A DNA stretch of 64,000 nt, from contig NZ_CP142675.1 in the NCBI RefSeq assembly GCF_036365825.1, positions 558,001 through 622,000 of the forward strand, written 5' to 3'. Under the pieces are notes generated by a model that was given only the letters and a program-made list of their open reading frames with translations, was not told where the DNA came from and searched no databases. Within the stretch, counting starts at the first letter, position 1; each line of letters opens with the position of its first letter. This stretch comes from Qipengyuania sp. HL-TH1. GTDB lineage: Bacteria > Pseudomonadota > Alphaproteobacteria > Sphingomonadales > Sphingomonadaceae. This document shows, one piece after another, positions 1 through 64,000 of the stretch. The translations under genes were made by a program, and so were the position numbers.

Positions 1-102
1 GCGCGCCGCGTGGTCGACGATGGACACCGGATCGTTCGCCTCGCTCGTCATCGGCGCCGAGGGCATCGTCGCGGCGAGCAGGGTGGCAAGAAAAATGGAC
101 AT
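1..102 (-). CDS. Partial exported protein, N-terminus only
   Basis: Reading leftward from ATG at 102 there are 34 codons before the window edge. The start is MSIFLATLLAATMPSA, a short hydrophobic stretch with small residues typical of a signal peptide, followed by a polar segment ending in HAAR. A GGGAGA ribosome site lies 5-10 bases before the ATG. The family cannot be named from this fragment. One arm of a 12-bp inverted repeat overlaps its start codon (see 95-142). Confidence 0.55.
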   Translation of the reverse strand, partial: MSIFLATLLAATMPSAPMTSEANDPVSIVDHAAR

Positions 103-142
103 GACATTCTCCCGAAATCGCCGCAGGAGGTGTCATGTCCAT
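95..142. repeat. 12-bp perfect inverted repeat at a gene start
   Basis: ATGGACATGACA (95-106) and TGTCATGTCCAT (131-142) are exact inverted copies 24 bp apart. One arm covers the start codon of the leftward partial gene. The other follows an AGGAGG on the plus strand and abuts TATAAT (142-147). It may be a repressor operator or an inverted duplication of a translation-start region; the sequence alone does not decide. Confidence 0.5.
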
Positions 143-184
143 ATAATACAGTCAAGTAAGTCGGGTTCGATCCTCTAGCGGCGA

Positions 185-1003
185 TCAGCCTTCGAAATCG
201 CCCGGATCGGGTCCGATCCGGCCTTCGGGATCGTCGAGCGCGTCGATGCGGGCCATCTGGTCGTCCGTGAGGGTAAACTTGAGCGCAGCGAAATTGGCTT
301 CGATGTGGTCGCGGCTCGATGCCTTGGGGATCGGGCACAGGCGATGCTGCATGTGCCAGCGCAGGATTACGGCGCTGGCGGGCTGGCCGGTTTCCTCGGC
401 GATCGCGGCGATGGTCTCGTTCTCGATCCCCGCGCCCTGGCCCAGCGGCGACCAGCACTGCGTGACGATGCCGAGTTCCTCGTGCAGCTTGCGCAGTTCG
501 CGCTGCTGGAAGGTGGGGTGCAGTTCGATCTGGTTGAGCGCGGGCGTCACGCCGGTTTCGTCGATGATCCGGCGCAGGTCCTGCTCGCGGAAGTTCGACA
601 CGCCGATCGACTTCGCCTTGCCTTCGCCGCGCAGTTCGATGAACGCTTTCCACGTCTCCACGAACAGGTCCTTTTCGGGGCAGGGCCAGTGGATCAGCAG
701 CATGTCGACATGGTCGCGGCCGAGCCGTTCGAGGCATTTGTCGGCGGCCTTCTTGGTTCGCTCGAAGCCCTGACTTTCGTTCCAGATCTTGGTCTGCAGG
801 AAAATGTCGGACCAGTCGCCGACGCCTTTGCCGACCCCGCGCTCGTTCTGGTAGATCGCCGCGGTGTCGACCAGCCAGTAGCCGACATCGAGCGCGGTCT
901 TGACCGCTTCGGGTGCATCGCCCTCGTCGATCTTGTAGGTGCCGAAGCCCAGTTGCGGGAGTTGGCGGCCGTCATTGAGCGCGAGAGTGGGATAATCGGT
1001 CAT
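185..1003 (-). CDS. Aldo/keto reductase
   Basis: This 272-residue protein is a cytosolic NADPH-dependent aldo/keto reductase of the 2,5-diketo-gluconate reductase type. It shows the family pattern in order: GFGTYKID near residue 22, VDTAAIYQNE with the catalytic Asp and Tyr near residue 50, LLIHWP with the active-site His near 105, IGVSNF near 135, and SPLGQG in the cofactor-binding half. The start was set at 1003 because AAGGAGA sits just upstream, giving MTDYPTLALNDGRQLP; an in-frame extension of 13 codons has no such site. It is a single-gene unit, divergent from purA. Substrate is unknown; this family has broad carbonyl substrates. Confidence 0.9.
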   Translation of the reverse strand: MTDYPTLALNDGRQLPQLGFGTYKIDEGDAPEAVKTALDVGYWLVDTAAIYQNERGVGKGVGDWSDIFLQTKIWNESQGFERTKKAADKCLERLGRDHVDMLLIHWPCPEKDLFVETWKAFIELRGEGKAKSIGVSNFREQDLRRIIDETGVTPALNQIELHPTFQQRELRKLHEELGIVTQCWSPLGQGAGIENETIAAIAEETGQPASAVILRWHMQHRLCPIPKASSRDHIEANFAALKFTLTDDQMARIDALDDPEGRIGPDPGDFEG

Positions 1004-1128
1004 AAGATCTCCTTTGCCGTACCAACGGATTTGCGCCGCCATGTTTCCGGCAAAGCGCCTTGCCCCGTGCCTTAGATCAGCCTAACGCCCGCGGCGTTTG
1101 ATTTCCTTACATTTGCGAGAACTATCGA

Positions 1129-2418
1129 ATGGCCAACGTCACCGTGATCGGCGCCCAATGGGGCGATGAGGGCAAGGGCAAGATCGTCGACTGGCTGGCC
1201 AGCCGCGCCGATGCCGTGGTGCGCTTCCAGGGCGGCCACAATGCGGGCCACACGCTGGTCATCGACGGCACCACCTACAAGCTCTCGCTTCTGCCCAGCG
1301 GTATCGTTTCGGGCACGCTCAGCGTGATCGGCAATGGCGTGGTGCTCGACCCGTGGGCGCTCAAGGCCGAGATCGAGAAGCTCGAAGCGCAGGGCGTCAC
1401 CATCAATGACGACAACCTCGCGGTGGCCGACAATTGCTCGCTGATCCTGCCGATCCACCGCGATCTCGACGGGCTGCGCGAAGCGGCCGCCGGATCGGGC
1501 AAGATCGGCACAACCGGGCGCGGTATCGGTCCGGCCTACGAGGACAAGGTCGGCCGCCGCGCAATCCGCGTGTGCGATCTGGCCCATCTGGATCATCTCG
1601 AACCGCAGCTCGACCGACTGTGCGCGCATCACGACGCGCTGCGCGCCGGGTTCGAGCAGGACCCGGTCGACCGCGAGCAATTGCTCGCCGAACTGCGCGA
1701 GATTGCGCCCTTCGTGCTCAAATATGCGCAGCCGGTGTGGAAGCGGCTGAAGAAGGTCCGCAAGGCGGGCGCCAAGATCCTGTTCGAAGGCGCGCAGGGC
1801 GTCCTGCTCGATATCGATCACGGGACCTACCCCTTCGTCACCAGCTCGAACACGGTCAGCGGCACCGCCGCGGCAGGCAGCGGGTTGGGGCCCAATGCCA
1901 CCGGCTTCGTGCTCGGCATCGTCAAGGCCTACACCACCCGCGTCGGCAGCGGCCCGTTCCCGACCGAGCTCGACGACGAGGTGGGCAAGGGCATTGGCGA
2001 GCGCGGCCATGAATTCGGCACCGTCACCGGGCGTCAGCGCCGGGTCGGCTGGTTCGATGCCGTGCTGGTGCGCCAGACCTGCGCCATCAGCGGCGTGACC
2101 GGGATCGCGCTGACCAAGATCGACGTGCTCGACGGGCTCGACGAGGTGAAGATCTGCACCGGCTACCGGTTGCGGAACAATGTCTATGACTATTTCCCCA
2201 GCCATGCCGCCGACCAGGCCGCGGTCGAACCGATCTACGAAAGCATGGAAGGCTGGCACGAATCGACCGCGGGTGCGCGCAGCTATGCCGACCTGCCCGC
2301 CAATGCCGTGAAGTACATCCAGCGCGTGCAGGAGCTGATCGAAACGCCGGTCGCGCTGGTGTCGACCAGTCCCGAGCGCGACGATACGATCCTGATGCGC
2401 GATCCGTTTATGGATTGA
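1129..2418 (+). CDS. purA: Adenylosuccinate synthetase
   Basis: PurA joins IMP and aspartate using GTP to make adenylosuccinate, the first step from IMP to AMP, in the cytosol. The 429-residue length is normal. The N-terminal [11 protein letters not shown] (residues 8-18) holds the catalytic Asp and phosphate-binding loop; GHNAGHT follows near residue 37 with the catalytic His; [13 protein letters not shown] near 127 and the GTP base-recognition TKIDVLDG near 329 are intact. ATG at 1129 gives the canonical [15 protein letters not shown]. The next gene starts at or shortly after its stop. Confidence 0.98.
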
Positions 2419-2447
2419 TGAGAAATCTGCGCTATGGTGGCGGCACC

Positions 2448-2960
2448 ATGCGCATTCTCGCCGTCTTCCTCGCCGCCCTGTCTTGCGCCGCTGCGCTGCC
2501 GGTACCGACAGCGCATGCGCAGCAGGCGCGGCCGGGTGAGCGGGCCGATTTCGTCCTGATCGACAAGTCCGAGCGCAAGCTGTGGGTCTATCAGGGCGGG
2601 CGGGCGATCCGCACCTATTCGGGCCTGCAATATGGCGATGCGCCGCAGGGCCACAAACGCTTCCAGGGGGACGAGCGCACGCCCGAGGGGCGCTATACGA
2701 TCACCTATGGCAACGAGCAGTCGAGCTATTACCTCAGCCTGCACATCGATTATCCCAATGCGCAGGACCGCGCCTATGCGCGATCGCGCGGGCGGTCGCC
2801 GGGCGGGCTGATCTTCCTCCACGGCCAGCCCAACGGCCTGCCCTATGAAACGCGGATACCGGGGGACTGGACCGATGGCTGCATCGCGCTGTCGAATGCC
2901 GAGATCGCCGAGTTGTGGAGCCTGATCCCCGACGGCACGCCGATCGAGATCCGCCCCTAG
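2448..2960 (+). CDS. Exported L,D-transpeptidase (YkuD family)
   Basis: This 170-residue protein probably forms or edits 3-3 cross-links, or links proteins to peptidoglycan, in the periplasm. A signal peptide covers residues 1-25 and ends at AHAQ. The YkuD domain follows, with FVLIDKSERKLWVYQG as its first strands, the catalytic-site His in FLHGQP (residue 125) and Cys in WTDGCIALSN (residue 145). ATG 2448 is chosen because MRILAVFLAA is a clean signal start; ATG 2418, overlapping the purA stop, would add ten residues. Its stop shares a CTAG with the stop of the convergent gene. Confidence 0.85.
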   Translation: MRILAVFLAALSCAAALPVPTAHAQQARPGERADFVLIDKSERKLWVYQGGRAIRTYSGLQYGDAPQGHKRFQGDERTPEGRYTITYGNEQSSYYLSLHIDYPNAQDRAYARSRGRSPGGLIFLHGQPNGLPYETRIPGDWTDGCIALSNAEIAELWSLIPDGTPIEIRP

Positions 2961-3331
2961 CCGCGCTTGTCAGCGAGCAGCGCGACCTGCAGCTGGAGCC
3001 GCTTCACTTCCGCCAGCAGCGTCAGCATGTTCATGCGTGCGAACATCCATTCCTTGAGGAAGCCCTGCATCACCAGCAGCGCGATACAGGTGAGGCCCCA
3101 GCCGACCAGTTCCTCCATGCTGGCGAAAGTCAGCGCGCGGTAGAAGGAATAGGCGAGCGCCACGCCGATCATGATCGCGATGGCAAAGCTGAGCTTGGCC
3201 CAGCCGCCGAGCGGGCCGCGCATGCTGTCGCCGATCTGCTGGAACATTCCGCGGTCGGGATCGAGCGCGGCGAGGAAAGCCTCGTCATCCGCGTCAAGCG
3301 CGCCGCGGATACGGGTGTCGATATCGGTCAT
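2957..3331 (-). CDS. DUF6768 small membrane protein
   Basis: A 124-residue protein resembling the DUF6768 family. The N-terminal 45 residues are acidic and cytoplasmic-looking (TDIDTRIRGALDADDEAF). Two hydrophobic segments follow near residues 47-66 (FAIAIMIGVALAYSFYRAL) and 74-90 (LVGWGLTCIALLVMQGF), then an amphipathic tail (LLAEVKRLQLQVALL). Its ATG overlaps the stop of the sigma factor gene by four bases, so the two are translationally coupled. By position it is a candidate membrane partner or anti-sigma regulator of that sigma factor, but it has no recognisable zinc anti-sigma motif. Confidence 0.75.
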   Translation of the reverse strand: MTDIDTRIRGALDADDEAFLAALDPDRGMFQQIGDSMRGPLGGWAKLSFAIAIMIGVALAYSFYRALTFASMEELVGWGLTCIALLVMQGFLKEWMFARMNMLTLLAEVKRLQLQVALLADKRG

Positions 3332-3882
3332 GTTTCGTCTCCGGACAGGGCCGCTTTCAATTTGCGGCGGGCATGAAAGAGGCGCGTCTTGACGGTACCC
3401 GGCGGCACCGCCTGCACCTCGGCGATTTCGGCGAGGGTCAGCCCCTCGACGAAGAACAATTGCGCGGCGAGCCGCTGTTCCCCCGGTAGCGCAGCAAAAG
3501 CCTGGCGAATGGCCAGCGCGTCATCCGCCGCGGCGGGGAGCGCGGGCTCGTCCTCGCTTTCGCCCCGGCGGGCGCGGTCCGCCTGCGCCTGCCGGATCCG
3601 GTCGGCGCAGCGCCGGCGCAGGATGCCAAAGGCCCAGGGGGCAAACCGCGACGGGTCACGCAGCCCTGCGATATTGCGCAGGATCGACAGCCACGCCTCC
3701 TGCACCGCGACCAGCGCCGCCTCTTCATCGCCCAGCAACCGGCGTGCGGTTCTTGCCAGACGCGGCTGCCAGCGGATCGCCAGCCGTTCGCCCGCGCGCC
3801 GGTCACCCGACTGCACCAGCGTGACGAGCAATTCGTCATACAGCCGCCCGGCATCGGGCGATGAGGCTTCGATAGCTGCCAT
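3328..3882 (-). CDS. ECF-type RNA polymerase sigma factor
   Basis: This 184-residue protein has sigma region 2 around residues 45-95 (QEAWLSILRNIAGL, then FAPWAFGILRRRCADRIR for -10 recognition) and region 4 near the C-terminus (LPGEQRLAAQLFFVEGLTLA, then VPPGTVKTRLFHARRKLK as the -35 helix-turn-helix). Region 3 is absent, as in ECF sigma factors. ATG 3882 is preferred to a TTG 36 bases upstream. It is the first gene of a two-gene unit with the DUF6768 membrane protein. The signal and target promoters are not visible here. Confidence 0.9.
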   Translation of the reverse strand: MAAIEASSPDAGRLYDELLVTLVQSGDRRAGERLAIRWQPRLARTARRLLGDEEAALVAVQEAWLSILRNIAGLRDPSRFAPWAFGILRRRCADRIRQAQADRARRGESEDEPALPAAADDALAIRQAFAALPGEQRLAAQLFFVEGLTLAEIAEVQAVPPGTVKTRLFHARRKLKAALSGDET

Positions 3883-4007
3883 GACCCGATAGTCGCAGCA
3901 GGGTGGGGAATGGTTCAATCACGAACGGGAATTTTGCCCGCCTTCTTGACGTGATCCACATTTGTTCTCATCCTGTTCCTGTATTCGAGCAAACGGAGGA
4001 CGAGTCG

Positions 4008-4979
4008 ATGGAGGCGGATTTCCAATATGAGCCGGTGCGCGATGCCGCCGGGTGCCAGTTGGCGGTGACCGTGCTCGCCGACCGCGCGCATATCCGCGCC
4101 GAAATGCGCGAGGATGCCGCCGCGGCAGGGTTCCGGATACGCGAATGCTGCAGTCTCGAGGAATATGCGCAGGGGCCGCTTGGTGCGCTGGGCGATCTCG
4201 TGCTGGTCGATTGCGCGGAAGCGAGCGCGGATGCGTTGGCACTGCTGTCGCGGCTGGACATGCGTGGGGGCAAGGCAGGCGCGCAGCTTGTGGTGTCCAC
4301 CACCATGGGCGCGCTCGACAGCGTGTTCGGCTGTTTCTCGATGTCGGCACCGCAGATCCTCGTCGATCCGGGCCGCGCCGAACGCATCATCGCCATCGGC
4401 CGCGTGCTCGCGCGGGTGCCCAATCTGCGCTTGCGCGAAATGGGCGAGGAAGACCGGCTGATGCTGCTCCGCCTGACCGAACAGGTTGGGCAGATCGCCG
4501 AACGGCTCGAGCAATTGTCCCCCGGCCAGCGCGAAGGCGGCGGCGCGTTCCGCTTCGAATCGCCCGCACCTGCGTGGCGCGGTGAAGGGGAGGACTATGA
4601 AGTCGCGCGAGACGGGAGCGATCGCCCGCGTCTTCCCGAGGCCGCGGTGCTGCGCAAGCTGATCAAGGCGCGCCAGTTGCGCGTGCGCTTTCTGGACGCT
4701 CAGCTGTTTGCCGATCCGGCGTGGGATATCCTGCTCGATCTCGCCGCCGCGCGGGCCGAGCGGCAGCAGGTCTGCGTCACCTCGTTATGTATCGCCGCGG
4801 GCGTTCCCGCGACCACCGCCCTGCGCTGGATCGGGCAGATGGTCGATGCCGATCTGCTGGTGCGCGTATCCGATCCGCATGACCGCCGCCGCGCCTATAT
4901 CGCGCTGGCGGACAGAACTGCCGATGCGCTGGCGCGTTATTTCGCGGCAGTCGGCGCGACCGAACTCGCGGTCGTCTAG
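4008..4979 (+). CDS. Regulator with C-terminal MarR-like winged helix
   Basis: The 323-residue product has a C-terminal winged-helix region (about residues 225-315): WDILLDLAAARAERQQ, the recognition helix in CIAAGVPATTALRWIGQM and the wing around VRVSDPHDRRRAYIAL. The N-terminal 130 residues look like an alpha/beta fold resembling a response-regulator receiver (LVLVDCAEASADALALLSRL), but I see no clear phosphoacceptor set. A short helical linker (RLTEQVGQIAERLEQL) joins them. GGAGGA eight bases upstream fixes the ATG at 4008. Ligand and targets are unknown. Its TAG overlaps the stop of the convergent sirohaem gene in one CTAG. Confidence 0.75.
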   Translation: MEADFQYEPVRDAAGCQLAVTVLADRAHIRAEMREDAAAAGFRIRECCSLEEYAQGPLGALGDLVLVDCAEASADALALLSRLDMRGGKAGAQLVVSTTMGALDSVFGCFSMSAPQILVDPGRAERIIAIGRVLARVPNLRLREMGEEDRLMLLRLTEQVGQIAERLEQLSPGQREGGGAFRFESPAPAWRGEGEDYEVARDGSDRPRLPEAAVLRKLIKARQLRVRFLDAQLFADPAWDILLDLAAARAERQQVCVTSLCIAAGVPATTALRWIGQMVDADLLVRVSDPHDRRRAYIALADRTADALARYFAAVGATELAVV

Positions 4980-5743
4980 CCGCGCCGCAGCAGGACTGTC
5001 AGCCCGCTCGCGGGTGGCTCTGCGGGAAGCGGCTGGCGCACCGCATCGGCGCGCGCACGGACCAGTACCGCTTCGACAATTGCGGGATCGTGCAGCACCG
5101 TATCCGCCTGGCCCAGCGCGCGAGCCTGCCGGATGGTCAGGTCTTCGGGATCGTCGCTGGTGAGCGTGAAGTCGAGCACGCGTGTCTCTTCTGTGGCTGT
5201 CTTGCCATCGAGCCATGTCTCGACTGCGTCCGCGCTGCCGGGTGCGAAGGGATCGAGCGCGCCGCCTTCCTGCAGCGCCGCGTCGATCGCGCGCCGCCTG
5301 GTGTCGCCATCGGGATACCGCCCGCGAATGCGCTCGCGCGCCGCGCTCAGCGTGCTGGCCAGCGCGCCCAGCGATTGCGGCAGGATCGCTTCGAGCCGCA
5401 GCCGCAAATGCTTCGCCAGTCCGGCGGAGGCACCACCCGTGCTCACCGCCACCAGCACCGGATCGCGGTCGAGCAGGCTGGGCAGGGTGAAATCGCACAA
5501 TTCGGGCCGGTCGGCGACATTGACCAGCAGGCCCGCGCGCTTGAGCCGCAATGCCGCGGCCTCGGCCGCCCGGGGGTTGTCCAGCGCCACGAAAGCGAGC
5601 GCGGCGTGATGCGCTTCGGTTTCGGCGCAGGGAATTCCGCCCGCGCGTTCGACCAGCCGCGCCTTGGCGCCGGCCATGTCGCCATCGCCGACCACCACGA
5701 CGCGTCGCCCGGCGATCCGGTGGAACAGCGGCAGGCTATGCAT
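4976..5743 (-). CDS. Sirohaem synthase-like precorrin-2 dehydrogenase with truncated methylase tail
   Basis: This 255-residue protein matches the N-terminal half of CysG/Met8, which oxidises precorrin-2 with NAD and inserts iron to make sirohaem for sulfite or nitrite reduction. VVVVGDGDMAGAKARLVERA (residues 14-33) is the NAD-binding turn, and STGGASAGLAKHLR near 120 matches the dimerisation/active-site segment. The last 65 residues resemble only the beginning of the uroporphyrinogen-III methyltransferase domain (TSDDPEDLTIRQARALGQAD), then stop. The methylase is therefore missing here and must be supplied elsewhere if the pathway works. It lies 12 bases after lysA on the same strand. Confidence 0.8.
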   Translation of the reverse strand: MHSLPLFHRIAGRRVVVVGDGDMAGAKARLVERAGGIPCAETEAHHAALAFVALDNPRAAEAAALRLKRAGLLVNVADRPELCDFTLPSLLDRDPVLVAVSTGGASAGLAKHLRLRLEAILPQSLGALASTLSAARERIRGRYPDGDTRRRAIDAALQEGGALDPFAPGSADAVETWLDGKTATEETRVLDFTLTSDDPEDLTIRQARALGQADTVLHDPAIVEAVLVRARADAVRQPLPAEPPASGLTVLLRRG

Positions 5744-5755
5744 CGCGGTACCGCA

Positions 5756-7018
5756 TCAATCGAGCCATTCGGGCACGCGTTCGGCATCCATGATCGCGCT
5801 GGCGGCGATCCGGTCGGCGACCACGGCATAGCGATCGCCATCGACCAGCGTTTCGGCCACGAAGCCGCGCGAATTGTAGGACGAGGCCATGGTTGCGCCA
5901 TAGGCCCCGGCCGTGCGGAACACCGCCAGATCGCCCGCCACCAGCGCATCGCAATCGCGGTCCATCGCAAAGGTATCGCCCGTTTCGCAGATTGGCCCGA
6001 CGATATGCGCGGTCATGCGCTCGCCGCTGGGTTCGACCGCGTCGAAATCATGCCACGCGCCATACATGGCGGGCCGCGCAAGGTCGTTCATCGCCGCATC
6101 GACGACCACGAAGGGCGGGCCGTTGCCGCTGCGCTTGGCGCGGATCACGCGGGTCAGCAGCACGCCCGCATTGCCCGCGATCACGCGGCCCGGCTCGAAC
6201 ATCAGGCGCACGTCCCAATCCTTCGTGACGCGCGCGACCATAGCGCCATATTCGGCCGGGGAGGGGAGTTCCTCGCCCGCCTTGTAGGGTACGCCCAGCC
6301 CGCCGCCGAGATCGGCATGGGTGACGGTGCAGCCGCGCGCGCGCAATTCAGCGATCAGCGCCCCGACCTTGCCGAAGGCGGTCTCGAGCGGCTCGAGCGT
6401 CGACAGCTGGCTGCCGATATGCACCGCCACGCCGCGCATATCGAGGCCGTCTTCTTCGGCCAGCCGGGCATAGATCTCCGCCGCCCGGTCGAGCGGTACG
6501 CCGAACTTGTTCTCGCGCTTGCCGGTCGAGATTTTCTCATGCGTGCGCGCATCGACATCGGGATTGACGCGCAGCGCGCAGGCGGCGCGCTTGCCATGCC
6601 GTGCGGCGATGGCAGCCAGCTCGTAGCCCTCTTCCTCGCTCTCGATGTTGAACTGGCCGATGCCCACCTCGAGCCCCTGCAGCAGCTCGGCATGGGTCTT
6701 GCCCACGCCCGAGAAGACGATGTCCTCGGGCTTCATCCCCGCGGCCAGCGCGCGGGTCAGCTCGCCGCCCGACACCACGTCGGCGCCATAGCCTTCATTG
6801 GCGAGTATCTTGAGCACCGCGAGGTTGGGATTGGATTTCACTGCGAAGGCGATATGCGGGTCCTTGAGCGCGCCCAGCGCCTCGCGGAACACGCGCGCAT
6901 GCCGTTCCAGCGTGGCACGCGAATAGATATAGACCGGCGTCCCGACCTCTTCGGCAATGTGTGGCAGTGGCACGCCCTCGGCATGCAATACGCCGTCTCT
7001 CAGCTCAAAATGATCCAT
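5756..7018 (-). CDS. lysA: Diaminopimelate decarboxylase
   Basis: LysA decarboxylates meso-diaminopimelate to lysine, the last step of lysine synthesis, with pyridoxal phosphate. The 420-residue length is normal. AFAVKSNPNL carries the PLP lysine near residue 61; HIGSQL near 185 and GGGLGVPY near 225 are phosphate-binding parts; CETGDTFA near 335 is the second-subunit active-site motif. ATG 7018 is preferred over GTG 7024 because GAGG lies at the usual distance. It appears to follow argH and the small lipoprotein gene on the same strand, a linkage common in related bacteria. Confidence 0.96.
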   Translation of the reverse strand: MDHFELRDGVLHAEGVPLPHIAEEVGTPVYIYSRATLERHARVFREALGALKDPHIAFAVKSNPNLAVLKILANEGYGADVVSGGELTRALAAGMKPEDIVFSGVGKTHAELLQGLEVGIGQFNIESEEEGYELAAIAARHGKRAACALRVNPDVDARTHEKISTGKRENKFGVPLDRAAEIYARLAEEDGLDMRGVAVHIGSQLSTLEPLETAFGKVGALIAELRARGCTVTHADLGGGLGVPYKAGEELPSPAEYGAMVARVTKDWDVRLMFEPGRVIAGNAGVLLTRVIRAKRSGNGPPFVVVDAAMNDLARPAMYGAWHDFDAVEPSGERMTAHIVGPICETGDTFAMDRDCDALVAGDLAVFRTAGAYGATMASSYNSRGFVAETLVDGDRYAVVADRIAASAIMDAERVPEWLD

Positions 7019-7080
7019 GGGCACCGCCTCTGCCCAAAGCCCCGCTGCATGTCGAGCAAGGCTTGCTTGCGGCGTTGAAA

Positions 7081-7317
7081 TTACTCGGGCGGAAGCTCGA
7101 AGGGATCATCCTCGCGCTCTTCCGAACGCGTGCGCAGTTCCACGCTGCGGTCGGGCGCCGCGGTGGGTTCGACCGCGAGCAATTCGTCCGCCGTCGGCTG
7201 CACCGCCGCGCCATAGGGCGCAGGCGGCAGGGCGGCCCCCTCGACCGGCTGCAGCGCGGATTTCTGCCCGCAGGCGCCGAGCATCACGAAAGCGGCAAGG
7301 GCGATCCGTTTGCGCAT
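7081..7317 (-). CDS. Small LptM-like lipoprotein
   Basis: A 78-residue protein with a lipoprotein signal peptide: [16 protein letters not shown], with the acylated Cys at residue 16 in the lipobox LGAC, followed by GQKSALQPV. The rest is short, proline-rich and acidic (DDPFELPPE). This pattern, and its place between argH and lysA, fits the LptM/YifL lipoproteins that assist LptDE assembly in the outer membrane; sequence identity outside the lipobox is too low to be sure. Its ATG overlaps the argH stop (TGATG). Confidence 0.75.
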   Translation of the reverse strand: MRKRIALAAFVMLGACGQKSALQPVEGAALPPAPYGAAVQPTADELLAVEPTAAPDRSVELRTRSEEREDDPFELPPE

Positions 7318-8693
7318 CAAACCTCCATGCCGAGACGCTGTTTCGCCGCGGCTACCTGCTGTCTTACGCGAACCGGCGCGGTCCCGCCATAGGATGCACG
7401 CGCGGCGACCGAGGCATCGACCGACAGCGCATCGAACACGCGCGCATCGATACGGCTGTCGATTTTCTGCAGATCGTCAATCGACAAGCCGTCGAGCGCC
7501 ACGCCCTGCTCGTCCGCCAGCTTGACCGCGGCGCCGGTGATATGGTGCGCCTCGCGGAAGGGGATATCCGCCTGCCGCACCAGCCAGTCGGCCAGATCGG
7601 TCGCGGTGGCGTGGCCCGCTTCGGCGGCCTTGCGCATGCGTGCGGTCTCGAACCCGCTATCGGCGACCATGCCCGCCATCGCGGCAAGGCTCAGATCGAT
7701 CAGGCCCGCGGCCTCGAACACCGGCGGCTTGTCGTCCTGCATGTCCTTCGAATAGGCGAGCGGCAGGCCTTTCATCGTCACCATCAGCGCGGTGGCGCAG
7801 CCGATCACGCGGCCCGCATGCCCGCGCACCAGTTCGGCGGCATCGGGATTGCGCTTTTGCGGCATGATCGAGCTGCCGGTCGACAGCGTATCGGGCAGTT
7901 TGACGAAGCCGAAGGGCTGGCTGGCCCAGATGATGAATTCCTCCGCCAGACGGCTGAGGTGGAGCGCGCACTGGCTCGCGGCCATGAGGTAATCGAGCGC
8001 GAAATCCCGGTCCGACACGGCATCGAGGCTGTTGCGCGTGGGCTGCGCGAAGTCGAGCGCCTCGGCGGTCATCTCGCGGTCGAGGTCGAAGCCGGTCCCC
8101 GCCAGTGCAGCCGAGCCCAGCGGGCATTCGTTCATCCGCGCCAGCGCATCGGTAAAGCGCGAACGGTCGCGCATCAGCATTTCGAAATAGGCCAGCAGGT
8201 GATGGCCCAGCGTGACCGGCTGCGCGGTCTGCAAATGCGTGAAGCCGGGCATGATGCTGTCGGCATGCTCTTCCGCGCGCGTCACGAGCGCCCCCAGCAC
8301 CGCTTCGATCCCGGCGATGGCGCGCTGGTTGGCGGTGCGCACCCACATGCGGAAATCGGTCGCCACCTGGTCGTTGCGGCTGCGCGCGGTGTGCAGCCGC
8401 CCCGCGACCGCGCCGACGATCTCGGTCAGCCGCGCTTCGACGGTCATGTGGATGTCTTCGAGATCCCAGTCCTCGGGGACGCCATCGCGTTCGTATTCCC
8501 CCGCGATCTGCTGCAGACCGCTGTCGATCGTTGCGGCATCTTCAGGCGAGACGATGCCCTGCTTGGCCAGCATTGCGACATGCGCACGGCTGCCCGCGAT
8601 ATCCTCGCGCCACAGCGCCTTGTCGAACGGAATCGAGGCGTTGATTTCGCGCATGATCGCGCTAGGCCCTTCGGCGAACCTGCCGCCCCACAT
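7317..8693 (-). CDS. argH: Argininosuccinate lyase
   Basis: ArgH splits argininosuccinate into arginine and fumarate. The 458-residue product starts [11 protein letters not shown], the usual N-terminus, and contains [26 protein letters not shown] and the fumarase/lyase signature [12 protein letters not shown] near residue 275 with the catalytic loop. ATG 8693 is the only start that gives this N-terminus. The gene is divergent from the TlpA lipoprotein: its first codons lie only 16 bp from that start, so the argH promoter must lie within the opposing gene. Confidence 0.96.
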
Positions 8694-8709
8694 GCTGTTG
8701 GAGCTTTTC

Positions 8710-9267
8710 GTGTCCCGATTGTCGTTCACGCTTGCACTTGTCCTCGGTCTTGCTGTCGCGGGCTGCGATAGGGGCGCACCCGGTGCGGTGCAAGAAAGCA
8801 GCGCTTCATCCGCGCCAACCGTCCAGATCGACCCGAGCGAGGCGGGCACGCCCATGCCCGCGATGACGGTGAGTGATCCGACGGGACGCACGCTCGATCT
8901 CGCCGCGCTGCGCGGGACGCCGGTGCTGCTCAATCTGTGGGCCACATGGTGCGCGCCCTGCGTCAAGGAAATGCCGCTGCTCGACGCGCTGGCCAGCGAA
9001 TATGACGGCCGCCTCAGGGTGCTGACGGTGAGCCAGGACATGCAGGGCGCCGCGGTGGTCGAACCCTTTTTCGCTACCGGCGGCTATGCCCGGCTCGAAC
9101 CGTGGATGGATCCGGACAACGAACTCGGCTTCACGCTCGGCGGCGGGGTGATGCCGACCACCGTGCTCTACGATGCGGCGGGGGAGGAAGTCTGGCGCGT
9201 GCAGGGCGAGTACGACTGGTCGGGCGAAGAAGCCCGCGCCGCCATCGACGCGGCAATCGCGGGATGA
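8710..9267 (+). CDS. TlpA-like thioredoxin-fold lipoprotein
   Basis: A 185-residue periplasmic thiol-disulfide protein of the TlpA/ResA type. The signal peptide ends in a lipobox (LAVAGC, Cys 19), so it is likely anchored to a membrane. The thioredoxin fold carries WATWCAPC with Cys 81 and Cys 84, and a cis-proline loop [10 protein letters not shown] near residue 150. GTG 8710 is chosen because GGAG stands six bases upstream; an ATG at 8692 would share its bases with the argH start codon on the other strand. It probably reduces periplasmic disulfides, perhaps for cytochrome maturation. Confidence 0.85.
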
Positions 9268-9296
9268 TTGGGAATTATAGCTCTAAGGGGAGCAAA

Positions 9297-9644
9297 ATGA
9301 GGGTTGCACTGAGTTTAGCGGGGCTGTTGATGCTAACCGCATGCGGGGCGTTCGACCAGTTTGCAGAGGCGAAAGAGGTCGCAGCGCAGAACATGAAGGA
9401 CCCAGCGAGTGTCCAGTTTCGCAACCTTCGCCATTGTCCGGAAAGCCGTGAGATCGTCGTTGGCGAGCGCAACGGTAAGAATTCCTTTGGCGCCTACGAG
9501 GGCTTTGAGGATTTTTGGGTCAAGCGCCGACAGGTCTATACGGTAGGTTCGTCAAGCAACGATGAGTTCATCGCCCTCATGGCCGAATGCGTCGGCATGA
9601 CGGTCGATGAGTTCCAATCGGGAATGCGGGCGGATATGCGCTAA
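9297..9644 (+). CDS. Small lipoprotein of unknown function
   Basis: A 115-residue protein beginning MRVALSLAGLLMLTAC, with a lipobox LTAC and acylated Cys 16. The mature part has MKDPASVQFRNLRHC and GRKNSFGAYEGFEDF-like features seen in small secreted proteins where a Cys pair (CPES and AECVG) could form a disulfide. AGGGGA precedes the ATG by seven bases. Its base composition is lower in GC than the neighbours, and it sits directly downstream of the 3' end of tRNA-Val, so it may be acquired. No function can be given. Confidence 0.65.
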   Translation: MRVALSLAGLLMLTACGAFDQFAEAKEVAAQNMKDPASVQFRNLRHCPESREIVVGERNGKNSFGAYEGFEDFWVKRRQVYTVGSSSNDEFIALMAECVGMTVDEFQSGMRADMR

Positions 9645-9769
9645 TCCGCTTTTTGGTTCCTTTTAGGAAACAATTTAGAGCGGGCAACGCTCGCTGCTTT
9701 TCTATTCGAGATCTGGACTGTCTGCCTCGGAATACGCTCGAAGAGCTTAGTCTTCTGCATTGCAAGACA

Positions 9770-9845
9770 TGGTGGGCGCTGACGGGCTCGAACCGCCGAC
9801 CCTCTCGGTGTAAACGAGATGCTCTACCAACTGAGCTAAGCGCCC
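9770..9845 (-). tRNA. tRNA-Val (anticodon TAC)
   Basis: On the minus strand a full cloverleaf can be folded: acceptor GGGCGCT pairs with AGCGCCC, D arm GCTC...GAGC, anticodon stem TCTCG/CGAGA enclosing loop TTTACAC with anticodon TAC, and a T loop GGTTCGAGCC. The CCA end is encoded (discriminator A plus CCA, 9770-9773). The length is 76 nt. Confidence 0.97.
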
Positions 9846-9934
9846 CCCTGTCCATCGGGGTGGAAGCGCACATAGCGGCTGTTCCTTGAAAATCAATTGC
9901 CGAGAATGCCGCGTGGCCGCTATTCGCCCCGCCC

Positions 9935-10910
9935 ATGACCAAGCTTACCGTCCTCGCCACCGGCGGCACGATTGCCGGGATCGCCGGTTCCGCCATCGCG
10001 CATGACTATCGGTCGGGCGAGATCGGGATCGAGGATTATCTTGAAAAGGTCGGCGGGCTGGGGCTCGAGGCCGAATTGTCGGGCACGCAGATCGCCAATA
10101 TCGATTCGGCCGACATCGGGCCAGCGGTGTGGCAGGCCTTGCATGCCGCCGCGATGGCCGCGCTTAGCAACCCGGAATGCGACGGGATCATCGTCACCCA
10201 CGGCACCGATACGCTGGAAGAAACCGCTTTCCTGCTCGACCTGACGCTGCCGGGGAACAAGCCCGTGGTGGTGGTCGGCGCGATGCGGCCCGCCGATGCG
10301 GTCGGCTATGACGGGCTGCGCAATTTCGCCAATGCGGTGCGGGTGGCGAGCGATCCCGATGCCGCGGGGCGCGGGGTGCTGGTGGTGATGGGCGACCGCG
10401 TGTTCGGCGCGCGCGATGTTTACAAGGTCCGTACCCGCGGGACCGAGGCGTTTCGCGGTTTCCCGCGCGAGATCGGTCGGACTGGTCACGCCCGCTTCGC
10501 TCGAATGGTTCGGCGCGCCCTGGCGCAGCGGGACCGACGCGGCCTTCGCCTGGTCCGATGAGCTACCAGAGGTGATGATCCTTTACGCCCACGCCGGGCT
10601 GGATGCGGCCGCGGTATCGCGGCAGCTGGCCGAGGGCACGCGCGGGATCGTGGTGGCCGGGGTGGGCGAGGGCAATATGCCCGAGAGCGTTCGGCAGGAA
10701 CTGGCACGGCTGGCCGCGCGCGGCATCTGCGTGGTCCGGGCGAGCCGGGCCGACGAAGGGCTGGTCGATCGCGAGCCCGAGGATGCCGGCAATGGCTTCG
10801 TTGCCGCGCGTGCGCTCAACCCGCAAAAGGCGCGCATCCTGCTGCAATTGCTGCTGGCCGCTGGCGAAAGCGATCCCGCCGCCATCCAGCGCGCCTTCGA
10901 CGGGCGTTAA
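9935..10910 (+). pseudogene. Asparaginase, broken by a +1 frameshift
   Basis: The first frame (9935 to about 10475) encodes a type I/II L-asparaginase start: MTKLTVLATGGTIAG with the first catalytic Thr, THGTDTLEETA with the second Thr-Asp pair, and GAMRPADAVGYDG. The homology then continues in the next frame (VGLVTPASLEWFGAPW to AIQRAFDGR, stop 10910). Removing one base near 10471-10480 would give a normal 324-residue enzyme hydrolysing asparagine to aspartate and ammonia. Nothing else is damaged, so this is either a very recent mutation or a sequencing error. It follows tRNA-Val divergently. Confidence 0.85.
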
Positions 10911-11052
10911 GGCCCCCTCTTCTTAAGAGGAGGGGGTTGGGGGTGGTGGCGACGCGCCAGCGTCGCGCTTGCCGCTATCACCACCCCACTGCGACTAGGC
11001 TCGCCTGCGGCTTGCCAAGTCTCGTTGCCCCTCCTCTGAAGAGGAGGGGGCA
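10911..11052. repeat. Intergenic repeat bounded by two near-palindromes
   Basis: This stretch lies between convergent genes. A near-palindrome CCCCCTCTTCTTAAGAGG-type block (10913-10936) and a close relative (GCCCCTCCTCTGAAGAGGAG, from 11027) bound it. Inside, GGGTGGTG near 10940 can pair with CACCACCC near 10980. The whole can fold into a multi-hairpin structure. It may serve as a bidirectional terminator or be a small mobile repeat; only one copy is seen in this window. Confidence 0.7.
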
Positions 11053-11062
11053 TGTTCGTAGA

Positions 11063-12175
11063 TCAGCCGTGCGGCATCACGAGATATTTCTCGCCGGTCT
11101 TCATCTGGCGATAATCGAGGATGGCATCCTTGGTCAGCATGCCCTCGAGATCGACCTTGGTCTTGTAGCCGCTGGCGAAGGTGGTGGTGAGGTTGTCGAG
11201 CACGCGCTTGCGCATGCGCATCACCGTTTCCATTCCCGCGGTCTGCAGGAACGGCGTCAGCAGCCAGCCCGAGAGCGTCCAGCCGAAGCCGTAGCTGGGC
11301 GTCAGCGTGGTCGGCCCGAAGTCGAGGCGGCCATAGATGAACATCCGCTTCTGCTGGTTGGAGCCGTAGCGCGAATATTCGGTCATCTTGCCGACCGCGA
11401 CCTGTTCCATCGCCTTGAAGCAGGTGTCGACCATCTTACCGCCGCCGATCGGATCGAAGCCGTAGAAGGCGTCGGTATCGTCGATCGCCGCCTTGAGCTG
11501 GTCGAGGAAATCGTCGTCGGAGGAATTCACGACATGCGTCGCGCCCTGGTCCTTGAGCAGCTTGGCCTGCTCGTCCTTGCGCACGATATTGACGAGGCCC
11601 ATGCCGTCCTCGAGGCAGATGCGGTTGAGCATCTGGCCGAGATTGGATGCGCCGACGGTGTGCAGGATCGCCTTGTGGCCATCCATCCGGGCGTTCTCGA
11701 CGAAGCCGAGCGCGGTCATCGGATTGACGAAGCTCGACGCGCCGGCTTCGGCGCTGTTATCGCCCAGCGGGAGGCACATGGCGGCATCGGCAATCGCGTA
11801 TTCGCTGTAGGCAGTGCCGGGCACGCAGGCGACCCGCTGGCCCATCAGCGCCTTGGCCATGTCGCTGTCGCCGGTTGCGATGACCGTGCCTGCGCCTTCG
11901 TTGCCTGCGGGCAGGCGCTGGCCATGGCGGGCTTTCTGCCCGGAGTTGAACGGCTCGGGCATCTTGGCGACGACCTTGCCGGGGGAATAGTCGGCGTTCT
12001 CGAAATCGGCCGCGCCGGTCAGGATCGCGAGGTCCGACGGGTTGATCGGCGCGGCTTCCATCTTGACCAGCACCTGATTACCGGTGGGATCGGGAAATTC
12101 GCTCTGCGCGATCTCGACGGTCAGCGTACCGTCGCTTTCAAGAGTGGTGAAAAGCTGCTTTCCGGTGGTGGTCAT
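11063..12175 (-). CDS. Zinc-binding-type alcohol dehydrogenase / quinone reductase family protein
   Basis: The 370-residue product belongs to the medium-chain dehydrogenase/reductase superfamily. The catalytic N-terminal domain has PINPSDLAILTG near residue 45 and GNEGAGTVIATG near 92. The Rossmann domain follows (HKAILHTVGASNLGQMLNRI near 165, the usual GxGxxG region in variant form). Zinc-ligand cysteines of classical alcohol dehydrogenases are not obvious, so a quinone reductase or crotonyl-CoA-reductase-like role is more likely. ATG 12175 has GGGAGA at correct spacing. It stands alone, converging with the asparaginase gene. Confidence 0.82.
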   Translation of the reverse strand: MTTTGKQLFTTLESDGTLTVEIAQSEFPDPTGNQVLVKMEAAPINPSDLAILTGAADFENADYSPGKVVAKMPEPFNSGQKARHGQRLPAGNEGAGTVIATGDSDMAKALMGQRVACVPGTAYSEYAIADAAMCLPLGDNSAEAGASSFVNPMTALGFVENARMDGHKAILHTVGASNLGQMLNRICLEDGMGLVNIVRKDEQAKLLKDQGATHVVNSSDDDFLDQLKAAIDDTDAFYGFDPIGGGKMVDTCFKAMEQVAVGKMTEYSRYGSNQQKRMFIYGRLDFGPTTLTPSYGFGWTLSGWLLTPFLQTAGMETVMRMRKRVLDNLTTTFASGYKTKVDLEGMLTKDAILDYRQMKTGEKYLVMPHG

Positions 12176-12256
12176 CTGCATTCTCCCAATTCAATTCTGG
12201 ACCTAACCGGCCTATCGCTAGGCGCGCTCGTGGCGCTTGGCTAGGGTGACGTTGGG

Positions 12257-13018
12257 TCAACTATCCGCGGGGTAGCTCGCCGATACGAAATACAGGCCGT
12301 GCGGGGGCGCGTTCAATCCCAATTCCTGCCGGTCGCGCGCGGCCAGCGCTTCGGCCATGCGCTCTTCGGGCCAGCGGCCCATGCCGACCAGCGCAAGGCA
12401 GCCGACCATCGAGCGGACCTGGTGATGGAGGAAGCTGCGCGCTTCAGCGTGAACGCGGACTTCCGTGCCCATCGGCGTCGCCACCTGCTCGACATCAAGC
12501 CGGTCGAGCGTTTTCACCGGGCTGTCGGACTGGCAATGGACCGAGCGGAAAGTGGTGAAATCATGCAGCCCGACCAGCGCCTGCGCCGCGCGGTGCATGG
12601 CCTGTGCGTCGAGTTCCTGCGGCACCTGCCACAGGCGGCCGCGTTCCAGCGTCAGCGGCGCGCGGCGGTTGGCAATCCGGTAGACATAGGACCGCCCGGT
12701 GCAGGAAAAGCGCGCATGCCAGTCGTCGGGGACGATCGCGCAATGCGTCACCGCGACGGGATCGGGGCGGAGGTGCGCATTGAGCGCCTCCATCAGGCGG
12801 TAAGGCTTGATGTCCTTTTCGGCATCCAGATGGCTGCGCATCGCGATCGCGTGCACGCCTGCATCGGTCCGGCCGGCGCTGTGCAGCCGCACCTCCTCAC
12901 CCAGCACGCGAAACGCCGCTTCCTCGACCGCCTGCTGGACGCTCGGCCCGTCTTTCTGCCGCTGCAGGCCGAAGAAGGGTGTCCCGTCGAATTCGAGAGT
13001 AAGCGCGAAACGGGTCAT
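12257..13018 (-). CDS. truA: tRNA pseudouridine(38-40) synthase
   Basis: TruA converts uridines 38-40 of the tRNA anticodon arm to pseudouridine. The 253-residue product starts [17 protein letters not shown] and carries [12 protein letters not shown] near residue 47 with the catalytic Asp. [18 protein letters not shown] and the C-terminal [11 protein letters not shown] segment are typical. ATG 13018 gives the family N-terminus. It lies downstream of fmt on the same strand, separated by a REP-like repeat. Confidence 0.96.
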
Positions 13019-13039
13019 CGGCGGCCCACACTCCCCACA

Positions 13040-13126
13040 CCCGTCATTCCCGCGCAGGCGGGAATCCAGCCGACGATCGCGGCAGGCGAGAGGGTATCTG
13101 GGGCCCCGCCTTTGTGGGGGTGACGG
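13040..13126. repeat. Paired inverted REP-like repeat, copy A
   Basis: A GTCATTCCCGCGCAGGCGGG unit at the left faces an inverted GGGGCCCCGCC...GGGGTGAC unit at the right, with about 25 bp of less conserved sequence between. This is the widespread proteobacterial REP-pair layout. Two more copies are at 15483 and 43127. Confidence 0.8.
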
Positions 13127-13139
13127 ACAGGGTCGGCAG

Positions 13140-14048
13140 TCATTCGAGAACGACACCCTTGGCCACCGCGTTGCCGCGCAGGAAGGTGTCCAGGTCCATC
13201 TTCGGCTTGCCCGCGCGTTGCAGTTCGAGCGGACGGATCGCTCCCTCGCTGCATGCGATCGCCAGCCGCTCGTCGAGCACTTCGCCAGGCGCGCCCGACC
13301 CCTCGACCACCTCGGCGCGCAGCAGCTTCACCCGCTGGCCATCGAGTTCGAACCAGGCTCCCGGAAAGGGCGACAGGCCATGGGCGTGCCGAACCACCTC
13401 CACCGCCGGACGGTCCCAGTCGATCCGCGCCTCGGCCTTGTCGATCTTGGCGGCATAGGTCGCATCGGCATCGTCCTGCGCGATCGGCACATGGATATTG
13501 AGGTCGCGCAAGGTGCCGACCATCAGTTGCGCGCCGAGTTCGGCCAGTTCCCCGGTAAGCTCGCCGGTGGTCTTGCCCTCAATCGGGGTGCGCGCCATCG
13601 CCAGCATCGGGCCGGTATCGAGCCCGGCCTCCATCTGCATGATCGTGACGCCGGTCACCTTGTCGCCCGCCATCACCGAGCGGTGGATCGGCGCCGCACC
13701 GCGCCAGCGCGGCAGGATCGAGGCATGCACGTTGAGGCAGCCATGTTCGGGCGCATCGAGCACCGCCTGCGGCAGGATCAAGCCATAGGCAGCGACCACT
13801 GCGACATCGGCGTGGAGTGCGGCGAAGGCTTGCTGCTCTTCGGCCGATCTCAGCGATTTGGGATGGCGGACCTCGATCCCCAGATCGCTGGCGCGCTGGT
13901 GCACCGGGGTGGGGGTCAGTTCCTTCCCGCGGCGGCCACCCGGACGCGGCGGCTGGGTGTAGACGCAGACGACCTCATGCGCCGCATCGACCAGAGCCTG
14001 CAGCGTCGGCACTGCGAAATCGGGCGTTCCCATGAAGATTATGCGCAT
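13140..14048 (-). CDS. fmt: Methionyl-tRNA formyltransferase
   Basis: Fmt formylates initiator Met-tRNA from 10-formyl-tetrahydrofolate, making fMet-tRNA for translation start. The 302-residue product begins [19 protein letters not shown], the standard N-terminus. The formyl-transfer core has [18 protein letters not shown] near residue 107 (catalytic Asn and His) and [13 protein letters not shown] near 140 with the catalytic Asp. The C-terminal tRNA-binding domain follows ([18 protein letters not shown]). The partner deformylase gene def lies about 850 bp away on the other strand, the usual fmt/def neighbourhood. Confidence 0.97.
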
Positions 14049-14100
14049 GATTGGGCGGTTGGCCTTTCTCTGTTTGGCTGCGGCCCCTATCTGTCGCCCC

Positions 14101-14697
14101 ATGGCATCGCAAGAGATCGAAACCCTCGCCGCCGCACTGGCGCGCCTGCCCGGGCTCGGACCGCGCAGCGCCCGGCGCGCGGTGCTGTGGCTGGTCAAGC
14201 GCCGCGAAAGCGCGCTGCCCGCACTGCTCGAAGCGCTCGCCACGGTGGGCGAAGCGCTGGTCGAATGCGACACCTGCGGCAATGTCGACACCACCAACCC
14301 GTGCGGGATCTGCGCCGATCCGCGGCGCGATCTGAAATCGCTCTGCGTGGTCGAGGATGTCGCCGACCTGTGGGCGCTCGACCGCGCGAAGCTGTTCACC
14401 GGGAAGTACCACGTGCTCGGCGGCAAGCTGTCCGCGCTCGACGGCGTGCGGCCCGAAGACCTCAATATCGCGCAATTGCTGGCGCGCGTGGAGGCGGGCG
14501 GGGTGGACGAAGTGGTGCTGGCGATGAACGCCACGCTCGAAGGGCAGACGACCGCGCATTACCTCGCCGAACGGCTCGAGGAGCATCCCGTGCGCATCAC
14601 GCAGCTCGCCCACGGCCTGCCGGTCGGCGGCGAACTCGACTATCTCGACGAAGGCACGCTTGCACAGGCGCTACGCGCGCGGCGGCCGCTGGGGTAG
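14101..14697 (+). CDS. recR: Recombination protein RecR
   Basis: RecR works with RecO (and RecF) to load RecA on gapped DNA. The 198-residue product has the N-terminal helix-hairpin-helix ([20 protein letters not shown]), the four-cysteine zinc finger [16 protein letters not shown] near residue 57, and a Toprim domain starting [19 protein letters not shown] 14101 gives [18 protein letters not shown]; upstream codons belong to the fmt start region on the other strand. A 146-bp hairpin repeat begins nine bases after its stop. Confidence 0.96.
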
Positions 14698-14706
14698 GTT
14701 TTTGAT

Positions 14707-14852
14707 GCGTGCGGGAAGCGCCTCCGCGCTTCCCTTGCGGCTGTGCCATCCCACGCCCCCTCCCGGCCACCCACGGCCCGGTATTCTATGGGGAGGCGGG
14801 AGGGGGCGTGGGATGGTACAGCAAGAGCCGGACGGAAGTCCGGCGCGCACGC
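14707..14852. repeat. 146-bp nested-hairpin repeat, copy 1
   Basis: The ends are GCGTGCG (14707-14713) and CGCACGC (14846-14852). Left hairpin: stem GGGAAGCGC, loop CTCC. Central hairpin: 14740-14822, about 34-bp arms with a few mismatches, loop CGGCCCGGTATTCTA. Right hairpin: stem GCCGGAC, loop GGAA. It begins nine bases after the recR stop, so it may act as a terminator or 3'-end stabiliser. Confidence 0.85.
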
Positions 14853-14897
14853 AACGAACAATTGAAGAATCCGCATGGCGCGACTATCTGGCAACCC

Positions 14898-15464
14898 ATG
14901 GCTATCCGTGAAATCCTCGAAGTGCCGGATCCCCGGCTCAAAACCGTGTCCGAACCCGTCACCGAATTCGGCGACGAGCTGAACGAACTCGTCTCCGACA
15001 TGTTCGAAACCATGTATGCCGCGCCCGGTATCGGCCTTGCCGCGATCCAGGTCGGCGTGCCCAAGCGCGTGCTGGTGATCGACCTCCAGCCCGAGGACGA
15101 GGATGCGGAACCCGAACCGTGCAATCACGACGGGCACGAACACGTCCACTATCCGACGAAGAAGGAACCGCGGGTGTTCATCAACCCCGAAATCCTCGAT
15201 CCCGCGGAAGACCTCGCCAGCTACCAGGAAGGCTGCCTCTCGGTCCCCGACATCTTCGCCGATGTCGACCGTCCGGCGGCCTGCCGCGTGCGTTATCAGG
15301 ACCTCGAGGGCGAAACGCATGAAGAGGACATGGAAGGCCTGATGGCCACCTGCATCCAGCACGAGATGGACCATCTCGAAGGCATCCTGTTCATCGACCA
15401 CCTCAGCCGTCTCAAACGCAACATGGCGCTCAAGAAGCTAAAGAAGCTGCGCGAAGCGGCGTAA
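14898..15464 (+). CDS. def: Peptide deformylase
   Basis: Def removes the formyl group from nascent proteins using a bound metal, normally iron. The 188-residue product contains the three family motifs: [10 protein letters not shown] (residues 43-52), EGCLSVP near 110 with the metal-binding Cys, and QHEMDHLEG near 152 with two metal His and the catalytic Glu. An insertion of acidic and His residues (EDEDAEPEP...HDGHEHVHY) lies between motifs 1 and 2, as in some alphaproteobacterial forms. ATG 14898 gives [14 protein letters not shown]. The preceding 200 bp is the hairpin repeat. Confidence 0.96.
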
Positions 15465-15482
15465 GGACCTCCCTCAGAATTG

Positions 15483-15570
15483 CGTCATCCCCGCGCAGGC
15501 GGGGATCCAGCTGAGTTGGGTTTCTTTCGCGAAGTTATCTGGGGCCCTGCCTGCGCAGGGGCGACGCATG
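15483..15570. repeat. Paired inverted REP-like repeat, copy B
   Basis: The left unit CGTCATCCCCGCGCAGGCGG and the right unit GGGCCCTGCCTGCGCAGGGG face each other across about 35 bp, between def and rmuC. The same layout is seen at 13040 and 43127, with compensating changes in each hairpin. Confidence 0.8.
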
Positions 15571-15628
15571 TGTTGATTGTGGCAATGTGCACCTAGCGTT
15601 CCCGCTCCGTTCTGCGTAGGGTCGCGCC

Positions 15629-17080
15629 ATGGATCCGACCCTCATCGCCATCATCGTGCTCGTCCTCGGCCTCGCGCTGGGATATTTCCTCGGTCACCGT
15701 CTCGGCTCCGCGCCGGTCAAGGACTGGCAGGCGCGCCACGGCGAGCGCGATGCGGAGGCCAAGGAACTCGACGCGAAGTTCCGCAAGGCGATCGTCGACC
15801 TGGAAAATGCCACGGTCCGGGCGGAGCGGGCCGACGCGCTCGACGGCGAATTGCGCGAAACGCGCCGCCAGCACGAGGCGGTGCTAGATGAAATGCGCCG
15901 CAATAACGGGGCGCTCAGCGCCGAGCTTGCGACGCTGAAGGAAAAGACCGCCAATTTCGAAGAGCAGAAACGCCTGCTGATCGAAGCGCGGGAGGAAATG
16001 CTTAAGGAATTCCAGAACACCGGTTCGGCGGTGCTGACCAAGGCGCAGGATGCCTTTCTCGAACGCGCGACCGAGCGGCTGGGGCATTCGGAGAAAACCT
16101 CCGAAGCGAAGATCCGCGAATTGCTGCAGCCGGTGGGCGACCGGCTCAAGAAATACGAGGACCAGGTCGCCGCGCTGGAGGAAAAGCGCACCAATGCGTT
16201 CTCCTCGCTCGCAGCGCAGATCGAGCAGATGCGGCTGGGCCAGGAAGAGGTCCGGCGCGAGGCGCAGCGGCTCGGCAACAGCCTCACCAACGCGCCAAAG
16301 GCGCGCGGCCGCTGGGGCGAGCGCGCGCTGCAGAACGTGCTCGAACAATGCGGCCTGTCCGAACACACCGATTTCATTCTCGAACATTCGATCGAGACCG
16401 ACGAAGGGCGGCTGCGCCCCGATGCGGTGGTCCATGTGCCGGGCCAGAAGAAGCTGGTGATCGACGCCAAGGTTTCCCTGAACGCCTATCAGGCCGCGTT
16501 CGAGGCCGATGACGAGAACGAACGCATCCGGCATCTCGACCTGCATGCGAAATCGATGCGCGGGCATGTCCAGACGCTGGGTTCGAAAAGCTACCAGAGC
16601 CAGTTCGACGACACGCCCGACTATGTCGTCATGTTCGTTCCGGGCGAGCATTTTGTCGCCGCCGCGCTCGAACACGATCCCGAATTGTGGGACTTCGCCT
16701 TTCGCAACAAGGTGTTGCTGGCCACGCCGACCAACCTCGTCGCCATCGCGCGCACCGTGGCGCAGGTCTGGCGGCAGGACAAAATGGCTGACGAAGCACG
16801 TGAGATCGGCGCAATGGGGGCTGAATTGTATGATCGGCTTCGCGCCGCGTCTGAGCATCTCAAGCGCGTGGGCGGCGGACTGGAAAGCGCAGTGAACAAT
16901 TACAACAAATTCGTCGGCAGCTTCGAGCGCAATGTGCTGTCGTCGGGACGCCGAATGGCGGAAAAGGGAGTGGAGATCGGCAAGGCAGAGATTCCCGACG
17001 TCCCGCTGGTCGAGGGAACGCCACGCTACAACGCCGAAGATGCCGCGCAGATCGCCGACGGGCGCGAAGCAGCAGAGTAG
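15629..17080 (+). CDS. rmuC: DNA recombination protein RmuC
   Basis: RmuC limits inversions at short inverted repeats; its C-terminal domain is nuclease-like. The 483-residue product has an N-terminal membrane anchor (DPTLIAIIVLVLGLALGYFL, residues 2-21), a long coiled coil (about 30-200, rich in Glu, Lys, Arg and Leu), and the RmuC domain from about 210: RGRWGERALQNVLEQ, PDAVVHVPGQKKLVIDAKVS and PDYVVMFVPGEHFVAAAL, then LLATPTNLVAIARTVAQVWR. It is a single gene, convergent with the acyltransferase. Confidence 0.94.
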   Translation: MDPTLIAIIVLVLGLALGYFLGHRLGSAPVKDWQARHGERDAEAKELDAKFRKAIVDLENATVRAERADALDGELRETRRQHEAVLDEMRRNNGALSAELATLKEKTANFEEQKRLLIEAREEMLKEFQNTGSAVLTKAQDAFLERATERLGHSEKTSEAKIRELLQPVGDRLKKYEDQVAALEEKRTNAFSSLAAQIEQMRLGQEEVRREAQRLGNSLTNAPKARGRWGERALQNVLEQCGLSEHTDFILEHSIETDEGRLRPDAVVHVPGQKKLVIDAKVSLNAYQAAFEADDENERIRHLDLHAKSMRGHVQTLGSKSYQSQFDDTPDYVVMFVPGEHFVAAALEHDPELWDFAFRNKVLLATPTNLVAIARTVAQVWRQDKMADEAREIGAMGAELYDRLRAASEHLKRVGGGLESAVNNYNKFVGSFERNVLSSGRRMAEKGVEIGKAEIPDVPLVEGTPRYNAEDAAQIADGREAAE

Positions 17081-17093
17081 GGCACCCCCGTAT

Positions 17094-18056
17094 CTAAGGG
17101 GCGGGCATGGCGGCGGGCTTGGCCTGCGAAAACCGCCTGGCGAGCAGCGTCCGGACGGGCTTGTCGTACCACGCATCGAGCGCCAGCGCCGCGGGTACCA
17201 GCACCGCCGCGATACTCAGGCGGACGAGGGGATCGTCGGCCAGCGCGATGAGCGGCACATGGATGCAATAGAGCGGGTAGGACAGCGCGCCCATCCGCTG
17301 CCATAGCGGCTGGAACGGCATCTCCATTCGCGTGCCGAGCCAGACGATTGCGGGCAGGCCGAACAGGATCGCGGCGGTGTCCCACAGCGCGCGGTCGGGT
17401 CCGCCGAAATAGGTCAGGGCAAGCAGCGCGGCTGGCAGCAGCAACGCAAGCCGGGTGATACGCCGTACCGGCGCTGCCTGCGCATGCCAGCGATAGATCA
17501 GCATGCCCGCAGTGAAAGAGTAGAGCGTACGCGGGACCGCCCATCCGGCCCCGTTCCAATGCGAGCCCAGTTCGCGTGGCCACGGGCCCGACAGGATCGC
17601 GAAGGCGAGCAGTACCCCGGAAACCAATGCAACCAGCGCCAGCTTGCGCGTCGAAAGCCCGACGAGCACCAGCGCGAAGGCGATATTGGCAAGCACTTCG
17701 GCAAGCAGCGACCAGAACGGCGGGTTGGTCGGAAACAGGCTCAGTCCCAGAAAATCGGGTACCAGCAGCAGGATATTGGGATTGCCGCCATGCAGGATAA
17801 TGCCGAGCAGACCGCCGATGAACATCATCGGATAGAGCCGGGCGAAGCGGGCCTTGGCGAAGGCGCGAAACGACAGTCCGTCTGCGAACCGCTTGCCAAA
17901 CGCCAGCGCGATCACGAAGCCGCTGAGGCAAAAGAAGAAATCGACCGCCAGATAGCCGCCGGGCATGTACCCCAGCGAAATGTGGAACAGCATGACCGCG
18001 ATCGCCGCAACGCCGCGCAATCCGTCGAGGGAGACAAAGCGATCGGGTGAGGTCAT
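17094..18056 (-). CDS. Acyltransferase family 3 membrane protein
   Basis: A 320-residue polytopic membrane protein of the OatA/acyltransferase-3 family, which transfers acyl groups to sugars of exopolysaccharide, lipopolysaccharide or peptidoglycan. It starts with SLDGLRGVAAIAVMLFHISL, the family hallmark with the catalytic His, and continues with YLAVDFFFCLSGFVIAL. RFARLYPMMFIGG follows, and about nine further hydrophobic segments, ending near SYPLYCIHVPLIAL. ATG 18056 is used. The acceptor is unknown and no polysaccharide genes are nearby. Confidence 0.88.
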   Translation of the reverse strand: MTSPDRFVSLDGLRGVAAIAVMLFHISLGYMPGGYLAVDFFFCLSGFVIALAFGKRFADGLSFRAFAKARFARLYPMMFIGGLLGIILHGGNPNILLLVPDFLGLSLFPTNPPFWSLLAEVLANIAFALVLVGLSTRKLALVALVSGVLLAFAILSGPWPRELGSHWNGAGWAVPRTLYSFTAGMLIYRWHAQAAPVRRITRLALLLPAALLALTYFGGPDRALWDTAAILFGLPAIVWLGTRMEMPFQPLWQRMGALSYPLYCIHVPLIALADDPLVRLSIAAVLVPAALALDAWYDKPVRTLLARRFSQAKPAAMPAP

Positions 18057-18128
18057 GGGCGTCGGGCCCACTAATAGGGAACTGTGGTTAACATCCCCTT
18101 CGCCCGGCCACGGGACGCCGCACGCCCC

Positions 18129-18953
18129 TCAGAGCGAGGCCAATACCTCATAACCCAGCACCGCCGCGGCGACCGCGGCATTGAGACTATCGGCGCGGCC
18201 CTTCATCGGCATGGTCACGCGCAGGTCGCAGGCCATCTCGTATGGTTCGGGCAGGCCGCGGCTTTCATTGCCGACCATGACGAAGCACGGTGCGCTATAG
18301 GGTGCGCCGCGATAGGGCTGCGCATCGCGCAAGCTGGCGGCGACAAGCTGCCCTGCGCCGCTGCGCAGCCAGGGTTCGAATTCCTCCCACCGCGCCTGCG
18401 CAAGGCGCTGCGTGAACACCGCGCCCATGCTCGCGCGCACTGCCTCGACGCTGAAGGGATCGGCGCAATCGTCGAGCAGGATCACGCCGCCCGCACCGAT
18501 CGCATCGCCGGTGCGCAGCATGGTGCCCAGATTGCCCGGATCGCGCAGCGCCTGCGCGACCAGCCAGATATCGGCGCTGCTGCGGTCGAGCGCGGCGAGC
18601 GAAGTGTCGAATTCGGCGAAGACCCCCGCGACTGCCTGCGGATTGTCCTTGCCGGTGATCTTGGAGAGGATGTCGGGCGTGGTTTCGATAATCTCGCCGC
18701 CATCGGCTTCGACCGCCTCTTCGAGCGCGGCCAGCAGCGGGTGCGGCTCGCGCCTGTCGGATAGCACCAGCACTTCGGGCAGATAGCTGCATTCGCGCGC
18801 ATCGGTCAGCAGCCGCAGCCCTTCGGCAAGGAAGCGGCCGGCGGCCTTGCGGTGTCTCTTTTCGCGCAGCGCGCGCAGCGCCTTGACCGTGGGGTTGGAA
18901 AAGCCGGTGATTTCGCGGCGTGTCGGGCTCACGTCAGGGCTCCCCGAAGCCAT
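18129..18953 (-). CDS. SpoU/TrmH-family RNA 2'-O-methyltransferase
   Basis: The 274-residue product has an N-terminal substrate-binding domain (NPTVKALRALREKRHRKA, then FLAEGLRLLTDA) and a C-terminal SPOUT domain with the knot motifs ALRDPGNLGTMLRTGDAIGA near residue 140, VMVGNESRGLPE near 225 and MPMKGRADSLNAAVAAAV near 248. It methylates rRNA or tRNA with S-adenosylmethionine; the exact target cannot be told. Its start lies 20 bases inside the HPr gene, making it the last member of the chvI-to-HPr block. Confidence 0.88.
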   Translation of the reverse strand: MASGSPDVSPTRREITGFSNPTVKALRALREKRHRKAAGRFLAEGLRLLTDARECSYLPEVLVLSDRREPHPLLAALEEAVEADGGEIIETTPDILSKITGKDNPQAVAGVFAEFDTSLAALDRSSADIWLVAQALRDPGNLGTMLRTGDAIGAGGVILLDDCADPFSVEAVRASMGAVFTQRLAQARWEEFEPWLRSGAGQLVAASLRDAQPYRGAPYSAPCFVMVGNESRGLPEPYEMACDLRVTMPMKGRADSLNAAVAAAVLGYEVLASL

Positions 18954-19212
18954 CCTCGACCATGGCCGAAAGCTGCGCCATCACCGCATCCGCATCCTCG
19001 CCTGCAACCACGATCTCGATCGTGTCGCCTTTGGCCGCGCCGAGCATCATCAGCCCGAGGATCGACCCGCCGGCAGCTTCGTTCTCGCCCTTCGCCACGC
19101 GCACGTTGCAGCCTTCGGGCAGTTCGGCCACCGCATTGACGAACTTCGCGCTCGCCCGGGCGTGGAGCCCGCGCTGGTTGACTACCACAAGGCTCTTGCG
19201 CAGTTCGTTCAA
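18934..19212 (-). CDS. HPr phosphocarrier protein of the PTS
   Basis: HPr passes phosphate from enzyme I to EIIA proteins. The 92-residue product has NQRGLHARASAKFV with the phosphorylated His 17, and AAGGSILGLMMLGA with the regulatory Ser 50 that HprK phosphorylates. The start is a TTG overlapping the EIIA stop (TTGA); no ATG gives a complete fold. In alphaproteobacteria this HPr usually serves a regulatory rather than sugar-import PTS, and no sugar permease gene is nearby. Confidence 0.93.
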   Translation of the reverse strand: MNELRKSLVVVNQRGLHARASAKFVNAVAELPEGCNVRVAKGENEAAGGSILGLMMLGAAKGDTIEIVVAGEDADAVMAQLSAMVEDGFGEP

Positions 19213-19634
19213 GAGGCTTTCCGTGCGCCGGCGATATCCTGGCCGAGGAATTCACTCGCGACCGTGATGTAATTGCGTCCGGCGGTCTGCGCGGCGTTGA
19301 CCGCATCGACCACATTCATGCTCTTGCGCGCGCCCGCGAGGCGGATCAGCATCGGCAGGTTGATCCCGGCGATCACTTCAATGTGGCCCGTATCGAGCAG
19401 CGAGATGGCGAGGTTGGAGGGCGTCCCGCCGAACAGGTCGGTCAGGATGATCGCACCCTGGCCATCGTCGACCGCCTTGATCGCGTCGGCGATGTCGGCG
19501 CGGCGCTGCTCCATGTCGTCATTGGGGCCAATGCAGATGGTGGCCACGGCTTCCTGCTTGCCGACGACGTGCTCCATCGCATCGATGAAGTGTTCGGCCA
19601 GCTTGCCGTGGGTGACGAGGATCATGCCGATCAT
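19209..19634 (-). CDS. EIIA component of the mannose-family PTS
   Basis: The 141-residue product starts MIGMILVTHGKLAEHFIDAM, with the phosphorylated His 9. ILTDLFGGTPSNLA (residues 63-76) and GINLPMLIRLA complete the EIIA-Man fold. Solitary EIIA-Man proteins next to HPr and HprK are common in alphaproteobacteria and act as a phosphorylation-state signal. It is preceded by 71 bp after rapZ and overlaps HPr by four bases. Confidence 0.93.
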   Translation of the reverse strand: MIGMILVTHGKLAEHFIDAMEHVVGKQEAVATICIGPNDDMEQRRADIADAIKAVDDGQGAIILTDLFGGTPSNLAISLLDTGHIEVIAGINLPMLIRLAGARKSMNVVDAVNAAQTAGRNYITVASEFLGQDIAGARKAS

Positions 19635-19705
19635 GCAGCTTCAGTTCCGTTGCGATGCCCGAAGAATATGCCAGCGTGGCGCTTAATCATTCCTTGCCCC
19701 CGGGT

Positions 19706-20602
19706 CTAGCGGCGCTCGAGCGGATCGGCGGGACGCGAACCAAGGTTACGGTGAATGACCGTGGGCGAAAATCCGGCCTCACGCAAGACCTCGGCGGCAC
19801 GTTCCGCGCTATAGACCGAGCGGTGTCTCCCTCCGGTACAGCCGAAGGCGATGTTGAGATAGCTGCGGCCCTGCGCGGCGTAGCGCGGCATGACCTCGAG
19901 CAGCAGGTCGGTGATCTTTTCGAAAGCGGGGTCGAAGGCGGGATCGGCGGAGATATGCGTGCCGACTGCTTCATCGAGCCCGGTCTGTTCGCGCAGCCCC
20001 TCGATCCAGTGTGGATTGTCGAGAAAGCGCATGTCGAACATCAAATCGGCGACTGGCGGCATGCCCCGCGCGAAGCCGAAGCTGGACACGGTCACGCTCA
20101 TCCCCGGTTCGGCATTCTCGGCGAAGCGTTCGCGCACCACCTGCTGCAATTGGTTGGCCGCGTAATCGGATGTGTCGATGACGGTATCCGACCAGCGGCG
20201 CAGCGGGTCGAGCAATTCGCGCTCGGCCTTGATCCCGTCGAGCGCGGTGCGCCCGCGCGCCATCGGATGCGGCCGCCGCGTCTCGTTATAGCGCCGCTCG
20301 AGCTCGGCACTGGTGCAATCGATGAACACCGTGGTCAGTTCGATATCGTCGCGCGCTTCGAATTGCTTGCACAGTGCGATGATCTCTTGCGGCACGAAGC
20401 CGCGGGTGCGCGAATCGAAACCGATCGCAAGGCGGGTGTTCGCATCGCTTCCCCCGACCAATCCGCCCAGCAGGCGAATGGGGAAATTGTCGATCGTTTC
20501 CCAGCCGAGATCTTCGAGCACTTGCAGCGCGGTCGACTTGCCCGCGCCGGACAGTCCGGTGACGAGCAGGATGCGCTGCGAAGGGGGCGAATCATCAGCC
20601 AT
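19706..20602 (-). CDS. rapZ: RNase adapter / nucleotide-binding protein RapZ
   Basis: The 298-residue product has the Walker A loop GLSGAGKS (residues 16-23), a Walker B-like segment TVFIDCTSAELERRYNETRR, and the C-terminal RapZ domain with SFGFARGMPPVADLMFDMRF and IAFGCTGGRHRSVYSAE. In Escherichia coli RapZ delivers a small RNA to RNase E and responds to glucosamine-6-phosphate; the role in alphaproteobacteria is less clear. It sits between hprK and EIIA, consistent with a link to PTS signalling. Confidence 0.95.
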   Translation of the reverse strand: MADDSPPSQRILLVTGLSGAGKSTALQVLEDLGWETIDNFPIRLLGGLVGGSDANTRLAIGFDSRTRGFVPQEIIALCKQFEARDDIELTTVFIDCTSAELERRYNETRRPHPMARGRTALDGIKAERELLDPLRRWSDTVIDTSDYAANQLQQVVRERFAENAEPGMSVTVSSFGFARGMPPVADLMFDMRFLDNPHWIEGLREQTGLDEAVGTHISADPAFDPAFEKITDLLLEVMPRYAAQGRSYLNIAFGCTGGRHRSVYSAERAAEVLREAGFSPTVIHRNLGSRPADPLERR

Positions 20603-20613
20603 GGCGGGGGTGC

Positions 20614-21054
20614 CTATGCCTTTTCATCGCCTTTGGGGAGGGGAAGCCCGTGCAGTTCCAACGCATATTCGGCGCGCAGCGCCTGCACCGCATCACCGGG
20701 GGCGAAAGGCAGCATCGGAATGGGCACGCCCTCGATGTCGCGCACGGGAATGTCCATCGGGAAACGCGGTGCAGCGGGATCGAGCGTAAGCAGCAGCGCG
20801 ACCGGACCTTCGGTCACGGGCAGCTCCGCGATACCGACATTGTGTATCTCGATCAGCCCGCAGGTATTCGGTGGCGGTGCGGCCAACAGCGTGTCGCGAA
20901 TGCGGACGACCGACACGGCATCGTCACCCACCAGAATAGCTCCGCGATCGATCAGCGCCAGCGCGAGCGCCGACTTGCCCGACCCCGGCTGCCCCTCGAT
21001 CAGCAGCACCCGCCCGGCGACTCCGACAGCAGTGATATTGGCGAGCACCGCCAT
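20614..21054 (-). CDS. hprK: HPr kinase, short alphaproteobacterial form
   Basis: HprK phosphorylates HPr on serine using ATP and can reverse this. The 146-residue product contains only the catalytic domain: P-loop IEGQPGSGKSALALALIDRG (residues 19-38), GAILVGDDAVSV, and GLIEIHNVGI, the counterpart of the family's catalytic-loop region. The N-terminal domain of Gram-positive HprK is missing, as is usual in alphaproteobacteria. It starts two bases after chvG ends, so sensor kinase and HPr kinase are co-transcribed. Confidence 0.93.
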   Translation of the reverse strand: MAVLANITAVGVAGRVLLIEGQPGSGKSALALALIDRGAILVGDDAVSVVRIRDTLLAAPPPNTCGLIEIHNVGIAELPVTEGPVALLLTLDPAAPRFPMDIPVRDIEGVPIPMLPFAPGDAVQALRAEYALELHGLPLPKGDEKA

Positions 21055-21056
21055 GC

Positions 21057-22622
21057 TCAGCGCTTGGCCGGAAGGCCCAGGTGGAGGCAGGCCCCGCTTT
21101 CGCCGTCCATGCGCGAGGTGGCGACCAGCGTCCCGTCATGCGCTTCGGCAATGGTCCGCGCGATGGCGAGGCCGAGCCCCGAATGATTGCCGAAATCCTC
21201 TTCCGCCGGGCGGTCCGAATGGAAGCGGCGAAAGACCTTCTCGCGTTTTTCCTCGGGGATGCCGGGACCCTCGTCGCAGATCGTCAGGGTGATCCAGTCG
21301 TCGCGGCGGCTGAGGTCGGCCCATATGCGACCCGCAGGCGGCGAAAAGGACACGGCATTGTCGAGCAGGTTCTGGATCACGCGCTCGAGCCGCACCGGGA
21401 CACCCATCACGCGCGCCGGGCGGTCCGCGCCCGTGATTTCGAGCGTGCGGCCTTCGTTCTCGTCGCGCGCCTCGCGGCTTTCGACGATCGTGCAGAGCAA
21501 TTGCGCCAGATCGACCGGTTCGAATTCGGTCCGCGACATTTCGGCATCGATCCGGCTGGCGTCCGAAATCTCGGTGACCAGCCGGTCGATCCGCCGCACG
21601 TCATGCGTGGCGATATCGAGCAATTGCGCGCGCAAGGTCGGATCCTCGACCTTGCTGAGCGATTCGGTCGCGCTGCGCAGCGAGGCGAGCGGGTTCTTGA
21701 TCTCATGCGCGACATCGGCGGCGAAATGTTCGACCGCATCGATCCGCTGCCGCAGCGCGGCGGTCATGTCCGAGATCGAGCGGGCGAGCATGCCGATCTC
21801 GTCGCGGCGCTGCGGCAGGCGCGGCACTTCGACCTGCCGGTCGCGGCCCTGCCGCACGCGCACCGCGGCATGGACCAGTTCGCGCAAGGGACGCACGATG
21901 GTCTGCGCGAGAAAGAACGACAGCAGCGTCGAGATCACCAGCGCCAGCAGCACGACCAGCGCTACGGTCGAGCGGGCCTCGCGCACGCTTTCGGTAATGT
22001 CGACCGGGTTGCGCGTCAGCAGCAGCGTATCGCCGTCGAGCCCGACCGGCGCGGCGGCGTTGATCACATGCGTGCCGTCGGGTGCATCGCGCAGGACGAT
22101 CTGCGTCAGGCTGTCCTCGCGCGCCCGCGTCAGTTCGGGCCAGTCACCGACATCGTCGGTCTCGGGCTCGACATAGTCGGGCAGGGCCGGGGCGCCCACC
22201 ACCCGGTCGAACCAGCGATCGAGCCGCAATGCGAAGGCGCTCTGGTCGACTTCCTTCGCGCTTGGCAGGACGAAACTGGGCGGGGCGAGCTTGAAGCTAT
22301 CCGATTCGAGCGTGCCGTCGGGGCTGTAGACCCGCAGGCGCAAGCGTTGCTCCTTGCCGATCTGGATCAGCAGCGCTTCCTGCCGCTGCGGGGTCGCGCC
22401 AGCCAGCGCTTCGGCGGTGATCTGCGCTTCGACCAGCGCCAGCTTGAAACGCTCGTCGAGCAATTGCTTGCGATAGGCATCGACATAGATGACCCCGCCG
22501 CCCAGCAGCACCAGCGGCAGCACGTTGACGAACAGGATGCGGCTGGTGAGCGAGAGCCGCCGCGACCAGCGCTGCTTCTCGATTCGCGGATCGCCTTTGA
22601 GGACACTGCCGGTTTCGGACAT
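21057..22622 (-). CDS. chvG: Sensor histidine kinase ChvG
   Basis: The 521-residue product is a membrane sensor kinase of the ChvG/ExoS type, which senses acid or envelope state. The first membrane segment lies near residues 28-47 ([20 protein letters not shown]), a periplasmic sensor domain of about 180 residues follows, and a second membrane segment is near 230-255 ([20 protein letters not shown]). HAMP, then the H-box [20 protein letters not shown], the N-box [16 protein letters not shown], and ATP motifs DEGPGIPEE and [10 protein letters not shown]. It follows chvI by 11 bases. Confidence 0.94.
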
Positions 22623-22633
22623 TGCGCCTCGCC

Positions 22634-23380
22634 TCAGCCCTCGTTGAAGCTGTAGCCTGCGCCGTACAGGGTTTCGATGGCGGAGAAGGTGTCATCGACG
22701 CTGCGGAACTTGCGGCGCATGCGCTTGATATGGCTGTCGACCGTGCGGTCGTCGACGAAGACGTCGTCGGGATAGGCGGCATCCATCAGCTGGTTGCGGC
22801 TCTTGATCACGCCGGGGCGCGCAGCCAGCGCCTCGAGCAGCAGGAATTCGGTTACGGTCAGCGATACCGGCTGCCCATCCCAGGTCACATGGTGACGCGC
22901 CGGGTCCATGAACAGGCGCCCGCGTTCGACCAGCTCGCCCGGCTTGTCGTCGAACTGCTCGGACAACAGCAGCGGATGGTCGCCGCCGCTGCGCCGCAGG
23001 ATCGCGCGGATACGCGCCAGCAGCAGGCGCAGGCTGAACGGCTTGGCGATATAATCGTCCGCGCCCATTTCGAGGCCCGCCTGCTCGTCGGTTTCATCGT
23101 CCTTGCTGGTCAGGAAGATCACCGGCAGCGGCGATTGTTCGCGCAGACGGCGGAGCAGCTCCATCCCGTCCATCTTGGGCATCTTGATATCGAAGATGGC
23201 CAGATCGGGCGGGTTGGACAGCAGCGCGCCCAGTGCCGCCTCGCCATCCGAATAGACGCGCGTGGCGAATCCTTCGGCCTGCAAAGCGATCGAGACGGTG
23301 GTGAGGATATTGCGGTCGTCATCGACCAGCGCGATGACCGTGCGGTTCGTCTCGCCCTGCGGCATCGCCTCTGCGCCCAT
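22634..23380 (-). CDS. chvI: Response regulator ChvI
   Basis: The 248-residue regulator has a receiver domain ([19 protein letters not shown], phosphoacceptor Asp 64 in [12 protein letters not shown], Lys in [10 protein letters not shown]) and an OmpR-type winged-helix domain ([40 protein letters not shown]). It pairs with ChvG. The start is uncertain: ATGs at 23389, 23380 and 23365 all precede the conserved fold; 23380 is used. In rhizobia ChvI affects pckA, and here pckA is the divergent neighbour. Confidence 0.93.
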
Positions 23381-23569
23381 GTGCTCCATGCCCCGATGAC
23401 TAGCCGCATTGCCGCGGCAAAACAACGCGGGCGGTCGCATGCCGCGCACTTATCGGCAGCCAGTGGTTTGACGGCGGGTGGCAGCCGGACTATTGGCTTT
23501 GAAGACAGCCGCGCATTCGTATGCGCAGGCCACTTTCGGACGAACCCGCATTCCGCGCTGGAGAATTCA

Positions 23570-25168
23570 GTGACCTTTTCGCTTTCCCATTCGCTTGCCG
23601 ACCAGGGCATCGAGACTTCCGCCACCATTCATCCCAACATGACGTCGGAAGAGCTGACCGCCGCCGCGCTGGAGCGCAGCGAGGGCCGCCGCGCCAAGGA
23701 CGGTCCGCTGGTGGTCGAAACGGGCAAGCACACGGGCCGCAGCGCGAAGGACAAGTTCATCGTCCGCAACGCCGAAACCGAAGACACCGTATGGTGGGAC
23801 AACAATGCCTCGATGACGCCGGCGCATTTCGCCGCGCTCAAGGAAGATTTCCTCAAGGCGGTGGCGGACAAGGGCGAGCTTTTCGTCGCCGACCTGTTCG
23901 GCGGCTCGCAGCCCGAGTACCGGGTCAATGTCCGGGTGATCAACGAACTCGCGTGGCACAACCAGTTCATCCGCACGCTGCTGGTGCGCCCGACCGAGGC
24001 CGAGCTCGACGGCTTCGTGCCCGAATACACCATCATCGACCTGCCCGGCTTCCAGGCCGACCCCGAACGCCACGGCACGCGCAGCGAGACCGTGATCGCG
24101 GTCAATCTCGAAGAAAAGCTGATCCTGATCGGCGGCACCAAATATGCCGGCGAGATGAAGAAGAGCGTCTTCGGCATTCTCAACTACCTGCTGCCCGCCA
24201 AGGGCGTGATGCCGATGCACTGCAGCGCCAACATCGGCCCCGACGGCAAGACCGCGGTGTTCTTCGGCCTGTCGGGCACCGGCAAGACCACGCTGTCGGC
24301 CGATGCCAGCCGCACGCTGATCGGCGATGACGAGCATGGCTGGTCGGATACGGCGGTCTTCAACTTCGAAGGCGGCTGCTACGCCAAGATGATTCGTCTC
24401 AACCCCGAGGCCGAGCCGGAAATCTACGCCACCACCAAGATGGAAGGCACCGTGCTCGAAAACGTCGTGATGAACGATGCAGGCGAGATCGACCTCGACG
24501 ACAACAGCCTCGCCGAGAACACCCGCGGTGCCTATCCGCTGTCGTCGATTCCGAACACCTCGGAAAAGAACATGGGCCCGCCGCCCTCCAACGTCATCAT
24601 GCTGACTGCCGATGCCTTCGGCGTGCTGCCCCCGATCGCGCGGCTGACGCCCGATCAGGCGATGTATCACTTCCTCTCGGGCTACACCGCCAAGGTCGCG
24701 GGCACCGAAATCGGCGTGACCGAACCCGAAGCCACCTTCAGCACCTGCTTCGGCGCGCCCTTCATGCCGCGCCACCCCAGCGTCTACGGCAATTTGCTCA
24801 AAGAACGCATCGCCAAGGGCGAAGTGCATTGCTGGCTGGTCAACACCGGCTGGACCGGCGGCAAGTACGGCGTGGGCAGCCGGATGCCGATCAAGGCCAC
24901 CCGCGCATTACTCAATGCCGCGCTCGACGGGTCGCTCAACGACGCCGAATTCCGCAAGGACCCCAACTTCGGTTTCGAAGTGCCGGTTGCGGTCGCGGGC
25001 GTCGATACGGGCATTCTCGACCCGCGCTCGACCTGGGCGGACAAGGACGAGTACGACCGCACCGCCAGCAAGCTGGTGCAGCTTTTCGTCGACAATTTCG
25101 AACCATTTGCAGCGCATGTCGACCAGGGCGTGCGCGACGCGGCGCCGAGCAAGTCGGTCGCTGCCTGA
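23570..25168 (+). CDS. pckA: Phosphoenolpyruvate carboxykinase (ATP)
   Basis: PckA makes phosphoenolpyruvate from oxaloacetate with ATP, the entry to gluconeogenesis. The start is GTG 23570 with GGAG six bases upstream, giving a 532-residue protein of normal length. The enzyme has [18 protein letters not shown] sequence around its active site, P-loop [20 protein letters not shown] near 227-246, metal/kinase-2 region [10 protein letters not shown], and [15 protein letters not shown] near 425. It faces chvI across 190 bp. A strong hairpin terminator follows. Confidence 0.96.
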
Positions 25169-25209
25169 CCCGTTTCGCTCCGCTCGGGAGCGCACCAGTC
25201 GGAGAGGAG

Positions 25210-25243
25210 GCCCCCGGCCGCAGCAATGCGGACCGGGGGCTTT
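25210..25243 (+). terminator. Terminator after pckA
   Basis: GCCCCCGG-CCGC and GCGG-A-CCGGGGGC form a stem of about 12 bp around AGCAAT, followed by TTT. It lies 41 bases after the pckA stop. Confidence 0.8.
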
Positions 25244-25299
25244 AACATTGCGCGTCCACCTGCCATTGTGCGCGCACTTTACCGCAGGAGATTTTCGCG

Positions 25300-25620
25300 A
25301 TGGGCCTTTTCGACAGCATCCTCAGCCAGGTCGGTGACAATCCGACCGTGACCAACATGGCAGAAAAATTCGGCATCGATCCCGAGCTCGCGGCGAAAGC
25401 CGTGGCCGCGCTGGGCGAAGCGCATCAGGATCCGGGCGACACGATCGAGGTTGCCTCGGCCAAGACCGGAATGGACACGCAGTTGCTCGAACAGATCCGC
25501 GATGCGATCGGCGGCGAAGGCTCGCTGGCCAAGTTTGCCAGCATGCTCGACCTCGATGGCGACGGCAATCCGCTCGACGATATCGCCGGAATGGCCAGCG
25601 GACTGTTCGGCAAGAAGTAG
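25300..25620 (+). CDS. Small acidic protein, DUF937/YidB-like
   Basis: A 106-residue acidic protein starting MGLFDSILSQVGDNPTV. It is mostly helical with repeated hydrophobic helices (FGIDPELAAKAVAALGEA, then GMDTQLLEQIRDAIGGEGSL) and a Gly/Asp-rich stretch DLDGDGNPLDDI resembling a calcium loop. This resembles the YidB/DUF937 group by pattern only. AGGAGA stands ten bases before the ATG. It has no signal peptide. It converges with the reductase-like gene eight bases away. Confidence 0.65.
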   Translation: MGLFDSILSQVGDNPTVTNMAEKFGIDPELAAKAVAALGEAHQDPGDTIEVASAKTGMDTQLLEQIRDAIGGEGSLAKFASMLDLDGDGNPLDDIAGMASGLFGKK

Positions 25621-25627
25621 CGGCAGC

Positions 25628-27259
25628 TCAGACCGTGCTGGCGGGTACTGCCAGCCGGTCGAGATAGCTCCAGATACGGCTCACCACGACCGAGCCTTCG
25701 CCAACCGCGCTGGCGACACGCTTGACCGATCCCGAGCGCACGTCGCCGACAGCAAAGACGCCGTCGGTGGCGGTTTCGTACGGCCTTTCGCGCCCGACCT
25801 GCGCGCCGGTCTTCACGAAGCCGCGGTCATCGGTCTCGACGAGTCCCGACAGCCAGCCGGTATTGGGCGCGGCACCGATCATCACGAACAGCGCGCGCGT
25901 GTCGATCACGCGCTCGCCCGTGGGGGTGGTGAAGGTCACGGCTTCGAGATGGCTATCGCCATGCAGATCGGTGATCTCGGTGTCGTAGTGGATCTTTATC
26001 GCCGGGTCGGCTTCCAGCCGCTGCGTGAGATAATTCGACATCGACGCGGCGAGGCTGTTGCCGCGGACGACAACGTGGACACAGGTCGCGGTGCGGCTGA
26101 GATACATTGCCGCCTGCCCCGCCGAATTGCCGCCGCCAACCACTACCGCTTCGGTGTTGTGGCAGAAACGCGCCTCCATATCGGTCGCGGCATAGAATAT
26201 CCCCGCGCCTTCGAACGCCTCCAGCCGGTCGAGCGGCAGGCGGCGGTATTGCACCCCGGTGGCGACCAGCACTGCTTTGGCGCAAACCTCGTCGCCATCG
26301 TCCAGTTGGGCGCAAAACGTCCCGTCGCTGCGCCGGACCAGCCCCTCGACGCTGCGCGGCATGGCGAAGCGCGTGCCGAATTTCATTGCCTGGATCTGCC
26401 CGCGATAGACCAGGTCGGCCCCGCTGATCCCGGTGGGAAAGCCCATGTAATTCTCGATCCGGCTGCTGGTACCCGCCTGCCCGCCAATCGCGGTGTCTTC
26501 GATTGTCAGCGCGCACAGCCCTTCGCTACCTGCATAGACCGATGCTGCCACACCTGCGGGGCCGCCGCCGACGATCAGCAGGTCGTAAAGCGTCTCGCAG
26601 CAGACATCCAAATCGAGATGCAGATATTGCGCCACCTTGCGCGGAGTGGGGTCGTCGAGCATGTGGTCCTGGCCCAGGATGACGCTGGGGCGGTGACCGG
26701 TAAGGTTGCAGGCAGCCAGTGTTTCATTGTCGCTTCCGTCGAGATCGAGGCTTTCGAACGGGATGCGGTTGCGACTGAGGAACTGTTCGACCTTCTGCAC
26801 CGCCGCGTCGCGGTCTGCGCCGATCAGCTTGACCGCGCTGTTCTTCAGCTCGAACTGCCGCCGCCGCCGGGCGGAAAACACGCCGATGACATGGTCCGAC
26901 AATTCGGGCACGCGCGCCATCAGGTCGAGCATCGCCTGACGCGGGACTTCGAGCGTACGGGTCGGCTTGGCCGCGCGCATCGGAAGGATGTTCGCCCCTG
27001 CGTTGAGGAAGGCAATCTCGCCCATGAACTGCGTTGGGCCGATCGAGCTTTCCATCAGCCGGTTGCGCGAGCGCGGATCGACCACCTCGATTTCGCCGTC
27101 GAGGACATAGACGAAGCTGTCCATCGGATCGCCCGCCTCGACCACCACTTCGCCCTCGGCATAGGTCCTGATCCGGCCCAGCCGGTGCAACGCGGCGACA
27201 TGGTGGTCGGCCAGCGGCACGCGCGGCATGGTCTCGAGATTTTCGCCCAATGCTTCCAT
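25628..27259 (-). CDS. Cyclic nucleotide-binding / thioredoxin reductase-like FAD protein
   Basis: The 543-residue product joins an N-terminal cyclic-nucleotide-binding domain (about residues 15-125; PMDSFVYVLDGEIEV, PTQFMGEIAFLNAGA) to a thioredoxin-reductase-like domain. A middle part (140-220) looks like a cysteine-free glutaredoxin-type fold. The FAD site LLIVGGGPAGVAASVYAG begins near 227, the NADPH site AVVVGGGNSAGQAAMYL near 360, and GVFAVGDVRSGSVKRVASAVGEG ends it. The CxxC redox pair expected before the NADPH site is absent (GIFYAATDMEARFC). It probably oxidises NAD(P)H but cannot reduce thioredoxin in the usual way. Confidence 0.85.
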   Translation of the reverse strand: MEALGENLETMPRVPLADHHVAALHRLGRIRTYAEGEVVVEAGDPMDSFVYVLDGEIEVVDPRSRNRLMESSIGPTQFMGEIAFLNAGANILPMRAAKPTRTLEVPRQAMLDLMARVPELSDHVIGVFSARRRRQFELKNSAVKLIGADRDAAVQKVEQFLSRNRIPFESLDLDGSDNETLAACNLTGHRPSVILGQDHMLDDPTPRKVAQYLHLDLDVCCETLYDLLIVGGGPAGVAASVYAGSEGLCALTIEDTAIGGQAGTSSRIENYMGFPTGISGADLVYRGQIQAMKFGTRFAMPRSVEGLVRRSDGTFCAQLDDGDEVCAKAVLVATGVQYRRLPLDRLEAFEGAGIFYAATDMEARFCHNTEAVVVGGGNSAGQAAMYLSRTATCVHVVVRGNSLAASMSNYLTQRLEADPAIKIHYDTEITDLHGDSHLEAVTFTTPTGERVIDTRALFVMIGAAPNTGWLSGLVETDDRGFVKTGAQVGRERPYETATDGVFAVGDVRSGSVKRVASAVGEGSVVVSRIWSYLDRLAVPASTV

Positions 27260-27270
27260 GGCTCGGTTCG

Positions 27271-28224
27271 CTACTCCCAGTCGCCAGCGGCTTCAATATT
27301 TGCCATCGCGTCCGCAGCGTCAGAGGCTGCCGCCGCGGCCTCGCTTGCGGCGCCGGACCCCGATGCTCTTCCTGCGATTTCCGCCTGGACCTGCTCTGAA
27401 TAGCAGAATTCATCGATCCCAGGCTCGCCGGACCCGATCATCTCTTTGCAGCGATAGGCCGCCATGGCCTCGGGGATCAGGCGCAGCGGTTCGCGCGAAG
27501 CATTCCCTTCGGCAATCACATCGCGCATGATGGCGATCTGCCTTGCCAACCACAAACGGTCCTTGGCTTCGCGATAGGCATTCCAGCCAGCCTCTTTCTT
27601 ATCCGGAACCTCGACAGCGAGCACGGCCAGCGGAATGGTCTCCAGCGTCAGGAGTGCGTCGTCGAACGACCGAGTCTCGCGGTATGCATTGGCGAGCAGG
27701 TAGCGCAGTGTAAGCGTATCGAGGTCTGCGCCATCGACCTCGACCAGCGCGGCCCGTGCGATAAAGGCTTCGAGATAACGCTTCCGCAAGGCCGGATCGT
27801 GATCGGTCTGCCAGGTTGCGCGCATGAGCAGCCAGGGCTCCGGCAGCTCGATGGCAAGCCGATCCTCGATCCACTGCGCCCGGAAATAGTCGGTTTCATC
27901 GTGCAACGCGCGGTAGTCGTTGCTTGCGATCAGCTTCTCGAGCTGTGCGACCTCCTGCGGCGTGAACTCGCGGTACATAACCAGCTTGTTGCCGGGACAT
28001 TCGGGAAGCGGGCCGGGGAAGACCCAGCTACCATAGGGTTTTCCATCGGGCCGCGATCCCCAGGTCGAATAGCTGGCGGTCGCGGTGTGTTCGAATTGCT
28101 CGCCGCCAACCGCGCACGTCACCTCGACCTGATAGGGGCTGCTGGCCGTGGCCTGGCTTCCCGTTGCGAGTGCGACCGCTACCGATGATGCAGCGATGAG
28201 CTGCGCGGGCCCGCGAGAGATCAT
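27271..28224 (-). CDS. Exported protein of unknown function
   Basis: A 317-residue protein with a signal peptide ending near residue 27 (ALATGSQATA-S). The mature part starts with YQVEVTCAVGGEQFEHTATA, a Cys-containing segment like those of secreted DUF2225-type domains, and later CPGNK. The middle is helical with tetratricopeptide-like spacing (LDTLTLRYLLANAYRETRSF). The C-terminus is Ala/Ser-rich. Its ATG overlaps the DUF885 stop, placing both in one operon. Function is unknown. Confidence 0.6.
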   Translation of the reverse strand: MISRGPAQLIAASSVAVALATGSQATASSPYQVEVTCAVGGEQFEHTATASYSTWGSRPDGKPYGSWVFPGPLPECPGNKLVMYREFTPQEVAQLEKLIASNDYRALHDETDYFRAQWIEDRLAIELPEPWLLMRATWQTDHDPALRKRYLEAFIARAALVEVDGADLDTLTLRYLLANAYRETRSFDDALLTLETIPLAVLAVEVPDKKEAGWNAYREAKDRLWLARQIAIMRDVIAEGNASREPLRLIPEAMAAYRCKEMIGSGEPGIDEFCYSEQVQAEIAGRASGSGAASEAAAAASDAADAMANIEAAGDWE

Positions 28225-30074
28225 GCGCCCGCCCTTGCGATATAGCGGCCGACGTTCTTTTCCAGCACATCCATCGGGACATTGCCGCCCAGCACCACCG
28301 CGTCGTTGAATGCCTTGAAGTCATAGGCTGATCCCAGCGCCGCCTGTGCCCGCGCGCGCTGGTCGACGATCCGGCTGTGGCCCAGCTTGTAGCCGGTCGC
28401 CTGGCCCGGCCAGCTGCAATAGCGATCGACTTCGCTCTCGACCTCCGCGGGCTTGCTGCCATTGCGCGTGACGAAGAAATCGACTGCCTTCGCGCGGCTC
28501 CAGCCCTTGGCGTGCAGGCCCGTGTCCACCACCATCCGGCAGGCGCGGAAGGCCAAGCTTTGCAGATAACCCAGCTTGCCGACTTCGAAATCCTCATAGG
28601 CGCCCAGTTCGTCGGCGATCTGCTCGCCATAGAGCGCCCAGCCTTCGCTGAAGGGATTGAAGGCGAGAATCGAGCGAATCAGCGGCAGCCGGTTCGAATA
28701 TTCGCCTTCCCAGACGTGGCCGGGGATCGTCTCGTGATAGGTGAGATCGGCGAGATCGTATTTGCGGTGCAGATCGGTGCTGCGCAGATTGATCCAGAAG
28801 CGGCCGGGGATGCTGCCGTCCTTGCTGCCCGCGCCGCCATAGGCACCTGGCGCACCGACTTCCTCGGCGGGCGGGATACGGCGCACCTCCATGTTCGGAT
28901 CGACCAGCGTGTTGAAGGCGCGCGGCATCTGCGCCTTGATCCACTCGACCCGCTCGGCGATGAAGTCCATGATCTCGGCGCGGCCCGGATCGCCCTCGGC
29001 GAATTTGTAGCGCGGGTCGGCAGCCAGCGCCTGCATGCGTTCGCCCACCGAACCGCTGGTATAGCCGATGCCGCGCAGGATCGGGTCCATACGCGCATGC
29101 AGCGTTTCGAGTTCCTCGAGGCCCTGCCGGTGAACCTCGTCGGCGGACAGGCGTGTGGTCGTGCTCGAACGCAGCGCCCAGGCATAGAATTCCTCGCCGT
29201 GTGGGCGCGCGGAAATACCCGGCGCATCGCTGGCGACCGCGCGTTCGGCGCGCAATTCCTCGAGCTGGCGGGTCAGCGCTTCGGCGATCGGCCCGCTTTC
29301 CAGTGCCAGCGCGCGATTGGCGTGGCTCTCGGGCATGCCCGCGGCCCGCAGCTTGGCGCGCAGGTCGTCGGCGAACAACTCGCCCTTGCCCGTGCTGGCG
29401 ATGGTCTGTTCCATCTGCCTCAGCGCCTTGTCGAGCAGGAAGGCGGGCGGGACCACCCCCATGCCGCGCGCCTGGCGAATCCGCGCCAGCTCGCCATCGA
29501 ACGTGGAGGGCATCGCTTCCATGCGTTCGATATAGGCGTCGGCAGCGTCGCCATGCTCGACCTTGTGGTTCGACTGCATGAAGCGCGGCAGGGCGAGATA
29601 TTCGCCGACGTTCTGGATCACCACATAGGGCGCGGTGCGCCAATTTCCGACCGGCGTATCGCCATAGGGCAGCGCAAAGCCGTCGAGCGCGAGTTCATAG
29701 GCGCTTTCGACGACATCAAGGCTGGTCACCGTCGCGCTGTCGAGACCATCGCGCGGCTGCGCGCGTACCCGCTCAAGATCCTGCCTGAGCGTCGCGGCAT
29801 AAGCGGCCTGGCCCGCGGGCGACTGGTCTTCGAGCTTGCCGCGCAGATCGTAATACCGGCCGGTATCCACCCCCAGCGCGGTCGCCCGTTCGGGCTCGTG
29901 CGCCAGCAGATTGTAGCCGACCACTTCGAGCAGGCGCTGCGCACCGATCGCCTGCGCGCGGGCGATCGCCTCGGGCCGCGCAGTGGCGGCGCATCCCGAG
30001 AGGGCAAGGGCGGAGGTCGCGCCAAGGCCGGCGAGGGCCTGGCGGCGGGTGATGGCGGTGGTGGTCTGGGTCAT
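28221..30074 (-). CDS. DUF885 lipoprotein, putative metallopeptidase
   Basis: The 617-residue product starts MTQTTTAITRRQALAGLGAT and continues to a lipobox (ALSGC). The twin Arg suggests Tat export followed by lipid anchoring. The DUF885 body carries LTYHETIPGHVWEGEYSNR near residue 485, a HExxPGH pattern with Glu consistent with zinc peptidases, and SEGWALYGEQIADELG downstream. Substrates of this family are unknown. ATG 30074 is chosen for the Tat signal. It overlaps the following exported gene by four bases. Confidence 0.85.
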   Translation of the reverse strand: MTQTTTAITRRQALAGLGATSALALSGCAATARPEAIARAQAIGAQRLLEVVGYNLLAHEPERATALGVDTGRYYDLRGKLEDQSPAGQAAYAATLRQDLERVRAQPRDGLDSATVTSLDVVESAYELALDGFALPYGDTPVGNWRTAPYVVIQNVGEYLALPRFMQSNHKVEHGDAADAYIERMEAMPSTFDGELARIRQARGMGVVPPAFLLDKALRQMEQTIASTGKGELFADDLRAKLRAAGMPESHANRALALESGPIAEALTRQLEELRAERAVASDAPGISARPHGEEFYAWALRSSTTTRLSADEVHRQGLEELETLHARMDPILRGIGYTSGSVGERMQALAADPRYKFAEGDPGRAEIMDFIAERVEWIKAQMPRAFNTLVDPNMEVRRIPPAEEVGAPGAYGGAGSKDGSIPGRFWINLRSTDLHRKYDLADLTYHETIPGHVWEGEYSNRLPLIRSILAFNPFSEGWALYGEQIADELGAYEDFEVGKLGYLQSLAFRACRMVVDTGLHAKGWSRAKAVDFFVTRNGSKPAEVESEVDRYCSWPGQATGYKLGHSRIVDQRARAQAALGSAYDFKAFNDAVVLGGNVPMDVLEKNVGRYIARAGA

Positions 30075-30111
30075 GCCCGCAGGTGTGCTTCCCGCGTGCA
30101 AGCCTGTCAAA

Positions 30112-30495
30112 TCAATCGAGGAATTCGGGCGGGACCTTGCCGCCATTGGCGGCCAACTCGTTCATGACGCGGCGGTGCAGCCAGATATTGTCCTCGGCGC
30201 TGCCGGCATAATCCTCGCGGCCCATCTCGACGGCGAGCGCCTTGCGGCTTTCGTAATCGGAATCGACCCCGATCAGCTTCATCAGATCGACGATGGAGGT
30301 GCGCCAGTTGAGCGTGTCGGCGCCGGGCATATTGTCGAGATTGTTCTCGATATCGACCACCGGCCTGGCCTTCTGTTCGACCACCGGGGCATCGGCCCAG
30401 GCATTCCCGGTCGGCTTGGGCGCGGGCTTCGGGGTGTCCTGCGCTTCGGCCTTCTTGCCGAATACCGCGTCCTTGATCTTGCCGAAAATGCTCAT
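30112..30495 (-). CDS. DUF3597 domain protein
   Basis: A 127-residue protein: MSIFGKIKDAVFGKKAE, a Pro/Ala linker, then the conserved domain VDIENNLDNMPGADTLNWRT, SIVDLMKLIGVDSDYESRK and LAVEMGREDYAGSAEDN, ending NGGKVPPEFLD. DUF3597 has an alpha-helical fold and no known role. It lies 37 bases upstream of DUF885 on the same strand. Confidence 0.88.
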   Translation of the reverse strand: MSIFGKIKDAVFGKKAEAQDTPKPAPKPTGNAWADAPVVEQKARPVVDIENNLDNMPGADTLNWRTSIVDLMKLIGVDSDYESRKALAVEMGREDYAGSAEDNIWLHRRVMNELAANGGKVPPEFLD

Positions 30496-30589
30496 GCTGC
30501 CGTCTCCTTCATCTGTTCGAACGGGTAGAGCGTCGCCGCGTTCCGGTTTGGTGACTTGCGGCGGCGGGGCAGCGGGCTATGGGAAAGGC

Positions 30590-30799
30590 ATGCTCGACAC
30601 CGTGCTTTCGATCACCGTCCTGGCCGCGCTCCTCCTGCTGGTGGGCGCCTTCTTTCTCTGGCGGCGGACCGGCAATGTAAAAAATGCGCTGCTGATGGTG
30701 CTGCTGGCCGCGGTCGCGCTGGCCAATGTGGCGATCTGGGTGTTGCCCGACGCCGGGGGCGAGGCCCCGCTCGACAAGCTCGAGCAGGACCCCGGGTAA
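30590..30799 (+). CDS. Small membrane protein
   Basis: A 69-residue protein with two hydrophobic stretches: LDTVLSITVLAALLLLVGAF and NALLMVLLAAVALANVAIWV, separated by a basic loop LWRRTGNVK. AAAGG lies close to the ATG. The acidic C-terminus (EAPLDKLEQDPG) is probably cytoplasmic or periplasmic. No family is recognised. It converges with tonB seven bases away. Confidence 0.6.
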   Translation: MLDTVLSITVLAALLLLVGAFFLWRRTGNVKNALLMVLLAAVALANVAIWVLPDAGGEAPLDKLEQDPG

Positions 30800-30806
30800 A
30801 GCGCGA

Positions 30807-31472
30807 CTATTCGGGCAGTTGCCAGAGCACTGCGCCCGAGTAGGTGCTTGCCACCGCTTCGCCCGTCCCGCTGCGCGCGGGTTCGAACCGCGCACGCTGC
30901 GTGACCAGCTTGCAGGTCGCCGTATCGAGCACGCCATGGCCGGTCGAACCGGTGACGGTGCAATCGGTAACGCGTCCGTTCGCGGCAATCTCGAGCCGGA
31001 ACCGCGCCAGGCCGGTCAGTTCGCGCCTGACCCAGCTCGGGCGATAATCATCGGTCGATAGCCACGCCGCCGGATCGTTTCTCGGCTTGGCCCCGACCGG
31101 GGTGAAGCTGCTGATCGGTTCGGGCTTGGCGGCTTCCTTGCCATATGGAAAATCCACAGGTGGGAAGGTCGGCATGGGCGGCGGTTTGAGCCGGGTCGAC
31201 GCAGTGTTCGTGATGTCGATCGGGGGCACCGGCGGTTTCGGAACTGGCTGGGCAGTGTCGCGGGGGGTCGGCTGCACCTGTTCGGGGGGCTTGGGCGGAG
31301 GCGGGGGCGGTTCGATCGGGATATTGGTCGCGTCGATCGGCGTGATGATATCGGGCACCGTACCGCTCACGGTGAGCCCGGCGACAAGAATAGCGCCGAT
31401 GGCGGCGTGAACCCCGATCACCGCCGCCATGCTGGCGGGCGAGGGCCCGCGGGTCTGGTCGGTATAGGACAT
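30807..31472 (-). CDS. TonB-family energy transducer
   Basis: The 221-residue product couples inner-membrane proton force (through ExbBD) to outer-membrane receptors. An N-terminal anchor (MAAVIGVHAAIGAILVAGLT, about residues 15-34), a Pro-rich rigid stretch (IEPPPPPPKPPEQVQPTP, then VPKPPVPP), and a C-terminal TonB domain with RRELTGLARFRLEIAANGRV, VTGSTGHGVLDTATCKLV and QRARFEP are all present. exbB and exbD are not in this window. A palindrome stands about 50 bases upstream of the start (31523-31536). Confidence 0.88.
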   Translation of the reverse strand: MSYTDQTRGPSPASMAAVIGVHAAIGAILVAGLTVSGTVPDIITPIDATNIPIEPPPPPPKPPEQVQPTPRDTAQPVPKPPVPPIDITNTASTRLKPPPMPTFPPVDFPYGKEAAKPEPISSFTPVGAKPRNDPAAWLSTDDYRPSWVRRELTGLARFRLEIAANGRVTDCTVTGSTGHGVLDTATCKLVTQRARFEPARSGTGEAVASTYSGAVLWQLPE

Positions 31473-31522
31473 GGTGTTGCTCCTCTTCCATGCGGAAGGC
31501 TCTGATGCCTCCTCACGTGGAG

Positions 31523-31536
31523 AATGTTACAACATT
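31523..31536. promoter_or_regulatory. Palindrome upstream of tonB, Zur-like
   Basis: AATGTT-AC-AACATT is a perfect inverted repeat 51-64 bases before the tonB ATG. It resembles the ATGTTATAACAT-type core bound by Zur/Fur-family repressors of metal uptake. Assignment to Zur is inference. Confidence 0.45.
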
Positions 31537-31625
31537 ACTATCGTTGGGCGAAGAGATTTCACGTTGCATTCCGCAACCTTAGCCGTTTCGAACGCCGGGT
31601 GTGGCCCGCGCCGCGGGCCGCCCGA

Positions 31626-32282
31626 TCACTTGATCGGACAGCTCGGGTCGAGACGGAAGTCGAGATAATTGTCGACCGACTTCATCAGCTCTTCCTGCTC
31701 GTTTTCGAAGAAGTGGTTCGCGCGCGGAATTTCTTCGTGATGCACGGTAATGTGCTTCTGCGTACGCAGTTTCTCGACCAGCTTGGTCACCGCCTGCGGT
31801 TGGACCACCGTGTCCTGCGCGCCGTGGATGAAGATGCCGCTGGCGGGGCAGGGGGCGAGGAAGGAGAAATCGTACATGCTCGCGGGCGCACCGATGCTGA
31901 TCCAGCCGCGGATCTCGGGGCGGCGCATGAGCAGCTGCATGCCGATCAGCGCGCCGAAGCTGACCCCGGCGACCCACGTCACCTGCGCTTCGGGGTGGAC
32001 CTGCTGCATCCAGTCGAGCGCGCTGGCGGCATCGGACAATTCGCCGACACCATTGTCGAAGCTGCCCTGGCTGCGCCCGACGCCGCGGAAATTGAACCGC
32101 AGCGTGGCGAAACCGCGATTGACGAAAGTCTTGTAGAGCCGCTGCGTGATCTGCTCGTTCATCGTCCCGCCGCCTTGCGGGTGCGGGTGGAGGATCATCG
32201 CCACCGGTGCGCGCGGGCGCGGGGCTGGGGAGAAACGGCCTTCGAGGCGGCCTTCGGGGCCGGGAAAGATCACGGTCGGCAT
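31626..32282 (-). CDS. Alpha/beta hydrolase
   Basis: A 218-residue cytosolic hydrolase. It begins MPTVIFPGPEGRLEGRFSPA and has LHPHPQGGGTMNE (oxyanion region), NFRGVGRSQG, the nucleophile elbow GVSFGALIG near residue 107, an acid in GAQDTVVQP and the His in RANHFFENE near 190. This pattern is typical of short bacterial hydrolases often annotated near thiol or Fe-S genes. It is divergent from the cysteine desulfurase genes. Confidence 0.88.
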   Translation of the reverse strand: MPTVIFPGPEGRLEGRFSPAPRPRAPVAMILHPHPQGGGTMNEQITQRLYKTFVNRGFATLRFNFRGVGRSQGSFDNGVGELSDAASALDWMQQVHPEAQVTWVAGVSFGALIGMQLLMRRPEIRGWISIGAPASMYDFSFLAPCPASGIFIHGAQDTVVQPQAVTKLVEKLRTQKHITVHHEEIPRANHFFENEQEELMKSVDNYLDFRLDPSCPIK

Positions 32283-32411
32283 GGAGAGGTATACCCTGTC
32301 GGAAAATGTCGGGGCGCGGGCACCCCCGGCTTGAACCGGATGAAGCTTTGCGCGAAGTGGCGCGCTATATAGTGATTAACACCCATTTCGCAATATTTTC
32401 GAGCATCCGCC

Positions 32412-33470
32412 ATTTCCACGCCCATCTATCTCGACCATGCCGCCACCACGCCGCTGCGCCCCGAAGCGCTGCAGGCGATGCAGGATGGCTTTGCGCTCTG
32501 GGCCAATCCGAGCAGCCCGCATGCTGCCGGGCGCAAGGCGCGCAGCCTGCTCGAAGAGGCGCGCGAGCGGGTGAAGGCGGCGCTTGGCTGGGACGACGAG
32601 GTGATCTTCACTTCGGGCGCAAGCGAGGCGGCAGCGCTGGCGCTGGACCATGCGCAGGCCGGCGCACGCCTGGTGGCCTCGGTCGAACACGACTGTGTGC
32701 TGCAGGCTACTCCCACTGCGGAACGCCTGCCGGTGCGCAGCGACGGCGCGCTCGATCTCGAAGTGCTGACCGAGGCGGTCCAGCGCGAACGCCCGCTCGT
32801 GGCGGTGCAGCAGGTCAATTCGGAAACCGGCAATCGCCAGGATCTCGCCGCCATCGGCGGTATCGTCCACCAGGCCGGGGGGCTGCTGCTCGCCGATTGC
32901 GCGCAGGGTGCGGGCCGCTTCGCACTGCCGTCCTGCGACATGGCGATCATCTCGGCGCACAAGTTCGGCGGGCCGATCGGGATCGGTGCGCTTCTGGTGA
33001 AGGACTATGCGATGCTTGCCCCTTCCGGCGGGCAGGAGCGCGGTTATCGGCGCGGGACCGAGAACATGCCCGGCGTGATGGGCATGGCGGCAGCGCTCGA
33101 GGCTTGCGCCGAAACCTATCTCGATCCGCAGGTGCTCGAACCGCTCGACGCGCTGGCCGGGGAATGCCGCAAGCTCGGCGGCACCTGGTTGTCGGACCGC
33201 CTGTCCGACCCGACCCCCTATATCCGCGCGATCGCCATGCCCAAGATGAGCGCCACCGCGCAGGTCATGCGCTTCGACATGGCGGGGATCGCTGTGTCGC
33301 AAGGCAGCGCGTGCTCCAGCGGGACGATGAAGACCAGCCGCGTGCTCGAAGCGATGCAGGTCGAACCCGAGATCGCCGCCAATACCATCCGCGTGTCGTT
33401 GGGCTGGAACACGACCCGCGCCGAGGTGGAACGCTTCTGCGAGGTCTGGCTTGATCTGGCCGGTGCATAG
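32412..33470 (+). CDS. Cysteine desulfurase (NifS/IscS family), non-standard start ATT
   Basis: This PLP enzyme removes sulfur from cysteine for iron-sulfur clusters. From 32412 the product is 352 residues and begins (I)STPIYLDHAATTPLRPEA, the conserved N-terminus. There is no ATG, GTG or TTG between the upstream in-frame stop (32373) and this segment; ATT stands where relatives have ATG. ATG 32478 would remove YLDHAATTP, which binds PLP phosphate. Later motifs are intact: SVEHDCVLQA, ADCAQGAGR, SAHKFGGPIG with the PLP Lys, RGTENMPG, and GSACSSG with the catalytic Cys. Three Fe-S genes follow each other here. Confidence 0.82.
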   Translation: MSTPIYLDHAATTPLRPEALQAMQDGFALWANPSSPHAAGRKARSLLEEARERVKAALGWDDEVIFTSGASEAAALALDHAQAGARLVASVEHDCVLQATPTAERLPVRSDGALDLEVLTEAVQRERPLVAVQQVNSETGNRQDLAAIGGIVHQAGGLLLADCAQGAGRFALPSCDMAIISAHKFGGPIGIGALLVKDYAMLAPSGGQERGYRRGTENMPGVMGMAAALEACAETYLDPQVLEPLDALAGECRKLGGTWLSDRLSDPTPYIRAIAMPKMSATAQVMRFDMAGIAVSQGSACSSGTMKTSRVLEAMQVEPEIAANTIRVSLGWNTTRAEVERFCEVWLDLAGA

Positions 33471-33479
33471 CCGACCAGC

Positions 33480-33560
33480 CCTTGCGGGGAGCCGCAGGCT
33501 CCGCGCCAATCCAGCCCAGCCAGAACTGGATGGCTTCGCTTTGCGCGCAATGACTGTATG
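33480..33560. repeat. REP-like inverted repeat between two desulfurase genes
   Basis: Two REP-type units face each other: GGAGCCGCAGGCTCCGCGCC leading to AATCCAG, and CTGGATGGCTTCGC leading to GCGCAATGAC. The outer unit itself contains a GGAGCC/GGCTCC hairpin. It differs from the families at 13040 and 14707. Confidence 0.65.
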
Positions 33561-33568
33561 AGAACCCC

Positions 33569-34645
33569 GTGATCTATCTCGACTACCAGGCCACCACCCC
33601 GCTTGCGCCCGAAGCGCGCGATGCGATGCTGCGCTGGCTCGACGGACCCGGCGGGACCGGCTTCGGCAATCCGCACAGCGCGCACCGCATGGGGCGCCAG
33701 GCGAAGGCGGCGATCGAGCTCGCGCGCGACCAGGTCGCTGCGCTGTTGCCTGCGGGTGGCCGCGTGATCTTCACCTCGGGCGCGACCGAGGCGCTCAACC
33801 TCGCGATCCGCGGGTCGGGCGAGGGCGGCACCGTGTCCTATTCCGCGATCGAGCATTCGGCGGTCGGCGATACCGCGCAAGCCGCGGGCAAGAGCCATGT
33901 GCTCAATGTCGCCAGCAACGGCCAGTGCAATACGAAGCAGGACCTGCCCGCCGACACGCGGCTGGTCTGCGTGATGCAGGTCAATAACGAGATCGGCACG
34001 ATCCAGCCGACGATCGAATGGCATCGCAAGGCCAAGCAGCACAATGCGCTGTTCCTGTGCGACGCGGTGCAGGCCTATGGCCGGATCGAAGTGACCGGTG
34101 CGGACATGATCGCGATTTCGGCGCACAAGTTCCACGGCCCCAAGGGCGTCGGTGCGTTGTGGCTGCGCGACGGGGTCGATCTGCACGAGGTGCAGACCGG
34201 CGGCGGGCAGGAATTCGGCCTGCGTTCGGGCACGCTCAGTCCCGCGCTGATCGCCGGGATGGGCGCCGCGGCTGCCGAGGCGAAGGACCGGATGGAGCAG
34301 GACCGCGACCATATCGATGCGCTCCGGACGCGCGCGCGCGCCCTGTTCGGCGACTGGACGCTCAACGGCAGCGAGGATGCGCGCTGGCCCGGCAATCTCA
34401 ACATCCGCCGCGACGGGCTCGATGTGAACCGGCTGATGAGCGATGTCCGCGACGTGATGTTTTCCGCGGGTAGTGCCTGTGCCAGCGGCTCGGGCCGTCC
34501 CAGCCATGTGCTGAAGGCCATCGGCCTGTCCGACAAGCAGGCGAAAAGCTCGATCCGGCTCGGCTTCGGGCGCTACACCACCATGGAAGAGATCGAGGAA
34601 GCGGCGGGCAAGATCAACGCTGCAGCGGAGGCGCAAGGGCTGTGA
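33569..34645 (+). CDS. Cysteine desulfurase (NifS/IscS family), second copy
   Basis: The 358-residue product starts with GTG 33569 and reads MIYLDYQATTPLAPEARDAM. PLP-binding parts are SGATEALNLAIRG near residue 70, SAIEHSAVGDTAQA near 90 with the PLP-stacking His, CDAVQAYGR near 170, and SAHKFHGPKGVGAL near 190 with the Schiff-base Lys. GSACASG near 304 holds the sulfur-accepting Cys. It is distinct from the upstream paralogue. Its TGA overlaps the ferredoxin GTG (GTGA). Confidence 0.92.
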   Translation: MIYLDYQATTPLAPEARDAMLRWLDGPGGTGFGNPHSAHRMGRQAKAAIELARDQVAALLPAGGRVIFTSGATEALNLAIRGSGEGGTVSYSAIEHSAVGDTAQAAGKSHVLNVASNGQCNTKQDLPADTRLVCVMQVNNEIGTIQPTIEWHRKAKQHNALFLCDAVQAYGRIEVTGADMIAISAHKFHGPKGVGALWLRDGVDLHEVQTGGGQEFGLRSGTLSPALIAGMGAAAAEAKDRMEQDRDHIDALRTRARALFGDWTLNGSEDARWPGNLNIRRDGLDVNRLMSDVRDVMFSAGSACASGSGRPSHVLKAIGLSDKQAKSSIRLGFGRYTTMEEIEEAAGKINAAAEAQGL

Positions 34646-34969
34646 AGATCGAATTCGTTACCGCGACCGACGAGGTGGTGACCGCCGAGGCCGAACCGGG
34701 CGACAACCTCCTGCGCGTCGCGCAGGCCGCGGGGCTCCCGCTCGAGGGGGACCTGCGAAGGCCAGATGGCCTGTTCGACCTGCCATGTGATCGTCGAACC
34801 CCACTGGTTCGACCTGCTCCATGAAGCGAGCGAGGAGGAAGAGGACATGCTCGACCTCGCCGCCGGCGTCGCGCGCACCAGCCGCCTGTCGTGCCAGATC
34901 GACCTCACCCCCGAACTCGACGGGTTGAAGGTGCGCATTCCTGCCGAAAGCTACGATATGAGCCGCTAG
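34642..34969 (+). pseudogene. [2Fe-2S] ferredoxin, broken by a one-base insertion
   Basis: The gene starts GTG 34642 (MKIEFVTATDEVVTAEAEPG) and reads in frame to PLEG, then meets five G at 34746-34750. With four G the reading would be LEGTCEGQMACSTCHVIVEP, the adrenodoxin-type cluster motif C-x5-C-x2-C, with the last Cys in LSCQIDLTP. The intact product would be 108 residues, an Isc-type electron donor for cluster assembly. Since this protein is normally essential and the indel is in a homopolymer, a sequencing error is likely. Confidence 0.85.
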
Positions 34970-34977
34970 GCCCGGCG

Positions 34978-36687
34978 TCAGGCTTCTTCGGCCGCCGTCA
35001 GATCCATCCGCACTTCGCGTTCGCGGGGAAGATAGGCAGGAACCGGTTCGCGCTCGGCCGCAGCATCCATTTCCGAAGCGGCGCGCAGCATGTGTTCGCG
35101 CAGCCGGCAATGCATGTCCCACCCGCATTTTGGATCGGTCGAGCGGGCCATGAAGCGCACCGTCATCGCCTGCGCGTTCTGCGCGATGACCTGGCATTTC
35201 GCGTCTTCGGGATCGACGACATCCTCGTCATTCTCCACGAATTCGCGGAACGGCTGGCGCAGCGCCTCGACATCGGCGCGATTGTCGAATTCGAGCTCGA
35301 CATGCATCATCAGCCGCGATTCCTGCTTGGTCCAGTTCTCGAAACTGTCGCTGGTGAAATCGCTGACCGGCGCGATCAGGCGGCGTTCGTCCCAGGTGCG
35401 CAGCCGCAGATGGGTGAAACCGATCTTCTCGACATAGCACCATTGCCCGTCATAGCGGATCGCATCGCCGATGCGGGCGGTCTGGGCGAAGGCGATCTGC
35501 ACGCTCGCCATGATGTCGCCCAGCACCTTGCGCGCGGCAAAGGCCAGCACGAGGCCCAGGATGCCCGCCGAGGCCATGATCGAGAACCCCAGCGTGCTCG
35601 ACAGATTGCTGGCGACCAGCAGGAAGCCGATGCCGGCCAGCAGGATCATGACGGTCACGATCCGCCGGACCGCGCTCATCTTGGTATAGAAATTGCGGTC
35701 GGGATTGTTCTCGGGGGATTCTAGTTCATCGGTGCGCTGCGAGGTCGCGAAATCGAACAGCGCCTCGATCACCGACAGCGCGATGCCGACGATGGCCGCG
35801 ATGATCAGCACCAGCTGGAGCGGATCGAGCAGGTCCTTGACCGGGCCCGACAGGCGGAACAGCGTCAGCCGCACCAGCGCAAAGGTGCCCGCGAAGGCCA
35901 GCAGCGTGGCGGGAACGTGGATCGCCTGCCACACGCCATAGAGCCGCGAATCCTCTTCCTGCCTGCGCCGCAAGCGAGCGATGCCTAGATAGGTCAGCGC
36001 TGCCGCCAGCGCCCCCACGAACAGGATCAGCGGCAGCGCAATCGCTTCCCACCACGCCAGCGTCCAGAACGCCTGCTGGCGGAGCACGGGGGGCAGGCTC
36101 TTCTCGAACCGGGTCGGCCCGTAAATATCGTAGAGCGCGGGGACATTCTCGACCGTCTGGCGGCTGAAGACCCATACCGGCTCGCCTCCCGGCGCCTGCA
36201 CGCGGGCAAGCCGGATCGGAACCGTGCGATTGGCCAGTTCGAGATGGCCGATGGTCAGCGAACGGCGCGCAACCCCCGCCATCGGGTCCTTCGAGGTGGT
36301 GGTGGTGTCGACCGCGTCGGGGCGGTCGGGCAGCAGGGCCCAGTCGAACGCGACCGACCGGTGCATGAGGTCGTAGAGCCGGGCGGCGAAGCGGTCCGGA
36401 TCGCGCTCCGCCGCATCGACATTCGCCAGATCGAGCGCTGCGGCGGCGCGCGACCAGTCCCCGTCCTCGCCCGCGGCCATGAAGCTTTCCATAAGCCCCA
36501 TCGGCGTATCGAGATCGAGCGGGATCCGGCCGGCGGGCGTGCCGTTCTCAAGCCGCTCCACCTCATAGACGAAGGCCTTCGAATCCTCCGCGACCGTGCG
36601 ATCGGACTGGGCGACCGCCTGGAAGGCGAACAGCGCGTAGAACAGTGCGATGAGCACGCGGATGAAGCTGGTGTGACGATTCCCCAT
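34978..36687 (-). CDS. Mechanosensitive channel of the MscS family
   Basis: The 569-residue product has a signal peptide (FIRVLIALFYALFAFQAVAQ), a periplasmic domain of about 180 residues, then five or so membrane segments from about 190 (FWTLAWWEAIALPLILFVGA) to 390. The pore helix is SIMASAGILGLVLAFAARKV, followed by the MscS beta domain (RIGDAIRYDGQWCYVEKIGF, THLRLRTWDERRLIAPVSDF) and an alpha/beta C-terminal region. It releases solutes on hypo-osmotic shock. The long N-terminal extension is unlike small MscS. ATG 36687 gives the signal peptide. Confidence 0.9.
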   Translation of the reverse strand: MGNRHTSFIRVLIALFYALFAFQAVAQSDRTVAEDSKAFVYEVERLENGTPAGRIPLDLDTPMGLMESFMAAGEDGDWSRAAAALDLANVDAAERDPDRFAARLYDLMHRSVAFDWALLPDRPDAVDTTTTSKDPMAGVARRSLTIGHLELANRTVPIRLARVQAPGGEPVWVFSRQTVENVPALYDIYGPTRFEKSLPPVLRQQAFWTLAWWEAIALPLILFVGALAAALTYLGIARLRRRQEEDSRLYGVWQAIHVPATLLAFAGTFALVRLTLFRLSGPVKDLLDPLQLVLIIAAIVGIALSVIEALFDFATSQRTDELESPENNPDRNFYTKMSAVRRIVTVMILLAGIGFLLVASNLSSTLGFSIMASAGILGLVLAFAARKVLGDIMASVQIAFAQTARIGDAIRYDGQWCYVEKIGFTHLRLRTWDERRLIAPVSDFTSDSFENWTKQESRLMMHVELEFDNRADVEALRQPFREFVENDEDVVDPEDAKCQVIAQNAQAMTVRFMARSTDPKCGWDMHCRLREHMLRAASEMDAAAEREPVPAYLPREREVRMDLTAAEEA

Positions 36688-36723
36688 GCGGTCCGAATGC
36701 ACCGCGGCTGCGATCGGTCCCGA

Positions 36724-36757
36724 ACAAACAAAACCCCGCTACGCGAGCGCAGCGGGG
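36724..36757 (-). terminator. Terminator after the DJ-1 gene
   Basis: On the minus strand CCCCGCT and AGCGGGG form a stem around GCGCTCGCGT, followed by TTTTGTTTGTT. It lies 25 bases after the DJ-1 stop and before the mscS start. Confidence 0.88.
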
Positions 36758-36781
36758 TCATGCTTCAAATTGTCGTATGGC

Positions 36782-37339
36782 TCAGGCGGCTTCGAGCTCG
36801 TCATCCGCAACGGTTTCGCCCAGCATGTCGATCAGCGCCTTGCTGAAGGCGGGGATGTCGTCGGGGTTGCGGCTGGTGATGAACTTGCCATCAGTGGCGA
36901 CTTCCTGGTCGACCACATTGGCGCCCGCATTCTTGAGATCGGTGCGGATCGAGGGCCAGCTGGTGACGGTCTTGCCGTCGATCAGGCCCGCTTCCGCCAG
37001 CAGCCACGGTGCATGGCAGATCGCCGCGATCGGTTTGTCCGCCAAGGCGAATTCGCGGACGATGGCGACCGCGCGCTCGTTCATGCGCAGGATGTCGGGG
37101 TTCATCTGGCCACCCGGCAGCAGCAGCGCATCGTAGCCGTCGCAATTCTCGATCGCATCGACCGTCTTGTCGACCGCGACGCTTTCGCCCCAGTCCTTCT
37201 GGTCCCAGCCGCGGATCGAGCCTTCCTCGAGGCTGACGACTTCGGTTTCGATGCCGGCCTTTTCGAGATTGGCCTTGGGCTTCATCAGTTCGGACTGTTC
37301 GAAGCCATCGGTGGCGAGGATCATTACGCGCTTTGTCAT
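36782..37339 (-). CDS. DJ-1/PfpI-family protein
   Basis: The 185-residue product has the class-I amidotransferase-like fold used by PfpI, YajL and DJ-1 proteins: RVMILATDGFEQSELMKP at the N-terminus with the conserved Glu, ALLLPGGQMNPD near residue 72, and the nucleophile elbow PIAAICHAPWLLAEAG near 105 with Cys 108 and the following His. Roles include protease, chaperone or glyoxalase/deglycase activity; which applies here is open. A strong terminator follows. Confidence 0.92.
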   Translation of the reverse strand: MTKRVMILATDGFEQSELMKPKANLEKAGIETEVVSLEEGSIRGWDQKDWGESVAVDKTVDAIENCDGYDALLLPGGQMNPDILRMNERAVAIVREFALADKPIAAICHAPWLLAEAGLIDGKTVTSWPSIRTDLKNAGANVVDQEVATDGKFITSRNPDDIPAFSKALIDMLGETVADDELEAA

Positions 37340-37437
37340 AGGGGAACTCCTTGATTTGATGTTGCCCTTGCAACGCGTGGGGAAAGCGCACCGTTCCGTT
37401 CTTCTAGGTAGGGCGTGGCGGTGATAGGGCGGATCGC

Positions 37438-39738
37438 ATGGCCGCTAACGACACCACTCTCGACAGTGAAAAAGACCCGTTCGACGCGATCGTCGACGCC
37501 CCGTTCGATTCGGCGCTGTCCGAGCGCTATCTCGTCTATGCGCTGAGCACGATTACCGCGCGCTCGCTGCCCGACCTGCGTGACGGGCTCAAGCCGGTCC
37601 ATCGCCGGCTGCTGTGGACCATGCGGCAGCTCAAGCTCGACCCTTCCAGCGGCTTCAAGAAATCGGCGCGCGTGGTCGGCGAGGTGATCGGCAAGTACCA
37701 CCCGCATGGCGACACCGCGGCCTATGACGCGATGGTCCGCCTCGCGCAGGATTTCTCGCTGCGGTATCCGCTGGTCGAGGGGCAGGGCAATTTCGGCAAT
37801 ATCGACGGCGATAACGCGGCTGCCTACCGCTATACCGAGGCGCGCCTGACGAAGACCGCGATGCGCCTGATGGAAGGCCTCGACGCGGGCACGGTCGATT
37901 TCATCCCGACCTACAATAACGAGGAAGAAGAGCCGGAGATCATGCCCGGCCTGTTCCCCAATTTGCTGGCCAATGGCGCAAGCGGCATCGCGGTGGGCAT
38001 GGCGACCAATATCCCGAGCCACAATGTCGCCGAGATCGTCGATGCCACGCTCGAGGTGATCGACAATCCGCATGTCGAACACGCGCGGTTGATGGAACTG
38101 TTCAAGGGCCCCGATTTCGCCACCGGCGGGATCGTTGCCGAAAGCGCCGAGACGGTCGCCGCCGCTTACGAGACCGGGCGCGGGTCGTTTCGCGTGCGTG
38201 GCAGCTTCCACGCTGCCGAAGCCGAGAAGGCGGAGGACCGCGAGGCGGGGATCGAGCGGCTTGGCGGCGGGCAGTGGCAGCTGGTCATCAGCGAAATCCC
38301 CTACCAGGTCGCCAAGGGCAAGCTGATCGAGCAGATCGCCGCCGCGATCGGCGACCGCAAGCTGCCGATCCTCGAGGATGTGCGCGATGAAAGCGACGAG
38401 CAGATCCGCATCGTGCTGGTCCCGCGCAGCCGCAATGTCGATCCCGACCTGCTCAAGGAAAGCCTCTACAAGCTGACCGATATGGAAACGCGTTTCGGGC
38501 TCAATCTCAACGTGCTCGACGCCAGCCGCACGCCGATGGTGATGGGGCTCAAGGAGCTGCTCAACCACTGGATCGCCAGCCAGATCGATATCCTCCAACG
38601 GCGCAGCCAGCACCGGCTCGACCAGATCGCGCGGCGGCTGGAGCTGGTCGAAGGCTATATCATCGCCTTCCTCAACCTCGACCGGGTGATCGAGATCATC
38701 CGCACCGAGGACGATCCCAAAACGGTGATGATGGAGGAGTTCAAGCTGACCGACCGGCAGGTCGAGGCGATCCTCAACATGCGGCTGCGGTCCCTGCGCA
38801 AGCTGGAAGAGATGCAGCTGCGCGGCGAGAAGGACGATCTGCTCAAGGAGCAGGACGAGCTCGAGAAGCTGCTCGGTTCGCCCGCTCGCCAGCGTACGCG
38901 TCTGAAACGCGAGCTGGGGGCGCTGCGCAAGGAATACGGCCCCGACACCGCGCTTGGTCGCCGCCGCACCGCGATCGAGGAAGCGGCGCCCGCGGTGGAA
39001 TTCAGCATGGATGCGATGATCGAGAAGGAGCCGGTGACGGTGATCCTGTCGCAAAAGGGCTGGGTCCGCGGGGCCAAGGGGCATCTGCCGCTCGACCAGG
39101 AATTCAAATACAAGGAAGGCGACGGGCCGGCCTTCGTCTTCCACGCGCAGACGACCGACAAGCTGCTGCTGGCGACCGACAAGGGCCGGTTCTTCACGCT
39201 GGGCGCGGACAAGCTGCCCGGCGCGCGGGGCTTTGGCGAACCGGTGCGCAACACGCTCGATATCGACGCCAGCGCGCAGATCATGACGGTGATCGTGCAC
39301 AAGCCGGGCCAGCGGCTGCTGCTCGCCGCCGATACCGGCAAGGGCTTTGGCGCGACCACCGACGATCTGCTCGCCGAAACGCGCAAGGGGCGCCAGGTGG
39401 TCAATCTCAAGGACGGGGCGAAGCTGGTCGTCGCGCGCGCGATCGCCGAGGGGCACGATCATGTCGCTGTGGTTGGTGACAATCGCAAGCTGGTGGTCTT
39501 CAACCTCGAGGAACTGCCCGAACTCGCGCGCGGGCAGGGGGTGACGCTGCAACGCTATCGTGACGGCGGGCTGGCCGATGCGACCACCTTCCGTCTCGAG
39601 GACGGCCTGTCATGGCAGATGGGCGGCAAGGGCGACCGCACCCGCACCGAGGGCGAGATGTGGCAATGGAAAGTCGCCCGCGGCGGCGCCGGCCGCCTCC
39701 CGCCGCAGGGCTTCCCGCGGGATAACAAGTTTGGTTGA
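37438..39738 (+). CDS. parC: DNA topoisomerase IV subunit A
   Basis: ParC is the cutting and rejoining subunit of topoisomerase IV, which separates daughter chromosomes. The 766-residue product has [17 protein letters not shown] near 44, [18 protein letters not shown] near 75 (quinolone region, Thr 93 and Asp 97 at the sensitive positions) and the DNA-linking Tyr 132 in [12 protein letters not shown] coiled gate and a shortened beta-pinwheel C-terminal region follow. ParE is not in this window. The lack of a GyrA box and the short C-terminus separate it from GyrA. Confidence 0.95.
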
Positions 39739-39747
39739 GGTTTGTCG

Positions 39748-39893
39748 GGTGCGGTCAGGACATCCGTCCTGACCTTGCTGTTCCGTCCCACGCCCCCTCC
39801 CGGCCACCCACGGCACGGTATTCTATGGGTGGCCGGGAGGGGGCGTGGGATGGAACAGCCAGCAAGCTGGCGGCGGATGCCGCCAGCGCACGC
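39748..39893. repeat. 146-bp nested-hairpin repeat, copy 2
   Basis: The left hairpin has stem GGTCAGGAC and loop ATCC (39753-39774). The central hairpin has 34-bp arms (39777-39810 and 39826-39859) with a single G-T mismatch and loop CGGCACGGTATTCTA. The right hairpin has stem GCTGGCGGC and loop GGAT (39866-39887). Ends are GGGTGCG and CGCACGC. It begins nine bases after the parC stop, the same offset as copy 1 after recR. Confidence 0.88.
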
Positions 39894-39907
39894 AGAAGAG
39901 ACGCACC

Positions 39908-39943
39908 CAAAGAAAAAGCCGGAGACGATCGCTCGTCCCCGGC
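39908..39943 (-). terminator. Terminator after the 186-residue exported protein gene
   Basis: On the minus strand GCCGG...CCGGC pairs (GACGAG and CGTC extend it), followed by TTTTTCTTT. It is 30 bases after the stop of the gene at 39973. Confidence 0.82.
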
Positions 39944-39972
39944 CTTCATGCGACCCTTGAAGGGCTGTCGTA

Positions 39973-40533
39973 TTATTCGCCAGCGCTTTCGGCAGCCGGG
40001 GCCGATGCAGCCATCGCGGCATCGATCTGGGCATTGGTCATCAGCGCCATCAGCGCGCCGTCGGGCGCGGCGGCGAAATGTTCGCGCAGCAGCGTGATCT
40101 TGTTGGTTTCGTCACCGCCGCGGGCGATGATGACATTGTCGCCTTCGATCTCGAGCACGGTGCCGAGCGGCGCATTCTTGGCGGTCACGGCTTCGGCGCC
40201 GACAACCAGCGCGGCGTCGCGCTTGGCCATGGCTTCCTGATGCGCGGCCTCCAGCATGCCGACGATCTGCGCCTTGGTGGCGTTGAGCGTGGCGCCCTGT
40301 TCACCGGTGCCGAAAGCAGCCGCCGGGACCGGGGCCTTCATGCCGTCGACCACGAGGACCGCGGTTTCGCCTTCGACGCTTTCGACGGTGCCGATTTCGA
40401 CGCCGTCATTGCCATAGACGATCGCGCCAGCGGTCACACCGGCGGCAGCTTCCTGCGCGGTGGCGACGCCCGGGGCGACAGCGGCGGTGGTGGTGAGGGC
40501 AACGGCGGCGAGCGCCAGTTTCGCGATTTTCAT
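39973..40533 (-). CDS. Exported protein of unknown function
   Basis: The 186-residue product has a signal peptide (MKIAKLALAAVALTTTAA, cleaved near AHA-like AQEA at about residue 27). The mature part contains AGAIVYGNDGVEIGTVESVE and NAPLGTVLEIEGDNVIIARG, two segments that resemble each other and look like a repeated small beta barrel (PRC- or SH3-like). The tail is Ala-rich. GGAG stands seven bases before ATG 40533. Function is unknown; it is monocistronic with its own terminator. Confidence 0.65.
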   Translation of the reverse strand: MKIAKLALAAVALTTTAAVAPGVATAQEAAAGVTAGAIVYGNDGVEIGTVESVEGETAVLVVDGMKAPVPAAAFGTGEQGATLNATKAQIVGMLEAAHQEAMAKRDAALVVGAEAVTAKNAPLGTVLEIEGDNVIIARGGDETNKITLLREHFAAAPDGALMALMTNAQIDAAMAASAPAAESAGE

Positions 40534-40760
40534 ATGCAACTCCAAGGCTTGTTATTCGGAACTCGCGGCTCTCCCACACGCGAAACGCGCGATCGAGCCG
40601 ACTAAACTGGAAAGAGCGGACGAGAATGGTGATCTGCGCCCCCCGCAGTCCCCCAAGGGAGAACGGCTTCTCTATTTCACGGATTGCATCATTTCGCAAC
40701 CGCGGGGCGTTTATGGTGCATTGCACCTTAAGCCACGCTGAAGCCGCGCGAAGGCGGGGT

Positions 40761-41939
40761 TCAGCGCGCGGCCAGCTCTTCGTCGAGCAGTTGCTCGACC
40801 CGTTCGCGGGAGGGGAAACGCTCCGACACCCAGCGCTTTTCGATGCACTGCAACATCCGCGCAACCTCAGGGCCCCTGGCGACGCCGCGGGCAACGATCT
40901 CGCCGCCCTTGAGCGGGAAGGCGGGGGCCTCCCAGTCGATGATCGGGGCCGGATCGGCCCCGCCGATCAGCAGGCGGTCCACCGCGCATTCGCGTCCGAC
41001 CATATAGGCAAGCCCCTGCGGATGCGCCGCGTCCTGCGGCTCGCGCCGGGCGATGCAGGTCAGCCGGCCGCGCTGGCTGCGCGAGAGGCGCAGGCGTGCA
41101 GCCACCGTCTCCGCGACCGGAACGATGGCGGGCAGCAGTGCGGCCATCCGGCGCATTGCGGCGGGGGCGATTGCGGCGCTGCGTTCGGCATCGACAAGCC
41201 GGGCGAGCTGCGCGACCTCGCGCCGGCCGCTTTCTGGCAGCACTTCCTGCAGCACGCCCAATTCGCGCATCCGCTCCACCGTGGCCGCGGGATCTGGCAG
41301 CGCGAGCAGGTTCTGCAATTCCCAGCCCACCCGTTCGCGGCTGAGGCCCTTGAGCGTGGGCGCCAGCTCGCTGCAGGCGCGGCTCGCCTCGGCATCCCAA
41401 TCATCGCCGAAGCGCGTGGCGAAGCGGAAATAGCGCAGGATGCGCAAGTGATCCTCTTTGATCCGGGTTGCGGCATCGCCGATGAAGCGCACGCGATGCG
41501 CGGACAGATCGTCCAGCCCGCCGAAATAGTCGTCGATCGCCAGCGTTTCGGGGTGGGCATAGAGCGCATTGATGGTGAAATCGCGCCGCGCTGCATCGTC
41601 GCGCCAATCTTCGGAAAAGGCGATCGTCGCGCGCCGGCCATCGGTCGCGACATCGCGGCGCAGGGTGGTGATCTCGACCGGGCCATCCTCGAGGATGGCG
41701 GTCACCGTGCCGTGGTCGATCCCGGTGGGCACGGTGCGGATGCCCGCCGACCGGCAGCGGTCGATTACGGTTGCGGGCAGGTGGCGCGTGGCGGCATCGA
41801 TATCGTTGGCGGGATAGCCCAGCAGCGTGTCGCGCACGCAGCCGCCGACCCAGCGCAGATCCTCCGCGCCCAGCGCCTCGACCAGCTTCGCGAGGCTGGC
41901 ACGCTGCGTCCAATCGGCCCGCGGAAGATGCTCAGTCAT
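40761..41939 (-). CDS. cca: CCA-adding tRNA nucleotidyltransferase
   Basis: This enzyme adds or repairs the CCA end of tRNAs. The 392-residue product has the nucleotidyltransferase head WVGGCVRDTLLGYPANDIDA (GG and DxD motifs, residues 30-49), the RRDFTINALYA motif near 124, and the class-II flexible-loop and neck motifs (DLSAHRVRFIGDAATRIKED, then RILRYFRFATRFG). ATG 41939 overlaps the upstream nudix gene by eight bases. It is the last of three coupled genes (DUF1285, nudix, cca). This is probably a single class-II enzyme doing both C and A addition. Confidence 0.93.
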   Translation of the reverse strand: MTEHLPRADWTQRASLAKLVEALGAEDLRWVGGCVRDTLLGYPANDIDAATRHLPATVIDRCRSAGIRTVPTGIDHGTVTAILEDGPVEITTLRRDVATDGRRATIAFSEDWRDDAARRDFTINALYAHPETLAIDDYFGGLDDLSAHRVRFIGDAATRIKEDHLRILRYFRFATRFGDDWDAEASRACSELAPTLKGLSRERVGWELQNLLALPDPAATVERMRELGVLQEVLPESGRREVAQLARLVDAERSAAIAPAAMRRMAALLPAIVPVAETVAARLRLSRSQRGRLTCIARREPQDAAHPQGLAYMVGRECAVDRLLIGGADPAPIIDWEAPAFPLKGGEIVARGVARGPEVARMLQCIEKRWVSERFPSRERVEQLLDEELAAR

Positions 41940-42537
41940 CCTGCGCCCGCAGCCATTCGACCCTGCGCGACAGGTTCCAGCAGATCGCCGCGGTGACGCC
42001 CCAGATCCGGTAGCCGTCATGGTCCATTTCGAGATATTCGCGCATCGCGCCTTTCCAGAACACCGAATTGCGGTTCCATTGCGATGCATCCATCAGCTTG
42101 TCGAGCGGGCATTCGAACCAGCTTTCGACCTCGCGTGGATCGGGGCGGATGGGCAGGTCATGCGGCACCGTGGCAAGCACCGGGGTGATGTCGAACCCGG
42201 TCCCGGTCTGGTAGCGGTCGGTGGTCCCGATCAGGCGCACATGCTCGGGCTCGATCGACAGTTCTTCCCACGCCTCGCGCAGCGCCGCCTGCACCGCGTC
42301 TTCGCCGTGGTCGAGCTTGCCCCCGGGAAAGGCGACCTGGCCGGGGTGGTCGCGCATGGTGCGCGGGCGCTGGGTCAGGAGAACGGTCGGGTTGGGCTGT
42401 TCGGTCACTGCGATCAGCACCGCCGCATCGGCAGTGCGGCTGGCATCGGCAAAGCGGCTGTCGGACAAGAGATCATCGAACTCGCGCGTATGGCCCTGCT
42501 GGAACAGCGTGGTCAGCCGATCGAAGATCGCGCTCAT
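41932..42537 (-). CDS. Nudix CoA pyrophosphatase-type hydrolase
   Basis: The 201-residue product carries the CoA-diphosphatase pattern: VLLTQRPRTMRDHPGQVAFP followed by the Nudix box GGKLDHGEDAVQAALREAWEEL, here split at the box as G...E...REAWEEL with metal-binding Glu. The LLTxRxxxMxxHxGQ pre-motif is diagnostic for CoA pyrophosphatases (NudL/YeaB). It overlaps DUF1285 and cca on either side, so all three are translationally coupled. Confidence 0.9.
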   Translation of the reverse strand: MSAIFDRLTTLFQQGHTREFDDLLSDSRFADASRTADAAVLIAVTEQPNPTVLLTQRPRTMRDHPGQVAFPGGKLDHGEDAVQAALREAWEELSIEPEHVRLIGTTDRYQTGTGFDITPVLATVPHDLPIRPDPREVESWFECPLDKLMDASQWNRNSVFWKGAMREYLEMDHDGYRIWGVTAAICWNLSRRVEWLRAQDD

Positions 42538-43082
42538 GTGGGCAGGAGCGAGTAGGTTTCGCCGCCGCTGTTCACGGTCCAGTCCTCGCCCCGCGCCAGC
42601 GCAATGCGCGCGAGCTGTTCATAGGTCGAACGGTTGAGCCGCGCTTCGCAGCCGCGCCTCACGTGCAGATAGAGCGCGGGGCTGTCGGGATCGCCCGCCG
42701 CGCGGATTGCATGGCCCGGACCCGCCACCACCAGTTCGTCGGTGTTGAGGCGGAAGGCGAGGTCGCCTTCGGTTTCGGACACGTCGGTCGCGATGAAACA
42801 GGCATCGTCCACTGCGATCGACAGCTTCTGATAGGGTACGACGAGCCAATAGCTGCCGTCGTCCTCGCGATTGAGCAGGCCGGCAAAGGCGCGCACCATG
42901 CCCCCCCGCCTGATCGGCGAGCCCTCGTGATACCAAGTGCCATCGGCGGCGATGCGCATGTGGCTGTCGTCGGTATTCTCGGGCGACCATTGCTCGACCG
43001 GGGGCAGCTTGCGCGCGGCAACCGCCTCCGCGATCTGGGCCAGCGACATTCCGGCAAGTTCGGGGGGCGGAGTGTAAGGCAC
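42534..43082 (-). CDS. DUF1285 protein
   Basis: The product is about 182 residues and matches DUF1285: PVEQWSPENTDDSHMRIAAD, GTWYHEGSPIRRGGMVRAFA, LLNREDDGSYWLVVPYQKLS, and GHAIRAAGDPDSPALYLHVR. The fold is two small beta domains of unknown role. The start is uncertain: GTG 43082 gives MPYTPPPELAGMSLAQIAEA; an upstream TTG (43118) and an internal ATG (43049) are possible. It heads the DUF1285-nudix-cca unit. Confidence 0.82.
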   Translation of the reverse strand: MPYTPPPELAGMSLAQIAEAVAARKLPPVEQWSPENTDDSHMRIAADGTWYHEGSPIRRGGMVRAFAGLLNREDDGSYWLVVPYQKLSIAVDDACFIATDVSETEGDLAFRLNTDELVVAGPGHAIRAAGDPDSPALYLHVRRGCEARLNRSTYEQLARIALARGEDWTVNSGGETYSLLPT

Positions 43083-43126
43083 GACGCGAGCGATGGCAGA
43101 ACACTCCCGCTCACTCAATACCCCGT

Positions 43127-43216
43127 CGCCCCTGCGCAGGCAGGGGCCTGGATGACTCCACGTCAGGCTCGAGAGGCGAGGCTATCTGGATCCCTGCCTG
43201 CGCAGGGATGACGACG
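43127..43216. repeat. Paired inverted REP-like repeat, copy C
   Basis: Left unit CGTCGCCCCTGCGCAGGCAG and right unit CTGCCTGCGCAGGGATGACG face each other across about 40 bp. Like copies A and B, hairpin bases differ between copies while pairing is kept. Confidence 0.8.
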
Positions 43217-43228
43217 CGGTAATGGCGT

Positions 43229-43374
43229 CTGTTCGCGGCTGACTGCGTCAGTCGCTGCGCCCTGTTCGCTCCCGCTCCCCCTCCCGGCCACCCACGGCAC
43301 GGTACTCTATTGGGTGGCCGGGAGGGGGAGCGGGACGGAACAGCAAGGTCAGGACGGATGTCCTGACCGCACGC
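43229..43374. repeat. 146-bp nested-hairpin repeat, copy 3
   Basis: Left hairpin GCGGCTGAC/GTCAGTCGC with loop TGC (43235-43255) and one mismatch. Central arms 43262-43294 and 43311-43343 with loop CGGCACGGTACTCTAT. Right hairpin stem GGTCAGGAC, loop GGAT (43347-43368), then CGCACGC to 43374. The right stem is identical to the left stem of copy 2. The right end lies one base from the stop of the GNAT gene. Confidence 0.85.
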
Positions 43375-43375
43375 A

Positions 43376-43897
43376 TTAGGAATTCCACGGCCCCAACATG
43401 CCCTCGGCAGGCAGCACCGCCGGATTGCCCGTGCGCGCCAGCAGCCGGTCCCGGTCGTAGGGGCCGGGGCAGTGCCAGCCGCCCGTATGATCGGCCAGGA
43501 AGCCCCAGCGGTCGTAATAGTCGGGATCGCCGATCATCACTTGCGGCAGCGGGGCTGCGCCCTCTTCGAAGCCTGCGTCGATGGCGCCGAGGCTGGCGGC
43601 CATCAGCGCCTTGCCGAAGCCTTCGCCCTGTCGCCCGGGCATGACCGCGACGGGGCCGACCATGATCATCGGGTGTGCGCGGCCCTTGGGGTCAGTCAGC
43701 GCCACCGGCCACAGCTGGATCGTCCCGGCGAGGTAATCCTCGTCGTCGAGCGCAGCGAAACTCGCGCCTTCGAGCCAGTCCATCCCCGCGCGGATGCGAT
43801 AGGCGGTGCGTGCATGCCGCTCCTCGCCGAACGCCGCGTCGAGCAATTGCTCGACCAGCGCCGGATCGATTGCGGAAAGGGGGACGAGGCTAGCCAT
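43376..43897 (-). CDS. GNAT-family N-acetyltransferase
   Basis: The 173-residue product has the GNAT fold: SFAALDDEDYLAGTIQLWPV (strands 1-3), then MIMVGPVAVMPGRQGEGFGK near 82, whose RxGxG-type loop binds acetyl-CoA, and GDPDYYDRWGFLADHTGGWH at the C-terminus. This subgroup resembles YhbS-type acetyltransferases with a wide range of amine or tRNA substrates; target unknown. The stop is next to hairpin repeat copy 3. Confidence 0.88.
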   Translation of the reverse strand: MASLVPLSAIDPALVEQLLDAAFGEERHARTAYRIRAGMDWLEGASFAALDDEDYLAGTIQLWPVALTDPKGRAHPMIMVGPVAVMPGRQGEGFGKALMAASLGAIDAGFEEGAAPLPQVMIGDPDYYDRWGFLADHTGGWHCPGPYDRDRLLARTGNPAVLPAEGMLGPWNS

Positions 43898-43949
43898 GGG
43901 CCGCGCCGATTAGGGCTGCCCATGGCCGGTGTCGATCAATTTCGCCTTA

Positions 43950-45122
43950 TCAGGGGCGAAGTTCCAGCAGCCGTCCGCCGTCGCCGTCTTCGAGCACCCA
44001 CAGCGCACCATCGGGTCCTTCGACGATCTGCCGGATACGGTTGTCCATATCATAGCGGGCGGTCTCGCGCGCCGTGTCGCCATCGGTTGCGACGCGCACG
44101 ATCGCTTCGGTCTTGAGGCCCGCGATCAGCAGATCGCCCGCCAGCCCGTCGAACAGGTCGCCGGTGTAGAAGATCATGTTTCCGGGCGCGATGACCGGCG
44201 TCCAGCTTACTGCGGGCTTGGCAAAGCCGTCATCCGCCGAATGGTCGGGAATGTCCGAGCCGTCGTAGTTCACCCCGTTCGACCGCACCGGCCAGCCGTA
44301 GTTCTGGCCGCGCCGGACGAGATTGAGTTCGTCACCGCCCTTGGGGCCGTGCTCGACTTCCCACAATTGCCCCTGCGCATCGAAATCGATGCCGAGGATG
44401 TTGCGATGACCCATCGACCAGATATCGGGCAGCGCCCCGCCGATCGCCCCATCGCCTGCGGGGCTGCCATCGAGGGTGAGCCGGACGATCTTGCCCAGAT
44501 GGCTCTGCTTGTCCTGCGCGGGGGTCTGTTTCTGGCGTTCGCCGCTGGCGACGAACAGGTGCTGCTCGTCGGGGCTCAGCACCAGGCGATGCGAATAATG
44601 ACCGCGTCCGGAAACCTTGGGGGTCTGCCGCCAGATGACCTCGAGGCCGTCGATGCGGCAGCTGTCCGATGCTGCGCAGACCAGTTCGCCGCGGCCCACG
44701 GCCGCGCCGCGCGTATCGCCTTCGCCGGCTTCCGCCCAGCTGAGATAGATCGCGCGGCGACCGATGGTGGAGGCGCTTTGCGACGGCAGGAAGGCGACAT
44801 CGCCAAGCCCGCCCTGGCCACCGTAATCGACTTCGGGCAGGCCGGTGACGGGGATGACCCGGTCGTTTGCCGTATCGACGATCTTCGCCGTGCCCGCCTT
44901 TTCGGTGACGAACAGCATCGCGGTACCCGGGACGAAGGCCGCCGCCCATGGTTCGGCGAAACTCCCGTGTTCGGTGGTTACGAAGCCGCCGTCCCATGCG
45001 CCGCCGGTCTCGCCCGAAGGCGATGCCTGCGTCGGCGGGCTATCCCCCGATCCGGTGGAGCCGCAGCTTGAAGCGAGCAGGAGGGGCGATAAAGTGGCGG
45101 CAAGGATTGAGGTCTTTTTCAT
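43950..45122 (-). CDS. PQQ-dependent aldose sugar dehydrogenase-type lipoprotein
   Basis: The 390-residue product has a lipoprotein signal (LSPLLLASSC, Cys 20) and a six-bladed beta-propeller of the soluble glucose dehydrogenase/YliI type: GLPEVDYGGQGGLGDVAFLP, GHYSHRLVLSPDEQHLFVA, SMGHRNILGIDFDAQGQLWE, VEHGPKGGDELNLVRRGQNY and GWP. It oxidises aldoses in the periplasm if PQQ is supplied; PQQ genes are not in this window. Its start codon shares CATG with the start of rnhB on the opposite strand. Confidence 0.88.
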   Translation of the reverse strand: MKKTSILAATLSPLLLASSCGSTGSGDSPPTQASPSGETGGAWDGGFVTTEHGSFAEPWAAAFVPGTAMLFVTEKAGTAKIVDTANDRVIPVTGLPEVDYGGQGGLGDVAFLPSQSASTIGRRAIYLSWAEAGEGDTRGAAVGRGELVCAASDSCRIDGLEVIWRQTPKVSGRGHYSHRLVLSPDEQHLFVASGERQKQTPAQDKQSHLGKIVRLTLDGSPAGDGAIGGALPDIWSMGHRNILGIDFDAQGQLWEVEHGPKGGDELNLVRRGQNYGWPVRSNGVNYDGSDIPDHSADDGFAKPAVSWTPVIAPGNMIFYTGDLFDGLAGDLLIAGLKTEAIVRVATDGDTARETARYDMDNRIRQIVEGPDGALWVLEDGDGGRLLELRP

Positions 45123-45762
45123 GTTCAGTGCAACTCCCGAACGAGGGCTTGGTGCCGCGCCATTGGTGATCGGCGTCGACGAGGCGGGGCGCGGGCCCCT
45201 GGCCGGTCCGGTTGTCGCAGCCGCGGTGGTGCTATGCAAGCCATGCCCCGGCGGGCTCGACGATTCCAAGCGGCTTTCGCCCAAGAAACGCGCGGCGCTC
45301 GAGCCGCAGATCATGGCGCGCTGTGCGTGGGGCCTGGCGGTGGTGGAGCCGGCGGAGATCGACCGGCTCAATATCTTCCACGCGACCATGCTGGCGATGA
45401 CCGTTGCGGTGTCGCGGCTGGTCGCGGCGCTGGGGTGCGAACCCGAAGCGGTGCTGATCGACGGGAACATGACCCCGCACGGGCGACATCCCGAGTGGCG
45501 CTGGGCGCAGGCCCGGCCGATCGTCGGCGGTGACGGCAAGGAACGGTGTATTGGCGCGGCCTCGATCCTCGCCAAGGAACATCGCGATGCGCTGATGCGC
45601 GCTGCAGCCGCGCGGCACCCGCATTACGGGTGGGAACGCAATGCCGGCTATGGCACCGCCGAACATGTCGAGGCGCTGCGCGTGCATGGGCCCACGCCCT
45701 TGCACAGGCGCAGTTTTGCGCCCGTGGCGCAGGCGGATCTGTTTACGAGTAGGGTGGCGTAG
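45121..45762 (+). CDS. rnhB: Ribonuclease HII
   Basis: RNase HII removes ribonucleotides from RNA-DNA hybrids. The 213-residue product has VIGVDEAGRGPLAGPVVAAA near residue 16 (catalytic Asp and Glu), DDSKRLSPKKRAALEP near 43, AVLIDGNMTP near 110 with an active-site Asp, and CIGAASILAKEHRDALMR near 140 with the fourth acid region. It ends at LFTSRVA. GAGG lies upstream of ATG 45121. It overlaps the next gene on the minus strand by 20 bases at its 3' end. Confidence 0.94.
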   Translation: MFSATPERGLGAAPLVIGVDEAGRGPLAGPVVAAAVVLCKPCPGGLDDSKRLSPKKRAALEPQIMARCAWGLAVVEPAEIDRLNIFHATMLAMTVAVSRLVAALGCEPEAVLIDGNMTPHGRHPEWRWAQARPIVGGDGKERCIGAASILAKEHRDALMRAAAARHPHYGWERNAGYGTAEHVEALRVHGPTPLHRRSFAPVAQADLFTSRVA

Positions 45763-45997
45763 GGACGCCGACTTCGCGCTCGGCGAGATCGCGGGCTTCG
45801 GCCTCGCGCGCTTCGGCCTTGGCGGTTTCGATCTTCTTGCGCTGCCGCGCTACGGCGCGGGCCTGATCGGCTAGCGCCTGCCAGGTCGCTTCGGACCGCA
45901 AGGCGCGATCGCGGACATTATCCAGCGTCGCCGCCTTGGCCTCCGCTGCGGATTCGGCAGCACGGGTTGAATAGAATTCGTAGGTCGGATTCGCCAT
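45743..45997 (-). CDS. Small helical protein of unknown function
   Basis: An 84-residue protein starting MANPTYEFYSTRAAESAAEA. It is Ala/Glu/Arg-rich and probably one long coiled helix (DNVRDRALRSEATWQALADQ, ARAVARQRKKIETAKAEAR). No family is recognised. Its 3' end overlaps the rnhB 3' end by 20 bases on the opposite strand. Confidence 0.6.
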   Translation of the reverse strand: MANPTYEFYSTRAAESAAEAKAATLDNVRDRALRSEATWQALADQARAVARQRKKIETAKAEAREAEARDLAEREVGVPTPPYS

Positions 45998-46030
45998 CGA
46001 TCATCTCCGTTGCTGCAGAAGGGATGGGCT

Positions 46031-46062
46031 GCGCGGCGTCATCCGTGGGGACGACGCCGCGC
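46031..46062. terminator. Hairpin after the cold shock gene
   Basis: GCGCGGCGTC and GACGCCGCGC form a perfect 10-bp stem with a 12-base loop, starting 12 bases after the cold shock gene stop. No T-run follows on either strand, so termination strength is uncertain. Confidence 0.5.
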
Positions 46063-46074
46063 GGCCGCGTGAGA

Positions 46075-46287
46075 TCAATCGGCAGCCGAGAGGTTCACGG
46101 CGCTTGCCTTGCCATTACGGCCGGTTTCGACTTCGTAATTGAGGCGCTGTTCCTTATCGAGCGACTGCATGCCGGCGGCCTGCACTGCGCTGATGTGGAC
46201 GAAGCTGTCGTCCGAACCGTCGTCGGGCTGGATGAAGCCATAGCCCTTGTCGGTGTTGAAGAATTTTACGGTTCCGGTCTTGCTCAT
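46075..46287 (-). CDS. Cold shock protein
   Basis: The 70-residue product is a single cold shock domain: TGTVKFFNTDKGYGFIQPDD with the RNP1 motif KGYGFI, and DSFVHISAV (RNP2). It binds single-stranded RNA and DNA and melts RNA structure. ATG 46287 is preceded by GAAAGGAACC. The gene is followed upstream by over 200 bp without a gene, typical of a long structured cold-shock leader, but no specific cold box was identified. Confidence 0.94.
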   Translation of the reverse strand: MSKTGTVKFFNTDKGYGFIQPDDGSDDSFVHISAVQAAGMQSLDKEQRLNYEVETGRNGKASAVNLSAAD

Positions 46288-46492
46288 GATGGTTCCTTTC
46301 GAGAACGCGAGAGGTTGCCGCGCCACAACATGTGGAGCGGTCGTGCTTAAAATCGTCCAATGAAAGGAAGTCGTCGTCTGGTTTGCGCCGGGGCTACTGA
46401 AAGCAAGCGGCGGTCGTCAAAACCCGAAGTCCGTCGCATAATTCGACGTCAGCAATTATGCACTAGCACGGGCGCCTGCCGATACCAAACGC

Positions 46493-46687
46493 TTATTTGT
46501 GCGTCTGGTCGCTGCCGGTGGCTCCGGCGGTCGGTTGACCTTGTTCGATCAGCGCATGCCATTCGGCGATCTGGCGGTCGATTTCCGGATCGCTGCCAAC
46601 CCAGGGCAAGGCATCGTTGGCGGGGGCGGGGTCCTGTGTGCGACGCGAGACGCGGAACAGGTTCGACAGGCGGTCGGCGAGTTTCAT
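46493..46687 (-). CDS. Small protein of unknown function
   Basis: A 64-residue protein starting MKLADRLSNLFRVSRRTQDP. The N-terminus is a basic amphipathic helix; the middle has WVGSDPEIDRQIAEWHALIE, and the tail is polar. AAGGAG stands seven bases before the ATG, a strong ribosome site. It faces ccrM across about 370 bp with many GANTC sites, so its expression may be linked to methylation state. No family is recognised. Confidence 0.65.
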   Translation of the reverse strand: MKLADRLSNLFRVSRRTQDPAPANDALPWVGSDPEIDRQIAEWHALIEQGQPTAGATGSDQTHK

Positions 46688-46852
46688 GGGCAGGCTCCTT
46701 GCGGATAGCACAACAACCCGGCCCGAGTGGCGGGGGCTGTAGCTAGAAGGCGGAAAGGAGGCGGGTGCCCTTTGCCAGGGGACCCCCAGACCCGTCGTTC
46801 GCGACCGGTAGCAGCAGCGCTTGTACCACAGCGCAGGCGGATCGCCTAAGAA

Positions 46853-46934
46853 ATGCTGCGAAGGCCGCGCGATAGAGTCCTCGCGGCCACACCGCAGCAT
46901 CTTGAGTCCGCAGATTCGCGGGGGACTCAAGATG
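46853..46934. promoter_or_regulatory. GANTC-rich overlapping hairpins upstream of ccrM
   Basis: Hairpin 1 (46853-46900): ATGCTGCG pairs with CGCAGCAT, and inside it GGCCGCG pairs with CGCGGCC. Hairpin 2 (46898-46934): CATCTTGAGTCC pairs with GGACTCAAGATG. They share bases 46898-46900, so both cannot form fully at once. GANTC sites lie at 46875, 46904, 46913 and 46924, with two more at 47011 and 47022 and one in the coding start (47084). The rest of the 370-bp gap holds no gene I can support. Confidence 0.6.
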
Positions 46935-47039
46935 TTGTAGCGGACACCTTCTGTTCTCTCTGCGCATTCCGCCGCACCTCGCAGCGCGCGGAATATTGGT
47001 GCTTGACCGCGACTCCGTTTGGACTCACCCTGTGGATAA

Positions 47040-48200
<1,161 letters not shown>

Positions 48201-48235
48201 TCCTCTTGCGCGGCCTCGCCGGATAGCGCGCGCAT

Positions 48236-48264
48236 CCCCCCGGGCCGCCTGGCAGGCCGGGGGG
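48236..48264. terminator. Hairpin between convergent ccrM and hydrolase genes
   Basis: CCCCCCGGGCC and GGCCGGGGGG pair with one bulge around GCCTGGCA-type loop bases. It is symmetrical in position between two converging genes, but lacks a T-run. Confidence 0.5.
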
Positions 48265-48274
48265 CGCGACGCCT

Positions 48275-49110
48275 CTAGCCAGTGATGAATTCCAGTATGT
48301 CCGCGTTGAGCTGGTCGGCATTCACCGTCAGCATACCATGCGACAGGCCGGGGTAGGTCTTGAGCGTGCCGTTCGCGAGCAGGTCGATCGCCTTGTGCGC
48401 CGAGGCGGCGATCGGCACGATCTGGTCGTCTTCGCCATGCAGCACCAGCGTGGGCACGGCGATCGCCTGCAGGTCCCCGGTCTGGTCGGTTTCGGAGAAT
48501 GCCTCGATCCCGTCGTAATGCGCCTTCGCGCCGCCCATCATGCCCTGGCGCCACCAGTTCTGGATGACGCCTTCCATCGTTTCGGTATCCTCGCGGTTGA
48601 AGCCGTAGAACGGGCCTGCGGGAACGTCGCGGAAGAACTGCGCGCGATTGCCCGCCAGCGCGGCGCGGAAACCGTCGAACACCTCGCGCGGCGTGCCTTC
48701 CGGATTGTCGTCGGTTTTCAGCATCAGCGGCGGGACCGCGGCGACGAGCACCGCTTTGGCCACGCGCCCCTCGGGCTCGCCATGGCGCGCGACGTAGCGC
48801 GCCACTTCGCCGCCGCCGGTCGAATGGCCGATATGACCGCATTGCGCAGGTTGAGCGCGGCCGCCACGGCTGCGGCATCCGCGGCATAATGGTCCATGTC
48901 GTGACCGTGATCGACCTGCGCCGAGCGGCCATGCCCGCGGCGGTCATGCGCGACGACGCGGAAGCCATGCGACAGGAAGAACAGCATCTGCGCGTCCCAG
49001 TCGTCGGAACTGAGCGGCCAGCCGTGATGGAACACGATCGGCTGCGCCTCCTTGGGGCCCCAATCCTTGTAGAAGATTTCGACATTGTCCTGAGTGGTGA
49101 CAAACGGCAT
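48275..49110 (-). pseudogene. Alpha/beta hydrolase (chloroperoxidase-like), broken by a one-base deletion
   Basis: The 5' part reads MPFVTTQDNVEIFYKDWGPK, FHHGWPLSSDDWDAQMLFFL and AHDRRGHGRSAQVDHG, as in non-haem chloroperoxidases. At about 48831-48838 the frame is lost. In the other frame it continues HSTGGGEVARYVARHGE (here only from ARYVARHGE in frame) to the His in LSHGMLTVNADQLN. Adding one base (GTC-CAT instead of GTCAT) restores the nucleophile region IGHSTGGGE and a 278-residue protein. It is otherwise intact, so the indel is recent or an error. Confidence 0.8.
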
Positions 49111-49285
49111 TTCCGGTCTCCTTTGCGTGTGGGAGGGTGAAATACGGCAAGCATGGGTGGCGAACGGCCGCTGTCGGCCCGAGTCGCAGGAGGCAGGATA
49201 CGCCTGTCGGGTGTCGTTTCCGCGGCTAATTGTCGGCGCGCGCAGTAATTACGAATGCACAGCACCAAGCAGCGCGTGAAACGGA
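49111..49285. other. Spacer upstream of the hydrolase gene
   Basis: This stretch holds the promoter and leader of the leftward hydrolase gene; a CAAAGGAGA-type ribosome site lies just before its ATG. No other gene or clear motif is visible up to the ccrM-like remnant at 49286. Confidence 0.4.
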
Positions 49286-49371
49286 TATGGCTGGGCCTTC
49301 TGGCACTTCGCACAGGACGTCGTAATCAAACCCATCGGCGCCGCGCGCGCCAGCTCAACTTGCGGTGGTGA
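49286..49371 (+). pseudogene. Decayed duplicate of the ccrM 3' end
   Basis: This stretch aligns with the end of ccrM (48107-48193): GGCTGG.CCTTCTGGCACTT matches with one change, and ATCAA.CC.ATCG.CGCCGC continues, with small indels near the end. In translation GWAFWHFAQDVVIKPIGAAR corresponds to Ccr[21 protein letters not shown]. No upstream part of the gene is present and the frame is lost afterwards. It is a remnant of a duplication or recombination event. Confidence 0.8.
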
Positions 49372-49495
49372 AATGGCAGGCCCAACGCGAGTTGCATGTC
49401 CCCGCTCGGCAGAGGCCCATGCCGGTGGCCGAACGCCATGGGGCCGCTAGCCTGCAAGAGGGGGCATCCGGGCCTTGAAGCAGGGTTTCTGGCTT
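49372..49495. other. Spacer next to the LysR gene
   Basis: This is non-coding sequence between the ccrM remnant and the LysR stop. Base usage is similar to neighbours. I see no gene, terminator or repeat that I can support. Confidence 0.4.
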
Positions 49496-50404
49496 TTAGT
49501 TCTGTTTTGCCGCGCGTGCGAGTTCGCGGGCGAGATCAACAAAGACCTTAACCGCCGCGGGTGGGTTGCGACGACTAGGATAATAGAGGCACAGGGGCGC
49601 AAGCGCGGGGGTCCAGTTTTCCAAAACCTGCACCATCCTCCCCGCATCGATGTCGGACCGGACATCCGATTCCATAAAGAACCCGAAGCCAACATTCTCG
49701 AGGACGGCCATGCGAGCCAAGCTTGCCTCATCGAGGATGATCGGACCTCGGACATCGACTTGCGTTGGCTGGCCCTGGGATTCGAAATGCCAGCGGTACA
49801 TTGCTCCGTTCGGAAGGCGTATGCGGATACATGCATGAGAGAGTAGGTCTGCCGGTACTTGCGGGCGTTCTCGCCCAGCCAGATATGCTGGGGAAGCCAC
49901 CACGACGTACCGCCTGGCTGGAGTGATCGGAATGGCGATCATGTCTGACGGAACCAGGTCCCGGCTCCTTACACCGAAGTCGAAGCCGGCTGCGACGATG
50001 TCGGTAAGATTGCCCTCCGTGACCAGATCGATATAGACCTCGGGAAAGCGTCTCAGGAACTCCAAGACGAGTGGTGCCATGATCTCGCGAGCGGCAGTGG
50101 GGAAAGTGTTGATCCGCAATGTCCCGGAAGGTGTGTCCTGCTGCGATCGGACGGTGTCGAGTGCTTGATGGACGTCCCGTAAGGCGGGGGTGACCTGATC
50201 GACAAACCGGCGGCCTGCTTCGGTCAAAGCAACGCTACGGGTCGTACGATTGAACAAGCGAACACCCAACTGGCTCTCCAGCTTGGCGATTGCGCTGCTC
50301 AATGCGCTAGTCGAGATACCCAGATCGACCGCTGCTGCGCGAAACGATGCTTTGCGACCAATCGCAAGGACGGCTTCGAAATCGCTCAAGCTGTAGCCGC
50401 TCAT
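49496..50404 (-). CDS. LysR-family transcriptional regulator
   Basis: The 302-residue product has the LysR DNA-binding helix-turn-helix ([60 protein letters not shown]) and the effector domain ([40 protein letters not shown] stretch, [20 protein letters not shown]). It is divergent from the SnoaL/SDR pair and probably controls it. Codon usage is less GC-biased than in the surrounding genes. ATG 50404 gives [13 protein letters not shown]. Confidence 0.92.
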
Positions 50405-50414
50405 TGTCCTCAAA

Positions 50415-50435
50415 ATCCAGATGGCTCATCCAGAT
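50415..50435. promoter_or_regulatory. Direct repeat in the LysR-SnoaL intergenic region
   Basis: ATCCAGAT occurs twice (50415-50422 and 50428-50435), five bases apart, just upstream of the LysR ATG on the minus strand, with AATCTGGAG near the SnoaL start. It is a candidate regulator-binding site. LysR proteins usually prefer T-N11-A inverted sites, so this is tentative. Confidence 0.35.
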
Positions 50436-50532
50436 TTATCTCAATTATCGGGATGCAGGTAAAGGCCTATTCGGATGGTGCCGAACAGGCCGGTGCTCTT
50501 CGCCGAACACCAAACCAATCTGGAGAATGATA

Positions 50533-50862
50533 ATGCCTATTCATTTGCCTGACGTGGTCCGCGAGTATTTCGAGGCCGACAAGTCTTCAAATCCCGATGC
50601 GATCGCCCAATGCTTCGCCGAAGACGCGGTCGTGATCGACGAAGGGAATACCTACACGGGACGCGAAGCCATCCGCCAGTGGATGGCGAATGCCTCCACT
50701 CAATATACCTACACCGTCAAGCCGATCGCCATCGCTCCCGAGCACGGTCGGATTGTCGTGACAGGACATCTGGCGGGCAATTTCCCCGGTAGCCCGGTCG
50801 ATCTGCGTTACATCTTCACCTTCGCAGACGACAAGATCGCCCGGCTTGAGATCGTGCCATGA
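50533..50862 (+). CDS. SnoaL-like / nuclear transport factor 2-fold protein
   Basis: The 109-residue product has the SnoaL-like cone fold pattern: [60 protein letters not shown] and [24 protein letters not shown] sits seven bases before ATG 50533. Its TGA overlaps the SDR ATG. This family includes ketosteroid isomerase-like enzymes; the pairing with an SDR suggests a shared small substrate. Confidence 0.88.
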
Positions 50863-51638
50863 GCGACTTCCTCTCGCTCTGCGGCAAGCGGGCGCTCGTC
50901 ACGTCGGGGACCCGCGGAGCAGGTGCCGCGACCGTCGCACTTCTAACCGAACTCGGCGCCCGCGTCCTGACTACAGCGAGGAGCAAGCCAGAGGACATGA
51001 AGACGGCGAATTTCGTGGCGGCCGATCTCACGTCTCCGGATGGATGCGCTCGCGTGGCGCGCGCCGTATTCGATCGCCTTGGCGGGGTTGATATCGTTGT
51101 GCACATGCTCGGCGGTTCTTCTGCACCGGCCGGTGGGTATCAAGCGCTCACCGAGGAAGAATGGTCCCGAGAACTCGACCTCAACTTGATGCCCGCAGTT
51201 CGCCTCGACCGGGCATTGCTTCCTTCGATGACGACGCGAGGATCCGGCGTCGTAATCCACGTCACGTCGATCCAGAACGAGCTGCCATTGCCCGAGGCTA
51301 CAACCGCCTACGCTGCAGCCAAGGCCGCTCTATCGACCTATAGCAAGGCGCTTTCGAAGGAGGTTTCACCCAAGGGCGTTCGCGTTGTTCGCGTCTCGCC
51401 CGGCTGGATCGCGACAGAAAGCTCAATCGCTCTCGCAGCACGCCTCGCAGCTGATCATGGCGTAAGCGTAGAGCAGGGAAAGCAGCTGATCATGGACTCG
51501 CTTGGGGGTGTGCCGATCGGTCGCCCATCCGAACCCGGGGAGATCGCAAATCTGGTTGCTTTTCTTGCTTCCGATCGAGCGGCGACGATCACTGGATCCG
51601 AGTATGTCATCGATGGTGGGACAATCCCTACCGTATGA
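50859..51638 (+). CDS. Short-chain dehydrogenase/reductase
   Basis: The 259-residue product is a classical SDR. The coenzyme loop [15 protein letters not shown] lies near residue 15, AADLTSPD near 54, the catalytic Ser in [10 protein letters not shown] near 140, and the YAAAKAAL motif with Tyr and Lys near 155, then [10 protein letters not shown]. The C-terminal [10 protein letters not shown] is typical. It is the second gene of a SnoaL-SDR pair and is less GC-rich than the core genes. Confidence 0.9.
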
Positions 51639-52028
51639 TCGCGATGGCTACACGGCTGCCAAGAAACGGAAGCGTTCGAGCGCGCATCCAGTGGCTGGCC
51701 GTGTTCGGAAAGTCGGTTTAGGTATTCGGGTGGCTTCACAAACGATACGGAAGTCGTCGCGCCAACCCTCATATTGCCTGCTCTCCCGCAAATGAAGCGC
51801 CCGCTTCATGCAGGAACTGCGCTCCGTACCGGGGCAGGGGAGTAGCAAACCGCCATAGGGTGACTGTCCTACAGTGCATTCGCGCGCTAACACTCAGCGC
51901 ATGATCCAGCGCTTCATAGCTTCTGCCCCGCTCCGCTTCGCACAGCAAAACCCCTCTGCGGCTTTTTTCGCATTGGACCGTGTAACACCCGGTCCATGTC
52001 GCGGTGCTTGCTCTGGGGAAGTCCAACA
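51639..52028. other. Non-coding gap between the SDR gene and folP
   Basis: This 390-bp stretch has no gene I can support. Short open frames on both strands have no family signature or ribosome site. It contains CCCCTCTGCGGCTTTTTTCG near 51953-51972, a weak terminator-like run, and the folP leader. It forms the right margin of the LysR/SnoaL/SDR cassette. Confidence 0.5.
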
Positions 52029-53144
52029 ATGAGCGGGCAGGTCTATATCCGCCCGATCGGGCTCGTTCCGGGCCCGCAGTCCGAACATGGCAATGCCATC
52101 CGGCTGGCGGGAACCATGGTCTATGCGAGCCGCTTTGCGGTGATCCTGCGCCGAGATGGCGAAGTGGTCGAGCGCTGGCTTGCCGCGCCTGACACCATGG
52201 CCGAAGCGCTCGGCCGCCTGCCCGACGAGCTTGGCGCCGAGGGCGAGGCGCAATGGGCCAATCTCACGCTCGCGCACCCCGCGCTCGAGCTGGGCGCGCG
52301 CACGGTCCGTCTCGACCAGCCGCAGGTGATGGGCATTCTCAACGTCACGCCCGACAGCTTCAGCGACGGCGGGCGCTTCCTCGACGATGCCGAGGCAGGC
52401 CGGGACCACGCCGCCGCCATGGTCGAAGCGGGGGCAGCGATCATCGATGTGGGCGGCGAAAGCACGCGCCCGGGCGCCAAGCCGCTGTGGGAAGGCGACG
52501 AGATCAAGCGCGTCGTTCCCGCGATCGAGGCCTGCGCCGGCATGGGCGCGGCGGTCAGCGTGGACACGCGCAAGGCGGCAGTAATGGAAGCCGCGCTGGA
52601 AGCGGGCGCGCATCTGGTCAACGACGTCTCGGGCCTCGCGCATGATCCGCGCAGCGCCGAAGTGGTCGCACGCGCCGGTTGTCCGGTGGTGCTGATGCAT
52701 GCGCCCGGCGCGGCGGGCGAGGACCTGCATGCGGGCGGCGACTATGCCAGCGCGGTGTTCGACGTGTTCGACGCGCTGCGCGCGCGGCGCGATGCGGCGC
52801 TCGAAGCGGGGATAGCGGCGCAGCACATCCTGCTCGATCCGGGTATCGGCTTCGGCAAGAGCCTGGCGGAAAACCTCGCGCTGATGAACGCGCTGCCGCT
52901 GTTCCACGCGCTGGGTCATCCGCTGCTGCTGGGGGCCAGCCGTAAGCGCATGATCGGCGCGCTGTCGAAGGAAGCGCCGGTCGAGCAGCGGCTGGGCGGC
53001 AGCGTGGCGCTGGCGCTCGAGGGGATGCGCGCGGGCGTGCAATTGGTGCGTGTCCACGATGTCGCCGAGACGGTGCAGGCGCGCAATGTCTGGCGCGGCC
53101 TGCGCGATGCCGCGCTGACCGACTTCGCCGACCTGCCCGCCTAG
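52029..53144 (+). CDS. folP: Dihydropteroate synthase
   Basis: FolP condenses p-aminobenzoate with the pterin pyrophosphate in folate synthesis and is the sulfonamide target. The 371-residue product carries an N-terminal extension of about 95 residues, then VMGILNVTPDSFSDGGRFLD near 98, DVGGESTRPGAKPLWEGDE near 139, VSVDTRKAAVMEAALEAGAH, NDVSG, HILLDPGIGFGKSLAENLAL and LLLGASRKRMIGALS. ATG 52029 is preceded by GGGGAAG. The extension is common in alphaproteobacteria. Confidence 0.95.
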   Translation: MSGQVYIRPIGLVPGPQSEHGNAIRLAGTMVYASRFAVILRRDGEVVERWLAAPDTMAEALGRLPDELGAEGEAQWANLTLAHPALELGARTVRLDQPQVMGILNVTPDSFSDGGRFLDDAEAGRDHAAAMVEAGAAIIDVGGESTRPGAKPLWEGDEIKRVVPAIEACAGMGAAVSVDTRKAAVMEAALEAGAHLVNDVSGLAHDPRSAEVVARAGCPVVLMHAPGAAGEDLHAGGDYASAVFDVFDALRARRDAALEAGIAAQHILLDPGIGFGKSLAENLALMNALPLFHALGHPLLLGASRKRMIGALSKEAPVEQRLGGSVALALEGMRAGVQLVRVHDVAETVQARNVWRGLRDAALTDFADLPA

Positions 53145-53152
53145 CTGCGAGC

Positions 53153-53935
53153 CTAGCTTCCGGGCGAAGCGGCGCTGCCCGCCAGCAGCCCGCCGTCGAG
53201 CGTGAGTTCGGCGCCGGTCATATAGCCGCTGTCGGCGCTGGCGAGGTAGACGCAGGCCGCGGCGACCTCTTCGGCCGTGCCAAAGCGCTTCAGCGGCGTA
53301 TCGGCGACCAGCGCGGCCATCTTCGCGTCGCGGTCGGGCCCGTCGCCCAGCATCGGCTCCCAGATGTCGGTGAGGATCGCGGCGGGGTGGACCGAGTTGC
53401 AGCGGATCGCCCAGCCTTGCTGCGCGGCGTAGAGCGCGACCGACTTGCTGTGGTTGCGCATCGCCGCCTTGCTCGCGGCATAGGCCGCCGCGCCGGGAAT
53501 GCCGACGAGGCCCGAGCGCGAGGACATGTTGATGATCGAGCCGGTACCCTTGGCCTTCATCGCGCGCAGGGCGTAGCGGCAACCGAGGAAGCAGCCGTCG
53601 GTATTGACGCTGTGCACGCGGTGCCATTCGGCAAGGCTGGCGTTCTCGGGATCGTGCGGGGCGGGGCCGTCCTCGAACCCGGTGATGCCGGCGTTGTTGA
53701 CCAGCACGTCGATCGCGGGGAAGGCCGCGGCCAGCGCGTCCCATTCGGTCTCGCTGGCGACGTCGAGGCGGTGGAAGCTGCAGCCGAGCTCGGCGGCGGC
53801 TTTCCTACCTTCGTCTTCGTCGATATCGGTGAGCACGACGCGCGCGCCTTCGGCCAGATAAGCGGCGCATATCGCCTTGCCGATGCCGCGTGCGCCGCCG
53901 GTAACCACGCACAGCATGTCGTCGAGCTTGCCCAT
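53153..53935 (-). CDS. Short-chain dehydrogenase/reductase
   Basis: The 260-residue classical SDR has [20 protein letters not shown] near residue 10, [14 protein letters not shown] near 77, the Ser in [12 protein letters not shown] near 137, [12 protein letters not shown] near 152, and [15 protein letters not shown] at the end. It uses NAD(H) or NADP(H); the substrate is unknown. It converges with folP eight bases away. Confidence 0.9.
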
Positions 53936-53954
53936 GGCGACAGGGCTAGGCCGC

Positions 53955-55373
53955 TCAGGCGGCGTTGTCGATGCCGAGTTCGCTGAGCTTGCGGTAGAGC
54001 GTCGAGCGGCCGATCCCGAGCCGGCGCGCGACTTCGGTCATGCGCCCGCGGTAATGGCCGATTGCGAGGCGAATGATGTCGGCCTCGATCTCTTCCAGCG
54101 GGCGGACATTGCCGTCATCGGTGTAGAGCAGCACGCCCAGGCCGCGCGCGCGGCTCTCGCCGCGATCGGCCTGGTCGCCGAGCAGTTCGGCCAGCTGCGG
54201 GAAGCTGTGTGCAGTCAGCGCCTCGCGCTGTTCGAACACGCAGGCGCGGAACAATACCGCCTGCAACTGGCGGACGTTGCCCGGCCAGTCATAGGCTTCG
54301 AGCAGGCTCAGCCCGCTGTCGGCGATCGAGTGGTGCTGGAGCCCCGGCTGTTCGCCGATCTTGGCGAGGAAATAGCGTGTCAGTCCGGGGATGTCGCCCA
54401 GCCGCTCGCGTAGCGCGGGCATGCGGATGCGGGTGGCCGAAAGCTGGTCGTAAAGGGCCTGCGAGAACCCGCCCGTCGCGGCGAGCTCGGCCAGCGCGAA
54501 ATCGCTGGTGGCGAAAATGCGCAAATCGACGCGAAAGCCGTGCGCGGCGCCGGTCGGGCGGACGATCCCGGTGGCGAGGACTTCGGCGAGGCGCTCCTGC
54601 TGCTCGGCGGGTATACGGTCGACATCGTCGAGGATCAGCGTGCCGCCGTCGCAATGCTCGATCAATCCGCGCTGGCGGTCGAATGCCCCGGCGAAGGCGC
54701 CCTGTTCATGGCCGAACAACAGCGATTCGAGCGAGGCGGGCGGCATCCCGGCGCAATGGACCTTGCGCATCGCGGCCTTGGCGCGCGTGCTGGCGGCATG
54801 CATCGCATTGGTGAGCATGTCCTTGCCCGAGCCGCTTTCGCCCTCGACCAGCACATGCGCATGCCCGCGCGCGGCGGTTGCAGCCTTGGCCAGCGCGGTG
54901 CGGAAGGGGGCGGCGGTGCCGACCATGCCGTCGAAGTCTACCGGGTGGGGAAGCTTCTCGGCCAGCGGCTGGAGTTCGGCGGTGGGCCGTCCGGCGCGCG
55001 TGGCGCTTGCCAAGGCCTGCAGCAGGCGGTCGGGTTCGACCGGTTTGACGACGTAATCGGTAGCGCCCGCGCGCATCGCCTCGACGGCGAGCCGGGGCGA
55101 GGCGCTGGCGGTAAGCATCAGCAGCGGTGCATCGGGCCGCGCGGCGCGCAAATCGCGGATCAGGTCGCAGGCGCGGTCGCCCGGCACCCATTGGTCGAGC
55201 AGGATCGCCGTGATGTCGCGGCCTTCGGGCGAAGCGAGCAGCGCGAGCGCCTGTTCGCCATCGGCAACGGTCAGCGTGCGCCAGCCGTCGCGCGCGGCAA
55301 GCGCGGACACCAGCCGGCTTTGTGCCGGCTCGTCGTCGATCAGCATCAACACGCGTGATTGCTGTGTCGCCAT
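53955..55373 (-). CDS. NtrC-type response regulator with altered sigma54-contact loop
   Basis: The 472-residue product has a receiver domain (VLMLIDDEPAQ, phosphoacceptor Asp 60 in AILLDQWVPGD, Lys in DYVVKPVEPD), an AAA+ domain and a Fis-type C-terminal helix (EVARRLGIGRSTLYRKLSEL). Walker A is VEGESGSGKDM and Walker B is GGTLILDDVDRI. The loop that contacts sigma54 reads GAFAGA where activators have GAFTGA. It may not activate sigma54 promoters normally. It is upstream of no obvious sensor kinase. ATG 55373 is used; a TTG lies 12 bases further up. Confidence 0.88.
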   Translation of the reverse strand: MATQQSRVLMLIDDEPAQSRLVSALAARDGWRTLTVADGEQALALLASPEGRDITAILLDQWVPGDRACDLIRDLRAARPDAPLLMLTASASPRLAVEAMRAGATDYVVKPVEPDRLLQALASATRAGRPTAELQPLAEKLPHPVDFDGMVGTAAPFRTALAKAATAARGHAHVLVEGESGSGKDMLTNAMHAASTRAKAAMRKVHCAGMPPASLESLLFGHEQGAFAGAFDRQRGLIEHCDGGTLILDDVDRIPAEQQERLAEVLATGIVRPTGAAHGFRVDLRIFATSDFALAELAATGGFSQALYDQLSATRIRMPALRERLGDIPGLTRYFLAKIGEQPGLQHHSIADSGLSLLEAYDWPGNVRQLQAVLFRACVFEQREALTAHSFPQLAELLGDQADRGESRARGLGVLLYTDDGNVRPLEEIEADIIRLAIGHYRGRMTEVARRLGIGRSTLYRKLSELGIDNAA

Positions 55374-55574
55374 CTGTCTCGCCAAACTCCCTTGGACCCC
55401 TCGGGCATGCAGACCACGCCCTTGTGCAAAGTGCCCTAACCGAAACGGGTAAAGACCGGATTAAGCCTGTTTCGATGATGGCGGCGATTGCGGGGCTTGA
55501 GCACCCGGCCCCGCCGCGATAGACCCCGCCGCAACACTCGTTCACACATCACTGCCACACAGGGACTTATCGAC

Positions 55575-55700
55575 ATGGAATCCGCCAACGACCACAAGGC
55601 GCACAACCAGACCTACGGCTCGTTCATCGGCACGCTCAAATGGTCGGTCCCGCTGATCGCCATCATCACGCTGGTCGTCGTCATCCTGATTGCCGACTAG
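55575..55700 (+). CDS. aa3-type cytochrome c oxidase subunit IV
   Basis: A 41-residue single-span membrane protein: MESANDHKAHNQTYGSFIGT, then the span LKWSVPLIAIITLVVVILIA. This matches the small bacterial aa3 oxidase subunit IV, which is often placed before transhydrogenase genes in alphaproteobacteria. It ends four bases before pntAA. Confidence 0.85.
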   Translation: MESANDHKAHNQTYGSFIGTLKWSVPLIAIITLVVVILIAD

Positions 55701-55704
55701 CCGC

Positions 55705-56835
55705 ATGGCGCTACGCATCGCGGCGCTGAAAGAGCGCGCACCGGGCGAGAACCGGGTTGCGTTGACTCCCGAAACGGCGAAGAAATTTGCCGCTCTCGGG
55801 GCTGTAGTCGCAGTGGAGGAGGGCGCCGGTCTGGCCGCCGCCATCACCGACCAGGCCTATCGCGACGCAGGGGCCGAAGTGCTCACAGCGCAGCAGGCGG
55901 TCGCGGAGGCGGATATCGTGCTCGGTGTGCAGGCACCCGAGCTCATGGCGCTCGCGGGGGCCAAGCCGGGCGCATGGGTCGCAGCGACCTTCGACCCGTT
56001 CCGCAATGGCGAGCTGGTCGCAGCCTATGCCAAGGGCGGCTTCGAAGCGCTGTCGATGGAATTCATGCCGCGCATCACCCGCGCGCAGAGCATGGATGTG
56101 CTCTCCAGCCAGTCGAACCTCGCCGGCTACAAGGCGGTGCTGACTGCGGCCAATGTCTATGGCCGCGCCTTTCCGATGATGATGACCGCTGCCGGTACTA
56201 TCCAGGCGGCCAAGGTCTTTGTGATGGGCGTGGGCGTGGCGGGCCTGCAGGCAATCGCCACCGCCAAGCGGCTGGGCGCACAGGTCTCGGCCACCGATGT
56301 CCGTTCGGCGACGAAGGAACAGATCCAGTCGCTCGGCGCCAAGCCGATCTTCGTCGAGGATGTCGCGGGCATCGAGGGCGAAGGCTCGGGCGGCTATGCC
56401 ACCGAAATGTCCGAAGAATACCAGAAGGCACAGGCCGAGCTGGTATCGGGCCACATTGCCAAGCAGGACATCGTCATCACCACCGCGCTGATCCCGGGCC
56501 GGCCCGCACCGCGGCTGATCTCGGATGCGCAAATCGCCAGCATGAAGCCGGGCAGCGTGATCTTCGACCTAGCCGTTGCGCAAGGCAGCAATGTCGAGGG
56601 CTCCAAGCCCGACGAGGTGATTGAGAAGCACGGGGTCAAGATCGTCGGCTATTCGAACACTGCAGGGCACCTCGCGGCGGACGCGTCGGCCTTGTTTGCG
56701 CGCAATCTGTTCAACTTCCTCTCGGCATTCTGGGACAAGGAAGCTGGCAAGCCCGTGCTCGACGAGGAAATCGGCGATGCCGTGCGGTTGACGCAGGGCG
56801 GCAAGGTCGTGAACGAGAGACTGACCACCGCGTAA
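55705..56835 (+). CDS. pntAA: NAD(P) transhydrogenase alpha subunit, NAD-binding part
   Basis: The 376-residue soluble part (domain I) binds NAD(H). It starts MALRIAALKERAPGENRVAL and contains KPGAWVAATFDPFRN, FEALSMEFMPRITRAQSMDV and the Rossmann motif VFVMGVGVAGLQAIATAKRL near 175, then PGRPAPRLISDAQIASMKPG and GHLAADASALFARNLFNFL. The membrane part of the alpha subunit is a separate gene (56860). With pntAB and pntB it moves hydride from NADH to NADP using proton flow. Confidence 0.93.
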   Translation: MALRIAALKERAPGENRVALTPETAKKFAALGAVVAVEEGAGLAAAITDQAYRDAGAEVLTAQQAVAEADIVLGVQAPELMALAGAKPGAWVAATFDPFRNGELVAAYAKGGFEALSMEFMPRITRAQSMDVLSSQSNLAGYKAVLTAANVYGRAFPMMMTAAGTIQAAKVFVMGVGVAGLQAIATAKRLGAQVSATDVRSATKEQIQSLGAKPIFVEDVAGIEGEGSGGYATEMSEEYQKAQAELVSGHIAKQDIVITTALIPGRPAPRLISDAQIASMKPGSVIFDLAVAQGSNVEGSKPDEVIEKHGVKIVGYSNTAGHLAADASALFARNLFNFLSAFWDKEAGKPVLDEEIGDAVRLTQGGKVVNERLTTA

Positions 56836-56859
56836 TCCGGGCCCGGGGAGGGGCCGCAC

Positions 56860-57144
56860 ATGGACTTCATTTCGATCCTGTCGATCTTCGTGCTGGCGTG
56901 TTTCGTCGGCTATTACGTGGTCTGGTCGGTCACGCCTGCGCTGCACACGCCGCTAATGGCGGTGACCAATGCGATCTCTTCGGTGATCATCGTCGGCGCG
57001 CTAATCGCGGCGGCGGCGGCGGACGTGCCGGGGGCGAAGTGGCTTGGGCTGCTCGGCATCGTGCTCGCCAGCGTGAACATCTTCGGCGGCTTCGCGGTTA
57101 CGGCGCGCATGCTTGCGATGTACAAGAAGAAGGAGAAGAAGTGA
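56860..57144 (+). CDS. pntAB: NAD(P) transhydrogenase alpha subunit, membrane part
   Basis: The 94-residue product is the short membrane piece of the split alpha subunit. It has three hydrophobic spans: ISILSIFVLACFVGYYVVW, AISSVIIVGALIAAAAA and WLGLLGIVLASVNIFGGF, ending KKKEKK. It begins 24 bases after pntAA and its TGA overlaps the pntB ATG. Confidence 0.93.
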   Translation: MDFISILSIFVLACFVGYYVVWSVTPALHTPLMAVTNAISSVIIVGALIAAAAADVPGAKWLGLLGIVLASVNIFGGFAVTARMLAMYKKKEKK

Positions 57145-58601
57145 TGCTTTCTCTCCTTGCAGCTGCGCCTGTTGCAGAGGCAGTCGCACACGGTCCGGTG
57201 AACCCATGGGTGGCGCTCGCGTATCTCGTATCGGGCGTCTTCTTCATCCTCGCGCTGCGCGGCCTGTCCTCGCCCGCGACGAGCCGGACGGGCAATCGCT
57301 TCGGCATGATCGGCATGCTGATCGCGGTGGTGACGACGCTGGTGACGCACGACATCGCCAACATCGTCGAGATTCTGATCGCTATCGCGGTCGGCGGCGT
57401 GATCGGCCTCGTCATCGCCCGCCGTATTGCCATGACCGCGATGCCCGAACTGGTCGCAGCTTTCCACTCGCTGGTCGGCCTCGCAGCGGTTCTGGTGGGC
57501 TGGGCGGCCTATCTCAATCCGAGCGCATTCGGCCTGCTGGTGGGCGGCAATATCGGCGCGGTCTCGAAGGTCGAGATGGGTCTCGGCATCGCCATCGGCG
57601 CGATCACTTTCTCCGGCTCGGTCATTGCCTTTGCCAAGCTTTCGGGGCGGATGAGCGGGTCGCCGATCCTGCTGCCCGCGCGCCACATCATCAACCTCGG
57701 TACGTTGACCGCGATCATCGTGCTCATCGGTCTTTTCGCCCTGACCGGACACACCGAAACCCTGCCGCTTATCATCGCGCTAACCGTGCTGGCCTTCCTG
57801 ATCGGCTTCCTGCTGATCATCCCGATCGGCGGGGCGGACATGCCGGTCGTGGTGTCGATGCTGAACAGCTATTCGGGCTGGGCCGCGGCGGCGATGGGCT
57901 TCACGCTGGGCAACAGCGCGATGATCATCACCGGCGCGCTGGTGGGCTCTTCGGGCGCGATCCTCAGCTACATCATGTGCCGCGCGATGAATCGCAGCTT
58001 CCTCAGCGTGATCGCGGGCGGCTTCGGCGCGGAGGACGGCGGGGCGGCTGGCGGCGAACCGCGCGAGCAGCGTCCCTACAAGCAGGGCAGCGCGGCGGAT
58101 GCGGCCTTCATGCTCGAACAGGCGGAGAAGGTCATCATCATCCCCGGCTACGGCATGGCGGTGGCGCAGGCGCAGCATGCGCTGCGGGAGATGACCGACA
58201 TCCTCGAGGAGAAGGGCGTCGAGGTGAAGTTCGCCATCCACCCGGTCGCGGGCCGCATGCCCGGGCACATGAACGTGCTGCTCGCCGAAGCCAGCGTCGA
58301 TTACGACAAGGTATTCGAGCTGGAGGACATCAACAGCGAGTTCGCGCAGGCCGACGTCGCCTTCATCATCGGTGCCAACGACGTGGTCAATCCCGCGGCG
58401 AAGACCGACAAGTCATCGCCCATCTACGGCATGCCCGTGTTCGACGTCGACAAGGCCAAGCAGGTGTTCTTCATCAAGCGCAGCATGGGCGGCGTCGGCT
58501 ATGCCGGGGTCGATAACGACGTCTTCTACATGGACCAGACGATGATGTTGCTGTCCGATGCGAAGAAGATGGTCGAGGAAATCGTGAAAGCGCTCGATTG
58601 A
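57144..58601 (+). CDS. pntB: NAD(P) transhydrogenase beta subunit
   Basis: The 485-residue product has about nine membrane spans (VALAYLVSGVFFILALRGLS to LGNSAMIITGALVGSSGAIL), with the conserved His-Asp proton path in THDIANIVEILIAIAVGG and HSLVGLAAVLVGWAAYL. The C-terminal NADP domain (III) starts near 305 and has IIIPGYGMAVAQAQHALREM, PVAGRMPGHMNVLLAEA and VNPAAKTDKSSPIYGMPV. It is the last subunit of the three-gene transhydrogenase set. Confidence 0.95.
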   Translation: MLSLLAAAPVAEAVAHGPVNPWVALAYLVSGVFFILALRGLSSPATSRTGNRFGMIGMLIAVVTTLVTHDIANIVEILIAIAVGGVIGLVIARRIAMTAMPELVAAFHSLVGLAAVLVGWAAYLNPSAFGLLVGGNIGAVSKVEMGLGIAIGAITFSGSVIAFAKLSGRMSGSPILLPARHIINLGTLTAIIVLIGLFALTGHTETLPLIIALTVLAFLIGFLLIIPIGGADMPVVVSMLNSYSGWAAAAMGFTLGNSAMIITGALVGSSGAILSYIMCRAMNRSFLSVIAGGFGAEDGGAAGGEPREQRPYKQGSAADAAFMLEQAEKVIIIPGYGMAVAQAQHALREMTDILEEKGVEVKFAIHPVAGRMPGHMNVLLAEASVDYDKVFELEDINSEFAQADVAFIIGANDVVNPAAKTDKSSPIYGMPVFDVDKAKQVFFIKRSMGGVGYAGVDNDVFYMDQTMMLLSDAKKMVEEIVKALD

Positions 58602-58602
58602 G

Positions 58603-58947
58603 ATGAAACGCGTGCTGATCGTCCTCGCGCTGCTGGTCGTCGGCGGGCTGGTCCTCTGGGCGACCGTCGGCGGCGGGCTGCAGGCCACGGTCGAGGACCG
58701 ACTGGAGGACGAGTTCGTCGCGCGCGGATTGCCGCAGCCAATGGCTGAATGCATGGCTGGACGAATGGCGCAGCGGCTTTCGGTTACCCAATTGCGCAAG
58801 CTGGAAAACCTGCGCGCCGAAGACGGCGAAGCAGGCGTTCCGCTGAGCATCGCCGAATTGCTCGAACGCGTTCGCCGCGTGGGCGACAGCGAGGTGTTGG
58901 AGGTGGCGGCCAGCTCTGCCGCCGTCTGTGCCTTCGCGGGACGCTGA
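58603..58947 (+). CDS. Exported or membrane-anchored small protein
   Basis: A 114-residue protein starting MKRVLIVLALLVVGGLVLWA, an uncleaved or cleaved signal anchor. The remainder is helical and acidic (VEDRLEDEFVARGLPQPMAE, MAQRLSVTQLRKLENLRAED) with two Cys (CMAG and CAFAG) that could form a disulfide. It follows pntB by one base and may be co-transcribed. No function is known. Confidence 0.65.
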   Translation: MKRVLIVLALLVVGGLVLWATVGGGLQATVEDRLEDEFVARGLPQPMAECMAGRMAQRLSVTQLRKLENLRAEDGEAGVPLSIAELLERVRRVGDSEVLEVAASSAAVCAFAGR

Positions 58948-59009
58948 TACGTCCGATACGCTTGCAATCGCCCGTCCTTGCGGCACTATAGGTTGCAAGG
59001 GAGAGACTC

Positions 59010-60203
59010 ATGATGATCAGACTGTCGATTGCCGCCGCGCTGCTTGCAAGCGCTGCGCCTGCCATTGCCGCCACGCATAATGTCGCACCGGGTGAAGGCG
59101 CGCAGGAAGCCTTGCAGGAAGCGCTGATCCTCGCCGAGCCGGGAGACGAGATCGTGCTCGCTGCGGGCCGCTATACGCTGACCGATGGTCTCAGCCTCGA
59201 TGTCGACGATGTGACCGTGCGCGGCGCGGGCATGGATGGCACCGTGCTCGATTTCACCACGCAGCAGGGCGCGGGCGAAGGGCTGCTGGTAACCAGCGAC
59301 GGCGTGACGCTGCGCGATTTCGCGCTCGAGAACCCGAAGGGCGACGGAGTGAAATCCAAGGGCGCGGACAATATCGTCTATTACCGCATCCGCGTGACCT
59401 GGACGCGCGGTCCGCATCCCGAGAACGGCGCCTATGGCGTCTATCCGGTCGAAAGCGACGGCGTGCTGGTCGATGGCGTCAAGGTCACCGGCGCATCGGA
59501 TGCGGGCATCTATGTCGGCCAGTCGCAGAACATCACCGTGCGCAATTCGATTGCCGAGGCCAATGTCGCCGGGATCGAAATCGAGAACAGCCGCAATGCG
59601 CTGGTCGAACACAACCTCGCCACGCGCAACACCGGCGGGATACTGGTCTTCGACCTGCCCAATTTGCCGGTGATGGGCGGCGGCAATGTAATCGTCGCCA
59701 ACAATCTGGTGATCGCCAACGACACGCCTAATTTCGCGCCTCCGGGCAATATCGTGGCGGGCGTACCGCGCGGCACCGGGATCATGGTGATGGCCAATGA
59801 CAAGGTGCTGATCGAAGACAACATCCTGTCGCGCAATCCGACCGCTCCGATCATGGTCATCGCCTACACGCAGGAGTTCGAGGACGAGCGGTACAATCCG
59901 CTGCCGCGCGACGTGGTGGTGGGCGAAAACCGCTATGACGGCGGCGGCTATGATCCGCAGCTCGAGGGTGCGGACATGCTGCTGGCAGCCTTCGGCGGCG
60001 AACTGCCGCCCGTGCTGTGGGATGGCCTCGGCTCGCTGTCGGCTGTCGAAGGCACCGCGGGCTGGAACCTCAACCTGACCGAAGCGGGCAAGGGGCTGGG
60101 CGCGGCGCAGCCCGGTCCGCTGGCAGTCGGGACGCCCGCCAGCGAATTCGATCGTAGCGGGATCGGCGCACCCGCCGAACTCGAACAACGGCTTGGCGGA
60201 TGA
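59010..60203 (+). CDS. Exported parallel beta-helix repeat protein
   Basis: The 397-residue product has a signal peptide (residues 1-20, ending AIAA) and a right-handed beta-helix of repeats such as VTVRGAGMDGTVLDF, GVTLRDFALENPKGDGVKSK, NITVRNSIAEANVAGIEIEN and NALVEHNLATRNTGGILVFD. It resembles the beta-helix protein that accompanies SO2930-type dihaem cytochromes. The next gene starts inside its stop (ATGA). It may bind or process a surface or periplasmic ligand. Confidence 0.85.
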   Translation: MMIRLSIAAALLASAAPAIAATHNVAPGEGAQEALQEALILAEPGDEIVLAAGRYTLTDGLSLDVDDVTVRGAGMDGTVLDFTTQQGAGEGLLVTSDGVTLRDFALENPKGDGVKSKGADNIVYYRIRVTWTRGPHPENGAYGVYPVESDGVLVDGVKVTGASDAGIYVGQSQNITVRNSIAEANVAGIEIENSRNALVEHNLATRNTGGILVFDLPNLPVMGGGNVIVANNLVIANDTPNFAPPGNIVAGVPRGTGIMVMANDKVLIEDNILSRNPTAPIMVIAYTQEFEDERYNPLPRDVVVGENRYDGGGYDPQLEGADMLLAAFGGELPPVLWDGLGSLSAVEGTAGWNLNLTEAGKGLGAAQPGPLAVGTPASEFDRSGIGAPAELEQRLGG

Positions 60204-61216
60204 GGTCAGCCGGCTGGCTCGCCTGTGCTGCTGTCGCGCTTTCGGGCGCGATGGTCGCGCGTGCGACCCCGCCGCCGCCCGAATACGTCAATGACGCCGC
60301 GATCATGGGCGATGGCATGCCGCGCCTGCTGTCGGACTACGGCTTTTTCGACGATCCGGGCGCGCAAGTGCCCGTGGCCGGGGTCCATCCATATCGCCTG
60401 AACACGCCGCTCTATTCCGATGGCGCGGAGAAAATGCGGTTTGTCTACCGCGCAGCGGGCACGCAGTTCACCGCGCAGGGCGACGGCCTGCTCGACCTGC
60501 CGGTGGGCACGGCGCTGATCAAGACCTTTGCCTTCGGCGAGGGCAGCGAACGGCGACTGATCGAAACGCGCGTGCTGCTGCACCGCGCGGACGGCTGGCT
60601 GGCGCTGCCCTATCTGTGGAATGACGAGCAGACCGATGCGCGGCTGGCGGTCGTGGGTGCGCGGATCGCCCTGACCACCCCGGCAGGGCAGGCGATCAGT
60701 TACCGCGTCCCCAACAAGAACCAGTGCAAGGAATGCCACGGGCTGAGCGGTGAAGTGGTGCCCATCGGCCCCAAGGCGCGCAATCTGTCGCACGCCTGGT
60801 TGAGCCGGATGGTCACGGCCGGGCACCTCGATAGGGTGCCGCAGGATGCCGACCAGTTGCCGCTGTGGGAGGAGCGTGAAAGCGCGCCGCTGTCCGCCGC
60901 CGCGCGCGCCTATCTCGACGTGAACTGCGCGCATTGTCACCAGCCTGGCGCGACCGCCTCGAACAGCGGGCTCGACCTGAGGTGGGAGCAACAGGCGCCC
61001 GAGGCACTGGGGATCGGCAAGCGACCCGTGGCGGCCGGGCGCGGGGCGGGCGGACACCTGTTCGATATCGTGCCCGGATCGCCCGATGCGTCGATCCTCA
61101 CCTATCGCATGGCCAGCCCCGAACCCGGTGTGGCGATGCCCGAACTGGGCAAGGCGACGGTCGATGAAGAAGGGCTCACCATCGTGCGCCGCTGGATCGA
61201 GGAGATGGCCCCGTGA
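60200..61216 (+). CDS. SO2930-type dihaem c-type cytochrome
   Basis: The 338-residue exported protein has a signal peptide ending near residue 22 (ARA). Two haem motifs are visible: CKECH (in NKNQCKECHGLSG) and CAHCH (in DVNCAHCHQPGA). PYRLNTPLYSDGAEKMRFVY near residue 60 is typical of the SO2930 group. It presumably carries electrons in the periplasm. It is coupled to the beta-helix gene and to the next hydrolase (GTG overlaps its TGA). Confidence 0.88.
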   Translation: MRSAGWLACAAVALSGAMVARATPPPPEYVNDAAIMGDGMPRLLSDYGFFDDPGAQVPVAGVHPYRLNTPLYSDGAEKMRFVYRAAGTQFTAQGDGLLDLPVGTALIKTFAFGEGSERRLIETRVLLHRADGWLALPYLWNDEQTDARLAVVGARIALTTPAGQAISYRVPNKNQCKECHGLSGEVVPIGPKARNLSHAWLSRMVTAGHLDRVPQDADQLPLWEERESAPLSAAARAYLDVNCAHCHQPGATASNSGLDLRWEQQAPEALGIGKRPVAAGRGAGGHLFDIVPGSPDASILTYRMASPEPGVAMPELGKATVDEEGLTIVRRWIEEMAP

Positions 61217-62193
61217 AATGGTTCTGGCGCATTCTGGGCGGGTTGGCGCTCGTCCTTGTGGCCGCATTCTTCGTCCTGCGCGTACCCGATACCGATGCCG
61301 GCGCCATGTATGCTAAATATGGCACCCCGCCATCGCAGATGCTGGGAATCGACAGGACCCGCCGCGTGCATGTCCGCGACGAAGGTCCGCGCGATGCACC
61401 GGTCGTCATCCTGCTGCATGGCTCGAATGCCGATCTCCACACCTGGCAGGCCTGGGCCGACGCGCTCAAAAGCGACTACCGCGTGATCCGTTTCGACCAG
61501 CGCGGGCATGGGCTGACCGGTCCTGCGGCCGATGGCGATTACGCGCTCGATGCCTTCGTGAAAGATATCGACGCGGTCGCCGACGCGCTCAATGTCGAAC
61601 GCTTCACGCTGGCGGGCAATTCGATGGGCGGGGCCATCGCCCTGGGTTATGCGATCGCCAATCCGGACCGGCTCGATGGACTGGTGCTGGTCGATGCCGC
61701 CGGCGCGCCAGTCGAGCGCGACGGTGGTGGCAATCTCGCCTTCCAGCTGGCCGCCATGCCCGGTGTGGGCAATGTGATGAGCCAGCTGCTGCCGCGTTCG
61801 CTGGTCGAGCGCAGCCTGTCGCAAAGCGTTTCCAACCAGGCGGTCGTGACCCCCGGCACGGTCGACCGCTATTGGGAGCTTGCCCGCTATCCCGGCAACC
61901 GCAATGCGACGCGCCAGCGCTTTGCAACGCCGCGCCGGAATTTCGACGCTGCGCAGATCGCGGCGGTGACAGTTCCCACGCTGGTGATGTGGGGCGAGGA
62001 AGACAGCCTGATCCCCTATGCGGCGGCCGGTTGGTACATGGAACACCTGCCCAATGCGACGCTCGCGAATTATCCCGGCGTCGGCCATATCCCGATGGAA
62101 GAAGCGCCCGAACAAAGCGTTGCGGACCTGCGGATCTGGCTGGGCGAAGTGCTCGCCTCGCAAGATGTCGCGGACGAAGGAACCGCCTCGTGA
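61213..62193 (+). CDS. Membrane-anchored alpha/beta hydrolase
   Basis: The 326-residue product starts with GTG 61213 and an N-terminal anchor (FWRILGGLALVLVAAFFVL). The hydrolase fold shows VVILLHGSNADLHTWQAWAD (oxyanion loop), FDQRGHGLTG, the nucleophile elbow LAGNSMGGAIALGY near 140, MWGEEDSLIPYAAA and the His in GVGHIPMEEAPE. It is the third gene of the beta-helix, cytochrome, hydrolase operon. Substrate unknown. Confidence 0.88.
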   Translation: MKWFWRILGGLALVLVAAFFVLRVPDTDAGAMYAKYGTPPSQMLGIDRTRRVHVRDEGPRDAPVVILLHGSNADLHTWQAWADALKSDYRVIRFDQRGHGLTGPAADGDYALDAFVKDIDAVADALNVERFTLAGNSMGGAIALGYAIANPDRLDGLVLVDAAGAPVERDGGGNLAFQLAAMPGVGNVMSQLLPRSLVERSLSQSVSNQAVVTPGTVDRYWELARYPGNRNATRQRFATPRRNFDAAQIAAVTVPTLVMWGEEDSLIPYAAAGWYMEHLPNATLANYPGVGHIPMEEAPEQSVADLRIWLGEVLASQDVADEGTAS

Positions 62194-62269
62194 CCCGCCC
62201 GTTGTAAGGCCCTGATACGCGGGCACACCGCGATCGTGCGAACATGAGGGCGGAATAGGGGACAAACGG

Positions 62270-62959
62270 TTGCGCAAGCTTGGCATTATCGGGGGGATGA
62301 GCTGGATCTCGACCCGCGCCTATTACGAACGGATCAACAAATCGGTGCAGAAGCGGGCGGCCCCCTTGGCCAGCCCGCCGCTGCTGATCGAAAGCCTCGA
62401 TTACGCGCCCATCGCCGCGGCCAAGAATGCCGATGACTGGGACGCGATCGCCGCCACGCTGGTCGAATCCGCGCGGCGGCTCGAAAGCGCCGGGGCCGAA
62501 GGCCTGGTGATCGCGGCCAATGCCATGCACAAGGTCTATGACCGGCTGACCGAAGCGGTCTCGATCCCAGTGCTGCATATCGCCGACAGCGTCGGCCAGG
62601 CGATGGAAGACGCCGACTGCAAGAGCGCCGCACTGCTTGGCACGCGCTTCGTGATGACCGAAAGCTTCTATCGCCAGCGGCTGGTCGGCCACGGCGTCGA
62701 TCTGCTCCCGCCCGATCCCAATGATGTCGAACTGGTCGACGGGATCATCTACAAGGAATTGATGCTCGGCCGCGTGACCCGCGATGCCGAGCGTGCGCTC
62801 AAGACGATCATCACGATGAAGGAAAAGGACGGCGCCGAGGCGATCGTGCTGGCCTGTACCGAGCTCGAGCTGGTCGTCGACACCGACGCCAACGTGCTGC
62901 CGGTCTACGATTCCACCGATATCCACTGCCGCGCCGCGGCGGACTGGATCCTGGGCTGA
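62270..62959 (+). CDS. Aspartate/glutamate racemase-family protein
   Basis: The 229-residue product starts with TTG 62270 (MRKLGIIGGMSWISTRAYYE), with AGGGGA upstream. It belongs to the Asp/Glu racemase superfamily closest to YgeA. The second catalytic Cys is present (AIVLACTELELV, Cys 196). The first acid/base position reads ANAMHKV (Ala 85) where YgeA has Thr in NTMHK. It may therefore have altered or no racemase activity. It is a single gene. Confidence 0.85.
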   Translation: MRKLGIIGGMSWISTRAYYERINKSVQKRAAPLASPPLLIESLDYAPIAAAKNADDWDAIAATLVESARRLESAGAEGLVIAANAMHKVYDRLTEAVSIPVLHIADSVGQAMEDADCKSAALLGTRFVMTESFYRQRLVGHGVDLLPPDPNDVELVDGIIYKELMLGRVTRDAERALKTIITMKEKDGAEAIVLACTELELVVDTDANVLPVYDSTDIHCRAAADWILG

Positions 62960-62971
62960 ATCCGCAAACCC

Positions 62972-63022
62972 GCGAACCCGGCTGTCCGCGCGCACATTCT
63001 GCCGAAAACCCGCCGGGTTCGC
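62972..63022 (+). terminator. Possible terminator after the racemase gene
   Basis: GCGAACCCGGC (62972-62982) and GCCGGGTTCGC (63012-63022) are exact inverted copies with a 29-base loop, followed by CTTTCGTTC. The loop is long, so termination is uncertain. Confidence 0.5.
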
Positions 63023-63072
63023 CTTTCGTTCACGTTGTCGCCCACCCGGCGCTGACCTAAGCCTCGGCGGGC

Positions 63073-64000
63073 ATGCACACAGCCCCCTACGCTTCCGATC
63101 CCGCCGCCAGCCGCGGGCGCGAATTCACCGAGGAACGCGAGGGATCGCGCGGCCCGCGCAGCGAATTCCAGCGCGACCGCGACCGCATCGTCCATTCGAT
63201 CGCCTTCCGCCGCCTGCGTTCCAAGACGCAGGTGTTCGTCTCGCCCGATGGCGACCATTACCGCACCCGGCTGACGCATAGTCTCGAGGTCGCGCAGGTC
63301 GGCCGCGTGCTGGCGCGCGAGCTGGGGCTCGACGAGGACCTGACCGAAGCGCTGTGCCTGGGTCACGACATCGGCCACCCGCCCTTCGGCCATGCGGGCG
63401 AAAAGGCGCTTGAAGAGGCCATGGTCCATGCCGGTGGCTATGACCACAACGCGCAGGGCCTGCGGACGCTGGCGCGGCTCGAAAGCCCTTATTGCGACCA
63501 CGACGGGCTCAACCTCACATGGGAGACGCTCGAAGGGCTGGCCAAGCACAACGGCCCGGTCGCCGCGCCGAGCTGGGCGCTGGCCGAAATCGATCGTGCG
63601 TTCCCGCTCGATCTCGCGACCTGGCCCTCGCTGGAGGCACAGGTCGCGGCGGTCGCGGACGACATCGCCTACGATAATCACGACATCGACGACGGCCTGC
63701 GCGCCGGCTTCCTCGAACTCGACGATCTGCTCGCGCTCGACTGGCTGGCCGATCAGTGGCGCGCGGTGGAGAAACGCTTTCCCTTCGCCCCGCGCGATCG
63801 CCAGCTGCGCGAATTGGTCCGCACGCAGATCGGGCTGATGGTCAACGACGTCCTCACGCATACGCGCGAACAGGTACAGGGCATTGCCAGCGTCCAAGAA
63901 GTGCGCGGCGCGGGCCGCCAGCTGGCCGGGTTCTCGCCCGCGATGGGTGAACGCGAACGCGTGCTCAAGCGCTTCATGTACGACCGGCTCTATTATCACG
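63073..64000 (+). CDS. Deoxyguanosinetriphosphate triphosphohydrolase-like protein, partial
   Basis: The gene starts at ATG 63073 and runs off the window with 309 codons in frame. It has SEFQRDRDRIVHSIAFRRLR near residue 36, SKTQVF, YRTRLTHSLEVAQVGRVLAR near 70 and the HD motif LGHDIGHPPFGHAGEKALEE near 100. HD-domain dGTPase-like enzymes hydrolyse dNTPs to deoxynucleosides and triphosphate. The alphaproteobacterial form of about 390 residues is expected, so roughly 80 residues lie beyond the edge. Confidence 0.92.
   Translation, partial: MHTAPYASDPAASRGREFTEEREGSRGPRSEFQRDRDRIVHSIAFRRLRSKTQVFVSPDGDHYRTRLTHSLEVAQVGRVLARELGLDEDLTEALCLGHDIGHPPFGHAGEKALEEAMVHAGGYDHNAQGLRTLARLESPYCDHDGLNLTWETLEGLAKHNGPVAAPSWALAEIDRAFPLDLATWPSLEAQVAAVADDIAYDNHDIDDGLRAGFLELDDLLALDWLADQWRAVEKRFPFAPRDRQLRELVRTQIGLMVNDVLTHTREQVQGIASVQEVRGAGRQLAGFSPAMGERERVLKRFMYDRLYYH

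Follow-up and report, generated by a model that had tools for sequence, protein, structure and literature searches.

A three-hairpin intergenic repeat of REPIN/BIME-like architecture at gene 3' ends in Sphingomonadales

We show here that a repeat of about 150-170 bases, folding into three hairpins, is dispersed in Erythrobacter-type bacteria. We consider it, with a probability of roughly 0.55, to be a REPIN/BIME-like element of the Sphingomonadales in which new copies replace old ones at gene-end addresses, thereby giving hairpins at mRNA 3' ends. What we observe of this reading is that copies are dispersed, that they abut gene 3' ends, that stems, arms and loop orientation change between orthologous sites although the folds persist, and that copies are nested at a recurrent junction. 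Architecture and placement are of the known REPIN/BIME kind; what sets this repeat apart is that it has neither a GTAG nor a CGTC tag and that most genomes of the genus have no Y1 transposase gene. A single address can be compared across close species, in which the cassette has changed, the loop has flipped, a copy has been nested or a single hairpin is left. Direct tests of REP persistence, of the cause of heterodimers, and of whether architecture or sequence is what cells and mobilising enzymes read are therefore within reach.

In the window, the whole 64,000-nucleotide stretch of the Qipengyuania sp. HL-TH1 genome analysed here, an earlier reading of the bare letters (the sequence-only reading) had described three 146-bp copies of one plan. 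This plan holds for the copies at 14707-14852 and 39748-39893, but the copy at 43229-43374 follows it in its right half and has another module on the left, so that its equal length of 146 is a coincidence. In our description, the element has two inverted small hairpins with a 9-bp stem and the loop GGAT/ATCC, flanking a palindrome with arms of about 34 bp and a 15-nt loop. The GCGTGCG-like left end claimed in the same reading is present in copy 1 (GCGTGCG) but reads GGTGCGG in copy 2, and the central loop, described as conserved, varies in sequence (CGGCCCGGTATTCTA, CGGCACGGTATTCTA, CGGCACGGTACTCTAT). Its view that the repeat lacks coding capacity stands: no coding role was found, the open reading frames overlapping the copies come from a mechanical list, and the frame at copy 1 is a long version of def. 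Comparison with relatives, in which tails such as AGTCTTTGTTGGGTGC and GCACCCAACAAAGACT recur, suggests that the element reaches beyond the earlier borders by about 10 bp on either side.

Copy 1 with its 16-nt tails lies at 14697..14860 (+) between the tandem genes recR and def. It consists of a left hairpin, GGGAAGCGC-CTCC-GCGCTTCCC (14713-14734), a palindrome (14740-14822) with its loop at 14774-14788 and arms mismatched beside the loop, and a right hairpin (14827-14844). Copy 2 with tails (39737..39903, +) comes immediately behind a gene for a gyrase/topoisomerase IV A subunit, here termed parC, beginning right past its stop codon; the neighbouring gene is convergent. Its left hairpin is GGTCAGGAC-ATCC-GTCCTGACC (39753-39774) and its right hairpin GCTGGCGGC-GGAT-GCCGCCAGC (39866-39887); the central palindrome between them (39777..39859, no strand assigned) has 34-bp arms and the loop CGGCACGGTATTCTA at 39811-39825. 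In copy 3, palindrome, right hairpin and tail occupy 43261..43384 (+), with the palindrome at 43261-43344, its loop at 43295-43310 and the right hairpin, GGTCAGGAC-GGAT-GTCCTGACC, at 43347-43368. The left side of copy 3 is the module GGCGTCTGTTCGCGGCTGACTGCGTCAGTCGCTGCGCC, a different repeat type (43224..43261, +; GGCGTCTGTTCGC-hairpin-GCTGCGCC) that abuts the arm of the palindrome. Modules of this type also stand left of the palindrome at three loci of other genomes (L066, L054, L050), and in two relatives they meet a solo small hairpin without a palindrome. Def and the gyrase/topoisomerase IV family as well as recR were assigned by separate family searches, and genes were called with a home-made caller (70 genes, 87% of the window). 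R1, a covariance model of the small hairpin built from 32 perfect-stem units, matched at 14701-14740 and 14819-14858 in copy 1, at 39741-39780 and 39860-39899 in copy 2, and at 43341-43380 in copy 3.

As a second dispersed module on the same palindrome arm, the left side of copy 3 can be written as GGCGTCT[AG]T[TC]CGC-hairpin-GCGCC-like (43224-43261; L066, L054, L050). A further module, CCGAGCCGTCAGGCGAGC, was seen beside other copies.

Folding of the window copies showed that the inverted doublet can form one structure. The predicted RNA fold of copy 1 (14707-14852) had a z score of -10.97 and that of 43229-43374 one of -10.45, and the DNA fold of 39740-39900 scored -13.84; in each case 0/200 shuffles were as good. 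The plan was then quantified in 112 palindromes from 15 genomes, a sample drawn from 100 places in 11 genomes chosen among the strongest matches listed in the genus search, 18 regions of three further genomes (G023, G043, G007) and the HL-TH1 genome. The palindrome finder required at least 17 net paired positions, and 13/123 sources yielded none. The central loop is 15 nt long in 106/112 copies. Arms of 33-34 bp are present in 67 copies, and 85 copies fall within the wider range of 31-38 bp. Both small hairpins were called in 74/112 copies, one in 35 and none in 3, a few copies being clipped by contig ends. With a caller that demanded at least seven of nine pairs, perfect 9-bp stems were found in 100/183 units, eight pairs in 66 and seven in 17, and the loop is GGAT in 141/183; among 187 anchored units, perfect stems again number 100. 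The majority of stems can be assigned to about a dozen classes, a class being defined as lying within one mismatch of one of 12 types that were set after inspection of the data. Among the 32 units of the R1 model, which were picked for perfect stems and whose 100% pairing is due to this selection, seven of the nine pairs had changed on both sides. Beside the small hairpins lie tails of about 16 nt with the consensus GCAC(C/G)CAACAAA (position counts, 183 units).

The palindrome arms also co-vary. Within a copy they differ at a mean of 1.9/33 positions, against 6.1 when right arms were shuffled (minimum of 2000 shuffles, 5.3) and likewise 1.9 against 6.7 with one copy per site, although this agreement over 33 positions is inflated by the pairing-based finder, in which degenerate copies are under-represented; copy 1 of the window and, in G043, the counterpart of copy 3 (L150) escaped it. 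At the outer 13 positions, which are least affected by copy calling, 1.4 differences compare with 3.7 after shuffling (minimum of 2000 shuffles, 3.1). Arms of orthologous copies with both flanks at least 90% identical differ at 4.9/33 positions (68 pairs), so that an arm tracks its partner arm more closely than its ortholog. In 20/112 copies the outer 13 positions hold three or more mismatches, some of which are short indels.

The two small hairpins of a copy are unlike. The same stem class on both sides occurred in 0/74 copies, compared with 8.8 expected when all hairpins were shuffled and 7.4 when only right sides were (p 0.0002), and in 0/56 distinct site-and-pair combinations against 6.4 (p 0.0004), p-values that are overstated at the copy and pair level since copies at one site are related and a site requires only one alignable flank. 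With one copy per site the count was 0/23 against 2.8 expected (p 0.042), which is a weak test. Partners matched at 3.7/9 stem positions, compared with 4.8 after shuffling. Mirror-image control copies were scored as homodimers in 67/74 cases, so the caller would have detected most homodimers. Heterodimers prevail in many REP families, and protection against hairpin-cleaving enzymes has been suggested as a reason (PMC3733652). In the present repeat, pairing of unlike hairpins probably keeps the whole element from becoming a single very long inverted repeat.

The sequence-only reading had left room for a repeat confined to its three sites, which it is not. A 159-base query found seven places in the 3.33-Mb HL-TH1 genome, namely recR/def, parC, 43229 of the window, 3022657, 2282210, 1548245 and 1594938; at 2282210 the central palindrome stands alone, and at 1594938 a right half carrying a third hairpin comes after the full copy. 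R1 found 13 units in this genome. Searches of related genomes revealed the repeat in many species. Matches (E up to 1e-5) were present in 38/60 genomes of the genus, including HL-TH1, and R1 matches under stricter filters in 31/60, with 0 to 50 units each (110 candidates scored per genome). Across the order, at least 62/296 genomes and at least 22/79 genera had matches, five of these genomes belonging to other families; because two candidates were scored per genome, these counts are a lower bound. Of the eight loci inspected from this search, three from another genus (L305, L306, L311) have every part of the plan, and their small hairpins are unlike. When named genomes were scanned, 29 stretches emerged, 26 from Qipengyuania/Erythrobacter and 3 from other Sphingomonadales MAGs. 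Among plasmids one partial match was detected, in Sphingopyxis (42% of the query), and a phage search gave no match.

Copies are placed at the ends of genes. A gene 3' end is faced by 97/112 copies, and in 68/97 the nearest 3' end lies within -10..+9 bp of the element border, defined as 84 bp from the centre; by site, the median distance lies within -12..+10 in 21/27. Of 30 sites, 17 are tandem, 9 convergent and 4 divergent (26/30 tandem or convergent), compared with 27, 3 and 12 of the 42 window spacers of at least 50 bp. Placement at gene 3' ends with rarity between divergent genes, a property reported for REPs (PMC3733652), is thus shared with CGTC REPs. Some copies reside inside operons, at rpoA/rplQ and hisH/hisA in HL-TH1 and at rpsL/rpsG in relatives, which argues against complete termination. 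These genes were named by Pfam on pieces from L018, L017 and L156 (G007), hisH as a glutamine amidotransferase domain adjoining hisA, and the other rpsL/rpsG loci by motif. With respect to the upstream gene, the loop is forward in 64 and reverse in 33 of 97 copies, those at the same site not being independent. The rpsL/rpsG copy of the str operon was seen in several species of three genera (L045, L047, L052, L053, L156, L308, L312).

Flank similarity sorted the 112 copies into 30 sites, of which 23 hold at least two copies from different genomes, and at these sites the content turns over. Pairs with both flanks aligned were binned by the lower flank identity, and pairs are not independent. At 90-95% identity the loop was inverted in 20/63 pairs and the stem class was the same in 29/99 comparisons; at 80-90% the figures were 40/93 and 31/123, and below 80% they were 40/72 and 28/101. 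The bin of at least 95% comprises only 5 pairs, with one inversion and the same class in 4/7 hairpins. Stem-class identity between different sites, the chance level, is 11-13%, and the 29/99 seen at orthologous sites exceeds it, so part of the content is inherited. At the parC site, both stems, the arms and the loop orientation differ between the window and G043, G007 has kept a single small hairpin, and G023, of the same species as HL-TH1, carries a copy nearly the same as that of the window. Two relatives lack the palindrome at the 43229 site and have a different right stem. Chimeric hairpins, with the 5' strand of one class and the 3' strand of another, number 8/187; four are clear and the others are possibly indels. 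As judged from these alignments, the hairpins at one address are exchanged for others from one species to the next while the folds persist.

Some copies are nested. In 16/183 units, at 10/30 sites, the tail runs into a half palindrome of another copy. For eight of these 16 (six sites) the distance between stem and border is exactly 16 nt and the junction sequence is T/CCGGG, and the nested borders of L222 and L250 read T/CCG at the same point. The mirror junction, CCGG/(element start), was seen seven times in the loci examined, partly at the same places. One site, identified in each genome by a 601-base flank probe at 98% identity, shows several states: halves of an outer copy flank an inner copy on both sides in G049 and G045, which represent two species, G051 has the outer half on one side, G046 has a simple shortened copy and G024 unrelated sequence. 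Solo forms and deleted or half forms also occur in relatives. The nested pattern would be explained if a copy had entered a resident palindrome and the resident halves had been lost afterwards, an order of events that we infer. No target duplication was apparent, a direct repeat of four bases being found in 0/74 copies when borders were set at 14-18 nt, and no clean empty site was seen at seven HL-TH1 sites compared with one to three relatives or at two further sites in five genomes, so that insertion itself is unseen. The term "mobile or regulatory non-coding element" used in the sequence-only reading is in agreement with these results, in that dispersal, nested junctions and solo or half forms speak for mobility. 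A clean empty site, which it had proposed to look for, was absent at the places compared; on the regulatory side, the position at gene 3' ends points indirectly to a role in transcripts.

A GANTC (CcrM) site is present in 43/183 tails, in 36 of them, from several genomes, at one fixed position (e.g., L144, L254). The nested junction GACT/C explains only part of these sites.

We propose the following course for replacement at gene-end addresses. New copies would preferentially land in the central palindrome of a resident copy by a single-strand or repair-based route. The repeated halves would then recombine or slip, deleting the old copy and leaving the address occupied with its content replaced. 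The element would be co-transcribed with the upstream gene, and its hairpins would remain at the 3' end of the mRNA or, within operons, between the genes. By analogy with the REP literature, they might slow 3' exonucleases and separate the expression of neighbours without full termination. More tentatively, and with some doubt, we propose that the repeat is self-targeting: new copies may enter resident palindromes next to CCGG and displace them, resulting in ever-changing hairpin cassettes at fixed gene-end addresses, with partners always unlike. The enzyme that moves them would not be a Y1 transposase and, at least in two genomes rich in copies, would not be a small GIY-YIG nuclease either.

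Both enzyme types were tried as drivers and rejected. The Y1 transposase domain PF01797 gave no match in the HL-TH1 genome in a search that was positive in control genomes such as E. coli. It was found in 5/60 genomes of the genus and lacking in 55/60, and R1 matches in the five numbered 47 (G049), 0, 1, 0 and 0, so that copy number is not associated with its presence. In the high-copy genomes G009 and G024 (33 and 35 R1 matches), the single GIY-YIG match of each lies in a long open frame (662 and 735 aa, respectively) that, from its size, we take to be UvrC, so that small GIY-YIG genes are probably absent from both. Inspection by eye of the R1 table (44 sources, 580,605 bases) revealed no apparent longer element with these ends and no facing R1 matches enclosing a gene, except separate neighbouring copies. 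At L162 of G023, orthologous to 1594938, a GIY-YIG match and TGGATTGC...CGTCGC-type repeats stand where HL-TH1 has the palindromic element; it was this match that had pointed to GIY-YIG nucleases as candidates.

BIMEs of enterobacteria are mosaics of inverted palindromic units and short modules between genes. The present repeat is put together in a similar way, but it has no GTAG-type REP and a different unit order. BIMEs are mentioned in PMC2817692. With REPINs, as described in PMC3116915, the repeat shares an inverted small-hairpin doublet with a spacer, extragenic location, a non-autonomous nature and the capacity to form a single fold in single-stranded DNA or mRNA. Unlike in REPINs, the doublet partners differ in 74/74 copies, the spacer is a palindrome with 34-bp arms that also occurs independently, by itself at 2282210 or combined with other modules, and most hosts lack a Y1 gene. 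In common with the CGTC REPs of alphaproteobacteria (PMC3733652), it has stems of 8-9 bp, loops of 4-5 nt, head-to-head dimers, a prevalence of heterodimers and structured spacers, each as in some of those families, no dedicated transposase and a location near gene 3' ends. In contrast to them, it has no CGTC tag, the loop GGAT/ATCC and other tails. Neither a consensus GTAG tag at the hairpin foot (183 units) nor, in the element sequences, the CGTC tag with CCA tail as defined in PMC3733652 was found. The earlier remark that this is no nameable REP unit therefore holds for the defining tags and the transposase of described REP families, while architecture and placement resemble REP doublets, BIMEs and REPINs. 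In the window, Rfam yielded only one tRNA at gathering score. Around copy 2, a further 28 matches fell below this threshold; most were to microRNA models and lay on the long hairpin, and they were judged to be due to chance. No account of this repeat emerged from the open-access literature searched, and three sequence words of loop and arm did not occur in those papers. A table in PMC12306157 gives 3,055 REPs for Erythrobacter cryptus by its own broad criteria, and some copies may be contained, unnamed, in REP lists of this type. In alphaproteobacteria, REPs for which no transposase is known pose an unsolved problem, as PMC3733652 states for CGTC REPs.

Several points weigh against copy replacement at gene-end addresses: no clean empty site, target duplication or mobilising gene was found in the genomes and loci searched, 15/112 copies do not face a gene 3' end and 4/30 sites are divergent, and the exchange of stems could be explained by plain gene conversion without mobility. 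One alternative is an ancient, host-selected 3'-UTR RNA element, a stabiliser or attenuator that is now immobile, its stems shuffled by gene conversion and its folds kept by selection. We regard this as unlikely, though as a serious contender. In its favour, the same sites are occupied in several species (23/30 with at least two genomes), rpsL/rpsG copies occur in three genera, and compensatory stem changes and the gene 3'-end position would follow from it. However, R1 counts range from 0 to 50 within one genus, unlike an essential element, solo and deleted forms are tolerated, and the recurrent T/CCGG nested junctions suggest an insertion-like process. Also improbable, it seems, is a standard REPIN family mobilised by a RAYT (Y1 HUH transposase) whose gene was lately lost from the genomes examined. 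The inverted doublet, structured spacer, extragenic location, missing target duplication and 3'-end placement as reported for REPs (PMC3733652) would fit, but the GTAG tag is missing, PF01797 is absent from the HL-TH1 genome and rare in the genus, and among the five genomes that have it only G049 is R1-rich.

A non-autonomous DDE-type MITE with terminal inverted repeats like AGTCTTTGTTGGGTGCG would account for the imperfectly inverted ends and for the end point that recurs. We consider this reading very improbable given the lack of a 4-base direct repeat at the borders of all 74 copies and, in the R1 table inspected by eye, of gene-enclosing facing matches. Least credible is a bidirectional transcription terminator. 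It would account for very stable hairpins at gene 3' ends, and the sole terminator-like match of the region (0.2 expected) is the first of the small hairpins in copy 2, behind which lies the weakly T-rich TTGCTGTTCC. Against it, no U-run follows the long hairpin, operon-internal copies have ribosomal genes downstream (rplQ, rpsG), and behind parC a separate GC-rich hairpin follows the element and is also present in relatives without the element.

Separate from the three-hairpin repeat, the window contains CGTC-tagged REP-like repeats of the pattern CGTCATCCC[CT]GCGCAGGC[AG]GGGATCC, similar to a kind already described in alphaproteobacteria. No match to this CGTC-type pattern arose in 100 shuffles, and two were found in the window at up to three mismatches, at 15483-15508 (+) and 43188-43213 (-).
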